41,618 bases of DNA, taken from positions 1 to 41,618 of IMG/VR virus record IMGVR_UViG_3300032180_000019. One strand, written 5' to 3'. The notes below the pieces were generated by a model. That model saw only the letters and a list, made by a program, of their open reading frames with translations. It did no database searches and was not told where the DNA came from. The stretch's first letter is position 1. The number at the start of each line of letters is the position of its first letter. Positions 1-41,618 of the stretch are shown here, in pieces. This DNA comes from a virus. Both the position numbers and the translations under genes were made by a program.

Positions 1-140
1 CCCGCCGCCGCCGCCGCCGCCGCCCCCGCCCCCCCCGCCGCCGCCGCCGCCGCCGCCGCCGCCCCCGGGGCCGCCGCCGACGCCGCCGCCGACGCCGCCC
101 GACGGTCCGCCGCCGCCGCCGCCGACGCCGCCCGATGGTC
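1..140. repeat. GCC-rich tandem repeat, left end of contig
   Basis: Tandem GCC triplets with embedded units gccgacgccgcccgaYggtcc are seen at about 85-110 and 121-141. The same units recur at 41,461-41,618. The repeat is coding (Ala, Asp, Arg, Trp, Ser) and is the probable reason the assembly was opened here. Confidence 0.85.
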
Positions 141-213
141 CGCCGCCGCCCGAGAAGAAGCTTACAAGAAAATGTCCAAGAAATTAATTCAGCTTATGAG
201 GGAGGCGATCTAA
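1..213 (+). CDS. C-terminal end of Ala/Asp/Arg/Trp/Ser repeat protein (5' part at the other end of the window)
   Basis: Frame 1 is open from base 1 to a TAA at 211-213. It begins with an almost pure Ala/Pro tract, then passes through repeat units of the type DAARWSA and finishes with a charged helix (REEAYKKMSKKLIQLM). Units of the same type end the window at 41,461-41,618, in a frame that continues exactly into base 1 if the ends are joined, giving about 273 aa in total. Proteins with a globular N-terminus, Ala/Trp/Asp/Arg repeats and a short charged helix at the end are common in phages and have no known function. Bases 1-66 are so low in complexity (GCC runs broken by CCC) that assembly or sequencing error is likely there. 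Confidence 0.7.
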   Translation, partial: PAAAAAAAPAPPAAAAAAAAAPGAAADAAADAARRSAAAAADAARWSAAAREEAYKKMSKKLIQLMREAI

Positions 214-214
214 C

Positions 215-598
215 ATGAAACCCAAATCCAAAAACCCCGGCCACACGCCGGGACCGTGGAAACAAAACGGGATGACGAGCATCACCACGTTACTGACTTC
301 GGATGGACCGCAAGCAACAGTCGATCCTATTGCGGATGTTTATCATCCGGGGGCAAATCAGTGTCTTAGCATGGAAGAATACAAACGAGAGCTTGCGAAG
401 GCGGAAGCCAACGCCGCCTTCATCGTCCGCGCCGTCAACGCGCATGAGGAGCTTTTGGAGGCGGCGAAGATGGCGAAGGAATTTATAGAGAGATTCAAGT
501 CCTGCGTCCCCGACTGGGCAGAGCGCATGAAATGCTCTCAGGAAGGCTACACGACAAGGCTTGAAGCCGCCATCCTCAAAGCCGAAGGAGGAAAATAA
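215..598 (+). CDS. HTPGPW-type small phage protein, unknown function
   Basis: 127 aa. ATG lies one base after the stop of the repeat gene, with gggaggcg as ribosome site. The N-terminus has the HTPGPW signature followed by a central EANAAFIVRAVNAHEELLEA helix. This architecture (HTPGPW, then EA.A..I..A....LLEA) is widespread in small early proteins of tailed phages. No catalytic motif is visible. It is first in a run of tightly packed rightward early genes. Family resemblance is good; function is unknown. Confidence 0.85.
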   Translation: MKPKSKNPGHTPGPWKQNGMTSITTLLTSDGPQATVDPIADVYHPGANQCLSMEEYKRELAKAEANAAFIVRAVNAHEELLEAAKMAKEFIERFKSCVPDWAERMKCSQEGYTTRLEAAILKAEGGK

Positions 599-600
599 CC

Positions 601-819
601 ATGGATCCCACAAACAAGGAACGGGCCGCCTGGGCTTATCAAGCATGCCAGGAATTCGCCAGGGCTAAAGGGGAAGTGTTTGACACCGACGACGTGGAGA
701 CGGAGGCGCAAGACTTAATAACGGACCTTCTCCACCTTGTCGGGAAACGTAAAGCTAAGCGTGTCCTTGAATGGGCCGTCGGTAACTATGAGATGGAAAA
801 AGGAGGAACCCAGAAGTAA
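601..819 (+). CDS. Small acidic phage protein
   Basis: 72 aa. It starts two bases after the preceding stop, with ggaggaaaa overlapping that gene's end. Predicted all-helical: an N-terminal helix (AAWAYQACQEFARAKG) and a DLITDLLHLVGKRKA segment. The A.dLi.DLlHl pattern is common in short phage early proteins of unknown role. No metal or nucleotide motif. Confidence 0.75.
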   Translation: MDPTNKERAAWAYQACQEFARAKGEVFDTDDVETEAQDLITDLLHLVGKRKAKRVLEWAVGNYEMEKGGTQK

Positions 820-832
820 TTACAGCCTCACC

Positions 833-849
833 AAAACCGCGCAAAGGAG
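833..849 (+). promoter_or_regulatory. Recurrent leader motif aaaaccgcgcaaaggag, copy 1
   Basis: This 17-base element ends in the ribosome site of the gene starting at 858. Near-identical copies precede the starts at 2320, 39,876 and 40,586. Only a Shine-Dalgarno need be conserved for translation, so the extra AAAACCGCGCA part suggests another function or duplication. Confidence 0.6.
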
Positions 850-857
850 TTACACAC

Positions 858-992
858 ATGAAACTAGGAGCCGTCGCAAGATTAACGGTCAGGGATTACC
901 GGACCTTAAACAATCCCATCATGCACCTGGTGCCTTCAAAAATGTTTTACTGGCAGGTCTCGGAAACGCTGTCCGTGGTGGTCGAGCCGTGA
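858..992 (+). CDS. 44-aa hypothetical protein
   Basis: Starts at ATG 858 after the aaaggag ribosome site (spacing 8). Begins MKLGAVARLTVRDYRTLNN and has a Trp/Tyr-containing middle (FYWQVSETLSVVVEP). Its TGA overlaps the GTG of the next gene (GTGA), which supports translational coupling. No family recognised. Confidence 0.55.
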   Translation: MKLGAVARLTVRDYRTLNNPIMHLVPSKMFYWQVSETLSVVVEP

Positions 993-1120
993 CGCGGGAC
1001 GAGCGGGAGCGGGTGGAGCGAATCAACCGGCAGATAGCGTCCTGGAGTCTTTTCTACTGGCTGATCGAAGGAAAAGGCCCGGACATCCGACCTAAGCCGG
1101 ACCCTGTAGAGGGCTGCTAA
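989..1120 (+). CDS. 43-aa hypothetical protein, GTG start
   Basis: GTG at 989 overlaps the preceding stop. The product has an Arg/Glu-rich N-terminus (TRDERERVERINRQIAS), then WSLFYWLIEGKG and a Pro-rich tail. This frame is open further upstream, but the GTGA overlap and the real gene at 858 favour the short form. Function unknown. Confidence 0.5.
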   Translation: MTRDERERVERINRQIASWSLFYWLIEGKGPDIRPKPDPVEGC

Positions 1121-1264
1121 CCGCGTTTCAACTCGGGGGCCTTCGGGCTTCCGGGTGGAAATACGGGAGAGGATATGATTATCAAAGGCATAAGCGCCGA
1201 TTTCGCATGGCGCGATTGACTGATTTGAGATAAGCTTACTTAACGACCATCACGGGAGGTGTCA

Positions 1265-1492
1265 ATGTCTTTGGACGGAATTTCGGTCTATGACAGCGAG
1301 ATCATGGGCCTCATGCGGGACTTACAAGCAAAGGGGATTCTGTTAATCGTCGTCGAAGGAAACAGAAACAAAGCGGACGTGGAGTTCGGCTCCGCGCTGC
1401 TGCCCGAAGTGCTGGACAAAGTGGTGGGCATGTTGGAAAGCGTGCTGGACGAGATTAAGCGGGACCGTGATTCTTTGGATAGGGGGAGTTAA
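1265..1492 (+). CDS. 75-aa hypothetical protein
   Basis: ATG 1265 is chosen over the in-frame GTG at 1259 because gggagg (1254-1259) is correctly spaced only for the ATG. The sequence alternates helices and short strands (GILLIVVEG) and ends acidic. No known domain. It precedes a further small gene with a gggggag leader. Confidence 0.65.
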   Translation: MSLDGISVYDSEIMGLMRDLQAKGILLIVVEGNRNKADVEFGSALLPEVLDKVVGMLESVLDEIKRDRDSLDRGS

Positions 1493-1506
1493 GGGGGAGT
1501 CAAATG
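1490..1506 (+). promoter_or_regulatory. Long ribosome site taagggggagtcaaatg
   Basis: Very strong purine ribosome site with the same layout (aagggggNgtcaaATG) as the starts at 6731 and 11,418. Confidence 0.5.
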
Positions 1507-1692
1507 ATCCAGTTCATCCGTGATAGAAAGACGAACGATCTTTGCCGGGTTCTCCACTACGGGAGCGACGGTTTTCTGACGGTGAGGATGCGGGACAAGA
1601 AGACCCATTTTGTTAAGCGCGACGACGCCATTATGATAAGCGCGATGTCTTTGGCGCCTGGCCTCCCGGAGGTCGCGCGGAAAATCGCATGA
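1504..1692 (+). CDS. 62-aa hypothetical protein
   Basis: Start set by the gggggag site ending 5 bases upstream. Begins MIQFIRDRKTNDLCRVLHYG, likely a small beta-rich fold followed by a helix. The stop overlaps the next ATG (ATGA at 1689-1692), indicating one coupled transcript. No recognised family. Confidence 0.65.
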   Translation: MIQFIRDRKTNDLCRVLHYGSDGFLTVRMRDKKTHFVKRDDAIMISAMSLAPGLPEVARKIA

Positions 1693-1883
1693 CGCCGGCC
1701 AACCAGAAAAAGCTGCGGCGTTTGCTGGAAATTTTGGAGAGGGCTTACCATTTGGATAAGCGCCCTTTTTGGGAGCAGGGGGTTATCGAGCGTGTCGAAA
1801 AAATGGATGAACTGGAAAAAAATATATTTAAAGATCCACAACATCCAAAAGCTGAAAGTGCCGGACAAATGTCCGGCGTGTAA
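1689..1883 (+). CDS. 64-aa helical hypothetical protein
   Basis: Starts by ATGA overlap. Rich in Lys/Arg/Leu/Glu and predicted helical over residues 1-50 (KKLRRLLEILERAYHLDKR). Overlaps the following zinc-ribbon ORF in another frame by about 90 bases, so the last residues may not be conserved. Function unknown. Confidence 0.6.
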   Translation: MTPANQKKLRRLLEILERAYHLDKRPFWEQGVIERVEKMDELEKNIFKDPQHPKAESAGQMSGV

Positions 1884-2112
1884 GCGGGGTAGAATTTTAG
1901 TGAAGATCGGCCGACGGGCTTTCGCGTTCGAGTGCACGCATTGCCTGTTGCTATGGACGCCGCAGTTGTTAAGAGGACTTGAAAGAGGGGCGATGGGAAT
2001 GTATACTTCCGGCGTCGCCCCCCAGGGATCAAAGAAACAGGTTACTCCGCCCGGAGCCCTGTCCTTTGCGCGGCCTTCGGCGGGGCGACACTATTTTAAG
2101 GGGACGACATGA
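1792..2112 (+). CDS. Zinc-ribbon-like small protein, GTG start
   Basis: 106 aa from GTG 1792 (caggggg about 10 bases upstream); a later GTG at 1858 is the alternative if the overlap with the previous gene is judged too long. CPAC and CTHC spaced by about 20 residues form a zinc-ribbon pair. The C-terminal third is low in predicted structure. The stop overlaps the next ATG (ATGA). Confidence 0.5.
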   Translation: MSKKWMNWKKIYLKIHNIQKLKVPDKCPACKRGRILVKIGRRAFAFECTHCLLLWTPQLLRGLERGAMGMYTSGVAPQGSKKQVTPPGALSFARPSAGRHYFKGTT

Positions 2113-2342
2113 AGCGTAAGAAATATCCGGAGTGGGTATGCCAGCCATGCGGCCAGCGGCACGGCCATCATCAGCGTGAATTTTCCACATGGCATACTGG
2201 GGAATGCGGTGTTTGTGGTAAGCGGACTGCCGTAACGGAGCCGAGAGATTTTTATTATCCAAGATTTCCAGAGCACAGCTTTGAGAACAGTAATAAAACC
2301 GCGCAAGGGAGAAAATCAAATGCCAGGAAGAGTCACTCATAG
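2109..2342 (+). CDS. Small zinc-finger phage protein
   Basis: 77 aa. CQPC near the N-terminus and CGVC about 25 residues later, followed by GKRTAVTEPRDFYYP. The WHTGECGVCGKRTAVTEPRDF pattern is a common phage zinc-binding family of unknown function. The last ~15 residues overlap the next gene and look unconserved. Confidence 0.75.
   Translation: MKRKKYPEWVCQPCGQRHGHHQREFSTWHTGECGVCGKRTAVTEPRDFYYPRFPEHSFENSNKTAQGRKSNARKSHS
2295..2311 (+). promoter_or_regulatory. Recurrent leader motif aaaaccgcgcaagggag, copy 2
   Basis: Exact match to the copy at 40,563-40,579. Supplies the ribosome site for the ATG at 2320 and lies inside the end of the preceding zinc-finger gene. Confidence 0.6.
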
Positions 2343-2622
2343 TTCGATGTTGATACAAGAGATGTATGACAGAATCCCCAAGTCTCTTGTTGACGAGATC
2401 ATGAAAAAGATTGGTAAGTCGGTTCTTCCGTCCGGGGACATTGTTCGCCGTCAGCCGTGCATTCCAAAAATAGTTTACATCGTGCTGATGGCGCACGGAG
2501 CGTTTGAGACGAACGAGTCCGACTTCTTCACGCGGCTGGCCGTTGACTGGATCGAGAGTCGCGCCATTCGGCTTGGCATCAACAATATCCTGCGTCAGCA
2601 CCAGAAATGGAGGGCCGCATAA
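2320..2622 (+). CDS. 100-aa hypothetical protein upstream of integrase
   Basis: ATG 2320 chosen because the aagggag motif lies at correct spacing; a TTG at 2281 also opens the frame. Mostly helical with a basic middle (DEIMKKIGKSVLP, RRQPCIPKIVYIV). The stop TAA overlaps the integrase ATG (TAATG). No family recognised. Confidence 0.65.
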   Translation: MPGRVTHSSMLIQEMYDRIPKSLVDEIMKKIGKSVLPSGDIVRRQPCIPKIVYIVLMAHGAFETNESDFFTRLAVDWIESRAIRLGINNILRQHQKWRAA

Positions 2623-3758
2623 TGTCACAGCTCCAGCCACGCGGGAAAAAAGGCATCTACACCTGGATCTCTGACAACGGTCAGTGGAAATCGACAGGAA
2701 CGTCGGATTTGACCGCAGCCAAGGCCCTTCAGATCAAATGGGATCGGCAGCTCTTCTATTCCATGAACGGCCTCGTCGACAAGGACATGACCTGGGCGGA
2801 CTACCGCGAAGAGTATGAGCGGCTCTATGAGTCCACTCATGCCCACAACTCGTCCGTCAAGCTCAACTACATCCTCAACACGTTCGAGCGGATCATGAAA
2901 GTCCTGGGCTGCGACCTGTCCGTGTCCCGCCTGTCCGTCGTGAACATGGTTCTCTGCGAAGAGTGGCAATCCGTTCGACTTCGGGAAGTCACTCACCAGA
3001 CGGTGGACACCGAGCAGAAATATCTGGAGCCCTTCTTCAAGAAGGCGCACCAGCGCGGATACATTGAACGGAACCCGTTCGTCGACATCCCCCGCGTCAA
3101 GTTCGTGCCAACGGAAGCCAAGTGCCTGACATTTGATGAGGCTAAGCGGTTCTTAGGGGAGCTGGAAACGGACGGCGAGTTGTATAATCTGCTGGGCATT
3201 TTCGTGTATGACACAGGGATGCGGCGGGACGAGGTGGCGCACCAGAGGATCGAGGACGTGGACTTCGTGCGGGGCCTTGTCCAGGTCAGGAACCATGCGC
3301 CGGCCTGCGTCTGTCACCAATGCGAGAAAAGCGAGTTCCCCGGCTGGAAGACCAAGACCGGCCGGGAGCGTGTTGTGCCGCTGTCTCCCCGCCTCCAGAC
3401 GATGCTCCTGGGCCTTTTCCAGAAGCAGAAGATGGGGTGCATCTTCCCCATTCATCCGCTTACCATCACCGAAGTCTTTAAGCGGGCCTACGCGCGGGCG
3501 AAGGTAGACGGCAAGGTGGGCGTCCACACCTTGAGGCACATGATGGCCAACGACCTGCGGCGCGCCGGCGTGGACGAGGAGATCCGGAAGGCCATCCTGG
3601 GCCACGCCAAGACGTCCGCCCACGAGACCTACATGCACGTCGATGTCGGAGAACTGCAAGCCGCGATGGCCCGGCTGCTGGAGTGGCGGAAGGGCCAGGA
3701 AACCAAAATAAAGCGGTTATATGACTCCGGATTCGAGATAATTGAGGCGCAAGCATGA
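2622..3758 (+). CDS. int: Tyrosine recombinase (phage integrase)
   Basis: 378 aa, normal size for phage integrases. ATG 2622 preferred over 2607 because ggagg at 2609-2613 fits it. The N-terminus has an arm/core-binding region; the catalytic domain covers about residues 165-350. Visible catalytic residues are Arg201 (TGMRRDE), the Lys/beta-hairpin KTKTGRERVVPL, His302/Arg305 (HTLRH), His328 (GHAKTSAHETY) and the nucleophile Tyr337. Between the Arg box and the Lys hairpin there is an unusual Cys cluster (C229, C231, C234: CVCHQC) that could bind metal. It catalyses site-specific integration and excision. The following 470 bp contain repeated TTTGCTAT elements and probably attP. Confidence 0.95.
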   Translation: MSQLQPRGKKGIYTWISDNGQWKSTGTSDLTAAKALQIKWDRQLFYSMNGLVDKDMTWADYREEYERLYESTHAHNSSVKLNYILNTFERIMKVLGCDLSVSRLSVVNMVLCEEWQSVRLREVTHQTVDTEQKYLEPFFKKAHQRGYIERNPFVDIPRVKFVPTEAKCLTFDEAKRFLGELETDGELYNLLGIFVYDTGMRRDEVAHQRIEDVDFVRGLVQVRNHAPACVCHQCEKSEFPGWKTKTGRERVVPLSPRLQTMLLGLFQKQKMGCIFPIHPLTITEVFKRAYARAKVDGKVGVHTLRHMMANDLRRAGVDEEIRKAILGHAKTSAHETYMHVDVGELQAAMARLLEWRKGQETKIKRLYDSGFEIIEAQA

Positions 3759-3775
3759 AACAGAACTGTAAAGAA

Positions 3776-3791
3776 ATTTGCTATGAATTTG
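3776..3791 (+). repeat. 16-bp direct repeat, copy 1 (atttgctatgaatttg)
   Basis: Identical to 3965-3980. Starts 17 bases after the integrase stop and is followed directly by another TTTGCTATG. Candidate arm-type integrase site or att component. Confidence 0.8.
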
Positions 3792-3800
3792 CTATGGACT

Positions 3801-3815
3801 TTTGCTGCGGTTTGC
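3801..3815 (-). promoter_or_regulatory. Shared operator-like motif GCAAACCGCAGCAAA
   Basis: On the minus strand this reads GCAAAC-CG-CAGCAAA, the same 15-mer (two variable centre bases) as at 8203-8217 and 39,028-39,042. Located between integrase and the repeat-rich att region. Confidence 0.55.
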
Positions 3816-3964
3816 GCAAAATGCGTCATTTGCTACTATTTGCGCAGGGTCAAAAAAAGGCCTTTTTCCGTCGTCAAAATCTGAAAAGCGTTGATTTCAT
3901 TCATTACTAGGATTTTCGGGTCATTAGCTCAACAGGACTGATGACTTCCGTCGAGAATTGATGG

Positions 3965-3980
3965 ATTTGCTATGAATTTG
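3965..3980 (+). repeat. 16-bp direct repeat, copy 2 (atttgctatgaatttg)
   Basis: Second perfect copy, 189 bp after the first. Such spaced repeats beside an integrase are typical of arm-type binding sites. Confidence 0.8.
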
Positions 3981-4437
3981 TATATTTTGCGTGCAGCACG
4001 GAAGGACGTGCACAGTAGCTACGGTCTTGGGCGGGGCCTCGGCATCGTGCTCAACAAATAATCCAAGAAGCCGGTATCAAGCCCGGCCCGCAAGATAAAG
4101 CCTGTGCCGTCAGCTTGCCCTTACCAAGTAGGTGAAATATCCGAAAGGATTAGGCGTACGGGCGCAGGCCGATTTGTCACAAGTTATAATTGAAAAGTTG
4201 AGTCGTGACACAAACACAAAAGGAAAAAAATGAAACTCGAAGACCAAGTCATTAGCCTGGAATTGGCCGAAAAGCTGAAAGATCTTGGTGTCAAGCAGGA
4301 AAGCTATTTTTATTGGGAGTCGGCCCAGGTCTATCCAAAAGAGGGGCGAAAATTTTCCGTTCATAGAAAGAGTGAATTTTCAGATGGTTTTGTCAGAGGC
4401 AGTAATGGGTTTTCCGCCTTCACTGTCTCTGAGTTGG

Positions 4438-4445
4438 GGGAAATG
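4438..4445 (+). repeat. 8-bp target-site duplication GGGAAATG, left
   Basis: Identical to 5891-5898. It directly abuts the left terminal inverted repeat. Eight bases is the usual duplication length for the IS1595 family. Confidence 0.9.
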
Positions 4446-4468
4446 GGGGATTATCCCTTTGGCAAAAT
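4446..4468 (+). repeat. Left terminal inverted repeat of the IS
   Basis: 22 of 23 bases match the reverse complement of 5868-5890. The mismatch is at the 16th base. Confidence 0.9.
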
Positions 4469-4507
4469 AAGCCGTAACATATGGTTACGATTTTGTAGAA
4501 TCTTCGC

Positions 4508-5476
4508 GTGGAGTGTAAAATCCCATCTAAAATCTTCTTGTCAATCCGCAAGGCCGCCCTCGCCATTGCGGGGGTTGTATTTTCATTTTGTCTATGGTTT
4601 TTTATGGAACCGATAGTTGAGGGTTTTGGGGCAAGGTGTGCCTTGTCTTGTGTGGTCCTAATAACGGGGAATGCCTGCATTTTATTGGGGATATGGAATG
4701 TGGCCTTTCGTTGCAGGGTGTGGATATCAGTATTATTCACTGTTGTAATGGTCCCACTTTCTATCTATGCACTGGACATCCAGCTTGGCAGGGACGAGAA
4801 AAATATCCCATATACCCCTAAGCATCCTCCGGTTAATAGTGTTGATTTAAATCGACTTAAAAGTGATTTGGTGAAGGCAATGAGTGACGCTTTAGATATG
4901 AAAATGGACAAGCCATACAAATTCAAGAAATCGGATTTTTTATTCTCGATAGACAGGCATCCTTTACCAAATACGAGCTACTCAGAGCGCAGGTTTTTCA
5001 ATATGAAAGAGGATGTCGACCATACAATTACACTGATCAACCATAGCTCAAAGACGCTTACAGATTATATGGTGATGGTTAAAATGAAAAACTGTTCTCT
5101 CAAGTCCCATGATCAGTCTTCCCACTGGGATGCGTGCACAACAGACGCACAAGATTGGGATTGTCTGGAAGCAGAAGAAACTAATGGGCATCTTATGATT
5201 AATCCTGGGGAAGGACTTTCTTTGCCTAAATTTTCATATCACCGTTTACGAGAGGATGGCGGATTCGCCATCAAAATTGCCTTATCCATCAAAGATGCGG
5301 GGATTCTGGAATATGGCGGAGCGCGGCGGGATCCACACGAATACGGTGGAGTCCTACTTCTCCCTGCTGAAAAGGGGAATCATGGGGACGTTTCATCACA
5401 TTGGGGAACAGCACGTGGACCAGTATTGCGGCGAGTTCGCTTTCCGCTGGAACACGAACGGCGAATCAGACCATGA
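4508..5476 (+). CDS. IS passenger: predicted 3-TM membrane protein, 3' end fused to transposase DNA
   Basis: Up to 322 aa from GTG 4508 (no good ribosome site; ATG 4604 is an alternative). Three hydrophobic segments at about residues 14-34, 43-64 and 72-92 are followed by a soluble domain containing VDHTITLINHSSKTLTDYMV, which looks like a beta-sandwich strand pattern. From about residue 273 (base 5325) the frame is merely the shadow of transposase codons, so the original 3' end was lost in a deletion that joined this gene to the transposase remnant. I do not recognise the family. Low-GC codon use fits foreign origin. A cargo or immunity role is only a guess. Confidence 0.5.
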   Translation: MECKIPSKIFLSIRKAALAIAGVVFSFCLWFFMEPIVEGFGARCALSCVVLITGNACILLGIWNVAFRCRVWISVLFTVVMVPLSIYALDIQLGRDEKNIPYTPKHPPVNSVDLNRLKSDLVKAMSDALDMKMDKPYKFKKSDFLFSIDRHPLPNTSYSERRFFNMKEDVDHTITLINHSSKTLTDYMVMVKMKNCSLKSHDQSSHWDACTTDAQDWDCLEAEETNGHLMINPGEGLSLPKFSYHRLREDGGFAIKIALSIKDAGILEYGGARRDPHEYGGVLLLPAEKGNHGDVSSHWGTARGPVLRRVRFPLEHERRIRP

Positions 5477-5543
5477 CCGCGCTGTTGCGATCCTTGCCGC
5501 GACCGAAGGTAAGCGGTTAGTTTATAAAAATCTGATGGCCTAG
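5325..5543 (+). pseudogene. IS1595/ISXO2-type transposase, C-terminal remnant
   Basis: About 72 codons from GGIHTNTVESYFSLLKRG to the stop TAG, in a different frame from the passenger ORF. HTNTVESYFSLLKRGIMGTF, then HVDQYCGEFAFRWN and a GKRLVYKNL end, is the conserved C-terminal part of DDE/N transposases of the IS1595 family, including the region of the third active-site residue. The zinc ribbon and first two catalytic aspartates (normally ~200 residues upstream) are missing. Confidence 0.88.
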
Positions 5544-5550
5544 GAGATTT

Positions 5551-5673
5551 GTGAAGAAAAAGGGAAAGAAGAAACGGCGAGACAAGCCCATCAGCCTACA
5601 TCCGCTCTCTTATGAAGAGGCGGTGAAGGCTTTGCTATCCGTAAAGCCGCCGAAAAAGAGGGGTCGCAAATGA
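5551..5673 (+). CDS. 40-aa basic accessory protein of the IS
   Basis: GTG 5551 follows taggag at correct spacing. The Lys/Arg-rich N-terminus is followed by PISLHPLSYEEAVKALLSVK and a KKRGRK tail. Short ORFs with this PISL.PL.fEEA...LL.VKP pattern commonly sit directly after IS1595/ISXO2-type transposases. The role is unknown. The TGA overlaps the next ATG. Confidence 0.7.
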   Translation: MKKKGKKKRRDKPISLHPLSYEEAVKALLSVKPPKKRGRK

Positions 5674-5858
5674 GGAAGCGGAAAAAGGCTGGGAAGAATC
5701 CACCACAAATCACGCTTGGGGGGGACATCGGTCAAAAAGTTTGGAAGCGTTACATTGTCCCGCTCTTAAAGAAGTCTGACCTTTCAACGCGAGAGATCGG
5801 AAAGACGCTCGGTGTGTCCGCTATGACGGTTTCAAGGTGGCGAAGTGCCTACCTCTAA
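5670..5858 (+). CDS. 62-aa helix-turn-helix protein inside the IS
   Basis: Starts by ATGA overlap with the previous ORF. Basic N-terminus (RKRKKAGKNPP), then KSDLSTREIGKTLGVSAMTV, a clear helix-turn-helix at residues ~40-60 ending at the stop. It lies wholly inside the IS, 32 bp from its right end. It could regulate or assist the element, or be a truncated fragment. Confidence 0.55.
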   Translation: MRKRKKAGKNPPQITLGGDIGQKVWKRYIVPLLKKSDLSTREIGKTLGVSAMTVSRWRSAYL

Positions 5859-5867
5859 CGAGGTCAG

Positions 5868-5890
5868 ATTTTGCGAAAGGGATAATCCCC
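5868..5890 (-). repeat. Right terminal inverted repeat of the IS
   Basis: Reverse complement matches the left end over 22 of 23 bases. Immediately followed by the second target-site copy. Confidence 0.9.
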
Positions 5891-5898
5891 GGGAAATG
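5891..5898 (+). repeat. 8-bp target-site duplication GGGAAATG, right
   Basis: Exact copy of 4438-4445. Confidence 0.9.
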
Positions 5899-6110
5899 CT
5901 TCCGAAATGGACTTCCTCCTGGCGAGATGTCGCAGTCGGAGATGGTGATTTAGGGGCAGGTAATTCATATATCTGTCAGCTTGGACGGAACTTTCCGCCC
6001 GAATGGCCTGACGAAGATAAAGAGTCCCGTTATTTTGATTGCGCCAAAACCGAAGCCGACGCCCGCGCGAAGCTGCTGATCTATCTCATCGAAAAAGAAC
6101 TCGTAAAGCC

Positions 6111-6341
6111 ATGACCACCTGGAAAGATGAAGAAAAATGGCACGAACTTTACTTGGAGATGAACCGCCTAAATTTGCAACTTGCGACAAGAAACGTGGAG
6201 CTGTCCGAAAAGCTCCGCATGGTTGAGCATGGGAACCGGGAGCTTTTGCAGGAAATCGAGGCGTTGAAGAGCGGAGACCATCCGGCCGTGCGAAAGATTG
6301 TCGAGGAACGGCTGAAAGAGTTTAGGGATCAGTTTGATTGA
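6111..6341 (+). CDS. 76-aa coiled-coil protein
   Basis: Starts by ATGA overlap with the split gene's stop. Residues ~12-50 form a heptad-like coiled coil (LYLEMNRLNLQLATRNVEL, EKLRMV, REllqEIEAL). Acidic/basic balanced, with no cysteine. Probably a small oligomeric phage protein; function unknown. If it depended on coupling to the upstream gene, the IS may reduce its expression. Confidence 0.65.
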   Translation: MTTWKDEEKWHELYLEMNRLNLQLATRNVELSEKLRMVEHGNRELLQEIEALKSGDHPAVRKIVEERLKEFRDQFD

Positions 6342-6467
6342 CATGAACATGCCTTTTCCACTTTCCCGAGATATATTCAAGCGAAATACTGGCACAAAGA
6401 GATGCCAGCATGGAGGTTTGCCCGAGAGGAGAAAGAAGGCCGGGGAAAATCAGAGAAGGGGGAATAA

Positions 6468-6668
6468 ATGCTCTGGGCACTCATCTTTTCTTTAAGCGCA
6501 GGACACACTCATAATGACACAGGGGGTAGGCCGCACCCCATCATTGTCCAAGGTATCTACGAATCACAGGAAGAGTGCGAGGACATGAGCCGGCGGGCGA
6601 AAGAAGCTTTCAACGTCGACGTCGTCGACGCATACTGCATGCCGACGGAAAGGGATAGAGCAAAATAA
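6468..6668 (+). CDS. 66-aa small protein, possibly exported
   Basis: ATG 6468 with aagggggaa 6-7 bases upstream. The first 11 residues (MLWALIFSLSA) are hydrophobic like a short signal peptide. A compact region with two cysteines (EECEDM, DAYCMP) that could form a disulfide follows. YESQEECEDMSRRAK is reminiscent of small phage and proteobacterial secreted proteins. Function unknown. Confidence 0.6.
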   Translation: MLWALIFSLSAGHTHNDTGGRPHPIIVQGIYESQEECEDMSRRAKEAFNVDVVDAYCMPTERDRAK

Positions 6669-6669
6669 T

Positions 6670-6698
6670 TTGACGAACCAAAAAATATGTTCAACTAT
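6670..6698 (+). promoter_or_regulatory. Weak sigma70-like promoter
   Basis: TTGACG at 6670-6675, with an AT-rich stretch and poor -10 candidates (aactat 6693-6698 or tatttt 6696-6701). It lies in the AT-rich 60-bp gap before the gene at 6731. Confidence 0.3.
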
Positions 6699-6716
6699 TT
6701 TCTGATCTAAATCAGT

Positions 6717-6733
6717 AAAGGGGGCGTCAAATG
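6717..6733 (+). promoter_or_regulatory. Ribosome site aaagggggcgtcaaatg
   Basis: 17 bases identical to 11,404-11,420 and near-identical to 1490-1506. Decides the ATG at 6731. Confidence 0.55.
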
Positions 6734-7090
6734 ATCAAAAAGCTAAAGCTGGGCCAAACAAGACGCATTGATGAAGCAAGAGCGAAGGCTATTCTGTCCG
6801 GCCTTACCACCTTCCGAAACATGGCGATGCAAACGCTTGTCGAAGAAATTCTGCGGAACATAAAAGATGGGCACAAATACTTTATCATTCCCCCTCTTAC
6901 TGAAGTCGGAACTGAGCTGTTGCCGGTGGATCAGAAGGCTTTGGCCACACAGATAAACTTCATGTTTAAGAGAAAGTCCATCGATGCCAGGATTCGGTAC
7001 TCGTCTGAAGAAAAAGGTTTCATCGGGACGCCAGTGAAGCTGTATGAAACAGTCTTCGGGACATTTGAAAGGAAGAACGGGAAGGCCTGA
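6731..7090 (+). CDS. 119-aa hypothetical protein
   Basis: Start fixed by the strong gggggcg site. The basic N-terminal third (KKLKLGQTRRIDEARAKAI) is followed by mixed alpha/beta sequence and KRKSIDARIRYSSEEKGF. It could bind nucleic acid, but no named fold is recognised. TGATG overlap with the next gene suggests the two products work together. Confidence 0.65.
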   Translation: MIKKLKLGQTRRIDEARAKAILSGLTTFRNMAMQTLVEEILRNIKDGHKYFIIPPLTEVGTELLPVDQKALATQINFMFKRKSIDARIRYSSEEKGFIGTPVKLYETVFGTFERKNGKA

Positions 7091-7860
7091 TGCTTATCGA
7101 CGGGGTGACAGTTCTCATCGAAAAAGGCAGATGGGTCAAAGAAGACCTGCTTTTTCGGAACGATCTATTTCCCTTGGTTTTGGATAAGCTGTCTCTTCTT
7201 ATTCGGGAACCGGACTATGGACGCTTCTCGCAGGCGGGCCGCTTCCGAAAGATCAAGCGGATTGAGCTGCACGACGGGCTACGCCTTTATTTGAAGCTGT
7301 ATCCGACGGCCAGGATCTTAACGATCCTGGCCGCTGTTTCATTGAGTCAGGTCAAGCACGGAGAGGGGGCGGGATCAATCGATCCCTCCCTTTTTGCTTT
7401 CCTCAAGAAGCACGACGAAGAGTTCCTGGCGGAACGGTTCGTCGACTTCCAGTTGCCGAAGCCGAAGGAAAAGCTCGCGCCGGCACTAGAAGAAAAACCG
7501 CTGAGCAGGATTCGTGTCCTCACCGAAGAAGAAGCGATCCGGCTCCTGGACGCCACACGGCCAGAAAAAGGACGCGGCAGCACTTTCCACCTTGACCCGT
7601 TTTGCGAGGACGCGGCCAAGAAAGTGGAGTCCTCCGGCGGGTACCGGGTTATTGTTGATCTTCCAGCGGGTGTCCAGTTGTGGGAGAGAGAAAAGATTAT
7701 GACTCTCCAGCGGGCCATCACGAAGACGCTGACGTTTTTTGGCCTGTCCGGATCGGTGCGCTACGACGACATTTCGCAAAAGATATTGGTTGTGCCGAAA
7801 GACAAGATTGATGTATATTGTTTTGGCTCTCGTGGGAAGCGGCCGCAATTAGCGGCATAG
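7090..7860 (+). CDS. 256-aa hypothetical protein, last gene before a terminator
   Basis: ATG overlaps the previous stop (TGATG). Two regions: residues 1-110 are mixed with many charged residues; 150-256 contain a Gly/Pro linker, SSGGYRVIVDLPAGVQLWER and KTLTFFGLSGSVRYDDISQK, which looks like an alpha/beta domain. No Walker or nuclease motifs. Size and place would fit a replication or regulatory factor, but I cannot assign one. Confidence 0.65.
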   Translation: MLIDGVTVLIEKGRWVKEDLLFRNDLFPLVLDKLSLLIREPDYGRFSQAGRFRKIKRIELHDGLRLYLKLYPTARILTILAAVSLSQVKHGEGAGSIDPSLFAFLKKHDEEFLAERFVDFQLPKPKEKLAPALEEKPLSRIRVLTEEEAIRLLDATRPEKGRGSTFHLDPFCEDAAKKVESSGGYRVIVDLPAGVQLWEREKIMTLQRAITKTLTFFGLSGSVRYDDISQKILVVPKDKIDVYCFGSRGKRPQLAA

Positions 7861-7903
7861 GGCAGCGGGCTTCGGGCGCGGGCACCGAAGATGGTATTGG
7901 GGG

Positions 7904-7937
7904 AAAGGGGCCGGGACAACACATCCCGGCCCCTTTT
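7904..7937. terminator. Bidirectional intrinsic terminator
   Basis: Perfect stem aaaggggccggga (7904-7916) / tcccggccccttt (7924-7936), 7-nt loop, T-run on the plus strand and A-run giving U's on the minus strand. It lies between convergent genes ending at 7860 and 7936. Confidence 0.9.
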
Positions 7938-8187
7938 ACTTTTCCAGGTAGATCTCCCACCGCCGCACCACGACTTTTCCGTCGAGGTCATGCCGCTTGA
8001 TCTGACGCCACACTGCTGACCGCAAGAGCCTCACCCGCTCCCTCTTCACGCCCTCCACCTTCCTGGCTTCCCCTGGCTGCATCTCCTTGAGCTTCGCCAA
8101 GATCCACGCTACCTGACGGTCCCGATACAGCTTGGGAATGTCCCACGGATCGAGGTTGATGAGCTTCAAGTCCTCGTTATCGATCAT
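7936..8187 (-). CDS. 83-aa basic protein, divergent from the excisionase-like gene; possible regulator
   Basis: Start ATG at 8187 with aaggggg 6 bases upstream. The longer frame upstream is only the shadow of the opposite gene. Arg/Lys-rich middle (RKVEGVKRERVRLLRSAVWR) and a short GKVVVRRWEIYLEK end that resembles the wing of small phage DNA-binding proteins. It is the only leftward gene within the early region and reads away from a region packed with GGCGCA repeats. Repressor is a plausible inference, not shown. Confidence 0.6.
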   Translation of the reverse strand: MIDNEDLKLINLDPWDIPKLYRDRQVAWILAKLKEMQPGEARKVEGVKRERVRLLRSAVWRQIKRHDLDGKVVVRRWEIYLEK

Positions 8188-8198
8188 TCCAGCCCCCT

Positions 8199-8246
8199 TG
8201 GCGCAAACGCCAGCAAACGGCGCATCTGGCGCATACGGCGCAAACG
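8199..8246. promoter_or_regulatory. Operator-like repeat cluster incl. GCAAACGCCAGCAAA
   Basis: Two ggcgcaaacg copies (8200-8209, 8237-8246) and two ggcgcat copies (8219, 8228) are packed in 48 bp. The 15-mer GCAAAC-GC-CAGCAAA (8203-8217) recurs next to the integrase and upstream of TerS. It sits between two divergent genes. Confidence 0.65.
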
Positions 8247-8268
8247 TGTAAAAAGATAGTAAAGGGCC

Positions 8269-8297
8269 TTGACAGGCCGCTTGCGGTTCACTACACT
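8269..8297 (+). promoter_or_regulatory. Sigma70-like promoter TTGACA-17-TACACT
   Basis: Consensus -35 TTGACA (8269-8274), exact 17-bp spacer, TACACT -10 (8292-8297). It reads toward the gene at 8374, and the operator-like cluster lies just upstream. Confidence 0.7.
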
Positions 8298-8373
8298 TGC
8301 CGCGTTCCAAATAGTAACTAATGAAATTGAGTTTATTGATTTCCGACGGAAAAGTCAATTTTGAGGAGTATTG

Positions 8374-8622
8374 ATGACTATCGACTGCGAGCCGTCGCCG
8401 TACCTCACGACGAAAGAGGTCTGCTTTCTGCTGCGCGTGTCGCGGGACACGCTTCGTCGCCGGATGATCGCCGGGAAGCTCACGGCCATCAACTGGGTGG
8501 ACTTCTTCAACGACGGGAAACTCCGCGCCACGCGCGAGTCCGTCGAAGCCTTCATCCAGGACAGACATTCCGAGACCAAAAAGGTGTATGCCAAGCCGCT
8601 GAAAAAGTCAAGGAGATTGTGA
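8374..8622 (+). CDS. Excisionase-like helix-turn-helix protein
   Basis: 82 aa. ATG 8374 with gaggag 7 bases upstream; TTG 8371 is less likely. YLTTKEVCFLLRVSRDTLRR is a MerR/excisionase-type helix-turn-helix at residues ~10-32. A wing-like segment and LRATRESVEAFI, the usual DNA-binding excisionase ending, follow. Could control excision or the genetic switch. The promoter at 8269 lies directly upstream. TGATG overlap with the following gene. Confidence 0.75.
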   Translation: MTIDCEPSPYLTTKEVCFLLRVSRDTLRRRMIAGKLTAINWVDFFNDGKLRATRESVEAFIQDRHSETKKVYAKPLKKSRRL

Positions 8623-8819
8623 TGGAGAACATCCGGACGCGGGCATTGCGATCTATTCCATACTTCGCCGGCAAGGTCAGGGCAGACTTTCGAGACCTTT
8701 ACCGCGTCTTGGCTTCTCAGACAGCTTCCGAGGAAGACCTGGCTTTTATTGAGAGAGGGATTCTGGCGCGCCGGGAACGGTTGAAGGTCAGAGAGCCCAA
8801 GGCCAGAGATGGGAGATGA
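8622..8819 (+). CDS. 65-aa basic hypothetical protein
   Basis: ATG 8622 overlaps the preceding TGA, with aggag at 8611-8615. Arg-rich (MENIRTRALRSIPYFAGKVR) and helical (SEEDLAFIERGILARRERL). No recognised domain. Part of the recombination operon by position. Confidence 0.6.
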   Translation: MENIRTRALRSIPYFAGKVRADFRDLYRVLASQTASEEDLAFIERGILARRERLKVREPKARDGR

Positions 8820-9021
8820 CTGCTGGGAGGCGATGTGGCGACAAAGGCTGCTTGACGCTCTGGCCAAGCTCCCGACGGAGCCTACACCGGAAGCCGAACC
8901 GGAAGAAGAGATTGACCCAGATTTTTACTGTGACGTCTGCGACAGTTCTTACTGCACCTGCGAAAAGGAGAAACCATGGCACTTGAAGCCAAAAAGCCCA
9001 CCGCCTCCGAAGACAAGCTGA
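8809..9021 (+). CDS. 70-aa acidic zinc-finger-like protein
   Basis: Starts inside the previous gene's end. A Glu/Pro-rich linker (PTEPTPEAEPEEEIDPD) precedes a compact Cys cluster CDVCDSSYCTC that could hold zinc. The last 15 codons overlap the ATPase gene. The ribosome site is poor, so expression is less certain. Confidence 0.5.
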   Translation: MGDDCWEAMWRQRLLDALAKLPTEPTPEAEPEEEIDPDFYCDVCDSSYCTCEKEKPWHLKPKSPPPPKTS

Positions 9022-9884
9022 AGATGTTCGTCTACGGGGACAAAGGCGTCGGGAAAACTCTCGCCGTCGCTCAGTTCCCGAACGCCTACTTGCTGGACCT
9101 GGAGAAGGGCAGCAAGCGGTACCACAAGACCCTGAACAACAAGGGCACGGTGGTTCTCCAGACCACGTCCTTCGACAAGGTGGTCGAGCAAATCAAGTCC
9201 CTCATGAGCACCAAGCACGACTACCGGACCCTCATCATCGATCCCATCACCGTGGCGTACCAAGACCTCCAGGACAAGTGGAACCGGCTTTTCGAGCGCC
9301 ACGCCAAGACCCAGAAGGAGCAGGAGCTTCAGGACTTCGGCCCGCGCTACTGGGGCAAGGTGAAAGGCGAGACGCGCCGTCTACGCCGGCTCCTGACGGA
9401 CCTCGACATGAACGTCATCATCACCGCGCACCAGAAAGACCTCTACGGTGAGAACATGACGAAACTGGGCGTCACCTTCGACAGTGACGTCAAAGACGGC
9501 TACTTCTTCGACTTCATATTTCGTCTTGAAAAACGCGGAGACAAACGTTTCGCCGTCACCGAGAAAAAGCGGGAGGACCTGGGCACCCAGATCTTCCCGG
9601 CGGAGTTCGAGTGGTCGTATGAGAACTTCTGCAACTTCTACGGGAAGGACATCGTGGAGCGTGCCAGCACGCCGGTCCCCATGGCGTCCGCCGTCCAGGT
9701 AGCTGAGATCGAAAGGCTCTTGGCCATCATCAAGGTCTCTCCGGACGAAATCGAGAAGTGGCTAGAGAAGGCGGACGCGGACACCGTTGCCGACCTGCCG
9801 GAAGACCGCGCCACGAAGATGATCTCTTTCCTGCGCGGGAAGCTGGACACTGTGAAGGGTGATCTTTTGGAGGCCAAAAAATGA
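8976..9884 (+). CDS. Sak4-like RecA-fold ATPase / single-strand annealing recombinase
   Basis: 302 aa. Walker A GDKGVGKT at residues 21-28 and Walker B TLIIDPI near 85-92, then an Arg-rich switch (KGETRRLRRLLTDLDMNVII) and TAHQKD as sensor. The C-terminal ~60 residues (VAEIERLLAIIKV, EIEKWLEKADADTVADLP) form the helical tail often seen in phage Sak4 proteins. These proteins pair single strands together with a phage SSB. The next gene encodes an SSB-like protein, overlapping by ATGA, as expected for this pair. Likely supports recombination-dependent replication and repair. Confidence 0.88.
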   Translation: MALEAKKPTASEDKLKMFVYGDKGVGKTLAVAQFPNAYLLDLEKGSKRYHKTLNNKGTVVLQTTSFDKVVEQIKSLMSTKHDYRTLIIDPITVAYQDLQDKWNRLFERHAKTQKEQELQDFGPRYWGKVKGETRRLRRLLTDLDMNVIITAHQKDLYGENMTKLGVTFDSDVKDGYFFDFIFRLEKRGDKRFAVTEKKREDLGTQIFPAEFEWSYENFCNFYGKDIVERASTPVPMASAVQVAEIERLLAIIKVSPDEIEKWLEKADADTVADLPEDRATKMISFLRGKLDTVKGDLLEAKK

Positions 9885-10318
9885 GCGGCCGATACAATTC
9901 TGGAGGCGCTGTGCCCGACGACGGAATTCCGAAACCCATTCCGGCCGGCGAATATGTCATGGAGATCGTTAAAGCCGTCGTCGGCAAATCCAAGACGAGC
10001 GGGCACGATATGGTGACGGTCACAGCGTCGCCCATCGACGGAGAATACAAAGGCCGGAAGGTGCGGATGTTCGTGATCTTCTATCCGACGGGCCACAAGA
10101 ACATCGGGCTGACCCTCCACTTCCTGAAGACCATCGGGGAGCCCTACGATGGAGAGTTCGACTGGGACGAGACCCGTTGGACCGGCAGGATGTTTATCGC
10201 CAACATAGGCATTGAAATTTTCAATGGCGAGGCACAGAATAACGTCCGCCGCATCAGGCCGGTGGAAGAGGGCGCGCGGTCCGTGTCCCCGGCGCAAGAA
10301 GAAGAGGTGCCCTTCTAA
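9881..10318 (+). CDS. SSB-like protein (DUF669-type)
   Basis: 145 aa, ATGA overlap with the Sak4-like gene. Beta-rich core (IPAGEYVMEIVKAVVGKSK, YKGRKVRMFVIFY) consistent with an OB-type fold. The acidic C-terminus ends EEEVPF, like the SSB tip (DDDIPF) that recruits partners. Phage DUF669 proteins with this layout act as single-strand binding partners of Sak4/RecT-type recombinases. Confidence 0.8.
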   Translation: MSGRYNSGGAVPDDGIPKPIPAGEYVMEIVKAVVGKSKTSGHDMVTVTASPIDGEYKGRKVRMFVIFYPTGHKNIGLTLHFLKTIGEPYDGEFDWDETRWTGRMFIANIGIEIFNGEAQNNVRRIRPVEEGARSVSPAQEEEVPF

Positions 10319-10509
10319 TGAGCGAATGGCACGTAACAGAATGCGACTGGTGCAAGAAAAAAGAGTCGTCTTATACTCCCGACGGGTGGATCGAAATAAA
10401 AAAGGGACGTGTTTTTGATCCATGGACCGATTTCAAAAACAAGCATTTCTGTAAAACAGAGTGCCTTGCTGAGTTTATTCACAGCCTTACCAAAGGAGTG
10501 GTTGTCTGA
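10318..10509 (+). CDS. 63-aa zinc-finger protein
   Basis: Coupled start (TAATG). CDWC near the N-terminus and FCKTEC about 35 residues later form a four-Cys treble-clef-like site. Small zinc proteins of this sort follow recombination genes in many phages; role unknown. Confidence 0.65.
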   Translation: MSEWHVTECDWCKKKESSYTPDGWIEIKKGRVFDPWTDFKNKHFCKTECLAEFIHSLTKGVVV

Positions 10510-10712
10510 TGGACGAAAAGCTTTTTTGCAGCAAGTGCGGGTATAGGATCTGGCGGTACAGCGACAGCAGGCCGAGGGTGGATAACTACTTCCAGGACAG
10601 GCATTTCAACTGCGGGGCAGCTCTGGGGGCGAAACCTCCTCAAAAGGACGGCAAGCCCGACCTTTCTTACCGAGAAAGAAAGGAATCTGTTTCACAGGAG
10701 ATTCCGAAATGA
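10509..10712 (+). CDS. 67-aa zinc-ribbon-like protein
   Basis: Starts by TGATG overlap. CSKC at residues 7-10 and a later Cys (HFNCGAAL) plus His could form a zinc site; the C-terminal half is polar. Overlaps the next ATG by ATGA. Unknown function. Confidence 0.6.
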   Translation: MDEKLFCSKCGYRIWRYSDSRPRVDNYFQDRHFNCGAALGAKPPQKDGKPDLSYRERKESVSQEIPK

Positions 10713-11398
10713 ACGAGTTCGATCTGAGCGAATTGGTGAAAGACTGTGCACCTCTGGGAACGGCGGAAAAGCCGAAATATCACGCTTTGGAAAAAATGAG
10801 AGAACTTCAAGAGCTTGGGCTGGATTGGGTCGCCAAGCAGATGCGGGATAAGGTCCTCCTGGCCGAAAAGCTGGAGTGCGTCGCCAAGGAGAAGTATCTG
10901 GTCATCACGCCGGCCAAGATCCAGACGTTTCTGAACAGGAAGGCGAAGGAGTATAACGACACACTGAACCAAATGGCTTATCGTCAGCAGGTGTCTTTTT
11001 CTTTGGGAGGCTTACAGGGTGTATTTGGATCATTACAAGGTCAAACCGATCCTCTGGGGTGGGTCACCAGCCAGCCCATTAGAACGTCGTCATTTCAACA
11101 AACAATAGACGGACGTCAGTTCTACGCCTTCACGCAGGACATGCTTTCTCCGAAGGCCGACGGTGTCTCCGGGTTCATGTGGGCGGAGGTCCCGGTGAAA
11201 GACTACCAGGCCATCCCGCCGGAGCATGCCCTGAAAGCTCTCAAAGCCGCCCGCGAGAAGGAGATCTTCGACGATTTCACCATCGCGTCGGTGACGAAGA
11301 TGAAGGACCCGCTTCTGCTAGGGCGGCTGAATGGGACGGAAGACCGGTTCTTCCTCGCGCAGTGGGGGGATGATATATCTCTGGACGATGTAATTTAA
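10709..11398 (+). CDS. 229-aa hypothetical protein
   Basis: Coupled to the preceding gene. The N-terminal 90 residues are helical and charged. The middle is Gly/Gln/Ser-rich (FSLGGLQGVFGSLQGQ). The C-terminal half is alpha/beta, with FMWAEVPVKDYQAIPPEHAL and an acidic end. It could partner the recombination proteins. No domain recognised. Confidence 0.65.
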   Translation: MNEFDLSELVKDCAPLGTAEKPKYHALEKMRELQELGLDWVAKQMRDKVLLAEKLECVAKEKYLVITPAKIQTFLNRKAKEYNDTLNQMAYRQQVSFSLGGLQGVFGSLQGQTDPLGWVTSQPIRTSSFQQTIDGRQFYAFTQDMLSPKADGVSGFMWAEVPVKDYQAIPPEHALKALKAAREKEIFDDFTIASVTKMKDPLLLGRLNGTEDRFFLAQWGDDISLDDVI

Positions 11399-11403
11399 AG
11401 TGA

Positions 11404-11420
11404 AAAGGGGGCGTCAAATG
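11404..11420 (+). promoter_or_regulatory. Ribosome site aaagggggcgtcaaatg
   Basis: Exact 17-base match to 6717-6733. Decides ATG 11,418 over the in-frame GTG at 11,400. Confidence 0.6.
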
Positions 11421-12218
11421 GATGATGAAGCAAAGACAGCATTAATGAGGATCGCCGCCATTGTGGTTGGCGTTGTTGTGCTCATTTTGTTCATGGGCTC
11501 TTGGTATGTCGTGAACCCCGGAGAGGTCGCCGTGACGTTCAGCCGGGTCTCTGGGAACACGGCTTCCTCGCCACAGGGGCTGCACCTCAAGACGCCTCTT
11601 CTGACGGGTGTCGAGAAGTTCGACGTGAAGACCCAGCGCGTGGACATCAAGTCGGAATCCGCGTCGAAGGACCTTCAGAAGGTGGACGTCGACGTGGTCC
11701 TGAACTACCACCTGGCCTATGACAAGGTCAACGAGCTGTATGTGAAGGTGGGGCCGGACTATCCGGCAAAAGTCATCGAGCCGGCCGTTCACGAGGCGGT
11801 GAAGGCTTCCGCCGCGCAGCTCCCGGTGGAAGAAATCATCGTCAAGCGTGAAACCCTGCGCTCAAACATAGAGAGCATGCTGACAGCCAGGTTGGCGAGC
11901 TACAATATCACCCTGGAGTCCGTCAACCTGGTGGACATCACCTTCGACCCGGAGTTCAACAAGGTCGTCGAGGAAAAACAGGTCGAAGAACAGCGAATCA
12001 AGACGGCCCAGTATCAGCGGATGCAGGCCGAGGAAAAGAAAAAGCAGACGATCTTGGAAGCTGAGGCGGAGGCGGAAAAACAACGGCTCATGAAAATGAC
12101 CGTGACCAAGGACATCATTGCGCTGGAGTGGATCAAAAAATGGGATGGGAAACTTCCTGTGACGTCCTTGGGCGATAAGTCGGTGATCATGGTCCAGCCG
12201 AAGGATTCTGGGCAATGA
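11418..12218 (+). CDS. SPFH/prohibitin-family membrane protein
   Basis: 266 aa. An N-terminal TM helix at residues ~9-31 (IAAIVVGVVVLILFMGSWYV) is followed by VNPGEVAVTFSRVSG, the start of an SPFH (band 7) domain to about residue 170. A long charged coiled coil (EEKQVEEQRIKTAQYQRMQA, EKKKQTILEAEAEAEKQRL) completes the HflC/prohibitin layout. Cellular members form membrane rings that hold proteases such as FtsH; HflKC affects lambda's lysogeny choice. In a phage it may change membrane proteolysis or block superinfection (inference). It is directly coupled to the prepilin mimic. Confidence 0.9.
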   Translation: MDDEAKTALMRIAAIVVGVVVLILFMGSWYVVNPGEVAVTFSRVSGNTASSPQGLHLKTPLLTGVEKFDVKTQRVDIKSESASKDLQKVDVDVVLNYHLAYDKVNELYVKVGPDYPAKVIEPAVHEAVKASAAQLPVEEIIVKRETLRSNIESMLTARLASYNITLESVNLVDITFDPEFNKVVEEKQVEEQRIKTAQYQRMQAEEKKKQTILEAEAEAEKQRLMKMTVTKDIIALEWIKKWDGKLPVTSLGDKSVIMVQPKDSGQ

Positions 12219-12301
12219 GGAAGAAAGGATTCACGCTGATCGAACTGATGATAGTGATCGCTATCATAGGCATAAAAGATAAATATGCCATTCAGCACTA
12301 A
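12215..12301 (+). CDS. 28-aa prepilin mimic (type III signal sequence only)
   Basis: The ATG overlaps the SPFH stop (ATGA), with aagga about 10 bases upstream. Sequence: basic RKKG, then FTLIELMIVIAIIGI, then IKDKYAIQH. That is an almost perfect type IV prepilin leader: cleavage expected between Gly5 and Phe6, with the invariant Glu at +5 of the mature end, but no pilin body. Prepilin peptidase (PilD) would probably process it and the short helix could enter or jam pilus/T2SS assembly. Reading frame, overlap and motif agree. Function as pilus interference or superinfection exclusion is inference. Confidence 0.75.
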   Translation: MRKKGFTLIELMIVIAIIGIKDKYAIQH

Positions 12302-12311
12302 AGGAGACCAA

Positions 12312-12530
12312 ATGAAAGACAGCATCAAGCAGTTGAAGAAGGACCTGAAGGTCCAGTTGCGCGCCGTGGCGCTCATCCAGTCGGCCATCGCCAAGCTGAG
12401 CGGCGCGAAGACGCGCAAGCGTCGGAAGGCCAAGGCGGAGAAAGCCGTCGAAGCCGAAGAGCCGAAGAAAGAAGCTCGCAAACGCGGGCGCCCGGCCAAG
12501 ACCGAACAGGCCGTTGCAGTCGCGGCCTAA
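12312..12530 (+). CDS. Lys/Ala-rich AT-hook-like protein
   Basis: 72 aa. ATG 12,312 has aaggag 5 bases upstream. Helical N-terminal half (KQLKKDLKVQLRAVALIQSA), then low-complexity Lys/Ala/Glu and one KRGRPAK motif, which matches the AT-hook core RGRP. Probably a small nucleoid-like DNA-binding protein, similar to histone H1-like tails seen in phages and bacteria. Function otherwise unknown. Confidence 0.65.
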   Translation: MKDSIKQLKKDLKVQLRAVALIQSAIAKLSGAKTRKRRKAKAEKAVEAEEPKKEARKRGRPAKTEQAVAVAA

Positions 12531-12539
12531 AAAGGCTAA

Positions 12540-12562
12540 TTTGGTCCACTCGGAAGACCAAA
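12540..12562. other. Intergenic hairpin
   Basis: Perfect 7-bp arms tttggtc/gaccaaa with a 9-nt loop in the 75-bp gap. No U-run, so more likely an RNA control or processing element than a terminator. Confidence 0.35.
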
Positions 12563-12605
12563 CGTGGGGCGCGTATACGACACCACGCGCAAAACGGGAG
12601 AGAAC

Positions 12606-12842
12606 ATGACACCGACGGAAGAAGACATCAAAAAGGCGGAGCTGGCCAGATTGGGTGAAGCTGCTGAAAAAATCCTCGGCGGAAAGCCATGGTTCAAAAT
12701 CATTCTTTCTGTCGATGGCTACGTTGTCGAGTCTTTTGGCATCCCTGTGGAAGTCATGCCTCTCATGTTCATCACTTTGGCGCGGTCCATTTCCAACGAG
12801 TCCACGAAAGTTGTACGCGTGGACAAAGAAAAGATCAATTAG
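12606..12842 (+). CDS. 78-aa hypothetical protein, end of early unit
   Basis: ATG 12,606 follows gggaga. Helical N-terminus, then FKIILSVDGYVVESFGIPVE and a helix, an alpha/beta pattern without motifs. Ends 8 bases inside the opposing late gene (12,835), so early and late transcripts collide here with no obvious terminator. Confidence 0.6.
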   Translation: MTPTEEDIKKAELARLGEAAEKILGGKPWFKIILSVDGYVVESFGIPVEVMPLMFITLARSISNESTKVVRVDKEKIN

Positions 12843-13146
12843 CCAAGGCGCGCTTCACCAATTCTACTGCGTCGCCTGATTTGATGTGTGAGCCCGTCAC
12901 ACGAAAGACCTTCCAGCCGGCCAGCGTGGCGTTGTTGTATTTATCGCAATCTGAGATGAAATGCTGTCCCCGGTTGTGCGCCCCATTGGTCCAGATCCCG
13001 CCTTCCACTTCCAGCGCGACCTTTTGTTGAGGCCAACAGAAATCGAACCGCCAGCGGCGTTCGGGATGAAACCGGTATTCCAGAACAGCCGCCGGCAGTC
13101 CGTAGGCCCTGATCTGGAAGTCTAGTTCTTGTTCTAGGCCCGACAT
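12835..13146 (-). CDS. Vsr/VRR-like PD-(D/E)XK endonuclease
   Basis: 103 aa. RRWRFDFCWPQQKVALEVEG gives the FDF...E.EG core of a small restriction-endonuclease-like fold, followed by KYNNATLAGWKVFRVT, the usual end strand (W.V.Rv.). Such phage nucleases resemble DUF559/VRR-NUC proteins and may act on packaging, recombination or host DNA. Last gene of the late operon; starts by TAATG overlap with the holin-like gene. Confidence 0.78.
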   Translation of the reverse strand: MSGLEQELDFQIRAYGLPAAVLEYRFHPERRWRFDFCWPQQKVALEVEGGIWTNGAHNRGQHFISDCDKYNNATLAGWKVFRVTGSHIKSGDAVELVKRALAN

Positions 13147-13388
13147 TACGCCTGGGGCGTGGCGCTGGTGTCGTGGCCAGCGGCCCAGAGGCCAAGGGCG
13201 GTTAGGATTTCATACACCACCGGCGGAATCGTCACAGGATACCCAATCGACGCGGCGATGGACGGCACGGCCGGAAGAATGGCCGCGATGATGGCGATGA
13301 CCTTGGCTTTGGATACGTGCCACTTCTGGAGATCCGCGTCCAGATATTTGCCGATGAACTTGACCAGCAGACTCTCGAAGAATCCCAT
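13146..13388 (-). CDS. Holin-like membrane protein
   Basis: 80 aa from ATG 13,388 (ggaggt 7-8 bases upstream); upstream frame is the shadow of the peptidase gene. Hydrophobic helices at about residues 31-52 (AKVIAIIAAILPAVPSIAAS) and 57-72 (VYEILTALGLWAAG). The basic/amphipathic N-terminus and its place directly after the cell-wall peptidase support a holin role. No specific holin family can be named. Confidence 0.65.
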   Translation of the reverse strand: MGFFESLLVKFIGKYLDADLQKWHVSKAKVIAIIAAILPAVPSIAASIGYPVTIPPVVYEILTALGLWAAGHDTSATPQA

Positions 13389-13462
13389 TCCAGCACCTCC
13401 GAACCTGATTTTCAGGAACGTGATCTTCACGCCCCCGTCCAGCGTCTTCTTGACAAAATCCT

Positions 13463-13879
13463 TCAGTATGTCCAAATATTCGGCCTGAAGTGTTTTGGAA
13501 ATTCTCCAGGCTTTAAATCGTCGATGTGACAAAACCGGTCAAGAGGGGGAGTGGCTGGCTTCTGCTCAAGACCGATCCCTGTGGTAAGACCCAGCTTGAA
13601 CAGGCAGGCCAGAAAAGCGTAGAGATCCGATCCATTGATGCCGATGTCCAGAGCCCTGCCCATCGTGTGCGGGCCTGCACCAGGCTCTGAACTGCTTCCC
13701 ACCTTGGCGTCGTATTCCGGGCACCGGTAGGCACTGTTGATGATGAGGGGGACGTTGTAGAACTTTCTTATCTTGACGGCCTTGTCCATGAAATCCGCGT
13801 TCATCTTCATCTGGCCGCAACCGCACTTACAGCTCAACTCTTCGACGGAAAAGTATTCCCACGGACTTGGAGTGCTCAT
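13463..13879 (-). CDS. Peptidase M15 family endolysin
   Basis: 138 aa, normal for single-domain M15A endolysins. ATG 13,879 follows aagggtg. INSAYRCPEYDAKVG opens the domain; PHTMGRALDI supplies the zinc His and Asp (HxxGxAxD), and FCHIDD the third ligand. An N-terminal C-x-C-x-C cluster (ELSCKCGCGQM), usual in this family, is present. It cleaves peptide cross-links of peptidoglycan. No signal peptide, so it needs the adjacent holin-like protein for export. Confidence 0.9.
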   Translation of the reverse strand: MSTPSPWEYFSVEELSCKCGCGQMKMNADFMDKAVKIRKFYNVPLIINSAYRCPEYDAKVGSSSEPGAGPHTMGRALDIGINGSDLYAFLACLFKLGLTTGIGLEQKPATPPLDRFCHIDDLKPGEFPKHFRPNIWTY

Positions 13880-13884
13880 TAGTA

Positions 13885-14079
13885 TCACCCTTCTTTCAAT
13901 TGATGAAGGATCTCTTTGATGTCTTGCCTCATTTCTTGGAGCATTTCCTCGTGGTAGTCCACGCGGGCTTTGATGTTGCCCCACGCCACAAGGAAAGTTC
14001 CTATAAGAATCAAAACGGGAAGAGCTTTGATAATCATCCCTACAGTTCCATCCAAATACCGCCTGCCGTGATCGCTCAT
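13885..14079 (-). CDS. One-TM coiled-coil protein (i-spanin-like)
   Basis: 64 aa from ATG 14,079 (ggagggg upstream). TM helix at about 14-34 (IIKALPVLILIGTFLVAWG) and a C-terminal coiled coil (DYHEEMLQEMRQDIKEILHQ). Topology and place next to the endolysin suggest an inner-membrane spanin or holin accessory. No nested o-spanin lipoprotein was seen. Confidence 0.6.
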   Translation of the reverse strand: MSDHGRRYLDGTVGMIIKALPVLILIGTFLVAWGNIKARVDYHEEMLQEMRQDIKEILHQLKEG

Positions 14080-14423
14080 CGAAACCCCTCCGTGGTAGAC
14101 CTGCCCAACCTCGTGTTTTGGCTCATGATCTGCTTCACTCTCTCCAGCCCTCTCATCGCCTCCGGATTCTGCGGGTTGATCTGAAGGGCCGTCTGCCAAA
14201 ATTGGCCGGCTTTCATGTAGTCGCTCGACATGAGTGCCTGGATGGCCGCCCGGTTCATTTGCTGGTCAGGAGACAACTGCGGCATTTGTTGGCCCTGCAT
14301 AGGTTGCTGTGCCTGCTGCGGAGGCCCCATTTGGATCCCCTGCATTTGTGAGAGGTAGTCAGGCATCCCTTGCGCGTCTCCCGGGTCCATCCTGTTCTGT
14401 CGAAGCAGGTCCACGGCGTTCAT
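14076..14423 (-). CDS. Gln-rich TPR-like virion or assembly protein
   Basis: 115 aa, coupled by ATGA. Gln/Met/Pro-rich middle (MGPPQQAQQPMQGQQMPQ) followed by one TPR-type repeat (MKAGQFWQTALQINPQNPEA). Found between internal virion genes and lysis genes, so a structural or assembly role is likely. Overlap links it to the upstream ATP-grasp gene. Confidence 0.6.
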   Translation of the reverse strand: MNAVDLLRQNRMDPGDAQGMPDYLSQMQGIQMGPPQQAQQPMQGQQMPQLSPDQQMNRAAIQALMSSDYMKAGQFWQTALQINPQNPEAMRGLERVKQIMSQNTRLGRSTTEGFR

Positions 14424-15742
14424 TTGTCTCCTCCAGGGTTTGGAAGGTCATATCCCCATTCCCGCATTTGTTTGATGCCCTTCCATGCCCGTTCCGCCCC
14501 GTCGATGAACCGGCCCATCTTGTTGGGCACTTCCACCTTCTCAAACACGTCCTGAGCTGCCTTCCACGCCGACTGGAGAGTCCTGCCGGGACCCAAGCAC
14601 TCGCCCACGATTCCGTTGACCCCGGCCGTCACCAGGCGCCCTTTCTCATCTTTCATGGCGTCTATAGGAAGCCACTGTCTATCCACTTCGGGGGCCTTAA
14701 TTCTCTGCGCCGCCGTTGCTTCATAAATTGTTTTTTCTGTCTCGGGATCATCTGGAAGCTCAAGTGGGTACGGCGGGATGCTGATTTTGAGCGCCGCGCC
14801 CCAGGAGCTTTTGACGGGGATACGGGATATCTTTCCGTGGGCGATGTCGTGGAGAAAGTCAGCGATTCCACCGCCAATGGCGGCTGCCCAGGCGTAGATG
14901 GCTGAGTACCCAAGTCGAACTGTCCATTCCAGGCCGTAAGGCTCATGGTCTTTGTCGGAGACGATGCAATTGATGTCGAGGGGGCCTGTCCACTTTTCTT
15001 TTTCCATGATGGGGAAGACTTTGGCGATTGTTCGCTCAACCATTTTCGGCATGAGTCCCCGATAAGGGAATACAATTGATGTTTCGCATCCAGTATTAGG
15101 ACCAAGATCTCCGGGCATGAACTTTTTCGTCTCGAAAGTGCTGTTGAACGGCTGGACAGGTTTGCCTTGCGAGAACCAGACTTCCGTCGAGATTTCGACA
15201 CCTTTCACCACCTCTTGCAGGACGAATTTCGTCCCCGGCTTTATAAGCTTCATTTCCTTCTGATAGTCGATGTAGTCCAGCATGTCCTTCTCGTCCTTGG
15301 CCACGTAGCTGGACGCGGCCGATACGTTGCCGTCCATCTTGATGGCGTAGGCGGCGGGAAACTTCTTGACGTGGGCGCGAGCTTCTTCCACGTTGCTAAA
15401 GTTCGAGGTCTTGGGAATCTTGATCCCCGCGTCCTCCATCATCTTGATCCCGAACGCCCTGTCCAGCTCCATCTTGTCCGCCAGCCCGCAGGCGCAGCAC
15501 ACAGCCAGGCCCGCTTTCTTGAGCCTGTCGGCCAGGTCGCCGTCCCCTTCCCGGTCAAACAGGATGAAGTCCGGCTTCTCCTTGACGCCTTCCACCATGC
15601 TGGAGACCTGGGGAACGATATTCTTCATCAGCTCCCGGCAGGTCTTCTCCTTGATAAACCAGGAGACCTTGTGGCCCTCTTTCTGAAAGATCTGCGCCAG
15701 ACCGGCGGAATCTCCTGTCGCGGAGTGAATCAGAATCTTCAT
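14420..15742 (-). CDS. ATP-grasp enzyme resembling phosphoribosylamine-glycine ligase (PurD-like)
   Basis: 440 aa, close to PurD length. Order: N-terminal Rossmann-like domain (ILIHSATGDSAGLAQI), a lid/ATP region (KFPAAYAIKMDGN), GTKFVLQEVVKGVEISTEVW matching the ATP-grasp EE strand, and GLEWTVRLGYSA matching the metal-binding EfN.R.Gdpe motif of PurD. It may ligate an amine to a carboxylate; the natural substrate is unknown. Tightly coupled to internal virion genes, not to purine genes, so a modification of a virion component or nucleotide is possible. Confidence 0.75.
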   Translation of the reverse strand: MKILIHSATGDSAGLAQIFQKEGHKVSWFIKEKTCRELMKNIVPQVSSMVEGVKEKPDFILFDREGDGDLADRLKKAGLAVCCACGLADKMELDRAFGIKMMEDAGIKIPKTSNFSNVEEARAHVKKFPAAYAIKMDGNVSAASSYVAKDEKDMLDYIDYQKEMKLIKPGTKFVLQEVVKGVEISTEVWFSQGKPVQPFNSTFETKKFMPGDLGPNTGCETSIVFPYRGLMPKMVERTIAKVFPIMEKEKWTGPLDINCIVSDKDHEPYGLEWTVRLGYSAIYAWAAAIGGGIADFLHDIAHGKISRIPVKSSWGAALKISIPPYPLELPDDPETEKTIYEATAAQRIKAPEVDRQWLPIDAMKDEKGRLVTAGVNGIVGECLGPGRTLQSAWKAAQDVFEKVEVPNKMGRFIDGAERAWKGIKQMREWGYDLPNPGGDK

Positions 15743-17028
15743 TGATCCTCTTCGGCCTGCTGATCACGCTTGCGGCGCAAAAGCTCGACGGCAGAGTTGG
15801 CGATGGTCCCTTTAATAGGCGTCGGAATAAGAGCGGACCCTGTGATGATGGACGAAAGGACGCGGGGGGAAATCGCCAAGTTGACAGGGTTCAAAGGATG
15901 GAACATCGTGCGCCGCAGCATATAACCGCTCTTCGGCACTGCGGAACTCAGAGTTTCCTTGGTCTTAGACATCGCATACTTTTTAAACGTCTGCGCCAGA
16001 CCGTCATTGCGGTTGGCGATCTCTGTCTTGATCTTGTTTTTAGTCTCGATCCACTGACGACGAAGAGAAGTTTCCTGCTCAGGAATTCCTTCGATGACTT
16101 TTCGCGCTTCCCGGTTCGCCTTGATGAGATCTTCTGTGGAAACCGTCGGTGTCCCGTATTTGATATCACCGGTCTTCTTATCCATGCCCATCGGGACCCG
16201 TATACCACTCTTCATTCTGTCAAGGTCGTTTTCAACCTCGATCACATGTCGGATGCGGACCGACTTCGGATATTCCTTCGGCAGATCAAGAGCGTCCGGA
16301 TTAACGCCAGCGCGTTCAACACCCGCTCGATAAGTTTGTCCAGCCGTCTTTGGGCTTTCAGCGCCGCCTAAAAATTCAGGAAGCATGATTTTTGGATTCT
16401 TTACGATCTGTCCATACTCATCCGGCGGGACTGTGCTAAGAGCGCCGCCAACCCTTCTGGCCAGCCGGGATTGAGGCGCCTGAAGAATTCCAGCTATCGC
16501 CATCGCTTTTGCCGTGTCAGAAAGAGTGGCTTTAGGATCAACGCGACCACTCGAAGATAGCTGGTCAAGGATAGATCCGCCGCTGCCAGCCGCTGCAGCC
16601 CCACCCAAAGCCCCGGCCATGCTCGCAGCTTCAAAAGGCGTTCCACCCGCCGCAGCAAGGCCCATGCTGACCGGGTCCATCATTCCACCAGCGAAAGATC
16701 CGAACTTTTCTCCTTTTTGAGGGATATAGTCCGGCTGAGTGGCCGCCGAAGCTCTCTGAAGAGCATTGCTTGGATCGGTCGGATGGGAGAGAAACTGTTC
16801 GAGACCAACAGCAATACCTTCAAGGCCACGCTTTGGCATAGTCAATATTTGACCTGCGTCCTGGCCGGAAAAATTAGCTTGCTGTCCCAACATCTGAGAC
16901 ATAGCCAGGCTCTTTAGTAAATCAACATCAGATCTTCGCGGAGAAGATGGTTGCTGCTGGGCCTGTCCATAGTCTTCCCACGGAGGCTTCGAGTCCGAAG
17001 ACTGATAGTCTTCCCACGGCGCTGTCAT
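15739..17028 (-). CDS. Internal/ejection-type virion protein with PWEDY repeats
   Basis: 429 aa from ATG 17,028 (ATGA overlap). Two PWEDY motifs near the N-terminus (APWEDYQ, PPWEDYG) are typical of internal proteins of short-tailed phages. The middle is Ala/Gly-rich and hydrophobic (GGMMDPVSMGLAAAGG), which could insert in membranes. The C-terminal half is helical. Not enzymatic by motif. Likely released into the cell during DNA delivery. Confidence 0.65.
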   Translation of the reverse strand: MTAPWEDYQSSDSKPPWEDYGQAQQQPSSPRRSDVDLLKSLAMSQMLGQQANFSGQDAGQILTMPKRGLEGIAVGLEQFLSHPTDPSNALQRASAATQPDYIPQKGEKFGSFAGGMMDPVSMGLAAAGGTPFEAASMAGALGGAAAAGSGGSILDQLSSSGRVDPKATLSDTAKAMAIAGILQAPQSRLARRVGGALSTVPPDEYGQIVKNPKIMLPEFLGGAESPKTAGQTYRAGVERAGVNPDALDLPKEYPKSVRIRHVIEVENDLDRMKSGIRVPMGMDKKTGDIKYGTPTVSTEDLIKANREARKVIEGIPEQETSLRRQWIETKNKIKTEIANRNDGLAQTFKKYAMSKTKETLSSAVPKSGYMLRRTMFHPLNPVNLAISPRVLSSIITGSALIPTPIKGTIANSAVELLRRKRDQQAEEDQ

Positions 17029-17789
17029 TGCATCGGCTCCCAACTCTCTTTCTTCGACGGATCTCCGCCTTTGTAGCGATATCCCTTCTTCACATCTCCA
17101 CGTCGAAGGCCTGCTGATGCAAAAGCGCCTTTACCCCGATTCATAGCCCCAGGTGCCGGAGGAAGAACCGTTCCAGGCGCCACAGGACCACCGCTGCCTG
17201 GAAAACTGGATTCATCGTAAGGGTCCGGAATTTTAGGACCAAGACCCAAGGCGTTAAGAAACGGATGCTGTGCCTTAATCGCCTCTCCACGCATTTGGAG
17301 AGTTTGCCGTGCCAGCCATTCGCGCATCGCGCGATCACTCTCTTTTTGCTGCGCGGCGGTCTCAGCCATGATTTGCCGGGTTTTCGCCTCATTGGCCCGC
17401 AAGTCCTCCAAGTTTTTTGCCGTCTCTTTTCGATCTTGGTCACGGCCCATGCGTTCCTGGATCGACGCCCACTGTGCGGCGCTCATCCGGCCATACGGTG
17501 TATCCACCATGCCCGCCTGTGTCTCATTCGCCTTGGCGATGACGCCGGCGACATGAGGGATGATCTGGTCCACCGTGTCGGCCGTCACCAACGGTGCCAG
17601 GTCTTTCAGATTCGGATTATTCGCCATCGCCTCTTTGAGCTGCGCGGCGAAGTCGGCTTTCTTTTGTTTCTGAAGATACTGAGTCGCCAACTGAGACCCA
17701 GTGTCGACAGCTTCAGCCAGCGGCGAAGGACCACGACTGTAATCTTCTATTGATGGAGCGCGGAAACGTGCGCGAAGATCAAGGGCCAT
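17025..17789 (-). CDS. Internal virion-type protein with C-terminal GYRYKGGDP motif
   Basis: 254 aa from ATG 17,789 (ggagg upstream; an earlier ATG at 17,807 overlaps that site). Long helical region at ~40-190. The C-terminal motif KKGYRYKGGDPSKKESWEPM (pattern G.v..GYr..GGdP....W..v) is seen in many phage internal or ejection proteins. Sits in a set of three such genes. Confidence 0.65.
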   Translation of the reverse strand: MALDLRARFRAPSIEDYSRGPSPLAEAVDTGSQLATQYLQKQKKADFAAQLKEAMANNPNLKDLAPLVTADTVDQIIPHVAGVIAKANETQAGMVDTPYGRMSAAQWASIQERMGRDQDRKETAKNLEDLRANEAKTRQIMAETAAQQKESDRAMREWLARQTLQMRGEAIKAQHPFLNALGLGPKIPDPYDESSFPGSGGPVAPGTVLPPAPGAMNRGKGAFASAGLRRGDVKKGYRYKGGDPSKKESWEPMQ

Positions 17790-17790
17790 A

Positions 17791-18855
17791 TTAAATGCCT
17801 CCGGCAACCATCTTTTTATTCAGCAGCTCAATCGACTCGTCCATGTGGGCGTTTGCTTCTTGAAGACTCGTGTAACGGTCATGCTCCAACTCATCCGCAA
17901 ACGTGAGATCGCCTACATAGATACGATGACCCGACGTGACGATGCTATAGATCTTAAAAACACCAGCCAGACGAGAAACGTCATTGGCATCTTTTACTCT
18001 CTTCCATTGCTCGTCGTCCAGCACAGCATGAGAGCCTGTCACGCCAACCCCTTTATAATCAAAGAGATTATTCGACACCGCTTGGCGAGTACTGACGACG
18101 ACGCCGCCTTTCGTTTCATCGCCAAGAGAAATCTCAGCAATTCTCTTTTCAGATCCGTCAGCCATAAGAACAGGCGTGTCGGCAAGGAAACAAAGTCCTC
18201 CGAGAATGCCTCCAAGGAGGCCTCCGCCACCCTGAATAAGAGAATTCTTGGTAGCTGACTGATCTTTCTGTTTAGCGAGAACTTGATTCACTGCCGCCTG
18301 ATAGGCCTCATCTTCAAGCGAATACTGTCTTTGAAGGCCCGCCTGCCCAAGACTGACTTGATTGTTATATCCCTCACCTAAGATCCCCTGAAGAGTGTTT
18401 TCAAAATTCACGCCGTTGTTCAAAATGGCCTGGTCGCTCTGCTGCTGTATATCTCCAAATCGATTGGCCAAGGCATCGTTAAAAGCACCGCTGTTCAGAA
18501 GACCGAGCCTGTTGTAATACTGGCGCATCTGCTCACCCTCTTGGCCAGTAGTGAGATCCGTTTCTGCTGTTTGACGGTAATTATTGAGCGCGTTTTGAAG
18601 AGCTGTTTGCTGCGTGTTGAACGTATTCTGACTATTTGTCATATACTGATTTGTCAGATTGTTCTCGTTCTGTTGCTCTGCTTGAAGTGCCGACTGATCA
18701 GTGGCCCAACTCGGCGCAGCAGGCATAGAAGGGTTATTGCCATAAAGATTCTTTGGGGAAAGAATATTTCCCTGTCCGCCAAAATTTGTTAGGCCGAGAG
18801 TGGCTGTGTTTATGATCTTGTCAACCGGAGAAGCAAGTTTGCTGAGCCAGGACAT
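17791..18855 (-). CDS. Internal virion protein with C-terminal Hint (intein/hedgehog-like) domain
   Basis: 354 aa. Residues ~45-205 are Gln/Asn-rich helices of ejection-type proteins, then a Gly-rich hinge (GGGGLLGGILGG) and a Hint module starting at Cys222 (CFLADTPVLMADGSEKRI), with block-B-like VTGSHAV (His276) and HRIYVGDLTFAD (His310) at the end. Hint folds self-cleave by an N-S acyl shift at the first Cys. No extein follows, so C-terminal self-processing is expected rather than splicing. The start lies behind an SD-hairpin arrangement (18,864-18,889). Confidence 0.8.
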   Translation of the reverse strand: MSWLSKLASPVDKIINTATLGLTNFGGQGNILSPKNLYGNNPSMPAAPSWATDQSALQAEQQNENNLTNQYMTNSQNTFNTQQTALQNALNNYRQTAETDLTTGQEGEQMRQYYNRLGLLNSGAFNDALANRFGDIQQQSDQAILNNGVNFENTLQGILGEGYNNQVSLGQAGLQRQYSLEDEAYQAAVNQVLAKQKDQSATKNSLIQGGGGLLGGILGGLCFLADTPVLMADGSEKRIAEISLGDETKGGVVVSTRQAVSNNLFDYKGVGVTGSHAVLDDEQWKRVKDANDVSRLAGVFKIYSIVTSGHRIYVGDLTFADELEHDRYTSLQEANAHMDESIELLNKKMVAGGI

Positions 18856-18863
18856 GTTTTAGT

Positions 18864-18889
18864 CCACCGCCTGACCGGTGGCCTCCTTT
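18864..18889 (-). promoter_or_regulatory. Ribosome site separated from start by a 6-bp hairpin
   Basis: On the minus strand: aaaggagg (18,889-18,882), hairpin CCACCG-gtcagg-CGGTGG (18,881-18,864), then 8 bases and ATG 18,855. Spacing is 26 with the hairpin but exactly 8 if it folds. Folding would make the site optimal. Confidence 0.6.
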
Positions 18890-18902
18890 ATGAAAATTCT
18901 TT

Positions 18903-19118
18903 CTACGCCAAGACGATGGGCTGTCGCTCTTCTGTTTTCAACGGCACCTCTACCACGGCAGTACCAGATTCAGTAAGTTCGATGTTTTTGAGCACCCATT
19001 CACAATGAGAGATCACACCCACATGCTGCTGAATCTTGTCCTGAAGCTCGCTGATGGACTTTTGGCAAGAAGCGATCTCCGCCTTGAGATATTCTTCAGT
19101 GAGTTTGATTTTCTGCAT
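18903..19118 (-). CDS. 71-aa coiled-coil protein
   Basis: ATG 19,118 overlaps the fibre gene's stop (TAATG); longer upstream frame is a shadow. Coiled coil KAEIASCQKSISELQDKIQQ, then a short beta end. Likely a small fibre chaperone or structural subunit by position. No family recognised. Confidence 0.6.
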   Translation of the reverse strand: MQKIKLTEEYLKAEIASCQKSISELQDKIQQHVGVISHCEWVLKNIELTESGTAVVEVPLKTEERQPIVLA

Positions 19119-20071
19119 TAGGCCACCTTCGCAATGGAGATCCAAGTGTTCACCCCACTCCCGGCAAGGAGTGTTTGGCTCCCAGAACTGTTTTGTGATG
19201 TCGTCGCATCTATCGTGTCTCCAATCGCCAGACTCACGAGATTCGTGCAAGAAAAGCTCGGAGCGCCGGTAGTACCAACAGCGCCGAATCCTGAAAAGCC
19301 TGCGGCCACCTGAGAACCATTTTTTCGGATGGAAACGTAAACATTGGTCGCGGTTGCTGAGAATGCGCTGTATCCCGCTTGAACGCTCACAAGATAAAGT
19401 CCGGCTTGCAGAGCGGTGAACTTGTGGTTCGTGGCGGTGTCGAACTCGCTCTGATTGTCGAAGTCGGCGGTATTGAAGGCAATGACCGTCTCGCTGTTCT
19501 GATTGATGGTTTGATTGCCGCTCAGATGAATTCGACATCCGGACTGGTTTGGGAATGATAGAATCCCCGTGGAAGACATGGAGAGCCGGTCTGCGGTTCC
19601 TGTAACATCCCTGACTTTGAAAGTGGAGGATGACACGCCGATGGCAAACGTCCGCGAGGTATTGTCATCAACAGTTAGCTGAGGGTAGCTGCTTCCGGAG
19701 ACGTGAAGTTGCGTGGACGGTGTCGCCGTTCCGCACCCAACTCTATGATTCGTGGAGTCAACGATCAAAGACGGCGAATCAATCACCAAGGAATTACCAG
19801 AAGCTACGGTTGATGTGATGACGCCGGTTCCATTAATTGTTACCTTGTTGGTCCCGTTAACCTGAAAATCAGCAACATCTTGTGACCCGCTCGAATTGCT
19901 GATGACCAGGGGAACACTCGAAGCGTTCGTGACAAGAACTCTGTTCCACGTCGTCGCGCCTGAATCGGCGTTATTTAGATAGTTCGTTATATTATTGAAC
20001 TCGCCGTTCAGGTCTGCGGCTTTCAAAATTTGTCCGCTGGACCAGGTAGTTACCCTCGAAATCGTAGCCAT
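19118..20071 (-). CDS. Tail fibre-like protein with C1q/TNF-like C-terminal domain
   Basis: 317 aa. N-terminus MATISRVTTWSSGQILKAAD and ELNNI-type motif match the attachment domain also seen in the gene at 21,882. The middle is Ser/Thr/Gly beta-repeat. The C-terminal ~130 residues (FTALQAGLYLVSVQAGYSA, VYVSIRKNGSQ) form the jelly-roll of C1q/TNF-like domains found at fibre tips. Likely receptor-binding; probably trimeric. Confidence 0.78.
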   Translation of the reverse strand: MATISRVTTWSSGQILKAADLNGEFNNITNYLNNADSGATTWNRVLVTNASSVPLVISNSSGSQDVADFQVNGTNKVTINGTGVITSTVASGNSLVIDSPSLIVDSTNHRVGCGTATPSTQLHVSGSSYPQLTVDDNTSRTFAIGVSSSTFKVRDVTGTADRLSMSSTGILSFPNQSGCRIHLSGNQTINQNSETVIAFNTADFDNQSEFDTATNHKFTALQAGLYLVSVQAGYSAFSATATNVYVSIRKNGSQVAAGFSGFGAVGTTGAPSFSCTNLVSLAIGDTIDATTSQNSSGSQTLLAGSGVNTWISIAKVA

Positions 20072-20100
20072 AAGATCTCCTTACGCATTATCTGTTTGAG

Positions 20101-21900
20101 CTATCTGGCGCCAAAGCACATGATCGTATAGTTTTCATCCGCTGCGGCATCCGTGCTGTCCACGGTCGTGACCACGCGGATGGCGCTGGATGAAGTGCTG
20201 CGTGTTTTACAAACACGACCATTCGGCGTGCTGTCGTTGACCGCTGTGCACGTGCAATACGGCGCTGCGCTGAAAAAACTGGCTGTCAGATTCAGCGTGG
20301 AATCTCCTGTCGCGTTGTGAGTCACCGAAGATATCCATGTGCCTCCGATCTGGTTGAGGATGCTTGACCCAGAGGCGATTTGTGCCGCCGTCAATTGGTT
20401 TGCCGCCAGACCCCCATTAGCGACTGGTAATGAACCGGTCACGTCGGCCGTCAAAGACACCTGCGAATATGTCGGCGTTCCCGATGCGTTGCCATGCAGG
20501 ACCTGTGTGGACGTTCCGGCCGATCCTTGAACGATGGCGGACCCGTTGGAAACCATGATGGACGATCCGGACAATGCCGTTCCGGAATTCGTCCCTCCGT
20601 TTGCAATCGGCAGAGTGGTGATCGTCGCTTGTTTTCCGTTTAGCTGCGTCTGGATGGCGGAGGTCACACCTGCCACGTAACTCAATTCAGTCGTGGAAAC
20701 AGACACGGTATTGAGAAATCCATTCGCGTCGATGACCGCAGCTTTTGCCGTGGACAGAGAAGTAATGGCCAACGAGCCAGTCATGCTAACGTTCCCAGCG
20801 TTCGTTACGCCCAGCGCCACGGGCGACCCGGTAGAGCTTGTAGACACGCGCAAAGCATAGGTTGTTCCGGTTCCGCGAACGTCCAGTTTCTCAGAAGGAG
20901 ATCCAGTTCCAATACCAATCCGATCATTTACCTCGTCATAGGCTGTCGTGGCCGCAGAGCCCAGGACGATTGTTCCTTTCGTCGCGTTCGATGTGGACCG
21001 AAGAAATAGACTACCTCCCGACGCTTCTGATCCGCTGACAGTGTGTCCCTCAAAATTGAGGTCTCCGGATGCAGAAATGGATGTCAGCACTGTTGCATCG
21101 TTCTTCTGGATTTGGAAGATCGCCGCACTCTGCCCGGTGCTTCCTTGAACGACGAATTGGTTTTCGTCGACATACCCCTTAACCATAAATCTGGAGGTGA
21201 ATAGTGACTTATCGTTTTGCTGCCAAAGATTTGTCGGAAGACGGCCAACCATCCACTTTCCATCTTCAGAAATAACGAGAGAGTCAAAAATAACGTCCCG
21301 GATAATCGTGTACTTATAGGTGTTGGTCCAACCATTGACACCTGTTTGCCAGGTGTGCGTATAGTCCACCGTCGACGTGTCCACGTTGTCGTTCTTGTAG
21401 TACCTGATCCAGTCGCTCCCACCTTCAGGCCTGGCACGCAGATTGAACATGGCGCTAGAGCCTGTGTCCTGTCCAATCAACGTTAATTCACGATTCGCAA
21501 AATCGTACTGGAGGACTTTGGTGGTGTCGCCGGCCAGCGCTCCAACATTTTGTGAATTCTGATAGTCCAAAAGGAACCAGGAATGGTTTAGAACGCCGTC
21601 AGCTCTGGATGCGGCTCCCTCCATATGTTGTGTCGCCCAGACAGTAACAGCGGCCGTGCTTTGCGTGCTCCAGCCAGATCCCGTCATGCGTAAATCGGCT
21701 GAATTGTATCCAGTGATGCTGGCCGTCGCTGTTCCCAGCGTGTTTAATATCCCGATCAAGTTCATGGTCGCCGTTGAAGTAAAGGTGAAAGGAACTCTCG
21801 CTGTCCCGGACGTTGAGTTGACGTCCCAGTAACTGCCGGCGTGCGCGGCGCCCGCAAGAGCAAACAAGATGAGCACAGGCTTCAGGCAGCGATTGACCAT
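20101..21900 (-). CDS. Fibre-like beta-repeat protein with predicted signal peptide
   Basis: 599 aa from ATG 21,900. First 24 residues are a textbook Sec signal: basic N (MVNRCLKP), hydrophobic core VLILFALAGAA, AHA cleavage site. The rest is Ser/Thr/Gly-rich with fibre-type repeats (LPIANGGTNSGTALSG, LPVANGGLAAN) and a Cys-bearing C-terminal domain (PYCTCTAVN). Repeats of the type ...ANGGTNS... are common in phage tail fibres. A signal peptide on such a protein is unexpected. Confidence 0.75.
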   Translation of the reverse strand: MVNRCLKPVLILFALAGAAHAGSYWDVNSTSGTARVPFTFTSTATMNLIGILNTLGTATASITGYNSADLRMTGSGWSTQSTAAVTVWATQHMEGAASRADGVLNHSWFLLDYQNSQNVGALAGDTTKVLQYDFANRELTLIGQDTGSSAMFNLRARPEGGSDWIRYYKNDNVDTSTVDYTHTWQTGVNGWTNTYKYTIIRDVIFDSLVISEDGKWMVGRLPTNLWQQNDKSLFTSRFMVKGYVDENQFVVQGSTGQSAAIFQIQKNDATVLTSISASGDLNFEGHTVSGSEASGGSLFLRSTSNATKGTIVLGSAATTAYDEVNDRIGIGTGSPSEKLDVRGTGTTYALRVSTSSTGSPVALGVTNAGNVSMTGSLAITSLSTAKAAVIDANGFLNTVSVSTTELSYVAGVTSAIQTQLNGKQATITTLPIANGGTNSGTALSGSSIMVSNGSAIVQGSAGTSTQVLHGNASGTPTYSQVSLTADVTGSLPVANGGLAANQLTAAQIASGSSILNQIGGTWISSVTHNATGDSTLNLTASFFSAAPYCTCTAVNDSTPNGRVCKTRSTSSSAIRVVTTVDSTDAAADENYTIMCFGAR

Positions 21901-22142
21901 GTGATCCCGTCCTTGCAAATATAAAGCTGCTGGTCGACAGAATTGAAATAAAGGCGTCCCTGCTTTACGGCGGGGGCGGTGGACTGCGGGACCAGGTCGA
22001 TATATGAAAAAGAACTGGTAGAAGAAATGCTTCCGGCCGTGAGCTTGTTGATGTAGTAAACGATGTTGTTCAGCTCCTTGTTCAAAGCATTTGAACCTAT
22101 AGAGTCATCTGTCTTAAAAGTGGCAAGTCTTGAGATGGTCAT
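21882..22142 (-). CDS. Short fibre-attachment-domain protein
   Basis: 86 aa. N-terminus (MTISRLATFKTDDSIGSNAL, ELNNIVYYIN) is the same kind as the first ~40 residues of the gene at 19,118. C-terminal GRLYFNSVDQQLYICKDGITW is a small beta motif common in phage tail proteins. Overlaps the signal-peptide fibre gene by 19 bases, so the two may once have been one fibre. Confidence 0.65.
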   Translation of the reverse strand: MTISRLATFKTDDSIGSNALNKELNNIVYYINKLTAGSISSTSSFSYIDLVPQSTAPAVKQGRLYFNSVDQQLYICKDGITWSIAA

Positions 22143-23692
22143 GTGATCACCTCTTCCGAAATAAAGAAGGGGTGGACTGTGAAGGTTTGTCCAGCCTGAC
22201 GATTTCTGAACTGGACCTGCATGGTGACTGCACTGCCCGCAACAGACACCACATCACTCTTATAGAGCGTCTGATTCCCGCCCAGGACGGACGTATCCAA
22301 AACAAAAGAGTCGAGCGTTCCGCCAGTACCAGCCTGAGAAATCAACGTAGAGTTCGACACCTCCGTATATCCATTAAACCCATAATTCACTTCCAGGTTT
22401 GTTAGACCGTTGGCTTCTAAAGGAACCATAAGCGACTTGGGAAGGTAGTCTCGTTTTCCGATGCCCATAAGAACGCTGACCGTTCCGTATCCGTCGATCA
22501 CGCCGTTGACATCTTCCGCATTTGTGGTTCCATTATCTTGCTCATAAACTTGGCCGCTGTAGTTTCCAGTCAGCATAATGATGGGGTGTGACGGAGACCC
22601 CCGCGTATCAATGCTCTGCGCCATGGTGTTCGCCGCGATGCCGACAAACTTTGACTCCCAGCAGTTGTATTCCAGACTGTAAACATAAATGGCGTTATTG
22701 GTTGTGCTGGATCCTTCCGCGACGGACAACCAAATTTCTCTACGAGTAGGATAAAACTTGAGCACAGCATACTGAAGGTGGGATACGTTCACACCGTTTA
22801 ATGTTGGCTGAATAGAACCGAACGGCGGTTCCGGGTCTGAAATATCCTGAAGGGCGGTCCCATCAAAAATATAAACATGGGCGTTGGTTCCCAAAAAAGC
22901 GATTCGACCATCATCCAATTTGTCCACGCAGAGAGGCCCTGGACAGCCCATCGTCGGAATCACCTGGGTGAGAGGCCCCAACGTGACCGAGGCGTCAGAA
23001 GTGGGTGGAATGGTCCAGAGAATTCCGATGGACCGTCGCTTAAAAATGACCAAGCTTTGGTCTGCGTCGCACAGAGCCGTCACCTTATCACCGTCGGACG
23101 CACGAAACTCCACATAATTCGTCGATGGCCATGTGTTGGGGTCGATCACGTTGGACCAATAGATGCGGGACGGATTGGCGGCAACACCGGAAATAAACGC
23201 GAAGTTGTTGCACACGGCACAAATGTTTCCAACGGGGGGAGATCCGGCCAGAGACGCCACATTGCCAGATCCAGTCCACTGAAGAGGCGTGTCAGGGGTT
23301 GTGCCTCCACAGATGATCAAAATGTTGTTGAGGCTGGCGAAGGTGTGCAGGTTGTTCTGACCAGAAGTGATCGTGGCGCTTCCGGTGATGTCCGTGAACG
23401 TGGACGATAGATCGTTGGCCTTGAATATTTTGGTTCCGGCGGTGATGATGAGCGACCGCTGACCGGCGTTGGTCTGCCAGTCAAAGAGCCCGTGGATGGC
23501 GGGCGTGCCGGAGATCGCCGCTGAGTTTATCTTGGCGGACCCCTGACGTTTGACCAGATCCCCATACACAATGTTGACGTTCTGCGCGTCCGTCATGGAG
23601 TTCGGCGGCAAGGTAATAGAAGAGGCTTTTGAGTTCCAGCCCTGAATGAACCCAAACGGCCCTCTGTATGTCGTTACCTGACCACCGGCCAC
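22139..23692 (-). CDS. Beta-propeller-like tail/stabilisation protein
   Basis: 517 aa. Starts with RGPFGFIQGWNSKASSITLP, PNSMTDAQNVNIVYGDLVKR, the usual opening of phage proteins that form a beta-propeller-like tail ring. Repeated beta blades follow (GDKVTALCDADQSLVIFKRR; GRIAFLGTNAHVYIFDG). Overlaps the adaptor gene by 19 bases. Probably a tail-tube or DNA-stabilising protein, like gp10-type proteins of short-tailed phages. Confidence 0.75.
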   Translation of the reverse strand: MAGGQVTTYRGPFGFIQGWNSKASSITLPPNSMTDAQNVNIVYGDLVKRQGSAKINSAAISGTPAIHGLFDWQTNAGQRSLIITAGTKIFKANDLSSTFTDITGSATITSGQNNLHTFASLNNILIICGGTTPDTPLQWTGSGNVASLAGSPPVGNICAVCNNFAFISGVAANPSRIYWSNVIDPNTWPSTNYVEFRASDGDKVTALCDADQSLVIFKRRSIGILWTIPPTSDASVTLGPLTQVIPTMGCPGPLCVDKLDDGRIAFLGTNAHVYIFDGTALQDISDPEPPFGSIQPTLNGVNVSHLQYAVLKFYPTRREIWLSVAEGSSTTNNAIYVYSLEYNCWESKFVGIAANTMAQSIDTRGSPSHPIIMLTGNYSGQVYEQDNGTTNAEDVNGVIDGYGTVSVLMGIGKRDYLPKSLMVPLEANGLTNLEVNYGFNGYTEVSNSTLISQAGTGGTLDSFVLDTSVLGGNQTLYKSDVVSVAGSAVTMQVQFRNRQAGQTFTVHPFFISEEVIT

Positions 23693-24570
23693 GTTCCCCC
23701 CATGCTCAAGAAATAAGGACGCTCGCGCGAGTCAATCGGCTGGAGGACCAACATCTCGTCTTCGCTGGTGCGGCACTTGAGAACCATGTCGCCGATTTTT
23801 TCTTCATAAAGATTTTTCCAGTAGCCCGCCATGCTGGCGTCCCGCTTATAGGCAAAGGCCAACGAGTTCGCCCCATACGTGATGATGTGGCTCCACTTGG
23901 ACGGGATGATGGACGTGTCCGTGTCGGCCGACATATCCGTCGCTCTCTTCCATGTGCGGATCTCAAAGTTCCGGACATCGTTCGGAAAAGGGTAGGGAGA
24001 AATCTGGATGTTCCCGCTGGAGTCGTATCCGTAGGTGATGAACGCCGACGGGGAATTCGTGGACTGCGGGTTGGGGACGATGGTGTCTAGAAGGCGCGGG
24101 TCCGTCTGATAGATTTTGAGCGGCGTGTTCCAGTTCCGAATGTCCAGAATCGAGTCGGCGGAAGAAGACAGGCTGTAAAACATCTGGCGCAACAGATATC
24201 CAGCAGCCGTGGCGGTTGTCTGGGTGTAAGGAGCTTCTATGGTAATGGACGTGGAAGACGTGAACGCCGTGACTTTGTACCAGTCGTTGGCACCGTTAAT
24301 CTGAATAAATTTGCCGACGTCGCCGGCCGCAAAAGCCGTTCCCGTGCCGGTGACTGTCGTCCCCCCATTCGGGATGGCAACGGTCCCAGCGGATTTATCA
24401 ATGACTGTTTGGATGACTTCACGACCCCTCGCAAACTCCCAAGGCCACCGGCTCACGATGTCTTGCTGAACGATGTTGAGCCACCGCTGGACACGAGTCT
24501 TCGTGGTCGTGTCCGTTAGGTCCAGGCCGGCTTGGTCTGCTACTTCTGTCTGCATCACGGAGAATTGCAT
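23674..24570 (-). CDS. Head-tail adaptor / tail tubular protein A-like
   Basis: 298 aa. Helical N-terminus (LNIVQQDIVSRWPWEFARGR) followed by beta-rich body (VTGTGTAFAAGDVGKFIQIN) and a late WSHIITYGANSLAFAYKRD segment, the order seen in tail-tubular-protein-A-type adaptors of podoviruses. Place between head and tail genes agrees. Confidence 0.72.
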   Translation of the reverse strand: MQFSVMQTEVADQAGLDLTDTTTKTRVQRWLNIVQQDIVSRWPWEFARGREVIQTVIDKSAGTVAIPNGGTTVTGTGTAFAAGDVGKFIQINGANDWYKVTAFTSSTSITIEAPYTQTTATAAGYLLRQMFYSLSSSADSILDIRNWNTPLKIYQTDPRLLDTIVPNPQSTNSPSAFITYGYDSSGNIQISPYPFPNDVRNFEIRTWKRATDMSADTDTSIIPSKWSHIITYGANSLAFAYKRDASMAGYWKNLYEEKIGDMVLKCRTSEDEMLVLQPIDSRERPYFLSMGGTWPVVR

Positions 24571-24598
24571 GACGCGCTCCTCCGCCCCCTAACCGAAT

Positions 24599-24898
24599 TC
24601 AGGTGATCGCTTGAATGAAAAAGGCCGTCACCACCGACGTATTGGCATCAAAGCTCACGAAGCATCCCAATGGAAGGCGCACGGGAAGAGGAATAGACTG
24701 AATAGTCGTCGTGCTGGTGGCCGTGTTGGCTGCTGTGAAAGCCGCCGGGGCGCTTGCTGATGTCCCGTTCATGAACGTGGGCGCAGCCGCGCCGCCGCCG
24801 CCAGATGTCACGACATAGCCAGCCACATCGATCGGGGCTCCGGAATCGCCGACGATACCGGATGTCGTTATTCTTTTAAAAGAGCACACCTCAGCCAT
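24599..24898 (-). CDS. 99-aa beta-rich small structural protein
   Basis: ATG 24,898. Gly/Ala/Thr/Ser-rich with alternating strands (PLPVRLPLGCFVSFDANTSV), in the style of minor head or tail proteins. Starts 8 bases inside the end of the zinc-finger gene. Function unknown. Confidence 0.6.
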   Translation of the reverse strand: MAEVCSFKRITTSGIVGDSGAPIDVAGYVVTSGGGGAAAPTFMNGTSASAPAAFTAANTATSTTTIQSIPLPVRLPLGCFVSFDANTSVVTAFFIQAIT

Positions 24899-25640
24899 GG
24901 ACAACCTCCTCTACTTTTTCCTCAACCTTATTTTCAGCTTTTTCCTGAACCTTCTTCTTGTGAGACAAATACCGATGATTTCTGAGCGAACTCATGTTTT
25001 TATAAACCTTATTGCAGTCAGGACAGATCGGTTTACCGTTGAACATCTTGACCTTCTGCCTTTCAGCGGGTTCTTCTTCGGGCACCGGCGCTGGTGTTTC
25101 AGGCTGTTCCTCCTCGGCCTCTTCTTGAGCCGCTTCAGCATCAGACGCCTTCGGCGTCGGCGCGCCGGCCTCCCGCTTGCCCTCGGGATGCAAATCGATC
25201 ACAGGAACATCCTCTGCTTCCAGCGTCCAGTTGAGCTGGTCGCCCACGATGGCCGGCTCCATGAACTTGATGCTGGCCGGCCGGAGTTTCTCGATGTATT
25301 TCTCAACCTCTTTCCATTTCTCTTCGCCAGGGCCAGTCGCGCAGTCAATCTTCACGATCTGGATGCTCGACGGAATAAACCGCCGGTCGTGGCGGTAACG
25401 CTCCATGGTCTGAGCCTCATTCAGAGGCTGAACGATTTCATAGACCGTCATCCGTTCAGGAAACTGGGCGCGGATGTCGCGCGGCAAATTCTTTTCGTTG
25501 TCAAACTCAAACGGAGGGCGAAGCACCTTGTGACCCTCGATCTCCTGGGTGTAAAACTCTTCCGGTAAAAAATTAATGCAGATTAGCTTATCCCTCATTT
25601 CCTGATTCTTGATGTGATGATTAACGATCCGAAACAGCAT
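24891..25640 (-). CDS. Protein with C-terminal C2H2 zinc finger
   Basis: 249 aa from ATG 25,640 (aagggggtggag upstream). Residues 1-155 form a mixed alpha/beta domain (QFPERMTVYEIVQPLNEA). An acidic low-complexity linker follows (~165-195), then CPDC-x12-H-x4-H (Cys206, Cys209, His222, His227: CPDCNKVYKNMSSLRNHRYL), a eukaryote-like classical zinc finger, and a coiled Lys/Glu tail. Located at the glycosyltransferase cluster's end. Function unknown. Confidence 0.7.
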   Translation of the reverse strand: MLFRIVNHHIKNQEMRDKLICINFLPEEFYTQEIEGHKVLRPPFEFDNEKNLPRDIRAQFPERMTVYEIVQPLNEAQTMERYRHDRRFIPSSIQIVKIDCATGPGEEKWKEVEKYIEKLRPASIKFMEPAIVGDQLNWTLEAEDVPVIDLHPEGKREAGAPTPKASDAEAAQEEAEEEQPETPAPVPEEEPAERQKVKMFNGKPICPDCNKVYKNMSSLRNHRYLSHKKKVQEKAENKVEEKVEEVVHG

Positions 25641-26565
25641 GCTCCACCCCCTTGTATCCGATTGTCTTTTCCAAAAGCTCCTGCACGCGGTGCATATAGG
25701 TGTGCTTCGCCAAAATCTCTTTCAGCCCTTCTTGGCCGATCCGCGCCCGTTCCTCGTCGTGAGCCAAGAGGTGCTTGGCGATCTCCACGGCCTCGTCCAC
25801 CGACTTGTAGGTCCGATGGTGTTTCCCGTCGACGAAGAGGTCATGGATCGTGGGGATATCCTTCGTCAGGACGCATTTGCCGGTGGCCAGGGACTCAAAG
25901 TTCCGCATGTTGACGTCATCTTTGATGTTGTAGTTGAGGATGAGACGGGCCTGACAAAACTTCTTGGCCGCGTCGTCCATCTCGTTGAACCCCTTGGCCA
26001 CCGGCGTCCGCCACCCCAAATACCAGTTCGGGATTTCCTTGCAGAACCGGTCCAAGATGTCCACCCGTTCCGGGCAGTTCAGGTATCCGATGTGCGCCCA
26101 GTCATATTTCTCGATGATGGGGTACGGCTTATAGACGTCTGGCTCCACCGCGTGGGGCATCCAAAACAGCTTCTTGGGGTCCACGCCGTCCCGGACAAAC
26201 TCGTCCATTGCCCTCTTCTGGTTGCAGAAGACGAAGTCGAACTTCTTAGCCTGGGACAAGCGGTGAGCATACCCCAGATGAGCATCAGAGACGACGTAGG
26301 CGTTTGGGTGGGGATACTCGAAGTCCAGCGGCACACCCAGCGCGTCTTCTCCATGGTCGACCAGAAGATGAAGATCGTATTTCCCGAAGTTCGACGTGTC
26401 TCCGACCGGCCACAAGTGCCGGACGTTTCTCTCCCCGTCCTCCATCTGCGTATCCCCGTTCAAGAGCTTCCGAAGGTTGTAGTTCCAAAAAAGAGGAGGA
26501 CCATCGTTCCGGAACCCCGTCTGAGGAATCACCCAGTAATAAATCGCTACGCGCGGCTTAGACAC
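25621..26565 (-). CDS. CgeB/GT1-like glycosyltransferase
   Basis: 314 aa. Begins RVAIYYWVIPQTGF. A C-terminal Rossmann domain with VNMRNFESLATGKCVLTKDI is the donor-binding E-S-x-A-x-G motif of CgeB/GT4-like transferases, followed by DEAVEIAKHLLAHDEERARI. No signal or TM. Probably transfers sugar to a virion protein or lipid-linked precursor; the sugar is unknown. First downstream of three other transferase genes. Confidence 0.83.
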   Translation of the reverse strand: MSKPRVAIYYWVIPQTGFRNDGPPLFWNYNLRKLLNGDTQMEDGERNVRHLWPVGDTSNFGKYDLHLLVDHGEDALGVPLDFEYPHPNAYVVSDAHLGYAHRLSQAKKFDFVFCNQKRAMDEFVRDGVDPKKLFWMPHAVEPDVYKPYPIIEKYDWAHIGYLNCPERVDILDRFCKEIPNWYLGWRTPVAKGFNEMDDAAKKFCQARLILNYNIKDDVNMRNFESLATGKCVLTKDIPTIHDLFVDGKHHRTYKSVDEAVEIAKHLLAHDEERARIGQEGLKEILAKHTYMHRVQELLEKTIGYKGVEHAVSDR

Positions 26566-27778
26566 GTTTGAACACCCCCACCAAAGAAATACCGTTGCCG
26601 GCGTCTTCCACGCCCACTGTTTCCCAGCCCAGAGATTCCATGAGGTCCTTCACGCTTTCTTTCGTGTAGGCGTGGACGTGCTGAAAGTTCAGCGGGATCG
26701 TGCTCTGAAGGCTCTGGTCCGGGACTGCGACGATGAGCCGACCGCCGGGCTTCAGAGCCTCTTTCCAGTAACCGATGGTCCTCACTGGGTTCAGGCAGTG
26801 CTCCAGGATGTGTCGGGCGATGACCGTGTCGTAGATGGGTTCAACCGGCAACCGTTCCGTCACGTCCGCCACGATGTCAGCCACGGACACAGCGCCACCC
26901 AGGCCGGGCACAGGTTTTCCTTTTTCGATGAAGTCCACGCCGACGGCCGTGTCCACCGTTTTCTGGGCGCCGCAGCCAAGCTCCAGCACCTTTTCTCCCA
27001 CAATGAGGCGTCGGACCAGTTCTCCTTCGATGTCATGGCGATAGATCTGCTCATACCGAGGCTTGGACGGCGTGGTAATGGTCTCCCAGAACGCCTTGAG
27101 CCCGTGCTTGCGGATGAGGGCGTCGTTCGTTTTCTGGGTCATCTCGGCACTGTTCCAGTAGTCTCCGTGCTTACGTGTCCCCGACTTGAACCCGTGATGG
27201 TAGACGAAGGCGTGCCGATCACAGACCAGATACTTGCCCAACTTCCGGAGGCGGATCGAAAGGTCCAGGTCGTCCCCACCAGGCAGGCTGTCGTCCACCC
27301 CACCGGCCGCGTCCAAGTCTTCCCGCCGGACCATCAAACAGAACCCAACAAGAAAGGGAACGATGACGGTTGACTCCTTTGTGGGGGTAAAAATGTTTTG
27401 AGCGCCCATGACCACGTTCGAGGATGGCCCGGCGGCGGCGCACTGAGGGTCCCGAAAATTGGTCAGAAGCTCGTTTATCCACAAAGGCGAACTGAGAGGA
27501 ATGTAGGTGTCGTCGTTCATGAAGACGAGGTAGGGAGCCTTGGAAACGGCCAGCCCGGCCTTGAGACCGCCTTCCCAGCCCAGGTTCTTGCCGGTCTGCA
27601 CGATCTCCACGCGAGGATGCCCTTTCCACTGAGCCACGCTATCCGGATGTCCGTTGTTCACCAGAATGATCCGGAACAGGTCCTCCGTCACGGCGTGGGT
27701 CAAGATGGAAGCCAGACACGGGTTCAGGTATTCCGGCAGGTTCCATGTGACGACGATGATGTCGACGGTGGATGTCAT
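26558..27778 (-). CDS. GT2 glycosyltransferase fused to SAM methyltransferase
   Basis: 406 aa. Residues ~5-215 are a GT2 domain: IIVVTWNLPEYLNPCLASIL start, VFMNDDTYIP (DxD-type), GGDDLDLSIRLRKLGK. Residues ~255-400 form a class I methyltransferase: VLELGCGAQKTVD motif I, ADIVADVTERLP and RHILEHCLNPVRTIGYWKEA. A bifunctional enzyme that adds and then methylates a sugar is the simplest reading (inference). ATGA-coupled to the preceding gene. Confidence 0.86.
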   Translation of the reverse strand: MTSTVDIIVVTWNLPEYLNPCLASILTHAVTEDLFRIILVNNGHPDSVAQWKGHPRVEIVQTGKNLGWEGGLKAGLAVSKAPYLVFMNDDTYIPLSSPLWINELLTNFRDPQCAAAGPSSNVVMGAQNIFTPTKESTVIVPFLVGFCLMVRREDLDAAGGVDDSLPGGDDLDLSIRLRKLGKYLVCDRHAFVYHHGFKSGTRKHGDYWNSAEMTQKTNDALIRKHGLKAFWETITTPSKPRYEQIYRHDIEGELVRRLIVGEKVLELGCGAQKTVDTAVGVDFIEKGKPVPGLGGAVSVADIVADVTERLPVEPIYDTVIARHILEHCLNPVRTIGYWKEALKPGGRLIVAVPDQSLQSTIPLNFQHVHAYTKESVKDLMESLGWETVGVEDAGNGISLVGVFKRV

Positions 27779-28509
27779 ATGTTGTTCACCCACCAGTTGT
27801 AGTCCCGGAACTTGCGATCGGAGCACCGGTAAAGCCTTTCAATGTTCCTGTCCACCAACTCTTGCTTGTTCGGCAACAAGGCGCTCCCTTCATGCACGAT
27901 GGTCAGCTCCTCCACGATGTCGTTGACTTCCACCACTTCAAATCCGCTATGCACGGCTCGGTAAAATAGTTCGGTCTCCCCATCGCCAAAGAGCCTGAAT
28001 GATGGTGAAATGGACCCGAGCCGATTGATGGCGTCCCGGCTCCACATGGTGACGCGGTCCGGACAATACCGAGCCGGCGTCCAGAGCTTGTAGTCGGCCT
28101 TGTTGTCCCACGACTGTCCGGCGCAGGCGGCGCCCGGATAAATTTCAAAGGCCCGCATATATCGATCCAACCATCCTTCACGCACGACCACGTCGCAGGC
28201 CGACAAAACGATGTAGTCGAAGTCCAGGTATAAGAGGGAAAATCCGAACGCCTCCAGGACCCCCTTGTTCTTCGTGCAGACGACCACATCGTCCGTCCGT
28301 TTCCTGAGTTCAGCGAAATAGTCCGGGTCGAACCCGTTGATGCAGTTGTACCAGGCGATGATCTTGTCATCGGCGCCGGACCGTTCCTTGAAACTGTCGA
28401 AGCAGGAGAGAGAGTACCGTTCTCCGACGGTGGCGATCACAACCGCCACCGTCTTCGTCTTTCCGCCCATCGAAGTCTTCATGGGCCTATCAGCCATCGT
28501 CTCGATCAT
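27775..28509 (-). CDS. GT2-type glycosyltransferase
   Basis: 244 aa. VAVVIATVGERYSLSCFDSF begins the nucleotide-binding fold; FDYIVLSACDVVVREGWLDR supplies the acidic metal motif; GDGETELFYRAVHSGFEVVE is the acceptor-side motif. Typical compact GT-A enzyme. Start by ATGA overlap with the next transferase gene. Confidence 0.78.
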   Translation of the reverse strand: MIETMADRPMKTSMGGKTKTVAVVIATVGERYSLSCFDSFKERSGADDKIIAWYNCINGFDPDYFAELRKRTDDVVVCTKNKGVLEAFGFSLLYLDFDYIVLSACDVVVREGWLDRYMRAFEIYPGAACAGQSWDNKADYKLWTPARYCPDRVTMWSRDAINRLGSISPSFRLFGDGETELFYRAVHSGFEVVEVNDIVEELTIVHEGSALLPNKQELVDRNIERLYRCSDRKFRDYNWWVNNI

Positions 28510-29261
28510 CGCGCCAAATCCATCGTCGGATATTTGTGGTATTGCCCGTAGAGCCGGTCCTTTTCTTCAGGGGTCATCTTGTTGTAGGCGTCGGAGTATT
28601 CCTCGGTCACGATCCCGTGGTGGGTCAAGTGTCCCAGCTTGACGGAGGTGTCCATGAAAATCCGCGCGCCGGCTTTCTTGGCCCGGATGCAGAACAGAAC
28701 GTCCTCTCCCGTGCCGTGCTCCCCAAAGAAGATGGGCGCTTCCAGCTTGTCAAAGACTGCCGTCTTAATGAGCACGGCGCCAAACCCCACCGCATCGCAT
28801 TCCACCAGGCTGTTGCGCGGGTAGTTGTACACGGTCTCGTTCTGAAAATAGTCTTTCCCAGACACCTTGTCGTATCCTTCTCGCGTGGCGTAGATCACGG
28901 GCCGGTGCGGCGGGTTCCGGGTGAAGGCCAGGGCCGCGACCACGTCCACGTCATGCTTGGCCAGCCGATAGAACAGGTCCGGCGGGGCTAGCATGTCGTC
29001 GTCGATCATGAACAGGTAATCACACTTGTACTGCCGCGCCAGGGCCGCCAACTGTTCCCGGGCGAACGCCACATGGATCTCCCCGACGTTAAACCAAAAG
29101 AACTCGTACCGAGGGGACGTTCCTTCATTTTTCTGGGCCGTCTCGATGCACCCCATGGTGAAGGCCATGATCATCCGGTCGTGGTAAGACTCGGGCGGGG
29201 TGTGTCCCTTTAGAGGGATTCCCACCGCCACTCGTTTCACCACGACCGGATGATCGCTCAT
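28506..29261 (-). CDS. GT-A glycosyltransferase-like protein
   Basis: 251 aa from ATG 29,261 (ggtgagg upstream). AVGIPLKGHTPPESY opening, then FMIDDDMLAPPDLFYRL with the DDD metal-binding motif and GEDVLFCIRAKKAGARIFMD near the end. The same pattern occurs in phage GT2-like proteins that sit beside capsid genes. Donor and acceptor unknown. Confidence 0.78.
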   Translation of the reverse strand: MSDHPVVVKRVAVGIPLKGHTPPESYHDRMIMAFTMGCIETAQKNEGTSPRYEFFWFNVGEIHVAFAREQLAALARQYKCDYLFMIDDDMLAPPDLFYRLAKHDVDVVAALAFTRNPPHRPVIYATREGYDKVSGKDYFQNETVYNYPRNSLVECDAVGFGAVLIKTAVFDKLEAPIFFGEHGTGEDVLFCIRAKKAGARIFMDTSVKLGHLTHHGIVTEEYSDAYNKMTPEEKDRLYGQYHKYPTMDLAR

Positions 29262-29455
29262 AGCCTCACCAGCCAACGGAACACGTTCCACAAGGTCTCA
29301 TCAGCCAAATGGAACTTGTGCCCGACGCACTTCCCCGTCTCCAGATCCACGCTGGACCGAATCTTCCCGCACTTCGTGCACTGGAACAGCCGGCTCGGCA
29401 TGTTGGGACTCGCCGTGCCGGCGAACTTGTTGAGGAAAGCGTCGAGCCATTCCAT
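29258..29455 (-). CDS. 65-aa zinc-ribbon-like protein
   Basis: FQCTKCGKIRSSVD supplies CxxC and ETGKCVGHKFH a Cys/His pair, forming a likely zinc site in the middle; amphipathic ends. ATGA overlap with the transferase gene. Unknown function. Confidence 0.6.
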   Translation of the reverse strand: MEWLDAFLNKFAGTASPNMPSRLFQCTKCGKIRSSVDLETGKCVGHKFHLADETLWNVFRWLVRL

Positions 29456-29458
29456 CGT

Positions 29459-29914
29459 CTAGAGCACCCCTCTGATCCAGCCGCTGATCCAGGCGGTCGC
29501 CGAGATGCACGAGCCCGTCGGGACGTTGGAGGCCAGGATGTATTTGAATCCGCTGGCCGCGTACGTGGGGGCCAACGAGGTGGCCCCGCCGGGAGCGGCG
29601 CCCGGAACCAAGGGGTCGCCCACGTTGATCGTGATCGAGGATCCCTGGTTCGAGATCCACACGCTGGCCACCGGCCCGTAGGTCTGAACGAGACCATAGG
29701 CGTTGGACGCGATGTCTTTGACAGACACGCCGATAAAGGCGGGAAGGTCCGCACCGTTGCCGGACTTCGCCATAACAGCCTGCGTCCCGTCGAAAGACGC
29801 GCTCGTGCCCACCCGAATCGCCGCCAAGTACCCCGTGGTGAGGCTGGACGCCTCCACACACTTGATCGTCATGAACGCCCGCTCATCGCCTTGCGCTGCA
29901 CTTTTCCAGAGCAT
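29459..29914 (-). CDS. Capsid decoration-like protein
   Basis: 151 aa from ATG 29,914 (aaggag at good spacing). Beta-rich, Gly/Ala/Ser-rich (TTGYLAAIRVGTSASFDG, VWISNQGSSITINVGDPLVP), like head-decoration or lambda gpD-like proteins (DUF2190-type). Follows the capsid gene in transcription. Role inferred from fold style and order. Confidence 0.65.
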   Translation of the reverse strand: MLWKSAAQGDERAFMTIKCVEASSLTTGYLAAIRVGTSASFDGTQAVMAKSGNGADLPAFIGVSVKDIASNAYGLVQTYGPVASVWISNQGSSITINVGDPLVPGAAPGGATSLAPTYAASGFKYILASNVPTGSCISATAWISGWIRGVL

Positions 29915-29967
29915 CTTTGTTTCTCCTTGCGCCCCCGTCTATCTCACGCCACAAACAAGCCGTGGAT

Positions 29968-30255
29968 CTACGCGCCCCCGTGATGAATGATGAACGTGCC
30001 GTTCACCACGTTGTCCTGGTTCTGAACAGTCAACGTCGTGACAGCGCCGGACGTGGAAGAGTCCACACGAGGAAAAATCTGGCTCGTGTTGTCGCCGTCC
30101 TGTTTCCAGAACAGGGCTCCCCAGACTTTTCCGCCGGACACGCTGATGGTGCCGGCCGCGTCCCCCGCGCTGCCGGACCAGTCCCCAAACGTCATGCTCA
30201 TCCCCGCACTTCCACCCATTCGGGTGGTTCCACGAACAGTCGCAGAAAAGGCCAT
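29968..30255 (-). CDS. Small beta-rich head protein
   Basis: 95 aa from ATG 30,255 (aaggagg upstream). Almost all strand: ISVSGGKVWGALFWKQDG, VTTLTVQNQDNVVNGTFIIH. Between capsid and decoration-like genes, so probably a minor capsid or decoration subunit. No family recognised. Confidence 0.6.
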   Translation of the reverse strand: MAFSATVRGTTRMGGSAGMSMTFGDWSGSAGDAAGTISVSGGKVWGALFWKQDGDNTSQIFPRVDSSTSGAVTTLTVQNQDNVVNGTFIIHHGGA

Positions 30256-30265
30256 CCCGTCCTCC

Positions 30266-31231
30266 TTACGCCGTCACCGACGTGAGCAATCCGTGCTTGC
30301 GCCGGTTGTCGGTCGTCAGTTCGCCGGCCCAATAGATCTGGGCGCCTTTCACGTCCTGCGCCAAGGGCTTGGTCCACTCGGAGAGGATGAACTGCCTCTT
30401 CGTGTGCTGGACCAGCTCAAGGCTCTTGGAGTGGAGCATGAAGATGTCTCCGGCCACCGCATTCAAGTCGAACGTCCACGTCGCGTTTTTGTACTTGAAG
30501 TTCTCGAAGCCCAGGTCTCCGGTCTTGGTGTCCGTAAAGCGGAGAGACGGGATCAAGGTCGCTTCGTATGCGTTGTAGGAGGCGGCGTCCGAGATGATGA
30601 AGTCGATGGGACCCACCGGGTTCTTCATCACCAGGGTGTTGTAGACGGTGCGCATGTCGGAGAGGCCGCGCGCGGCGAAAGAGCCGCTAGCCTGCACCGT
30701 CGACTGCCACCAGGTGTTCGTGCCGCCGTTGATGTCGCCGACCGTGCCCGAGCTGGCGACAATCGCCAGAAGAGGCGTGATCGCGGTGCCGACCTGGCTG
30801 GCCTTGAAGAGATCCTGATCCAACCGGTCTTTCAAGGACAGCTCGGCGTGATCGATCAAGGACTTGACATAGTCGATGACCTGGCTCTCGCCCTGGTTCT
30901 GGATGTCGGCGAACTTGCCGGTCACAACGATGGAGTCCGCATACAGGCGCCACTGGTACTGGGCGGCGGTGTATGGGTCTTGAATCGTGGTGTCCAAGAC
31001 ATCGTCCTTGTCGTAGCTCTGAGCCGTGGTGTTCTTGGAGAACATCACGGGCCGAACGATGGTCGCGCCGCCGGATTCGGTGACGCGGTTCTTGTCCAAC
31101 AGGAACGCCAGGAGAGGAACCTGCGTGAAAATGTTGTCCGCAAGATTCTTCCTGTATTTGCTGAGCGTCGTCGCCAACAGGGACGTAACGTTGGCGGGAC
31201 CGTACGTAAACAGCGTATCTGCAACGGCCAT
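30266..31231 (-). CDS. Major capsid protein (HK97-fold type)
   Basis: 321 aa. ATG 31,231 behind aaaggaggag. ATTLSKYRKNLADNIFTQVP start, IVRPVMFSKNTTAQSYDKDD (E-loop region), then a long helix with LIDHAELSLKDRLDQDLFKA (spine helix) and VGPIDFIISDAASYNAYEAT. Layout and position after the scaffold gene identify the capsid protein. Probably the most highly expressed late gene. Confidence 0.88.
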   Translation of the reverse strand: MAVADTLFTYGPANVTSLLATTLSKYRKNLADNIFTQVPLLAFLLDKNRVTESGGATIVRPVMFSKNTTAQSYDKDDVLDTTIQDPYTAAQYQWRLYADSIVVTGKFADIQNQGESQVIDYVKSLIDHAELSLKDRLDQDLFKASQVGTAITPLLAIVASSGTVGDINGGTNTWWQSTVQASGSFAARGLSDMRTVYNTLVMKNPVGPIDFIISDAASYNAYEATLIPSLRFTDTKTGDLGFENFKYKNATWTFDLNAVAGDIFMLHSKSLELVQHTKRQFILSEWTKPLAQDVKGAQIYWAGELTTDNRRKHGLLTSVTA

Positions 31232-31268
31232 TGAACTCCTCCTTTAACGCCCCCGTTGATTTGTGCTT

Positions 31269-32177
31269 CTACTTCCTGCTGACCACGTCGACGTTCCTGC
31301 CGGACAGAGCGGCGCGGATCGTTTCTCGAAGGACGGCGTCTTTGCCCTTCGCATAAACCGTATCAGGACTGCCGGCCGCAGACGGCGCCGGTGGTTCCGT
31401 GCTGCCGGCTTTTTTCTGCTGCACCATCTGGTTGTACTTGGCCTGAAACTTTTTCTCGAAGTAGGTCTCGATCTTCTTCAAGTGCCCGAACGCCTGCTCG
31501 ACGGTGCCGCCCTCTTTCCCCTTAAAGTCCGCCCAGTACCACACGAGCGGTTCCAAAAGATGAACGTCGGGGTTGTCATACTCTTTGTCGTTCAGGTCCT
31601 TGTACTTCTCCTTCGCCGTCCGGAACTGGTTTTCGAGCTGCGTCTCGTAACGGAACTTCCGAAGCTCTTCCATCTCCTTGCCCAGCTTCTCTTCCAGGAC
31701 TGCCTGCGCCTGACGCTTCTGAAGCTCGGAGAACTTGACCGGATCGTTCGCGGCGGCCACCCATTCTTCGGGCGAAACATGCGCCGGGCCTTTCGGCTCA
31801 GGCGCCGCCGGCTGAGACTGCGGCTGAGGAGACGTTAGGCTTCGGTACCATTGCTGGAACTGGGGATTCTTGGTCAGGTTCTCCAGCACCTTGGCCTGTT
31901 TCTCCAACTCCGCTTTGGTAGCCGTCTCTTTCTGAAGCGTGGAAGAAGCTTTCTCTTTCCAGGCCTTCAGCATGGGCTCGACCGCTGTCCGGCTCTCGGG
32001 AGAAAGCGCGGCCAGCGAGGCCTCATCTACCTCGAACGGGTCCGGCGCAGCCGCTGGCGCCGGCGTAGGCTCCGGCGCAGATCCGCCTGAGCCTACGCCC
32101 GGCAAGTCCGGCTGAGCGGCGGCAGGCGCTGGCGATGAGCCGGCCGCAGCCGGCGCATCAATCGTTCCGGTTTCCAT
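31269..32177 (-). CDS. Scaffolding protein
   Basis: 302 aa. Ala/Pro-rich disordered N-terminus (1-60), then coiled-coil helices (QKETATKAELEKQAKVLENL, KYKDLNDKEYDNPDVH), and a basic C-terminus (GKDAVLRETIRAALSGRNVD) that would bind the capsid. Typical composition and place between portal and capsid. Confidence 0.75.
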   Translation of the reverse strand: METGTIDAPAAAGSSPAPAAAQPDLPGVGSGGSAPEPTPAPAAAPDPFEVDEASLAALSPESRTAVEPMLKAWKEKASSTLQKETATKAELEKQAKVLENLTKNPQFQQWYRSLTSPQPQSQPAAPEPKGPAHVSPEEWVAAANDPVKFSELQKRQAQAVLEEKLGKEMEELRKFRYETQLENQFRTAKEKYKDLNDKEYDNPDVHLLEPLVWYWADFKGKEGGTVEQAFGHLKKIETYFEKKFQAKYNQMVQQKKAGSTEPPAPSAAGSPDTVYAKGKDAVLRETIRAALSGRNVDVVSRK

Positions 32178-32202
32178 GGATCACACCCCCTTGAGAATCT
32201 GT

Positions 32203-32358
32203 TTAACGGCCGCGCCGCCCGCCGGTGGACATGCCCGTGCCGTACTTGCGCTTGATGTTGCCGCCGTGGTTCACGGTATGGGTATACATCTGCCCTTTGA
32301 GGGCGTAGCTGAGAGCGCCGTTCCCTTTCTTGCTGGCCGCTTTGATCAGACGTTTCAT
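32203..32358 (-). CDS. 51-aa basic Gly-rich protein
   Basis: ATG 32,358 with aaggagg 12 bases upstream and ATGA overlap with the next upstream gene. Sequence starts MKRLIKAASKKGNG and ends TGGRRGR, strongly basic. Likely a small head-packaging or DNA-contacting peptide. Too short for many gene callers; not recognised. Confidence 0.55.
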   Translation of the reverse strand: MKRLIKAASKKGNGALSYALKGQMYTHTVNHGGNIKRKYGTGMSTGGRRGR

Positions 32359-32672
32359 GTGAGGTAGATCCTCCTTTTGGTTTCCAGTCGGGCGCCGTGG
32401 ATACGATCACCGGATTCCCGCAAATTGAGCCGCTTCATCACTTCGGCTTTCTGGCGCTTGCTCGTGACGAACGTCCCCTTGTCCCACGTCTTGGGATCGT
32501 TTTCGTCGGCCAGGTGCTCCACCCATTCTGGACTCCGAAAATAGACGTCCGGCACACCGCCGCCACTACAGTCCCCACATCTGTCACAAGTTTCAAATTT
32601 TTCATGGGTGGTGTCGTCCCACCTGATGGTCTGTCTCCACGCTTTCTGGTTGCCGCATCCGTCGCAAATCAT
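32355..32672 (-). CDS. 105-aa zinc-finger protein between portal and scaffold
   Basis: CDGC near the N-terminus and CDRCGDC about 25 residues later form a zinc cluster. The C-terminal half is polar (FRSPEWVEHLADENDPKTWD) and basic. Small zinc proteins sit next to portal genes in many related phages; precise role unknown. ATGA overlap with the portal gene. Confidence 0.68.
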   Translation of the reverse strand: MICDGCGNQKAWRQTIRWDDTTHEKFETCDRCGDCSGGGVPDVYFRSPEWVEHLADENDPKTWDKGTFVTSKRQKAEVMKRLNLRESGDRIHGARLETKRRIYLT

Positions 32673-34711
32673 ACGGGCCTCTCCGCAGGGCGAGGCCCGT
32701 TGGTGGGAGGTTCAGGAAGAAGCATTTTCTGCATATCCAAATTATGTTTCTGCCGGTCCAGGTGGGCTTTGACCAGCGCCTCCTTGATCTTGAGTTCCGC
32801 TTGAATGATGCTCGCCTTCGCCTGCTCTTTCTCGGCCTGTGCGCGGACCTGCTCGGTCTGAAGCTGGATGGCGGCGGACTGCGCCTGCACCTGACCCTGG
32901 CCGGAGGATTGCTGGTGTTGGGCTTGGGCTTGCGCCATGGCCATCTGCTGTTGCTGCGCTTGCATCTGTTTCATCTGGCCGATTTCTCGACGGGCCACGT
33001 CGATGATGGGTTCAATGGCTTTGACCCCGACCTCGCGCAGAATCTCTTCGCCCAGAAGGAGAGACGCCTCGCTCCCCGGCTGAATTCCCAGCATCGGGAG
33101 CGCCTGAAGCATCTCCGTCATGATCTTGAGCTTGTTCTCCTTGTTCATGGGGAGCGTGCTTCCGGCCACCACGTCCACGTCCGGATCTTCCGGCAAGTCT
33201 ATGTTGGTGACGGACATCATGGCCGGGTTGACGCCGGGAATCCCGGGATCCGTCACGGCGCCGGGATTCCCGGCAGACGGCCGGTTCTGCATGGCTTTCA
33301 TGAGAGCGTCGTTCACCGTTTTCTCGCCCACGATCCGGACGATCTTGGGGAGCGTGAAATACTGTTTCATGAGCGACAGAAGTTTCCGCGCGACTTCGCC
33401 GATGTGGCCCTCCAGCACGTCCACCTTCTCGTCCGACCGCGCACGGCCGCCCTGCATCGTGAGCTGAAGCTCGAACTTCGTGCGCGTCTGCGTGCGGGCG
33501 CTCGAACCCCGGTCCGTCTCGGATTGGCCGCTCACGTTCCTCCACATCTCCATGATCAGGTTCCAGATCCCATAAATATCCTGCTGCACGGCGGCGTAGG
33601 GGGGGATAAAGATCTTGTTGCCGATGTCTTGCGCCGTGGCCCGGATCACCGCGCCGTCCACGCCGCGCGTGAACTTCTTCAGCTCGTCGTCCGTCACCGC
33701 GCCCTCGGAAATAAAAATCTGGCGGTTCCACCGCTTCAAGTGGTTGGTCATGATCGACATCATCTTCATGAGCTCAATGACGTGGTTCTCCCACGGCGCG
33801 ATGTCGGAGATCGGGTAAGGCTTGCCGGGCATAGGGTTGAACGAAAACATCACGGCGGGGAACCCTTCCATCTCGTAGGGCCAGGGCTTGGGAGACTTCA
33901 GATACTTTTCACAGCCTGGAGAAATCGTGCAAACCGTCTTGTGGTCCATGTCCCAAATTTCCCAAAGAGTCGCTTTCTGGACCTTGCCCTTATCAGACTT
34001 TTCTCCTTCTTTGGGGGAATCGTCCGGCTGAAGATCGTCGGCGTTCTCATAAATGTCTGACTCCTGGATCGCGCGCAGCGGCTTCTGGATGCGGAACGCC
34101 ATCCACCGGCTGTCGTAGGGGGGATTGAGAGAGTCGGGGGAAAAGAGAACGTCTTCCCACGGAACATGGTAGGCGAACACGCTCTCGTCTTTCACGAACT
34201 CACTGGTGATGATCTCGCCTTCTTTCCCTTTCTCCTTGACGTCCTTGGGCTGCTGCTCAACCACCATGGTCTCCGCCGTGTACCCGACCTTGATCCATCC
34301 GTGGCCGATCAAAATTACGTCCAAAAGAGCTTTCTTGACCTGGCGCTTTAAGTCCAGCTCGGCCCAGGTGTAGTTGATGAGCTGCTCCGCGATCCGCGCG
34401 GCGCCCAGGTCCTCGATCCGTTTGGGGTTCACTGTCACCCACGGGTCAGAGAAATAAAGCCGCGCGATCTCGGTCTTCACATAGGCAAAGACCAGGTTGA
34501 TCGGCAGCATGGGAATGTCCAGGTCCTGGCCTTGGGGAAACTTGCCGCCGTACTCTTCGACGATCTGTTTCCAGCGGTGCTCCCGCTCGATCTGCATCCG
34601 CCAGTTCTTCGTCGTCGAGATGGCTTCTTGCCACCCCTTGACCTCTTCCGCCTCTTTCCCCTCACGGGGGGACTCGGCAGAACCCAGTTTTGATTCTTTC
34701 TTCTTGGCCAT
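32669..34711 (-). CDS. Portal protein
   Basis: 680 aa. IPMLPINLVFAYVKTEIARL, then DPWVTVNPKR and LLDVILIGHGWIKVGY, are signatures of large podovirus-like portal proteins; crown region FVKDESVFAYHVPWEDVLF. The C-terminal ~80 residues are Gln/Ala-rich coiled coil (QMKQMQAQQQQMAMAQAQ). Start ATG 34,711 with agggag upstream. Forms the DNA gateway and motor docking ring. Confidence 0.88.
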   Translation of the reverse strand: MAKKKESKLGSAESPREGKEAEEVKGWQEAISTTKNWRMQIEREHRWKQIVEEYGGKFPQGQDLDIPMLPINLVFAYVKTEIARLYFSDPWVTVNPKRIEDLGAARIAEQLINYTWAELDLKRQVKKALLDVILIGHGWIKVGYTAETMVVEQQPKDVKEKGKEGEIITSEFVKDESVFAYHVPWEDVLFSPDSLNPPYDSRWMAFRIQKPLRAIQESDIYENADDLQPDDSPKEGEKSDKGKVQKATLWEIWDMDHKTVCTISPGCEKYLKSPKPWPYEMEGFPAVMFSFNPMPGKPYPISDIAPWENHVIELMKMMSIMTNHLKRWNRQIFISEGAVTDDELKKFTRGVDGAVIRATAQDIGNKIFIPPYAAVQQDIYGIWNLIMEMWRNVSGQSETDRGSSARTQTRTKFELQLTMQGGRARSDEKVDVLEGHIGEVARKLLSLMKQYFTLPKIVRIVGEKTVNDALMKAMQNRPSAGNPGAVTDPGIPGVNPAMMSVTNIDLPEDPDVDVVAGSTLPMNKENKLKIMTEMLQALPMLGIQPGSEASLLLGEEILREVGVKAIEPIIDVARREIGQMKQMQAQQQQMAMAQAQAQHQQSSGQGQVQAQSAAIQLQTEQVRAQAEKEQAKASIIQAELKIKEALVKAHLDRQKHNLDMQKMLLPEPPTNGPRPAERPV

Positions 34712-34737
34712 AAACTCCCTAATTTCCCTATAAATCT

Positions 34738-34778
34738 ACGCCGGGGGTGTTCGCGGGGGCGAGACGGTCCCCCGGCGT
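34738..34778 (-). other. Strong hairpin upstream of the portal gene
   Basis: Perfect 10-bp arms acgccggggg (34,738-34,747) / cccccggcgt (34,769-34,778) with a 21-nt loop. Located 27 bp upstream of the portal start. Could be a 5' UTR control structure; no U-run. Confidence 0.6.
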
Positions 34779-34820
34779 TCGACCCGCGCGTGACCACGAG
34801 ATTGGTCCACTGGCCCCCAT

Positions 34821-34885
34821 GAAACAGAACCGGCCGCGAGGGGGTCAGGCCCCTGACGGCCGGTTTTGTTTCACATGAAACAAAA
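34821..34885. terminator. Terminator-like structure with two competing hairpins
   Basis: Arms gaaacagaaccggccg (34,821-34,836) and cggccggttttgtttc (34,857-34,872) pair over 16 bp with one wobble. The same ttttgtttca arm (34,864-34,873) also pairs perfectly with tgaaacaaaa (34,876-34,885). U-runs on either strand. Lies between the gene ending at 34,900 and the portal leader. Confidence 0.7.
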
Positions 34886-34899
34886 GTGTCAAATCCTGA

Positions 34900-35088
34900 T
34901 CAAAAACCCGCTTTCTTCCTGCACTTCGGGCAGAGAAGCCGCGCCCGGATCACCTGTCTGTCCGTCAACGTATGCACCAACCACCCTTCCGGCGCTTCCG
35001 GCGGTGCGAACCATTGCACCACCTTGTAGTCCCCGTCCTCTTCCTTGCCGCACACGTCGCATTCGTACCAGACAGGAAACCGGATCAC
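34900..35088 (-). CDS. 62-aa zinc-ribbon protein, GTG start
   Basis: GTG at 35,088, one base after the preceding TGA, is preferred; a TTG at 35,136 would add 16 residues that overlap the neighbour. WYECDVCGKEEDG and RLLCPKCRKKAGF supply two CxxC pairs. Last gene before the hairpins at 34.8 kb. Function unknown. Confidence 0.6.
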   Translation of the reverse strand: MIRFPVWYECDVCGKEEDGDYKVVQWFAPPEAPEGWLVHTLTDRQVIRARLLCPKCRKKAGF

Positions 35089-35089
35089 C

Positions 35090-35293
35090 TCAGCCGTCCA
35101 ATTCCGGCCGTCCCAGAACGCCGGCGGGGTTGACAAAAGCTGTCAACGGCCCGCGCAGCACGTCCCACTGTCTGTTTTTCGCGCACCACCCAAGGTCCAA
35201 AACGTCGCCCTTCTTCACGTCGTAGGCCGTGTCATACGGCCGGACGTCCCTCAAAACCAAAACACTCGGGCCAGCCCACCATCCCGGCATCAT
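35090..35293 (-). CDS. 67-aa hypothetical protein
   Basis: ATG 35,293 overlaps the previous TGA. Trp/Val-rich with SH3-like strands (VKKGDVLDLGWCAKNRQWDV). No recognised family. Part of a coupled run of tiny genes between TerL and portal. Confidence 0.6.
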   Translation of the reverse strand: MMPGWWAGPSVLVLRDVRPYDTAYDVKKGDVLDLGWCAKNRQWDVLRGPLTAFVNPAGVLGRPELDG

Positions 35294-35460
35294 CGCTTCC
35301 TCGTCATGCGGACCCTGTCCGCCGCCCGCTCTTTCACCAGGTCCATGAGCGCCTTGATCTCCTCGCCAGAAAACTCCAGCCGCACGCCGAAGGTGCTGTC
35401 AAGGTTCTCCCGGTCGCCGTCCAGCCTCAACCAGTAATTGCCTTCCGAATGGATCATCAT
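35290..35460 (-). CDS. 56-aa hypothetical protein
   Basis: ATG 35,460 overlaps the TGA of the zinc-finger ORF upstream. Begins MMIHSEGNYWLRLDGDREN; FSGEEIKALMDLVKERAADR forms a helix. Longer upstream frame is not needed. Unknown function. Confidence 0.6.
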   Translation of the reverse strand: MMIHSEGNYWLRLDGDRENLDSTFGVRLEFSGEEIKALMDLVKERAADRVRMTRKR

Positions 35461-35558
35461 TTCTGGCACCGGTCGCATGGCATCAAGATCCAGCCCTTGC
35501 CCAGATGGTCCACCAGCATCTGACCCGTGCCCTTGCACCGACGGCATGTCTCGGTCAT
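35457..35558 (-). CDS. 33-aa CxxC...CxxC zinc protein
   Basis: ATG 35,558 (ATGA overlap upstream) to TGA 35,457 (ATGA overlap downstream). CRRCKGTGQM then MPCDRCQK: a DnaJ-zinc-finger-like pair of knuckles in a complete 33-residue protein. Overlaps on both sides strongly support it. Confidence 0.6.
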   Translation of the reverse strand: MTETCRRCKGTGQMLVDHLGKGWILMPCDRCQK

Positions 35559-35983
35559 GAGGCGGGCCTCAAGTCAAAGCTTCTCAGAGCCGCCACACAT
35601 ATTGCTTTTGAAAAAGATTGTTCCAAAGAGTGGCCAATACATTCACATTCCTTTAAAATATCGACTTTCCAGTCGTTGACATCTTCTCCCTTGGTGGATT
35701 CTGCTGATCTGACTGCATTCATTTTTATCTGAAACCCGTCCTTCAAAAGCTTTTCAATGATATCCAGCGCGTCACGAGAACTTTCAAAATAATTCGGAAG
35801 AGTGGAAGTGTCGACATCCTCGGTTCCGGTTGCTGGATGACCATTCCATTCAGCGTCTGGCGAGTAATATACATCAGGACTCGCCAAGAACCTTTTCTCT
35901 GGAAATTTTCTGTATAGATTTTTTGTCCACCACTTACACCCAAGAACATTTTCGGCCACAAATATGTTCATTTTCTCGCTCAT
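35555..35983 (-). CDS. Phage ABA-sandwich-like protein
   Basis: 142 aa. SRDALDIIEKLLKDGFQIKM, then WKVDILKEC and a final SFSKAICVAALRSFDL helix, match the pattern of small phage ABA-sandwich proteins (DA..viekL...g, W.v......, AI..AAL). DNA is AT-richer than the neighbours, hinting at recent acquisition. ATGA overlap with TerL. Confidence 0.65.
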   Translation of the reverse strand: MSEKMNIFVAENVLGCKWWTKNLYRKFPEKRFLASPDVYYSPDAEWNGHPATGTEDVDTSTLPNYFESSRDALDIIEKLLKDGFQIKMNAVRSAESTKGEDVNDWKVDILKECECIGHSLEQSFSKAICVAALRSFDLRPAS

Positions 35984-37434
35984 GACGGCCTCAAATCCGA
36001 CAGGTACCGCTCATACACGTCGCCCATCACCCGGTTGTCCAGTTCCTTCATCGCGTAGCCGACGGTGCCGGGTTTATATTGGTGCTCTTGGACGTGGGCG
36101 CTTCCGGGGACCAGATAGTCGAGCTGATAGCTCAGGGCGTCGATCAGATCGTCGTGCTTGCCGCGCGGGAAACTCAGCAGCTCATCCTCCACGTCTTTCA
36201 TGTCGTTCCGGAGATAGACGAGGCCCTGCTCAAAGTACGGCTGAAGTCGGCGGATGCGGGCTTCCTTCTTTTCTTGGTTGGCACGACGGCCCATCTCGTC
36301 GATGGAGAAAAACTTTCCGCGCGCGCGCATCTCGCGCTCCAGGTCGTACTTCAGGGTCAGTTGGAAGGAGACTGTTTCAAGACCGATTCGAGTAAGTCTC
36401 CATTTTTCGACAAGTTCAAAGACAGCTTTGACAAGGTCTGAGGGGACCATTCGCCGATGAATGCGGTCGACAACATAGATTTCCCGCGACGGAGACATTC
36501 CGGCAACCACAAGTGCTGAATAATCCGCATCTCTTGAGAGTGAGATGGCGGGGTCGACAGTGAGATAGAAAGAGAGCGGGGGGAGCTTCGCAGCATCATA
36601 GTGCTTGAGCCAGGAAGCTTTAAAATCAGCAGCCGACTCGTCGATTGGGTTGTTGAGGTACTGCGCAGAAAATTCGTAAGAGCCTTTCGCAGATCGGAGG
36701 CTGTCGAGATATTCAAGACTGAACTTCTCTGGGAAGATGACTTCTTGGCGCGTCTCATCTTTGTAGGCCGTCCTCACAAAAGGATCGAAGTTCGGGTCTT
36801 GAAGAAGGTCTGAATAAAGATCGTCTTGGTGCCACCGCGTTCCTACCACCACGATGGTTCCGTTTGGTTCCAGGAGGTCCAGCAAGTCCTTGTAGTAGAG
36901 TTTGACTTTCTGTCGTTGTTCCGGCGTGCTCACGTTCTCGCGCGCCACGATGTCGTCCGCCACGATAAGGTCATAATGTTGACCGGTCTGCTCCTTCTCA
37001 ATCCCCGTCGTCGCCCACGTCGGCGCATCCAGGATCTTCTTCCTCATGGCCACCGTGCACTCGTCCTGGTTCCAGTTGTAGCTCTGGAAATTGCCGAAGA
37101 AACGCGACATCCATTGCCCGGGGGCAAGATAGTGCTGTATCGACTTCAGATATTTCCGGCTGTTTTCCCATACCGCGTTCGTGATCAAAATCCGAATGTC
37201 CGGGTTCCGTAACACCTGCTGGATCGTCCACGCCTTCGTCACCACCGACGACTTCAAATGGTTCCGGGGCACCAGAATCAGCTTCCGCTTCGCCGGCCGA
37301 CGTAGATGCTCCGCCATCTCGTCGTGAATGGCGCCCCAGTCCTTATACCCCAACACCTTCCCAACCAGCCTCAACCCGAAGGGCGATTTCAAGGCGTGCT
37401 GCATCCGCTCAATGTCACCCTTCGTCATCGCCAA
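35980..37434 (-). CDS. terL: Terminase large subunit
   Basis: 484 aa. Walker A-like LVPRNHLKSS (residues ~55-63), Walker B LIVADDIV near 155, coupling motif VVVGTRWHQDDLY; the nuclease part has TVDPAISLSRDADYSA and the late HDDLIDALSY acidic motif. TTG 37,434 has ggggag at 8-base spacing; ATG 37,428 is the alternative. ATP-driven DNA packaging motor and cutting enzyme. Confidence 0.92.
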   Translation of the reverse strand: MAMTKGDIERMQHALKSPFGLRLVGKVLGYKDWGAIHDEMAEHLRRPAKRKLILVPRNHLKSSVVTKAWTIQQVLRNPDIRILITNAVWENSRKYLKSIQHYLAPGQWMSRFFGNFQSYNWNQDECTVAMRKKILDAPTWATTGIEKEQTGQHYDLIVADDIVARENVSTPEQRQKVKLYYKDLLDLLEPNGTIVVVGTRWHQDDLYSDLLQDPNFDPFVRTAYKDETRQEVIFPEKFSLEYLDSLRSAKGSYEFSAQYLNNPIDESAADFKASWLKHYDAAKLPPLSFYLTVDPAISLSRDADYSALVVAGMSPSREIYVVDRIHRRMVPSDLVKAVFELVEKWRLTRIGLETVSFQLTLKYDLEREMRARGKFFSIDEMGRRANQEKKEARIRRLQPYFEQGLVYLRNDMKDVEDELLSFPRGKHDDLIDALSYQLDYLVPGSAHVQEHQYKPGTVGYAMKELDNRVMGDVYERYLSDLRPS

Positions 37435-37496
37435 AGGTCTTGCTCCCCAGCCCCCGTGTTTCCTACACTCTCTCCCAGTCCTGTCAGGAGGACCCC

Positions 37497-37616
37497 ATGG
37501 AAAAGAAAGCCCGCCTCGTCGCCTCTGTCCTCATGCTCAGCATCGTCTGCTTCACCGTCGGCTATAAGTGCGGCCAGATCCACGCCACCCACTCCGTCGC
37601 CGGGAAACTCAAATGA
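37497..37616 (+). CDS. 39-aa membrane-anchored small protein, opposite strand
   Basis: ATG 37,497 behind aggagg. Basic start MEKKAR, then a hydrophobic helix LVASVLMLSIVCFTVGYKCG. ATGA overlap with the next gene. A weak promoter-like TTGCTC-18-TACACT lies at 37,440-37,469. Reads against the late operon. Confidence 0.55.
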   Translation: MEKKARLVASVLMLSIVCFTVGYKCGQIHATHSVAGKLK

Positions 37617-37945
37617 GCCAACGCCCCCTCAACAAATACACCGGCCTCGATAACCGCGACCTCAAAGCCCGCTCCGTCCTCACCTGGCGCGAGAAAGCCA
37701 CCGCCCGCCTCAAACGGTTCATCGAAGTCTGGGAAGCCGCCAGCTCACTCGATGAAGTCATGTCCGCCATGAACATGCGCCGTCGCCAAGCATCCTACAC
37801 CGCCACCTACCTCCGCCTGCGCCACGGCGTCAAACTCAAAAAGTTCCCGCACGCCGTCCGCCGAAAGCTCGACTCCAAAGATCTCCAGGCCCACCTCAAC
37901 CACGTCAGAGCTTCACTGCCACCCACGCTAAAACACCAACCATAA
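37613..37945 (+). CDS. 110-aa helix-turn-helix-like protein, opposite strand
   Basis: ATG 37,613 overlaps the previous stop. Begins MSQRPLNKYTGLDNRDLKAR; FIEVWEAASSLDEVMSAMNM and RRRQASYTATYLRLRHGVKL resemble the small DNA-binding helical domain of phage proteins that choose DNA (TerS-like or regulatory). With the preceding ORF it makes a two-gene cassette inserted against the late operon between TerS and TerL. Confidence 0.65.
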   Translation: MSQRPLNKYTGLDNRDLKARSVLTWREKATARLKRFIEVWEAASSLDEVMSAMNMRRRQASYTATYLRLRHGVKLKKFPHAVRRKLDSKDLQAHLNHVRASLPPTLKHQP

Positions 37946-38012
37946 ACAAAAAGCCCCAACAGTCCAGAAAGTCCACCAGCCGCACCAACTTCTCCACACC
38001 GCCAGGCGTCAC
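37905..38012 (-). CDS. 35-aa one-TM peptide
   Basis: GTG 38,012 overlaps the previous TGA (GTGA). Hydrophobic helix CWGFLFMVGVLAWVAVKL at the end. Its last 41 bases overlap the opposing gene ending at 37,945. Small; support rests on the coupled start. Confidence 0.45.
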   Translation of the reverse strand: MTPGGVEKLVRLVDFLDCWGFLFMVGVLAWVAVKL

Positions 38013-38167
38013 CACTCTCTCCCAGAGTAAAGCGCGTGCGGATACATCACCCAGTCCGCGTCCCGCGCACCACACTCACAGATCCTCCATCCACCCTCCT
38101 GCTCCACCCACTCGTGCTCGTGGCGCACAGGAACTTCCTTCGACTTCTTTCGGGAGACTCCCTTCAC
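38009..38167 (-). CDS. 52-aa Cys/His/Trp-rich small protein, GTG start
   Basis: GTG 38,167 overlaps the preceding TGA. HEHEWVEQEGGWRICECGAR supplies HxH and CxC as possible metal ligands. Late operon, between TerS and TerL. Function unknown. Confidence 0.5.
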   Translation of the reverse strand: MKGVSRKKSKEVPVRHEHEWVEQEGGWRICECGARDADWVMYPHALYSGREW

Positions 38168-38388
38168 TGGATGCCCTTCAGAAGGCGTCTGGAAGCCTCA
38201 GCAATCGTCTGAACCATCCCAGGGTATCTCCGCACGTCTACTTGGCCTTGGCCACACTCTCCGCAGATTCTGAAGCCTTCTAGGACCATTCGCCAGGCGT
38301 GGACATGGCCTTTTATTTCTTTCGTGGTCGGTCGTGGACCAATACTCAAAAGTGACGTATGGGGGGTGGGGTTATTTTTTCTGGACAT
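38164..38388 (-). CDS. 74-aa zinc-knuckle-like protein
   Basis: ATG 38,388 behind ggagg, inside the TerS end. FRICGECGQGQVD carries a CxxC; with HVHAW His residues a zinc site is possible. Followed by the GTGA-coupled gene. Unknown function. Confidence 0.55.
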   Translation of the reverse strand: MSRKNNPTPHTSLLSIGPRPTTKEIKGHVHAWRMVLEGFRICGECGQGQVDVRRYPGMVQTIAEASRRLLKGIQ

Positions 38389-38929
38389 GACCCGCCTCCC
38401 CACCGCCCCCACCCCCTCCCTTCTCCTTCGATAGTTCACATGAACTATCTCCGCTCGAAGGAGAAGCGTCAGACTTGCTATGAATCTGCTCAACATCAAT
38501 GATCTTGGCTGACTCCATTTCCCATTCGGACGGCGTATCGGACGCTTGCGGCACCGACTGTCTCATCTCCGGAGCGTATCTTTCTCGACGGAAAGCTCTG
38601 AGATACGCCATCCGATCAATAACATACTTCGGTTCAAGGGCTAAATTGGCATTGACAGCTTCAACCCGATATCCATAAATTTCCTTTAGCTTCTCCCAAG
38701 CGGCGCGAAAAGCGGGGTCTGCGACAACATGCCGATAAAAAGAAGATTCCGAGATGCCGACCTTCGCACAAGCTTCTTTCACTCCAACACCGTGCGGATT
38801 CTCTTCCAACATTTCAATGAGCATCTTCTTCTGCTCAACCGTGACACCGTTTGAGGCCGTATCCTGAAGATAACCCGTTGCCCGATCTATCGTATACTCA
38901 TGAGAACGGACGCGGACGAGCTCACCCAC
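38372..38929 (-). CDS. terS: Terminase small subunit
   Basis: 185 aa, GTG 38,929 with gggggtg upstream. Helix-turn-helix HGVGVKEACAKVGISESSFY at residues ~47-66 followed by a helical oligomerisation region and AYLRAFRRERYAPE. The Gly-rich end (KGGGGGGGEAG) is a flexible tail. Recognises pac DNA and presents it to TerL. First gene of the late operon. Confidence 0.78.
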   Translation of the reverse strand: MGELVRVRSHEYTIDRATGYLQDTASNGVTVEQKKMLIEMLEENPHGVGVKEACAKVGISESSFYRHVVADPAFRAAWEKLKEIYGYRVEAVNANLALEPKYVIDRMAYLRAFRRERYAPEMRQSVPQASDTPSEWEMESAKIIDVEQIHSKSDASPSSGDSSCELSKEKGGGGGGGEAGHVQKK

Positions 38930-39149
38930 AAAACACCCCCGACAACAAATCTTGGAGACGGTGAAGAGAACGGGCCGCCTAGCTCCGCATGAGAAGTCTC
39001 TCTTCTGACAAATTCAGCCTGACCATTGCAAACGGCAGCAAACCGCGCAGATGCTGACAAACGACCGCAAGAAGCTCATTTCGCGCAAATCGCGCACACA
39101 CATCTTCAGAGAGTGATTTTGACAACTGGTAGCTTCTCCAGCGTCAAGT
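38930..39149. other. TerS leader with operator-like repeats, no gene
   Basis: No convincing ORF. Contains GCAAACGGCAGCAAA (39,028-39,042), gcaaaccgcgcag, gacaaacgaccgcaag and cgcgcaaatcgcgc, all variants of the 8.2-kb operator-like motif, in about 70 bp. Confidence 0.55.
39028..39049 (+). promoter_or_regulatory. Shared operator-like motif upstream of TerS
   Basis: 22 bases differing at only two positions from 8203-8224. Sits in the leader between the leftward promoter and terS. Confidence 0.6.
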
Positions 39150-39450
39150 AAAAAAAAGAGAGTGAGGCATTCTCTTTCGCCGTGGTAATGGAAAGGGTAT
39201 TCGGTTATCCCTTTCAACCGTACCAGTTGCCGGTGAGGAATCACTCGCGTCTGGCCTTCGTCAGTGGTCTCGTACGGCATCCACAGTTAGAGAGAGGCGA
39301 CAACCTACCGGGCTTGAATAAACAAGGGTCACAGCGTACCCTTCACGGTCCTCCAGAGACATCCTGTTGGCACTCGACCTTCCGTTGTTTTAACGAGGTA
39401 TGGAAGCCGTTTAATGGATCCTCGGTGACGAGTAACTAAAGAGTAGTCAC
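39150..39450 (-). ncRNA. Candidate structured non-coding RNA of ~300 nt
   Basis: Runs leftward from the promoter at 39,485-39,457 to an intrinsic terminator-like hairpin (aaagaga 39,177-39,171 / tctcttt 39,161-39,155, then U-run to 39,150). Perfect or near-perfect helices inside: 39,324-39,329/39,338-39,343; 39,217-39,223/39,272-39,278 (one wobble); 39,191-39,197/39,209-39,215; 39,394-39,398/39,420-39,424. ORFs on either strand resemble nothing and lack ribosome sites. Confidence 0.5.
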
Positions 39451-39456
39451 TACTAT

Positions 39457-39485
39457 TTTCTATCAGATGACCTGACGCCTGTCAA
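39457..39485 (-). promoter_or_regulatory. Leftward sigma70-like promoter TTGACA-17-TAGAAA
   Basis: Consensus -35 at 39,485-39,480, exact 17-base spacer, TAGAAA at 39,462-39,457. Reads into the candidate ncRNA and towards the late genes. Confidence 0.65.
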
Positions 39486-39537
39486 GAACTATTTTCACCG
39501 TCTGAGACCAGTTACAAACATTTTACATGATAGGGAC

Positions 39538-39566
39538 TTGACGGATAGTAATGAGTGTGCTATTCT
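39538..39566 (+). promoter_or_regulatory. Rightward sigma70-like promoter TTGACG-17-TATTCT
   Basis: -35 at 39,538-39,543, 17-base spacer, -10 at 39,561-39,566. Start of transcription expected at about 39,573, the first base of the structured leader. Divergent from the leftward promoter 50 bp away. Confidence 0.75.
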
Positions 39567-39571
39567 GGAGG

Positions 39572-39660
39572 TGCGAGAGAGGAGAGACGGGGCCGCAATT
39601 ATTTCCCCCGACGGAAGACTGGCCCCGTGCCTTTCTCGCACCGTCGGGGGTTTTATTTTA
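39572..39660 (+). promoter_or_regulatory. Leader with interleaved hairpins and intrinsic terminator (attenuator-like)
   Basis: Helix A: 39,572-39,594 pairs with 39,621-39,640 (tgcgaga...ggcc / ggcc...tctcgca, about 16-18 pairs with one bulge). Helix B: cccccgacgg (39,605-39,614) pairs perfectly with ccgtcggggg (39,641-39,650) and is followed by TTTTATTTT, a strong terminator. Order A5'-B5'-A3'-B3' means the helices must form a pseudoknot or exclude each other, so the leader can switch between stop and read-through. Confidence 0.7.
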
Positions 39661-39674
39661 GGGAGGTGTCTGCC

Positions 39675-39845
39675 ATGCATACGTTTAAGGCGAAGGTCAA
39701 GCATGACAAAGGCTCTGTGACCTTGAAGGTGGTAGCGAAAGATAGAGAGACGGCTATCAGGATGCTCATGGAAGCGGAGCGTTGCCCACGGCGGGCGATT
39801 CAATGGATATATGCTTATCGGGAATCTGACGTTTCATTTTTGTAG
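39675..39845 (+). CDS. 56-aa early protein
   Basis: ATG 39,675 behind gggaggtg, right after the leader terminator. MHTFKAKVKHDKGSVTLKVV then DRETAIRMLMEAERCP: a small alpha/beta protein common as the first early gene of phages. Function unknown. Confidence 0.7.
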   Translation: MHTFKAKVKHDKGSVTLKVVAKDRETAIRMLMEAERCPRRAIQWIYAYRESDVSFL

Positions 39846-39852
39846 AAAGACC

Positions 39853-39866
39853 ACCGCGCAAGGGAG
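39853..39866 (+). promoter_or_regulatory. Recurrent leader motif accgcgcaagggag, copy 3
   Basis: Shares ACCGCGCAAGGGAG with copies at 2295 and 40,563. Precedes ATG 39,876. Confidence 0.5.
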
Positions 39867-39875
39867 GGAACAGAC

Positions 39876-40382
39876 ATGAGAGAGATAACCGTAAAACTCT
39901 ACAAGTTCGACGAGCTGGACGACCGGGCGAAGGAGAAGGCTCGTGACTGGTATCGGGAGGCGTGCGCCTACGATAACAGCGCATGGACATGGGAAACAGT
40001 TCAAGAGGATGCGAAGGGCGTAGGGTTGACCATTCGTTCCCTCGACCAGCACCGGGCGAATAGTGGGCACTTCACCACGGACGCGGGGGAATGCGCGCGG
40101 GCGATCCTTGCGAATCATGGGGCGAAGTGTGAGACCTACAAGACGGCAAAAGCCTTCCTGGAAAAACAGGAAAAGCTTGTCGCCCTCTTGGATGATCGGA
40201 ATGAGACGGACGCGGTGTCCGATGAACTGGAAGAAGTCGCGGAAGACTTCCTTAATGACATCTTGGAGGATTACCGCGTCATGCTGGAGGAGGAAATCGA
40301 ATACCAAAACTCCGACGAGCAAGTGGACGAGAGCATCCGCGCCAATGAATACGAATTCACCGAAGACGGAAGGAGGTCCTAA
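39876..40382 (+). CDS. 168-aa acidic conserved phage protein (antitoxin-like annotation family)
   Basis: KLYKFDELDDRAKEKARDWY start, then ETYKTAKAFLEKQEKLVALL and a conserved end SDEQVDESIRANEYEFTEDG. This family is widespread in phages and is sometimes labelled as antitoxin of a stability system, without proof. Highly acidic and helical; could mimic DNA or bind host protein. Confidence 0.8.
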   Translation: MREITVKLYKFDELDDRAKEKARDWYREACAYDNSAWTWETVQEDAKGVGLTIRSLDQHRANSGHFTTDAGECARAILANHGAKCETYKTAKAFLEKQEKLVALLDDRNETDAVSDELEEVAEDFLNDILEDYRVMLEEEIEYQNSDEQVDESIRANEYEFTEDGRRS

Positions 40383-40383
40383 A

Positions 40384-40557
40384 ATGACTCACCACTACAT
40401 ACAAGACTTTCTGGACGGCTTCAAACAGGCGATGCCGACGGCGGAAGGATTCGGTGCTTTTGTTGGATCATTGATGGTCTTAATCGGCATTGCGGCAATT
40501 GTGCTGTCGGTAGTGTGTGTTGGCGTTTTTGTTTTGCAAAAGATGGGCATGAAGTAG
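40384..40557 (+). CDS. 57-aa one-TM protein
   Basis: ATG 40,384 with ggaggtcc at good spacing. Amphipathic start (MTHHYIQDFLDGFKQAMPTA) and a TM helix (MVLIGIAAIVLSVVCVGVFV) near the end. Could act on the host membrane. Not recognised. Confidence 0.65.
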   Translation: MTHHYIQDFLDGFKQAMPTAEGFGAFVGSLMVLIGIAAIVLSVVCVGVFVLQKMGMK

Positions 40558-40562
40558 TTTTA

Positions 40563-40579
40563 AAAACCGCGCAAGGGAG
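40563..40579 (+). promoter_or_regulatory. Recurrent leader motif aaaaccgcgcaagggag, copy 4
   Basis: 17-base identity with 2295-2311. Supplies the ribosome site of ATG 40,586. Confidence 0.6.
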
Positions 40580-40585
40580 AATACC

Positions 40586-40996
40586 ATGAAAACTAAAAAG
40601 GTGAAGACGGAGAAGGACGACAACGGCAAGAGTCAAGCTATCGCGCAAGTGAAAAGCATCGTCAATATGGTGAACGCCTACGAAGACCCGGAAAAATCCC
40701 ATGAAGAAAGGGACGCAGCGATACAGACCATTCAAGAGGACGCTTTGTCAGTTGAGGTTCGGAGCGGATGGGTTCAGCCCGGCAATAACGAGATGGAAGC
40801 GGAGGAGTTTCAGATCCTTCTTTGCGCGGGCGGGCCGGCGGTACGCTTGTGCGGAGACCTGGACGAGTATAAGCAGCCAAAGAATGTTCGCGTCGAGTAT
40901 CAAGACTGGGGTACGCCGTGGACGGAGTATCCCGCGTCATCGTTGGATCTGGAAAAGGTTCTGACCTACGCGCAACAGTTTTACTTCGGCGAGTAA
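40586..40996 (+). CDS. 136-aa conserved phage protein
   Basis: KSIVNMVNAYEDPEKSHEER, then LSVEVRSGWVQPGNNEMEAE, EFQILLCAGGPAVRLCGDLD, VEYQDWGTPWTEYP and a YFGE end. This exact order marks a very common phage early protein of unknown function. Start fixed by the motif ribosome site. Confidence 0.82.
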   Translation: MKTKKVKTEKDDNGKSQAIAQVKSIVNMVNAYEDPEKSHEERDAAIQTIQEDALSVEVRSGWVQPGNNEMEAEEFQILLCAGGPAVRLCGDLDEYKQPKNVRVEYQDWGTPWTEYPASSLDLEKVLTYAQQFYFGE

Positions 40997-41009
40997 AGGA
41001 GCCAAACCC

Positions 41010-41618
41010 ATGAAAAAGCTTTTAGCGTTTCATAACGACAAGAAGATCAAAGTAAAGTATCTGACGCGCCTTCGCGACCATGTCAAGGCGGATCGTTTGA
41101 TCCACGGGACCGGATGGGAAGACGGGAAAGGGTGCGCGGTGGGGTGCACATTGGAAAAATATGAGCATTCGGCCTATGAGACAGAGTTAGGCATTCCAAG
41201 GATACTTGCCCATCTGGAGGATAGGATTTTTGAGGGCATGAAAAACGGCGATTCGATGAAATGGCCTATCGAGTTCCTATCCGCCCCGAAGGTGGGAGCT
41301 GACTTGTCTATGATCTGGCCTAAGTTTGCGCTGTGGCTGTTAGGCGACCCTCAGGACGGCGTTATCACGCGATTCGATCATGCCAGATTTCCAGCGTGTG
41401 AAAAGGCCGTCCGAGGCGTGATGGATTTGTATGAGGAGTGGATTGATAGTGGTAATCCTCCCGCCGCCGCCGCCGACGCCGCCGCCGACGCCGACCGATG
41501 GTCCGCCGTCGACGTCGCCGCCGCCGACGCCGCCCGATGGTCCGCCGTCGACGCCGCCGCCGCCGCCGACGCCGCCCGATGGTCCGCCGTCGACGCCGCC
41601 GCCGCCGCCCGACGGTCC
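41010..41618 (+). CDS. Repeat protein with Ala/Asp/Arg/Trp/Ser units, 5' part (runs off the window)
   Basis: 203 codons from ATG 41,010 (aaagga upstream) with no stop. N-terminal domain of about 150 aa (MKKLLAFHNDKKIKVKYLTR, GTGWEDGKGCAVGCTLEKYE, ITRFDHARFPACEKAVRGVM) is the usual head of this phage family. It is followed by units of 13-14 residues around RWSAVD. In-frame joining to bases 1-213 completes a 273-aa protein. Function unknown; repeats probably stack as helices. Confidence 0.75.
   Translation, partial: MKKLLAFHNDKKIKVKYLTRLRDHVKADRLIHGTGWEDGKGCAVGCTLEKYEHSAYETELGIPRILAHLEDRIFEGMKNGDSMKWPIEFLSAPKVGADLSMIWPKFALWLLGDPQDGVITRFDHARFPACEKAVRGVMDLYEEWIDSGNPPAAAADAAADADRWSAVDVAAADAARWSAVDAAAAADAARWSAVDAAAAARRS
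41461..41618. repeat. 39-42-bp tandem repeat, right end of contig
   Basis: Units centred on cgatggtccgccgtcgac recur at about 41,498, 41,534 and 41,576. They match the units at the left end, which explains where the circular assembly was opened. Confidence 0.85.

Follow-up and report, generated by a model that had tools for sequence, protein, structure and literature searches.

A prepilin-leader microprotein frame coupled to an SPFH gene in a temperate phage, and its headless relatives in other phages

We analysed a window of 41,618 bases that constitutes an entire IMG/VR virus record. The phage encodes a terminase, a portal protein, an integrase and an endolysin, and is thus temperate. An identical GC-rich tandem repeat (CCG / CCGACGCCGCCCGACGGTC) is present at both ends of the window (Table 1), which suggests that little of the genome is missing; probably a circular or permuted genome was split open within the repeat. 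No RNA elements or tRNAs were detected in the window. Probable glycosyltransferase genes follow one another in the late region, with half of one product resembling a methyltransferase, and PHROGs backs one of three genes tested as a glycosyltransferase. An ATP-grasp (phosphoribosylglycinamide synthetase-like) protein (Pfam GARS_A, E=7e-14) adjoins the virion genes.

Table 1. Features of the window discussed in the text.
Feature	Position	Strand	Description
GC-rich tandem repeat	1-153 and 41461-41618		identical at both ends
SPFH/Band_7 (HflK/C-, prohibitin-like) membrane protein	GTG 11400 or ATG 11418 to 12218	+	Pfam PF01145 E=5e-33; phrog_200 E=4e-42
Shine-Dalgarno-like GAAGGA	12200-12205	+	within SPFH 3' end, 9 nt 5' of the leader ATG; read from sequence
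Prepilin-leader ORF	12215-12301	+	28 aa, MRKKGFTLIELMIVIAIIGIKDKYAIQH; written at the cleavage site as MRKKG/FTLIELMIVIAIIGIKDKYAIQH
AGGAG, Shine-Dalgarno of next gene	12302-12306		read from sequence
Next gene, Lys/Arg-rich, AT-hook-like GRPAK	12312-12530	+	~72 aa; alternative start 12285
ATP-grasp protein gene	14420-15742
Probable glycosyltransferase genes	25621-29291

The operon of interest encodes, in order, a Sak4-like AAA protein, an SSB-like protein, two small proteins, a 229-aa protein, an SPFH protein with a Band_7 domain after an N-terminal membrane segment, the prepilin-leader ORF and a Lys-rich protein. The leader ORF opens at the first start codon after an in-frame stop, and its ATG shares bases with the SPFH stop codon (TGA, 12216-12218) in an ATGA overlap. 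Its own stop codon (TAA, 12299-12301) adjoins the Shine-Dalgarno sequence of the next gene. Translation signals fix both ends of the frame, so it fills its slot with no spare DNA. This packing is as expected of a real gene in a compact operon. The original prediction of a 28-residue frame overlapping the SPFH gene by ATGA is thereby confirmed at exactly the position given in Table 1.

The frame had also been read as a prepilin leader with Glu at +5 and a Gly/Phe cleavage point, and lacking a pilin body; each of these features is borne out. Residues 1-20 match the Pfam family N_methyl (PF07963; 37.1 bits against a cutoff of 21.2, E=2e-9), which indicates that the leader is not a chance ORF, and six PHROG families that share the leader match the 28-aa ORF with E-values of 2e-7 to 8e-5. 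The N_methyl match and an alignment place in this ORF the basic n-region, Gly-1, Phe+1 and Glu+5 of a class III leader. In pilins, prepilin peptidase cleaves after the Gly, and a docking role of Glu5 is established (PMC10191384). Type IV pilins and minor pilins carry a globular C-terminal head after alpha1; this ORF has only 28 residues and stops eight residues past the N_methyl match, headless as in a mini-prepilin. It also does not resemble one half of a split pilin, in which an adjoining gene would supply a beta-rich head, as its neighbour encodes a Lys/Arg-rich 72-aa protein with a weak AT_hook match (E=0.006, below the cutoff).

A tblastn search with the 28-mer found prepilin leaders in 170 public phage records, whose named hosts include Pseudomonas, Vibrio, Aeromonas, Acinetobacter and Synechococcus. 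The annotated leader proteins are mostly short (Aeh1, 28 aa; PX29, 31 aa; PhiW-14, 44 aa; PAK_P5/Ab06, 59 aa; KVP40, 66 aa; Aes508, 75 aa; Acibel004, 107 aa), and many are headless, with no function assigned. Gly-1, Phe+1, Thr+2 and Glu+5 are invariant in 16 aligned phage leaders with dissimilar tails, although these leaders were picked up through motif similarity and the invariance is a matter of consistency, not proof. Rough dN/dS estimates over 26 leader codons, which describe other phage leaders because no relative with the window's exact frame was found, are 0.07-0.15 in three pairwise comparisons and near 1 in three more; the remaining pairs gave saturated or undefined values. The leader region thus appears to be under purifying selection in the three comparisons with low values. 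Judged by its sequence, the window gene is not unique and appears to be a shortened version of a catalogued but uncharacterised phage class. A literature search yielded no experiment on any phage mini-prepilin and no paper giving these proteins a role.

The leader lies directly 3' of the SPFH gene on the same strand in the window, and further cases turned up beside SPFH genes of other phages. Two unrelated IMG/VR phages have the same ATGA overlap between an SPFH gene and a leader gene (L110, 57 aa; L270, 42 aa). In a third, L066, the SPFH gene is followed by a gene for a 135-aa HExxH protein and then by an 83-aa leader. The leader gene also comes after the SPFH gene in the Aeromonas T4-like phages Aes508, AhFM11 and avDM2, and ORF098c/097c of phage 44RR appear in table rows of a 2006 report as SPFH / N-terminal methylation motif (PMC1524935). 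Across lineages, the SPFH proteins mostly share 17-35% identity (L066-L270, 52%), so the pairing is either old or arose more than once. Two neighbouring genes in these phages merit a separate mention: the HExxH protein of L066 (3594-4001) is membrane-anchored, falls in no Pfam family and overlaps the leader by ATGA, and L110 encodes an AAA ATPase (1455-2891), p97/proteasomal ATPase-like, a few genes 5' of the SPFH-leader pair.

The pairing is far from general. A leader was found nearby in 3 of 65 viral SPFH clusters. Both directly downstream leaders among these lie <100 nt from the SPFH stop, with a chance expectation of ~0.007 per leader that is indicative only, since some scans started from SPFH genes whose leader was known beforehand. 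The phage SPFH protein most similar to the window's (L002, 62%) comes without a leader, the enteric T5-like SPFH phages showed no leader beside SPFH, and the SPFH subfamily of L270 and L066 has a leader at those two loci only. Conversely, in the stretches read, several leader families and many leader phages show no SPFH neighbour. With most SPFH phages lacking a leader and many leader phages lacking a nearby SPFH gene, the leader is best described as an optional accessory. The original interpretation finds partial support: the leader is free of a pilin body, headless or near-headless prepilins turn up repeatedly in phages, and the coupling recurs in several unrelated phages (L110, L270 and the Aeromonas T4-like phages), in a small minority of SPFH clusters. 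Aeromonas phage AS-gz has a different gene where its sister phages have the leader, an 87-aa ORF (L177, 2486-2749) labelled 'glutathionylspermidine synthase' that is likely a fragment or a misannotation.

Among described phages, the closest arrangement is that of 44RR ORF098c/097c (PMC1524935, table), Aes508_087/086, AhFM11 and avDM2, in which an SPFH gene precedes a short headless leader on the same strand. The Aeromonas T4-like leaders (three sequences compared) are 74-78 residues long and have a full-length helix followed by a short tail, unlike the window 28-mer; Aes508 and avDM2 have a gap of ~50-60 nt between the SPFH gene and the leader in place of the ATGA overlap, and the SPFH proteins are ~24% identical to that of the window. 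L110 and L270 share the overlap and have a full-length helix, with SPFH proteins 27-33% identical to the window's. The leader-only prepilins of Aeromonas phages, Aeh1 ORF040c (28 aa) and PX29p038 (31 aa), likewise have no body, but they differ from the window ORF in having a full 24-25-residue helix and lying beside nrdB; the SPFH gene of Aeh1, ORF064c, is located elsewhere. PHROG 13280, 10597 and 11263, phage proteins of 59-72 aa with no assigned function, match the leader (E=2e-7 to 4e-6) and, unlike the window ORF, carry 30-45-residue tails after the helix. A nearly headless pilin, Geobacter PilA-N, is processed and assembled by the type IVa apparatus (PMC6201914). That protein has 61 mature residues and a beta-rich PilA-C partner, whereas the window ORF, with 23 mature residues, is followed by a gene for a Lys-rich protein.

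The nearest counterparts of the window SPFH protein are encoded on chromosomes of Spirochaetes, Omnitrophota and FCPU426 MAGs (51-63% identity), a similarity that hints at the gene donor, which need not be the host. Host searches with the terminase or portal returned remote phages only (for example, portal versus Mx8, 27%). Near relatives were sought by DNA comparison with phages and by scanning IMG/VR with three proteins (the terminase, the Sak4-like AAA protein and the 229-aa neighbour); none emerged, and no relative with the exact 28-aa frame turned up. The bacterial SPFH loci L194, L196 and L197 have ordinary chromosomal surroundings, and a loose leader-motif scan of all 25 bacterial genome SPFH loci detected no leader adjoining SPFH; the sole genuine-looking match, found in L208, belongs to a longer protein of pilin type that is encoded apart from the SPFH gene.

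The window copy differs from its relatives most clearly in its helix. Leader homology breaks off sharply at Ile20, a single residue short of the L-A-S-I segment that is otherwise conserved in the helix, and KDKYAIQH (residues 21-28) stands where the relatives have the second half of their helix. The hydrophobic mature stretch spans 15 residues, against 21-31 in 16 phage relatives, and so falls short of the alpha1N stretch of a mini-prepilin (~21-31 mature residues); the highest hydropathy over 19 residues reaches 1.70, compared with 2.49-3.22 in the 16 others. A 15-residue helix may still insert in the membrane. It is poor for packing into a pilus, so joining the pilus base is less likely for the window copy than for its relatives. 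On the strength of this short helix, the window copy may be truncated or decayed. The main alternative, which we consider a distinct possibility if not a probable one, is that a longer SPFH-coupled mini-prepilin, of the kind found in L270, L110 or L066, lost its end after Ile20 by indel or recombination and left a translated but non-functional stub. The sharp end of homology and the shortened hydrophobic run favour such a loss, as does the gain and loss of the leader among related Aeromonas phages, AS-gz included. A remnant sits less easily with the first 60 nt, which are intact, free of stops and retain all key residues, or with the exact fit of the ORF between two ribosome sites. A reading of the tail as one-base-shifted AIPAL, which would have pointed to a frameshift, is no better than chance, with 8% of random stretches matching it.

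The peptide could instead be a short helix that serves the SPFH cage, in assembly, in control of an FtsH-like protease or in membrane protection, and is prepilin-like by descent with no contact to a pilus. We regard this as improbable. The strict ATGA coupling to SPFH in the window, L110 and L270 is compatible with it, and small single-TM proteins follow SPFH in leaderless phages too (for example, Aeromonas phage 4_4572). A plain anchor, however, needs neither the Glu+5 within the helix nor Gly-1/Phe+1, which are kept equally in SPFH-linked leaders, and in many phages the leader lies away from SPFH. A chance ORF or an assembly artefact, for which the metagenomic origin of the contig and the lack of a near relative found might speak, is highly improbable given the Pfam E-value and the recurrence of the SPFH-leader pair elsewhere, both on other contigs and among isolated phages.

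Our preferred reading, held with somewhat less than even confidence, is that the frame encodes a genuine microprotein of the phage, coupled in translation and belonging to a recurring mini-prepilin class, with a class III signal segment and no pilin head. As the overlap suggests, a ribosome that ends SPFH translation would re-initiate at the ATGA. The peptide would insert N-in in the inner membrane and, from its motif, offer RKKG/FTLIE to the host prepilin peptidase; more speculatively, the phage SPFH scaffold might hold the peptide or its targets in a membrane patch. The helix, cut or uncut, could then be a competitor at either of two sites, the peptidase or the type IV pilus/type II secretion platform. 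Such competition might lower pilus or secretion output, remove the receptor and exclude other phages. Of the mechanisms that we can offer, binding to prepilin peptidase or to the base of the pilus is the best, and we infer it in its entirety.

If the gene works in this way, it would bring about the same result as D3112 Gp05, DMS3 Aqs1 and vB_Pae_QDWS Gp21, namely fewer type IV pili and superinfection exclusion. Gp05 and Aqs1 work by inactivating PilB, and Gp21 reduces the expression of PilA and PilB (PMC11436027). None of the three is described as a prepilin mimic, and since these known proteins act on PilB or on PilA/PilB expression, a mimic would represent a different route. A broader proposal, which we view as rather doubtful, is that several unrelated phage groups independently paired an SPFH scaffold with a free leader, as a two-part module; by capturing the host prepilin peptidase or the type IV filament platform, it would shut off pili in a way unlike that of the PilB-directed proteins. 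Should headless prepilins act on the peptidase or the pilus platform, phages would be using a new means of attack on type IV pili and type II secretion. Such prepilins occur commonly among phages, and databases already list them as families without assigned function. Their recurrent pairing with SPFH is the most useful lead, a concrete and testable hint of function, and the cultured phages 44RR, Aes508, Aeh1, KVP40 and PAK_P5 offer systems in which the role of the leader can be tested.

Several longer phage proteins also carry the leader. A family of 75-93-aa phage prepilins (L046, 3995-4231; L061, 4001-4282; L078, 3995-4279; L081, 3992-4282; L084; L085; L091, 4001-4276) combines a full leader with a strongly conserved Cys-bracketed tail, NGMTExRCIxGYKFVxGxxGQARQxLDEFGKGxxC, for which an AlphaFold model predicts, at low confidence (pTM 0.33), a helix and a possible beta-hairpin. 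Unrelated longer leaders (L025, L065, Aes508 and AhFM11) have a looser C-x2-G...C tail. Finally, Pseudomonas phage F10 encodes a 210-aa prepilin-type protein (L193, 1492-2124) between the major tail protein and tape measure genes, an odd site for a pilin gene.
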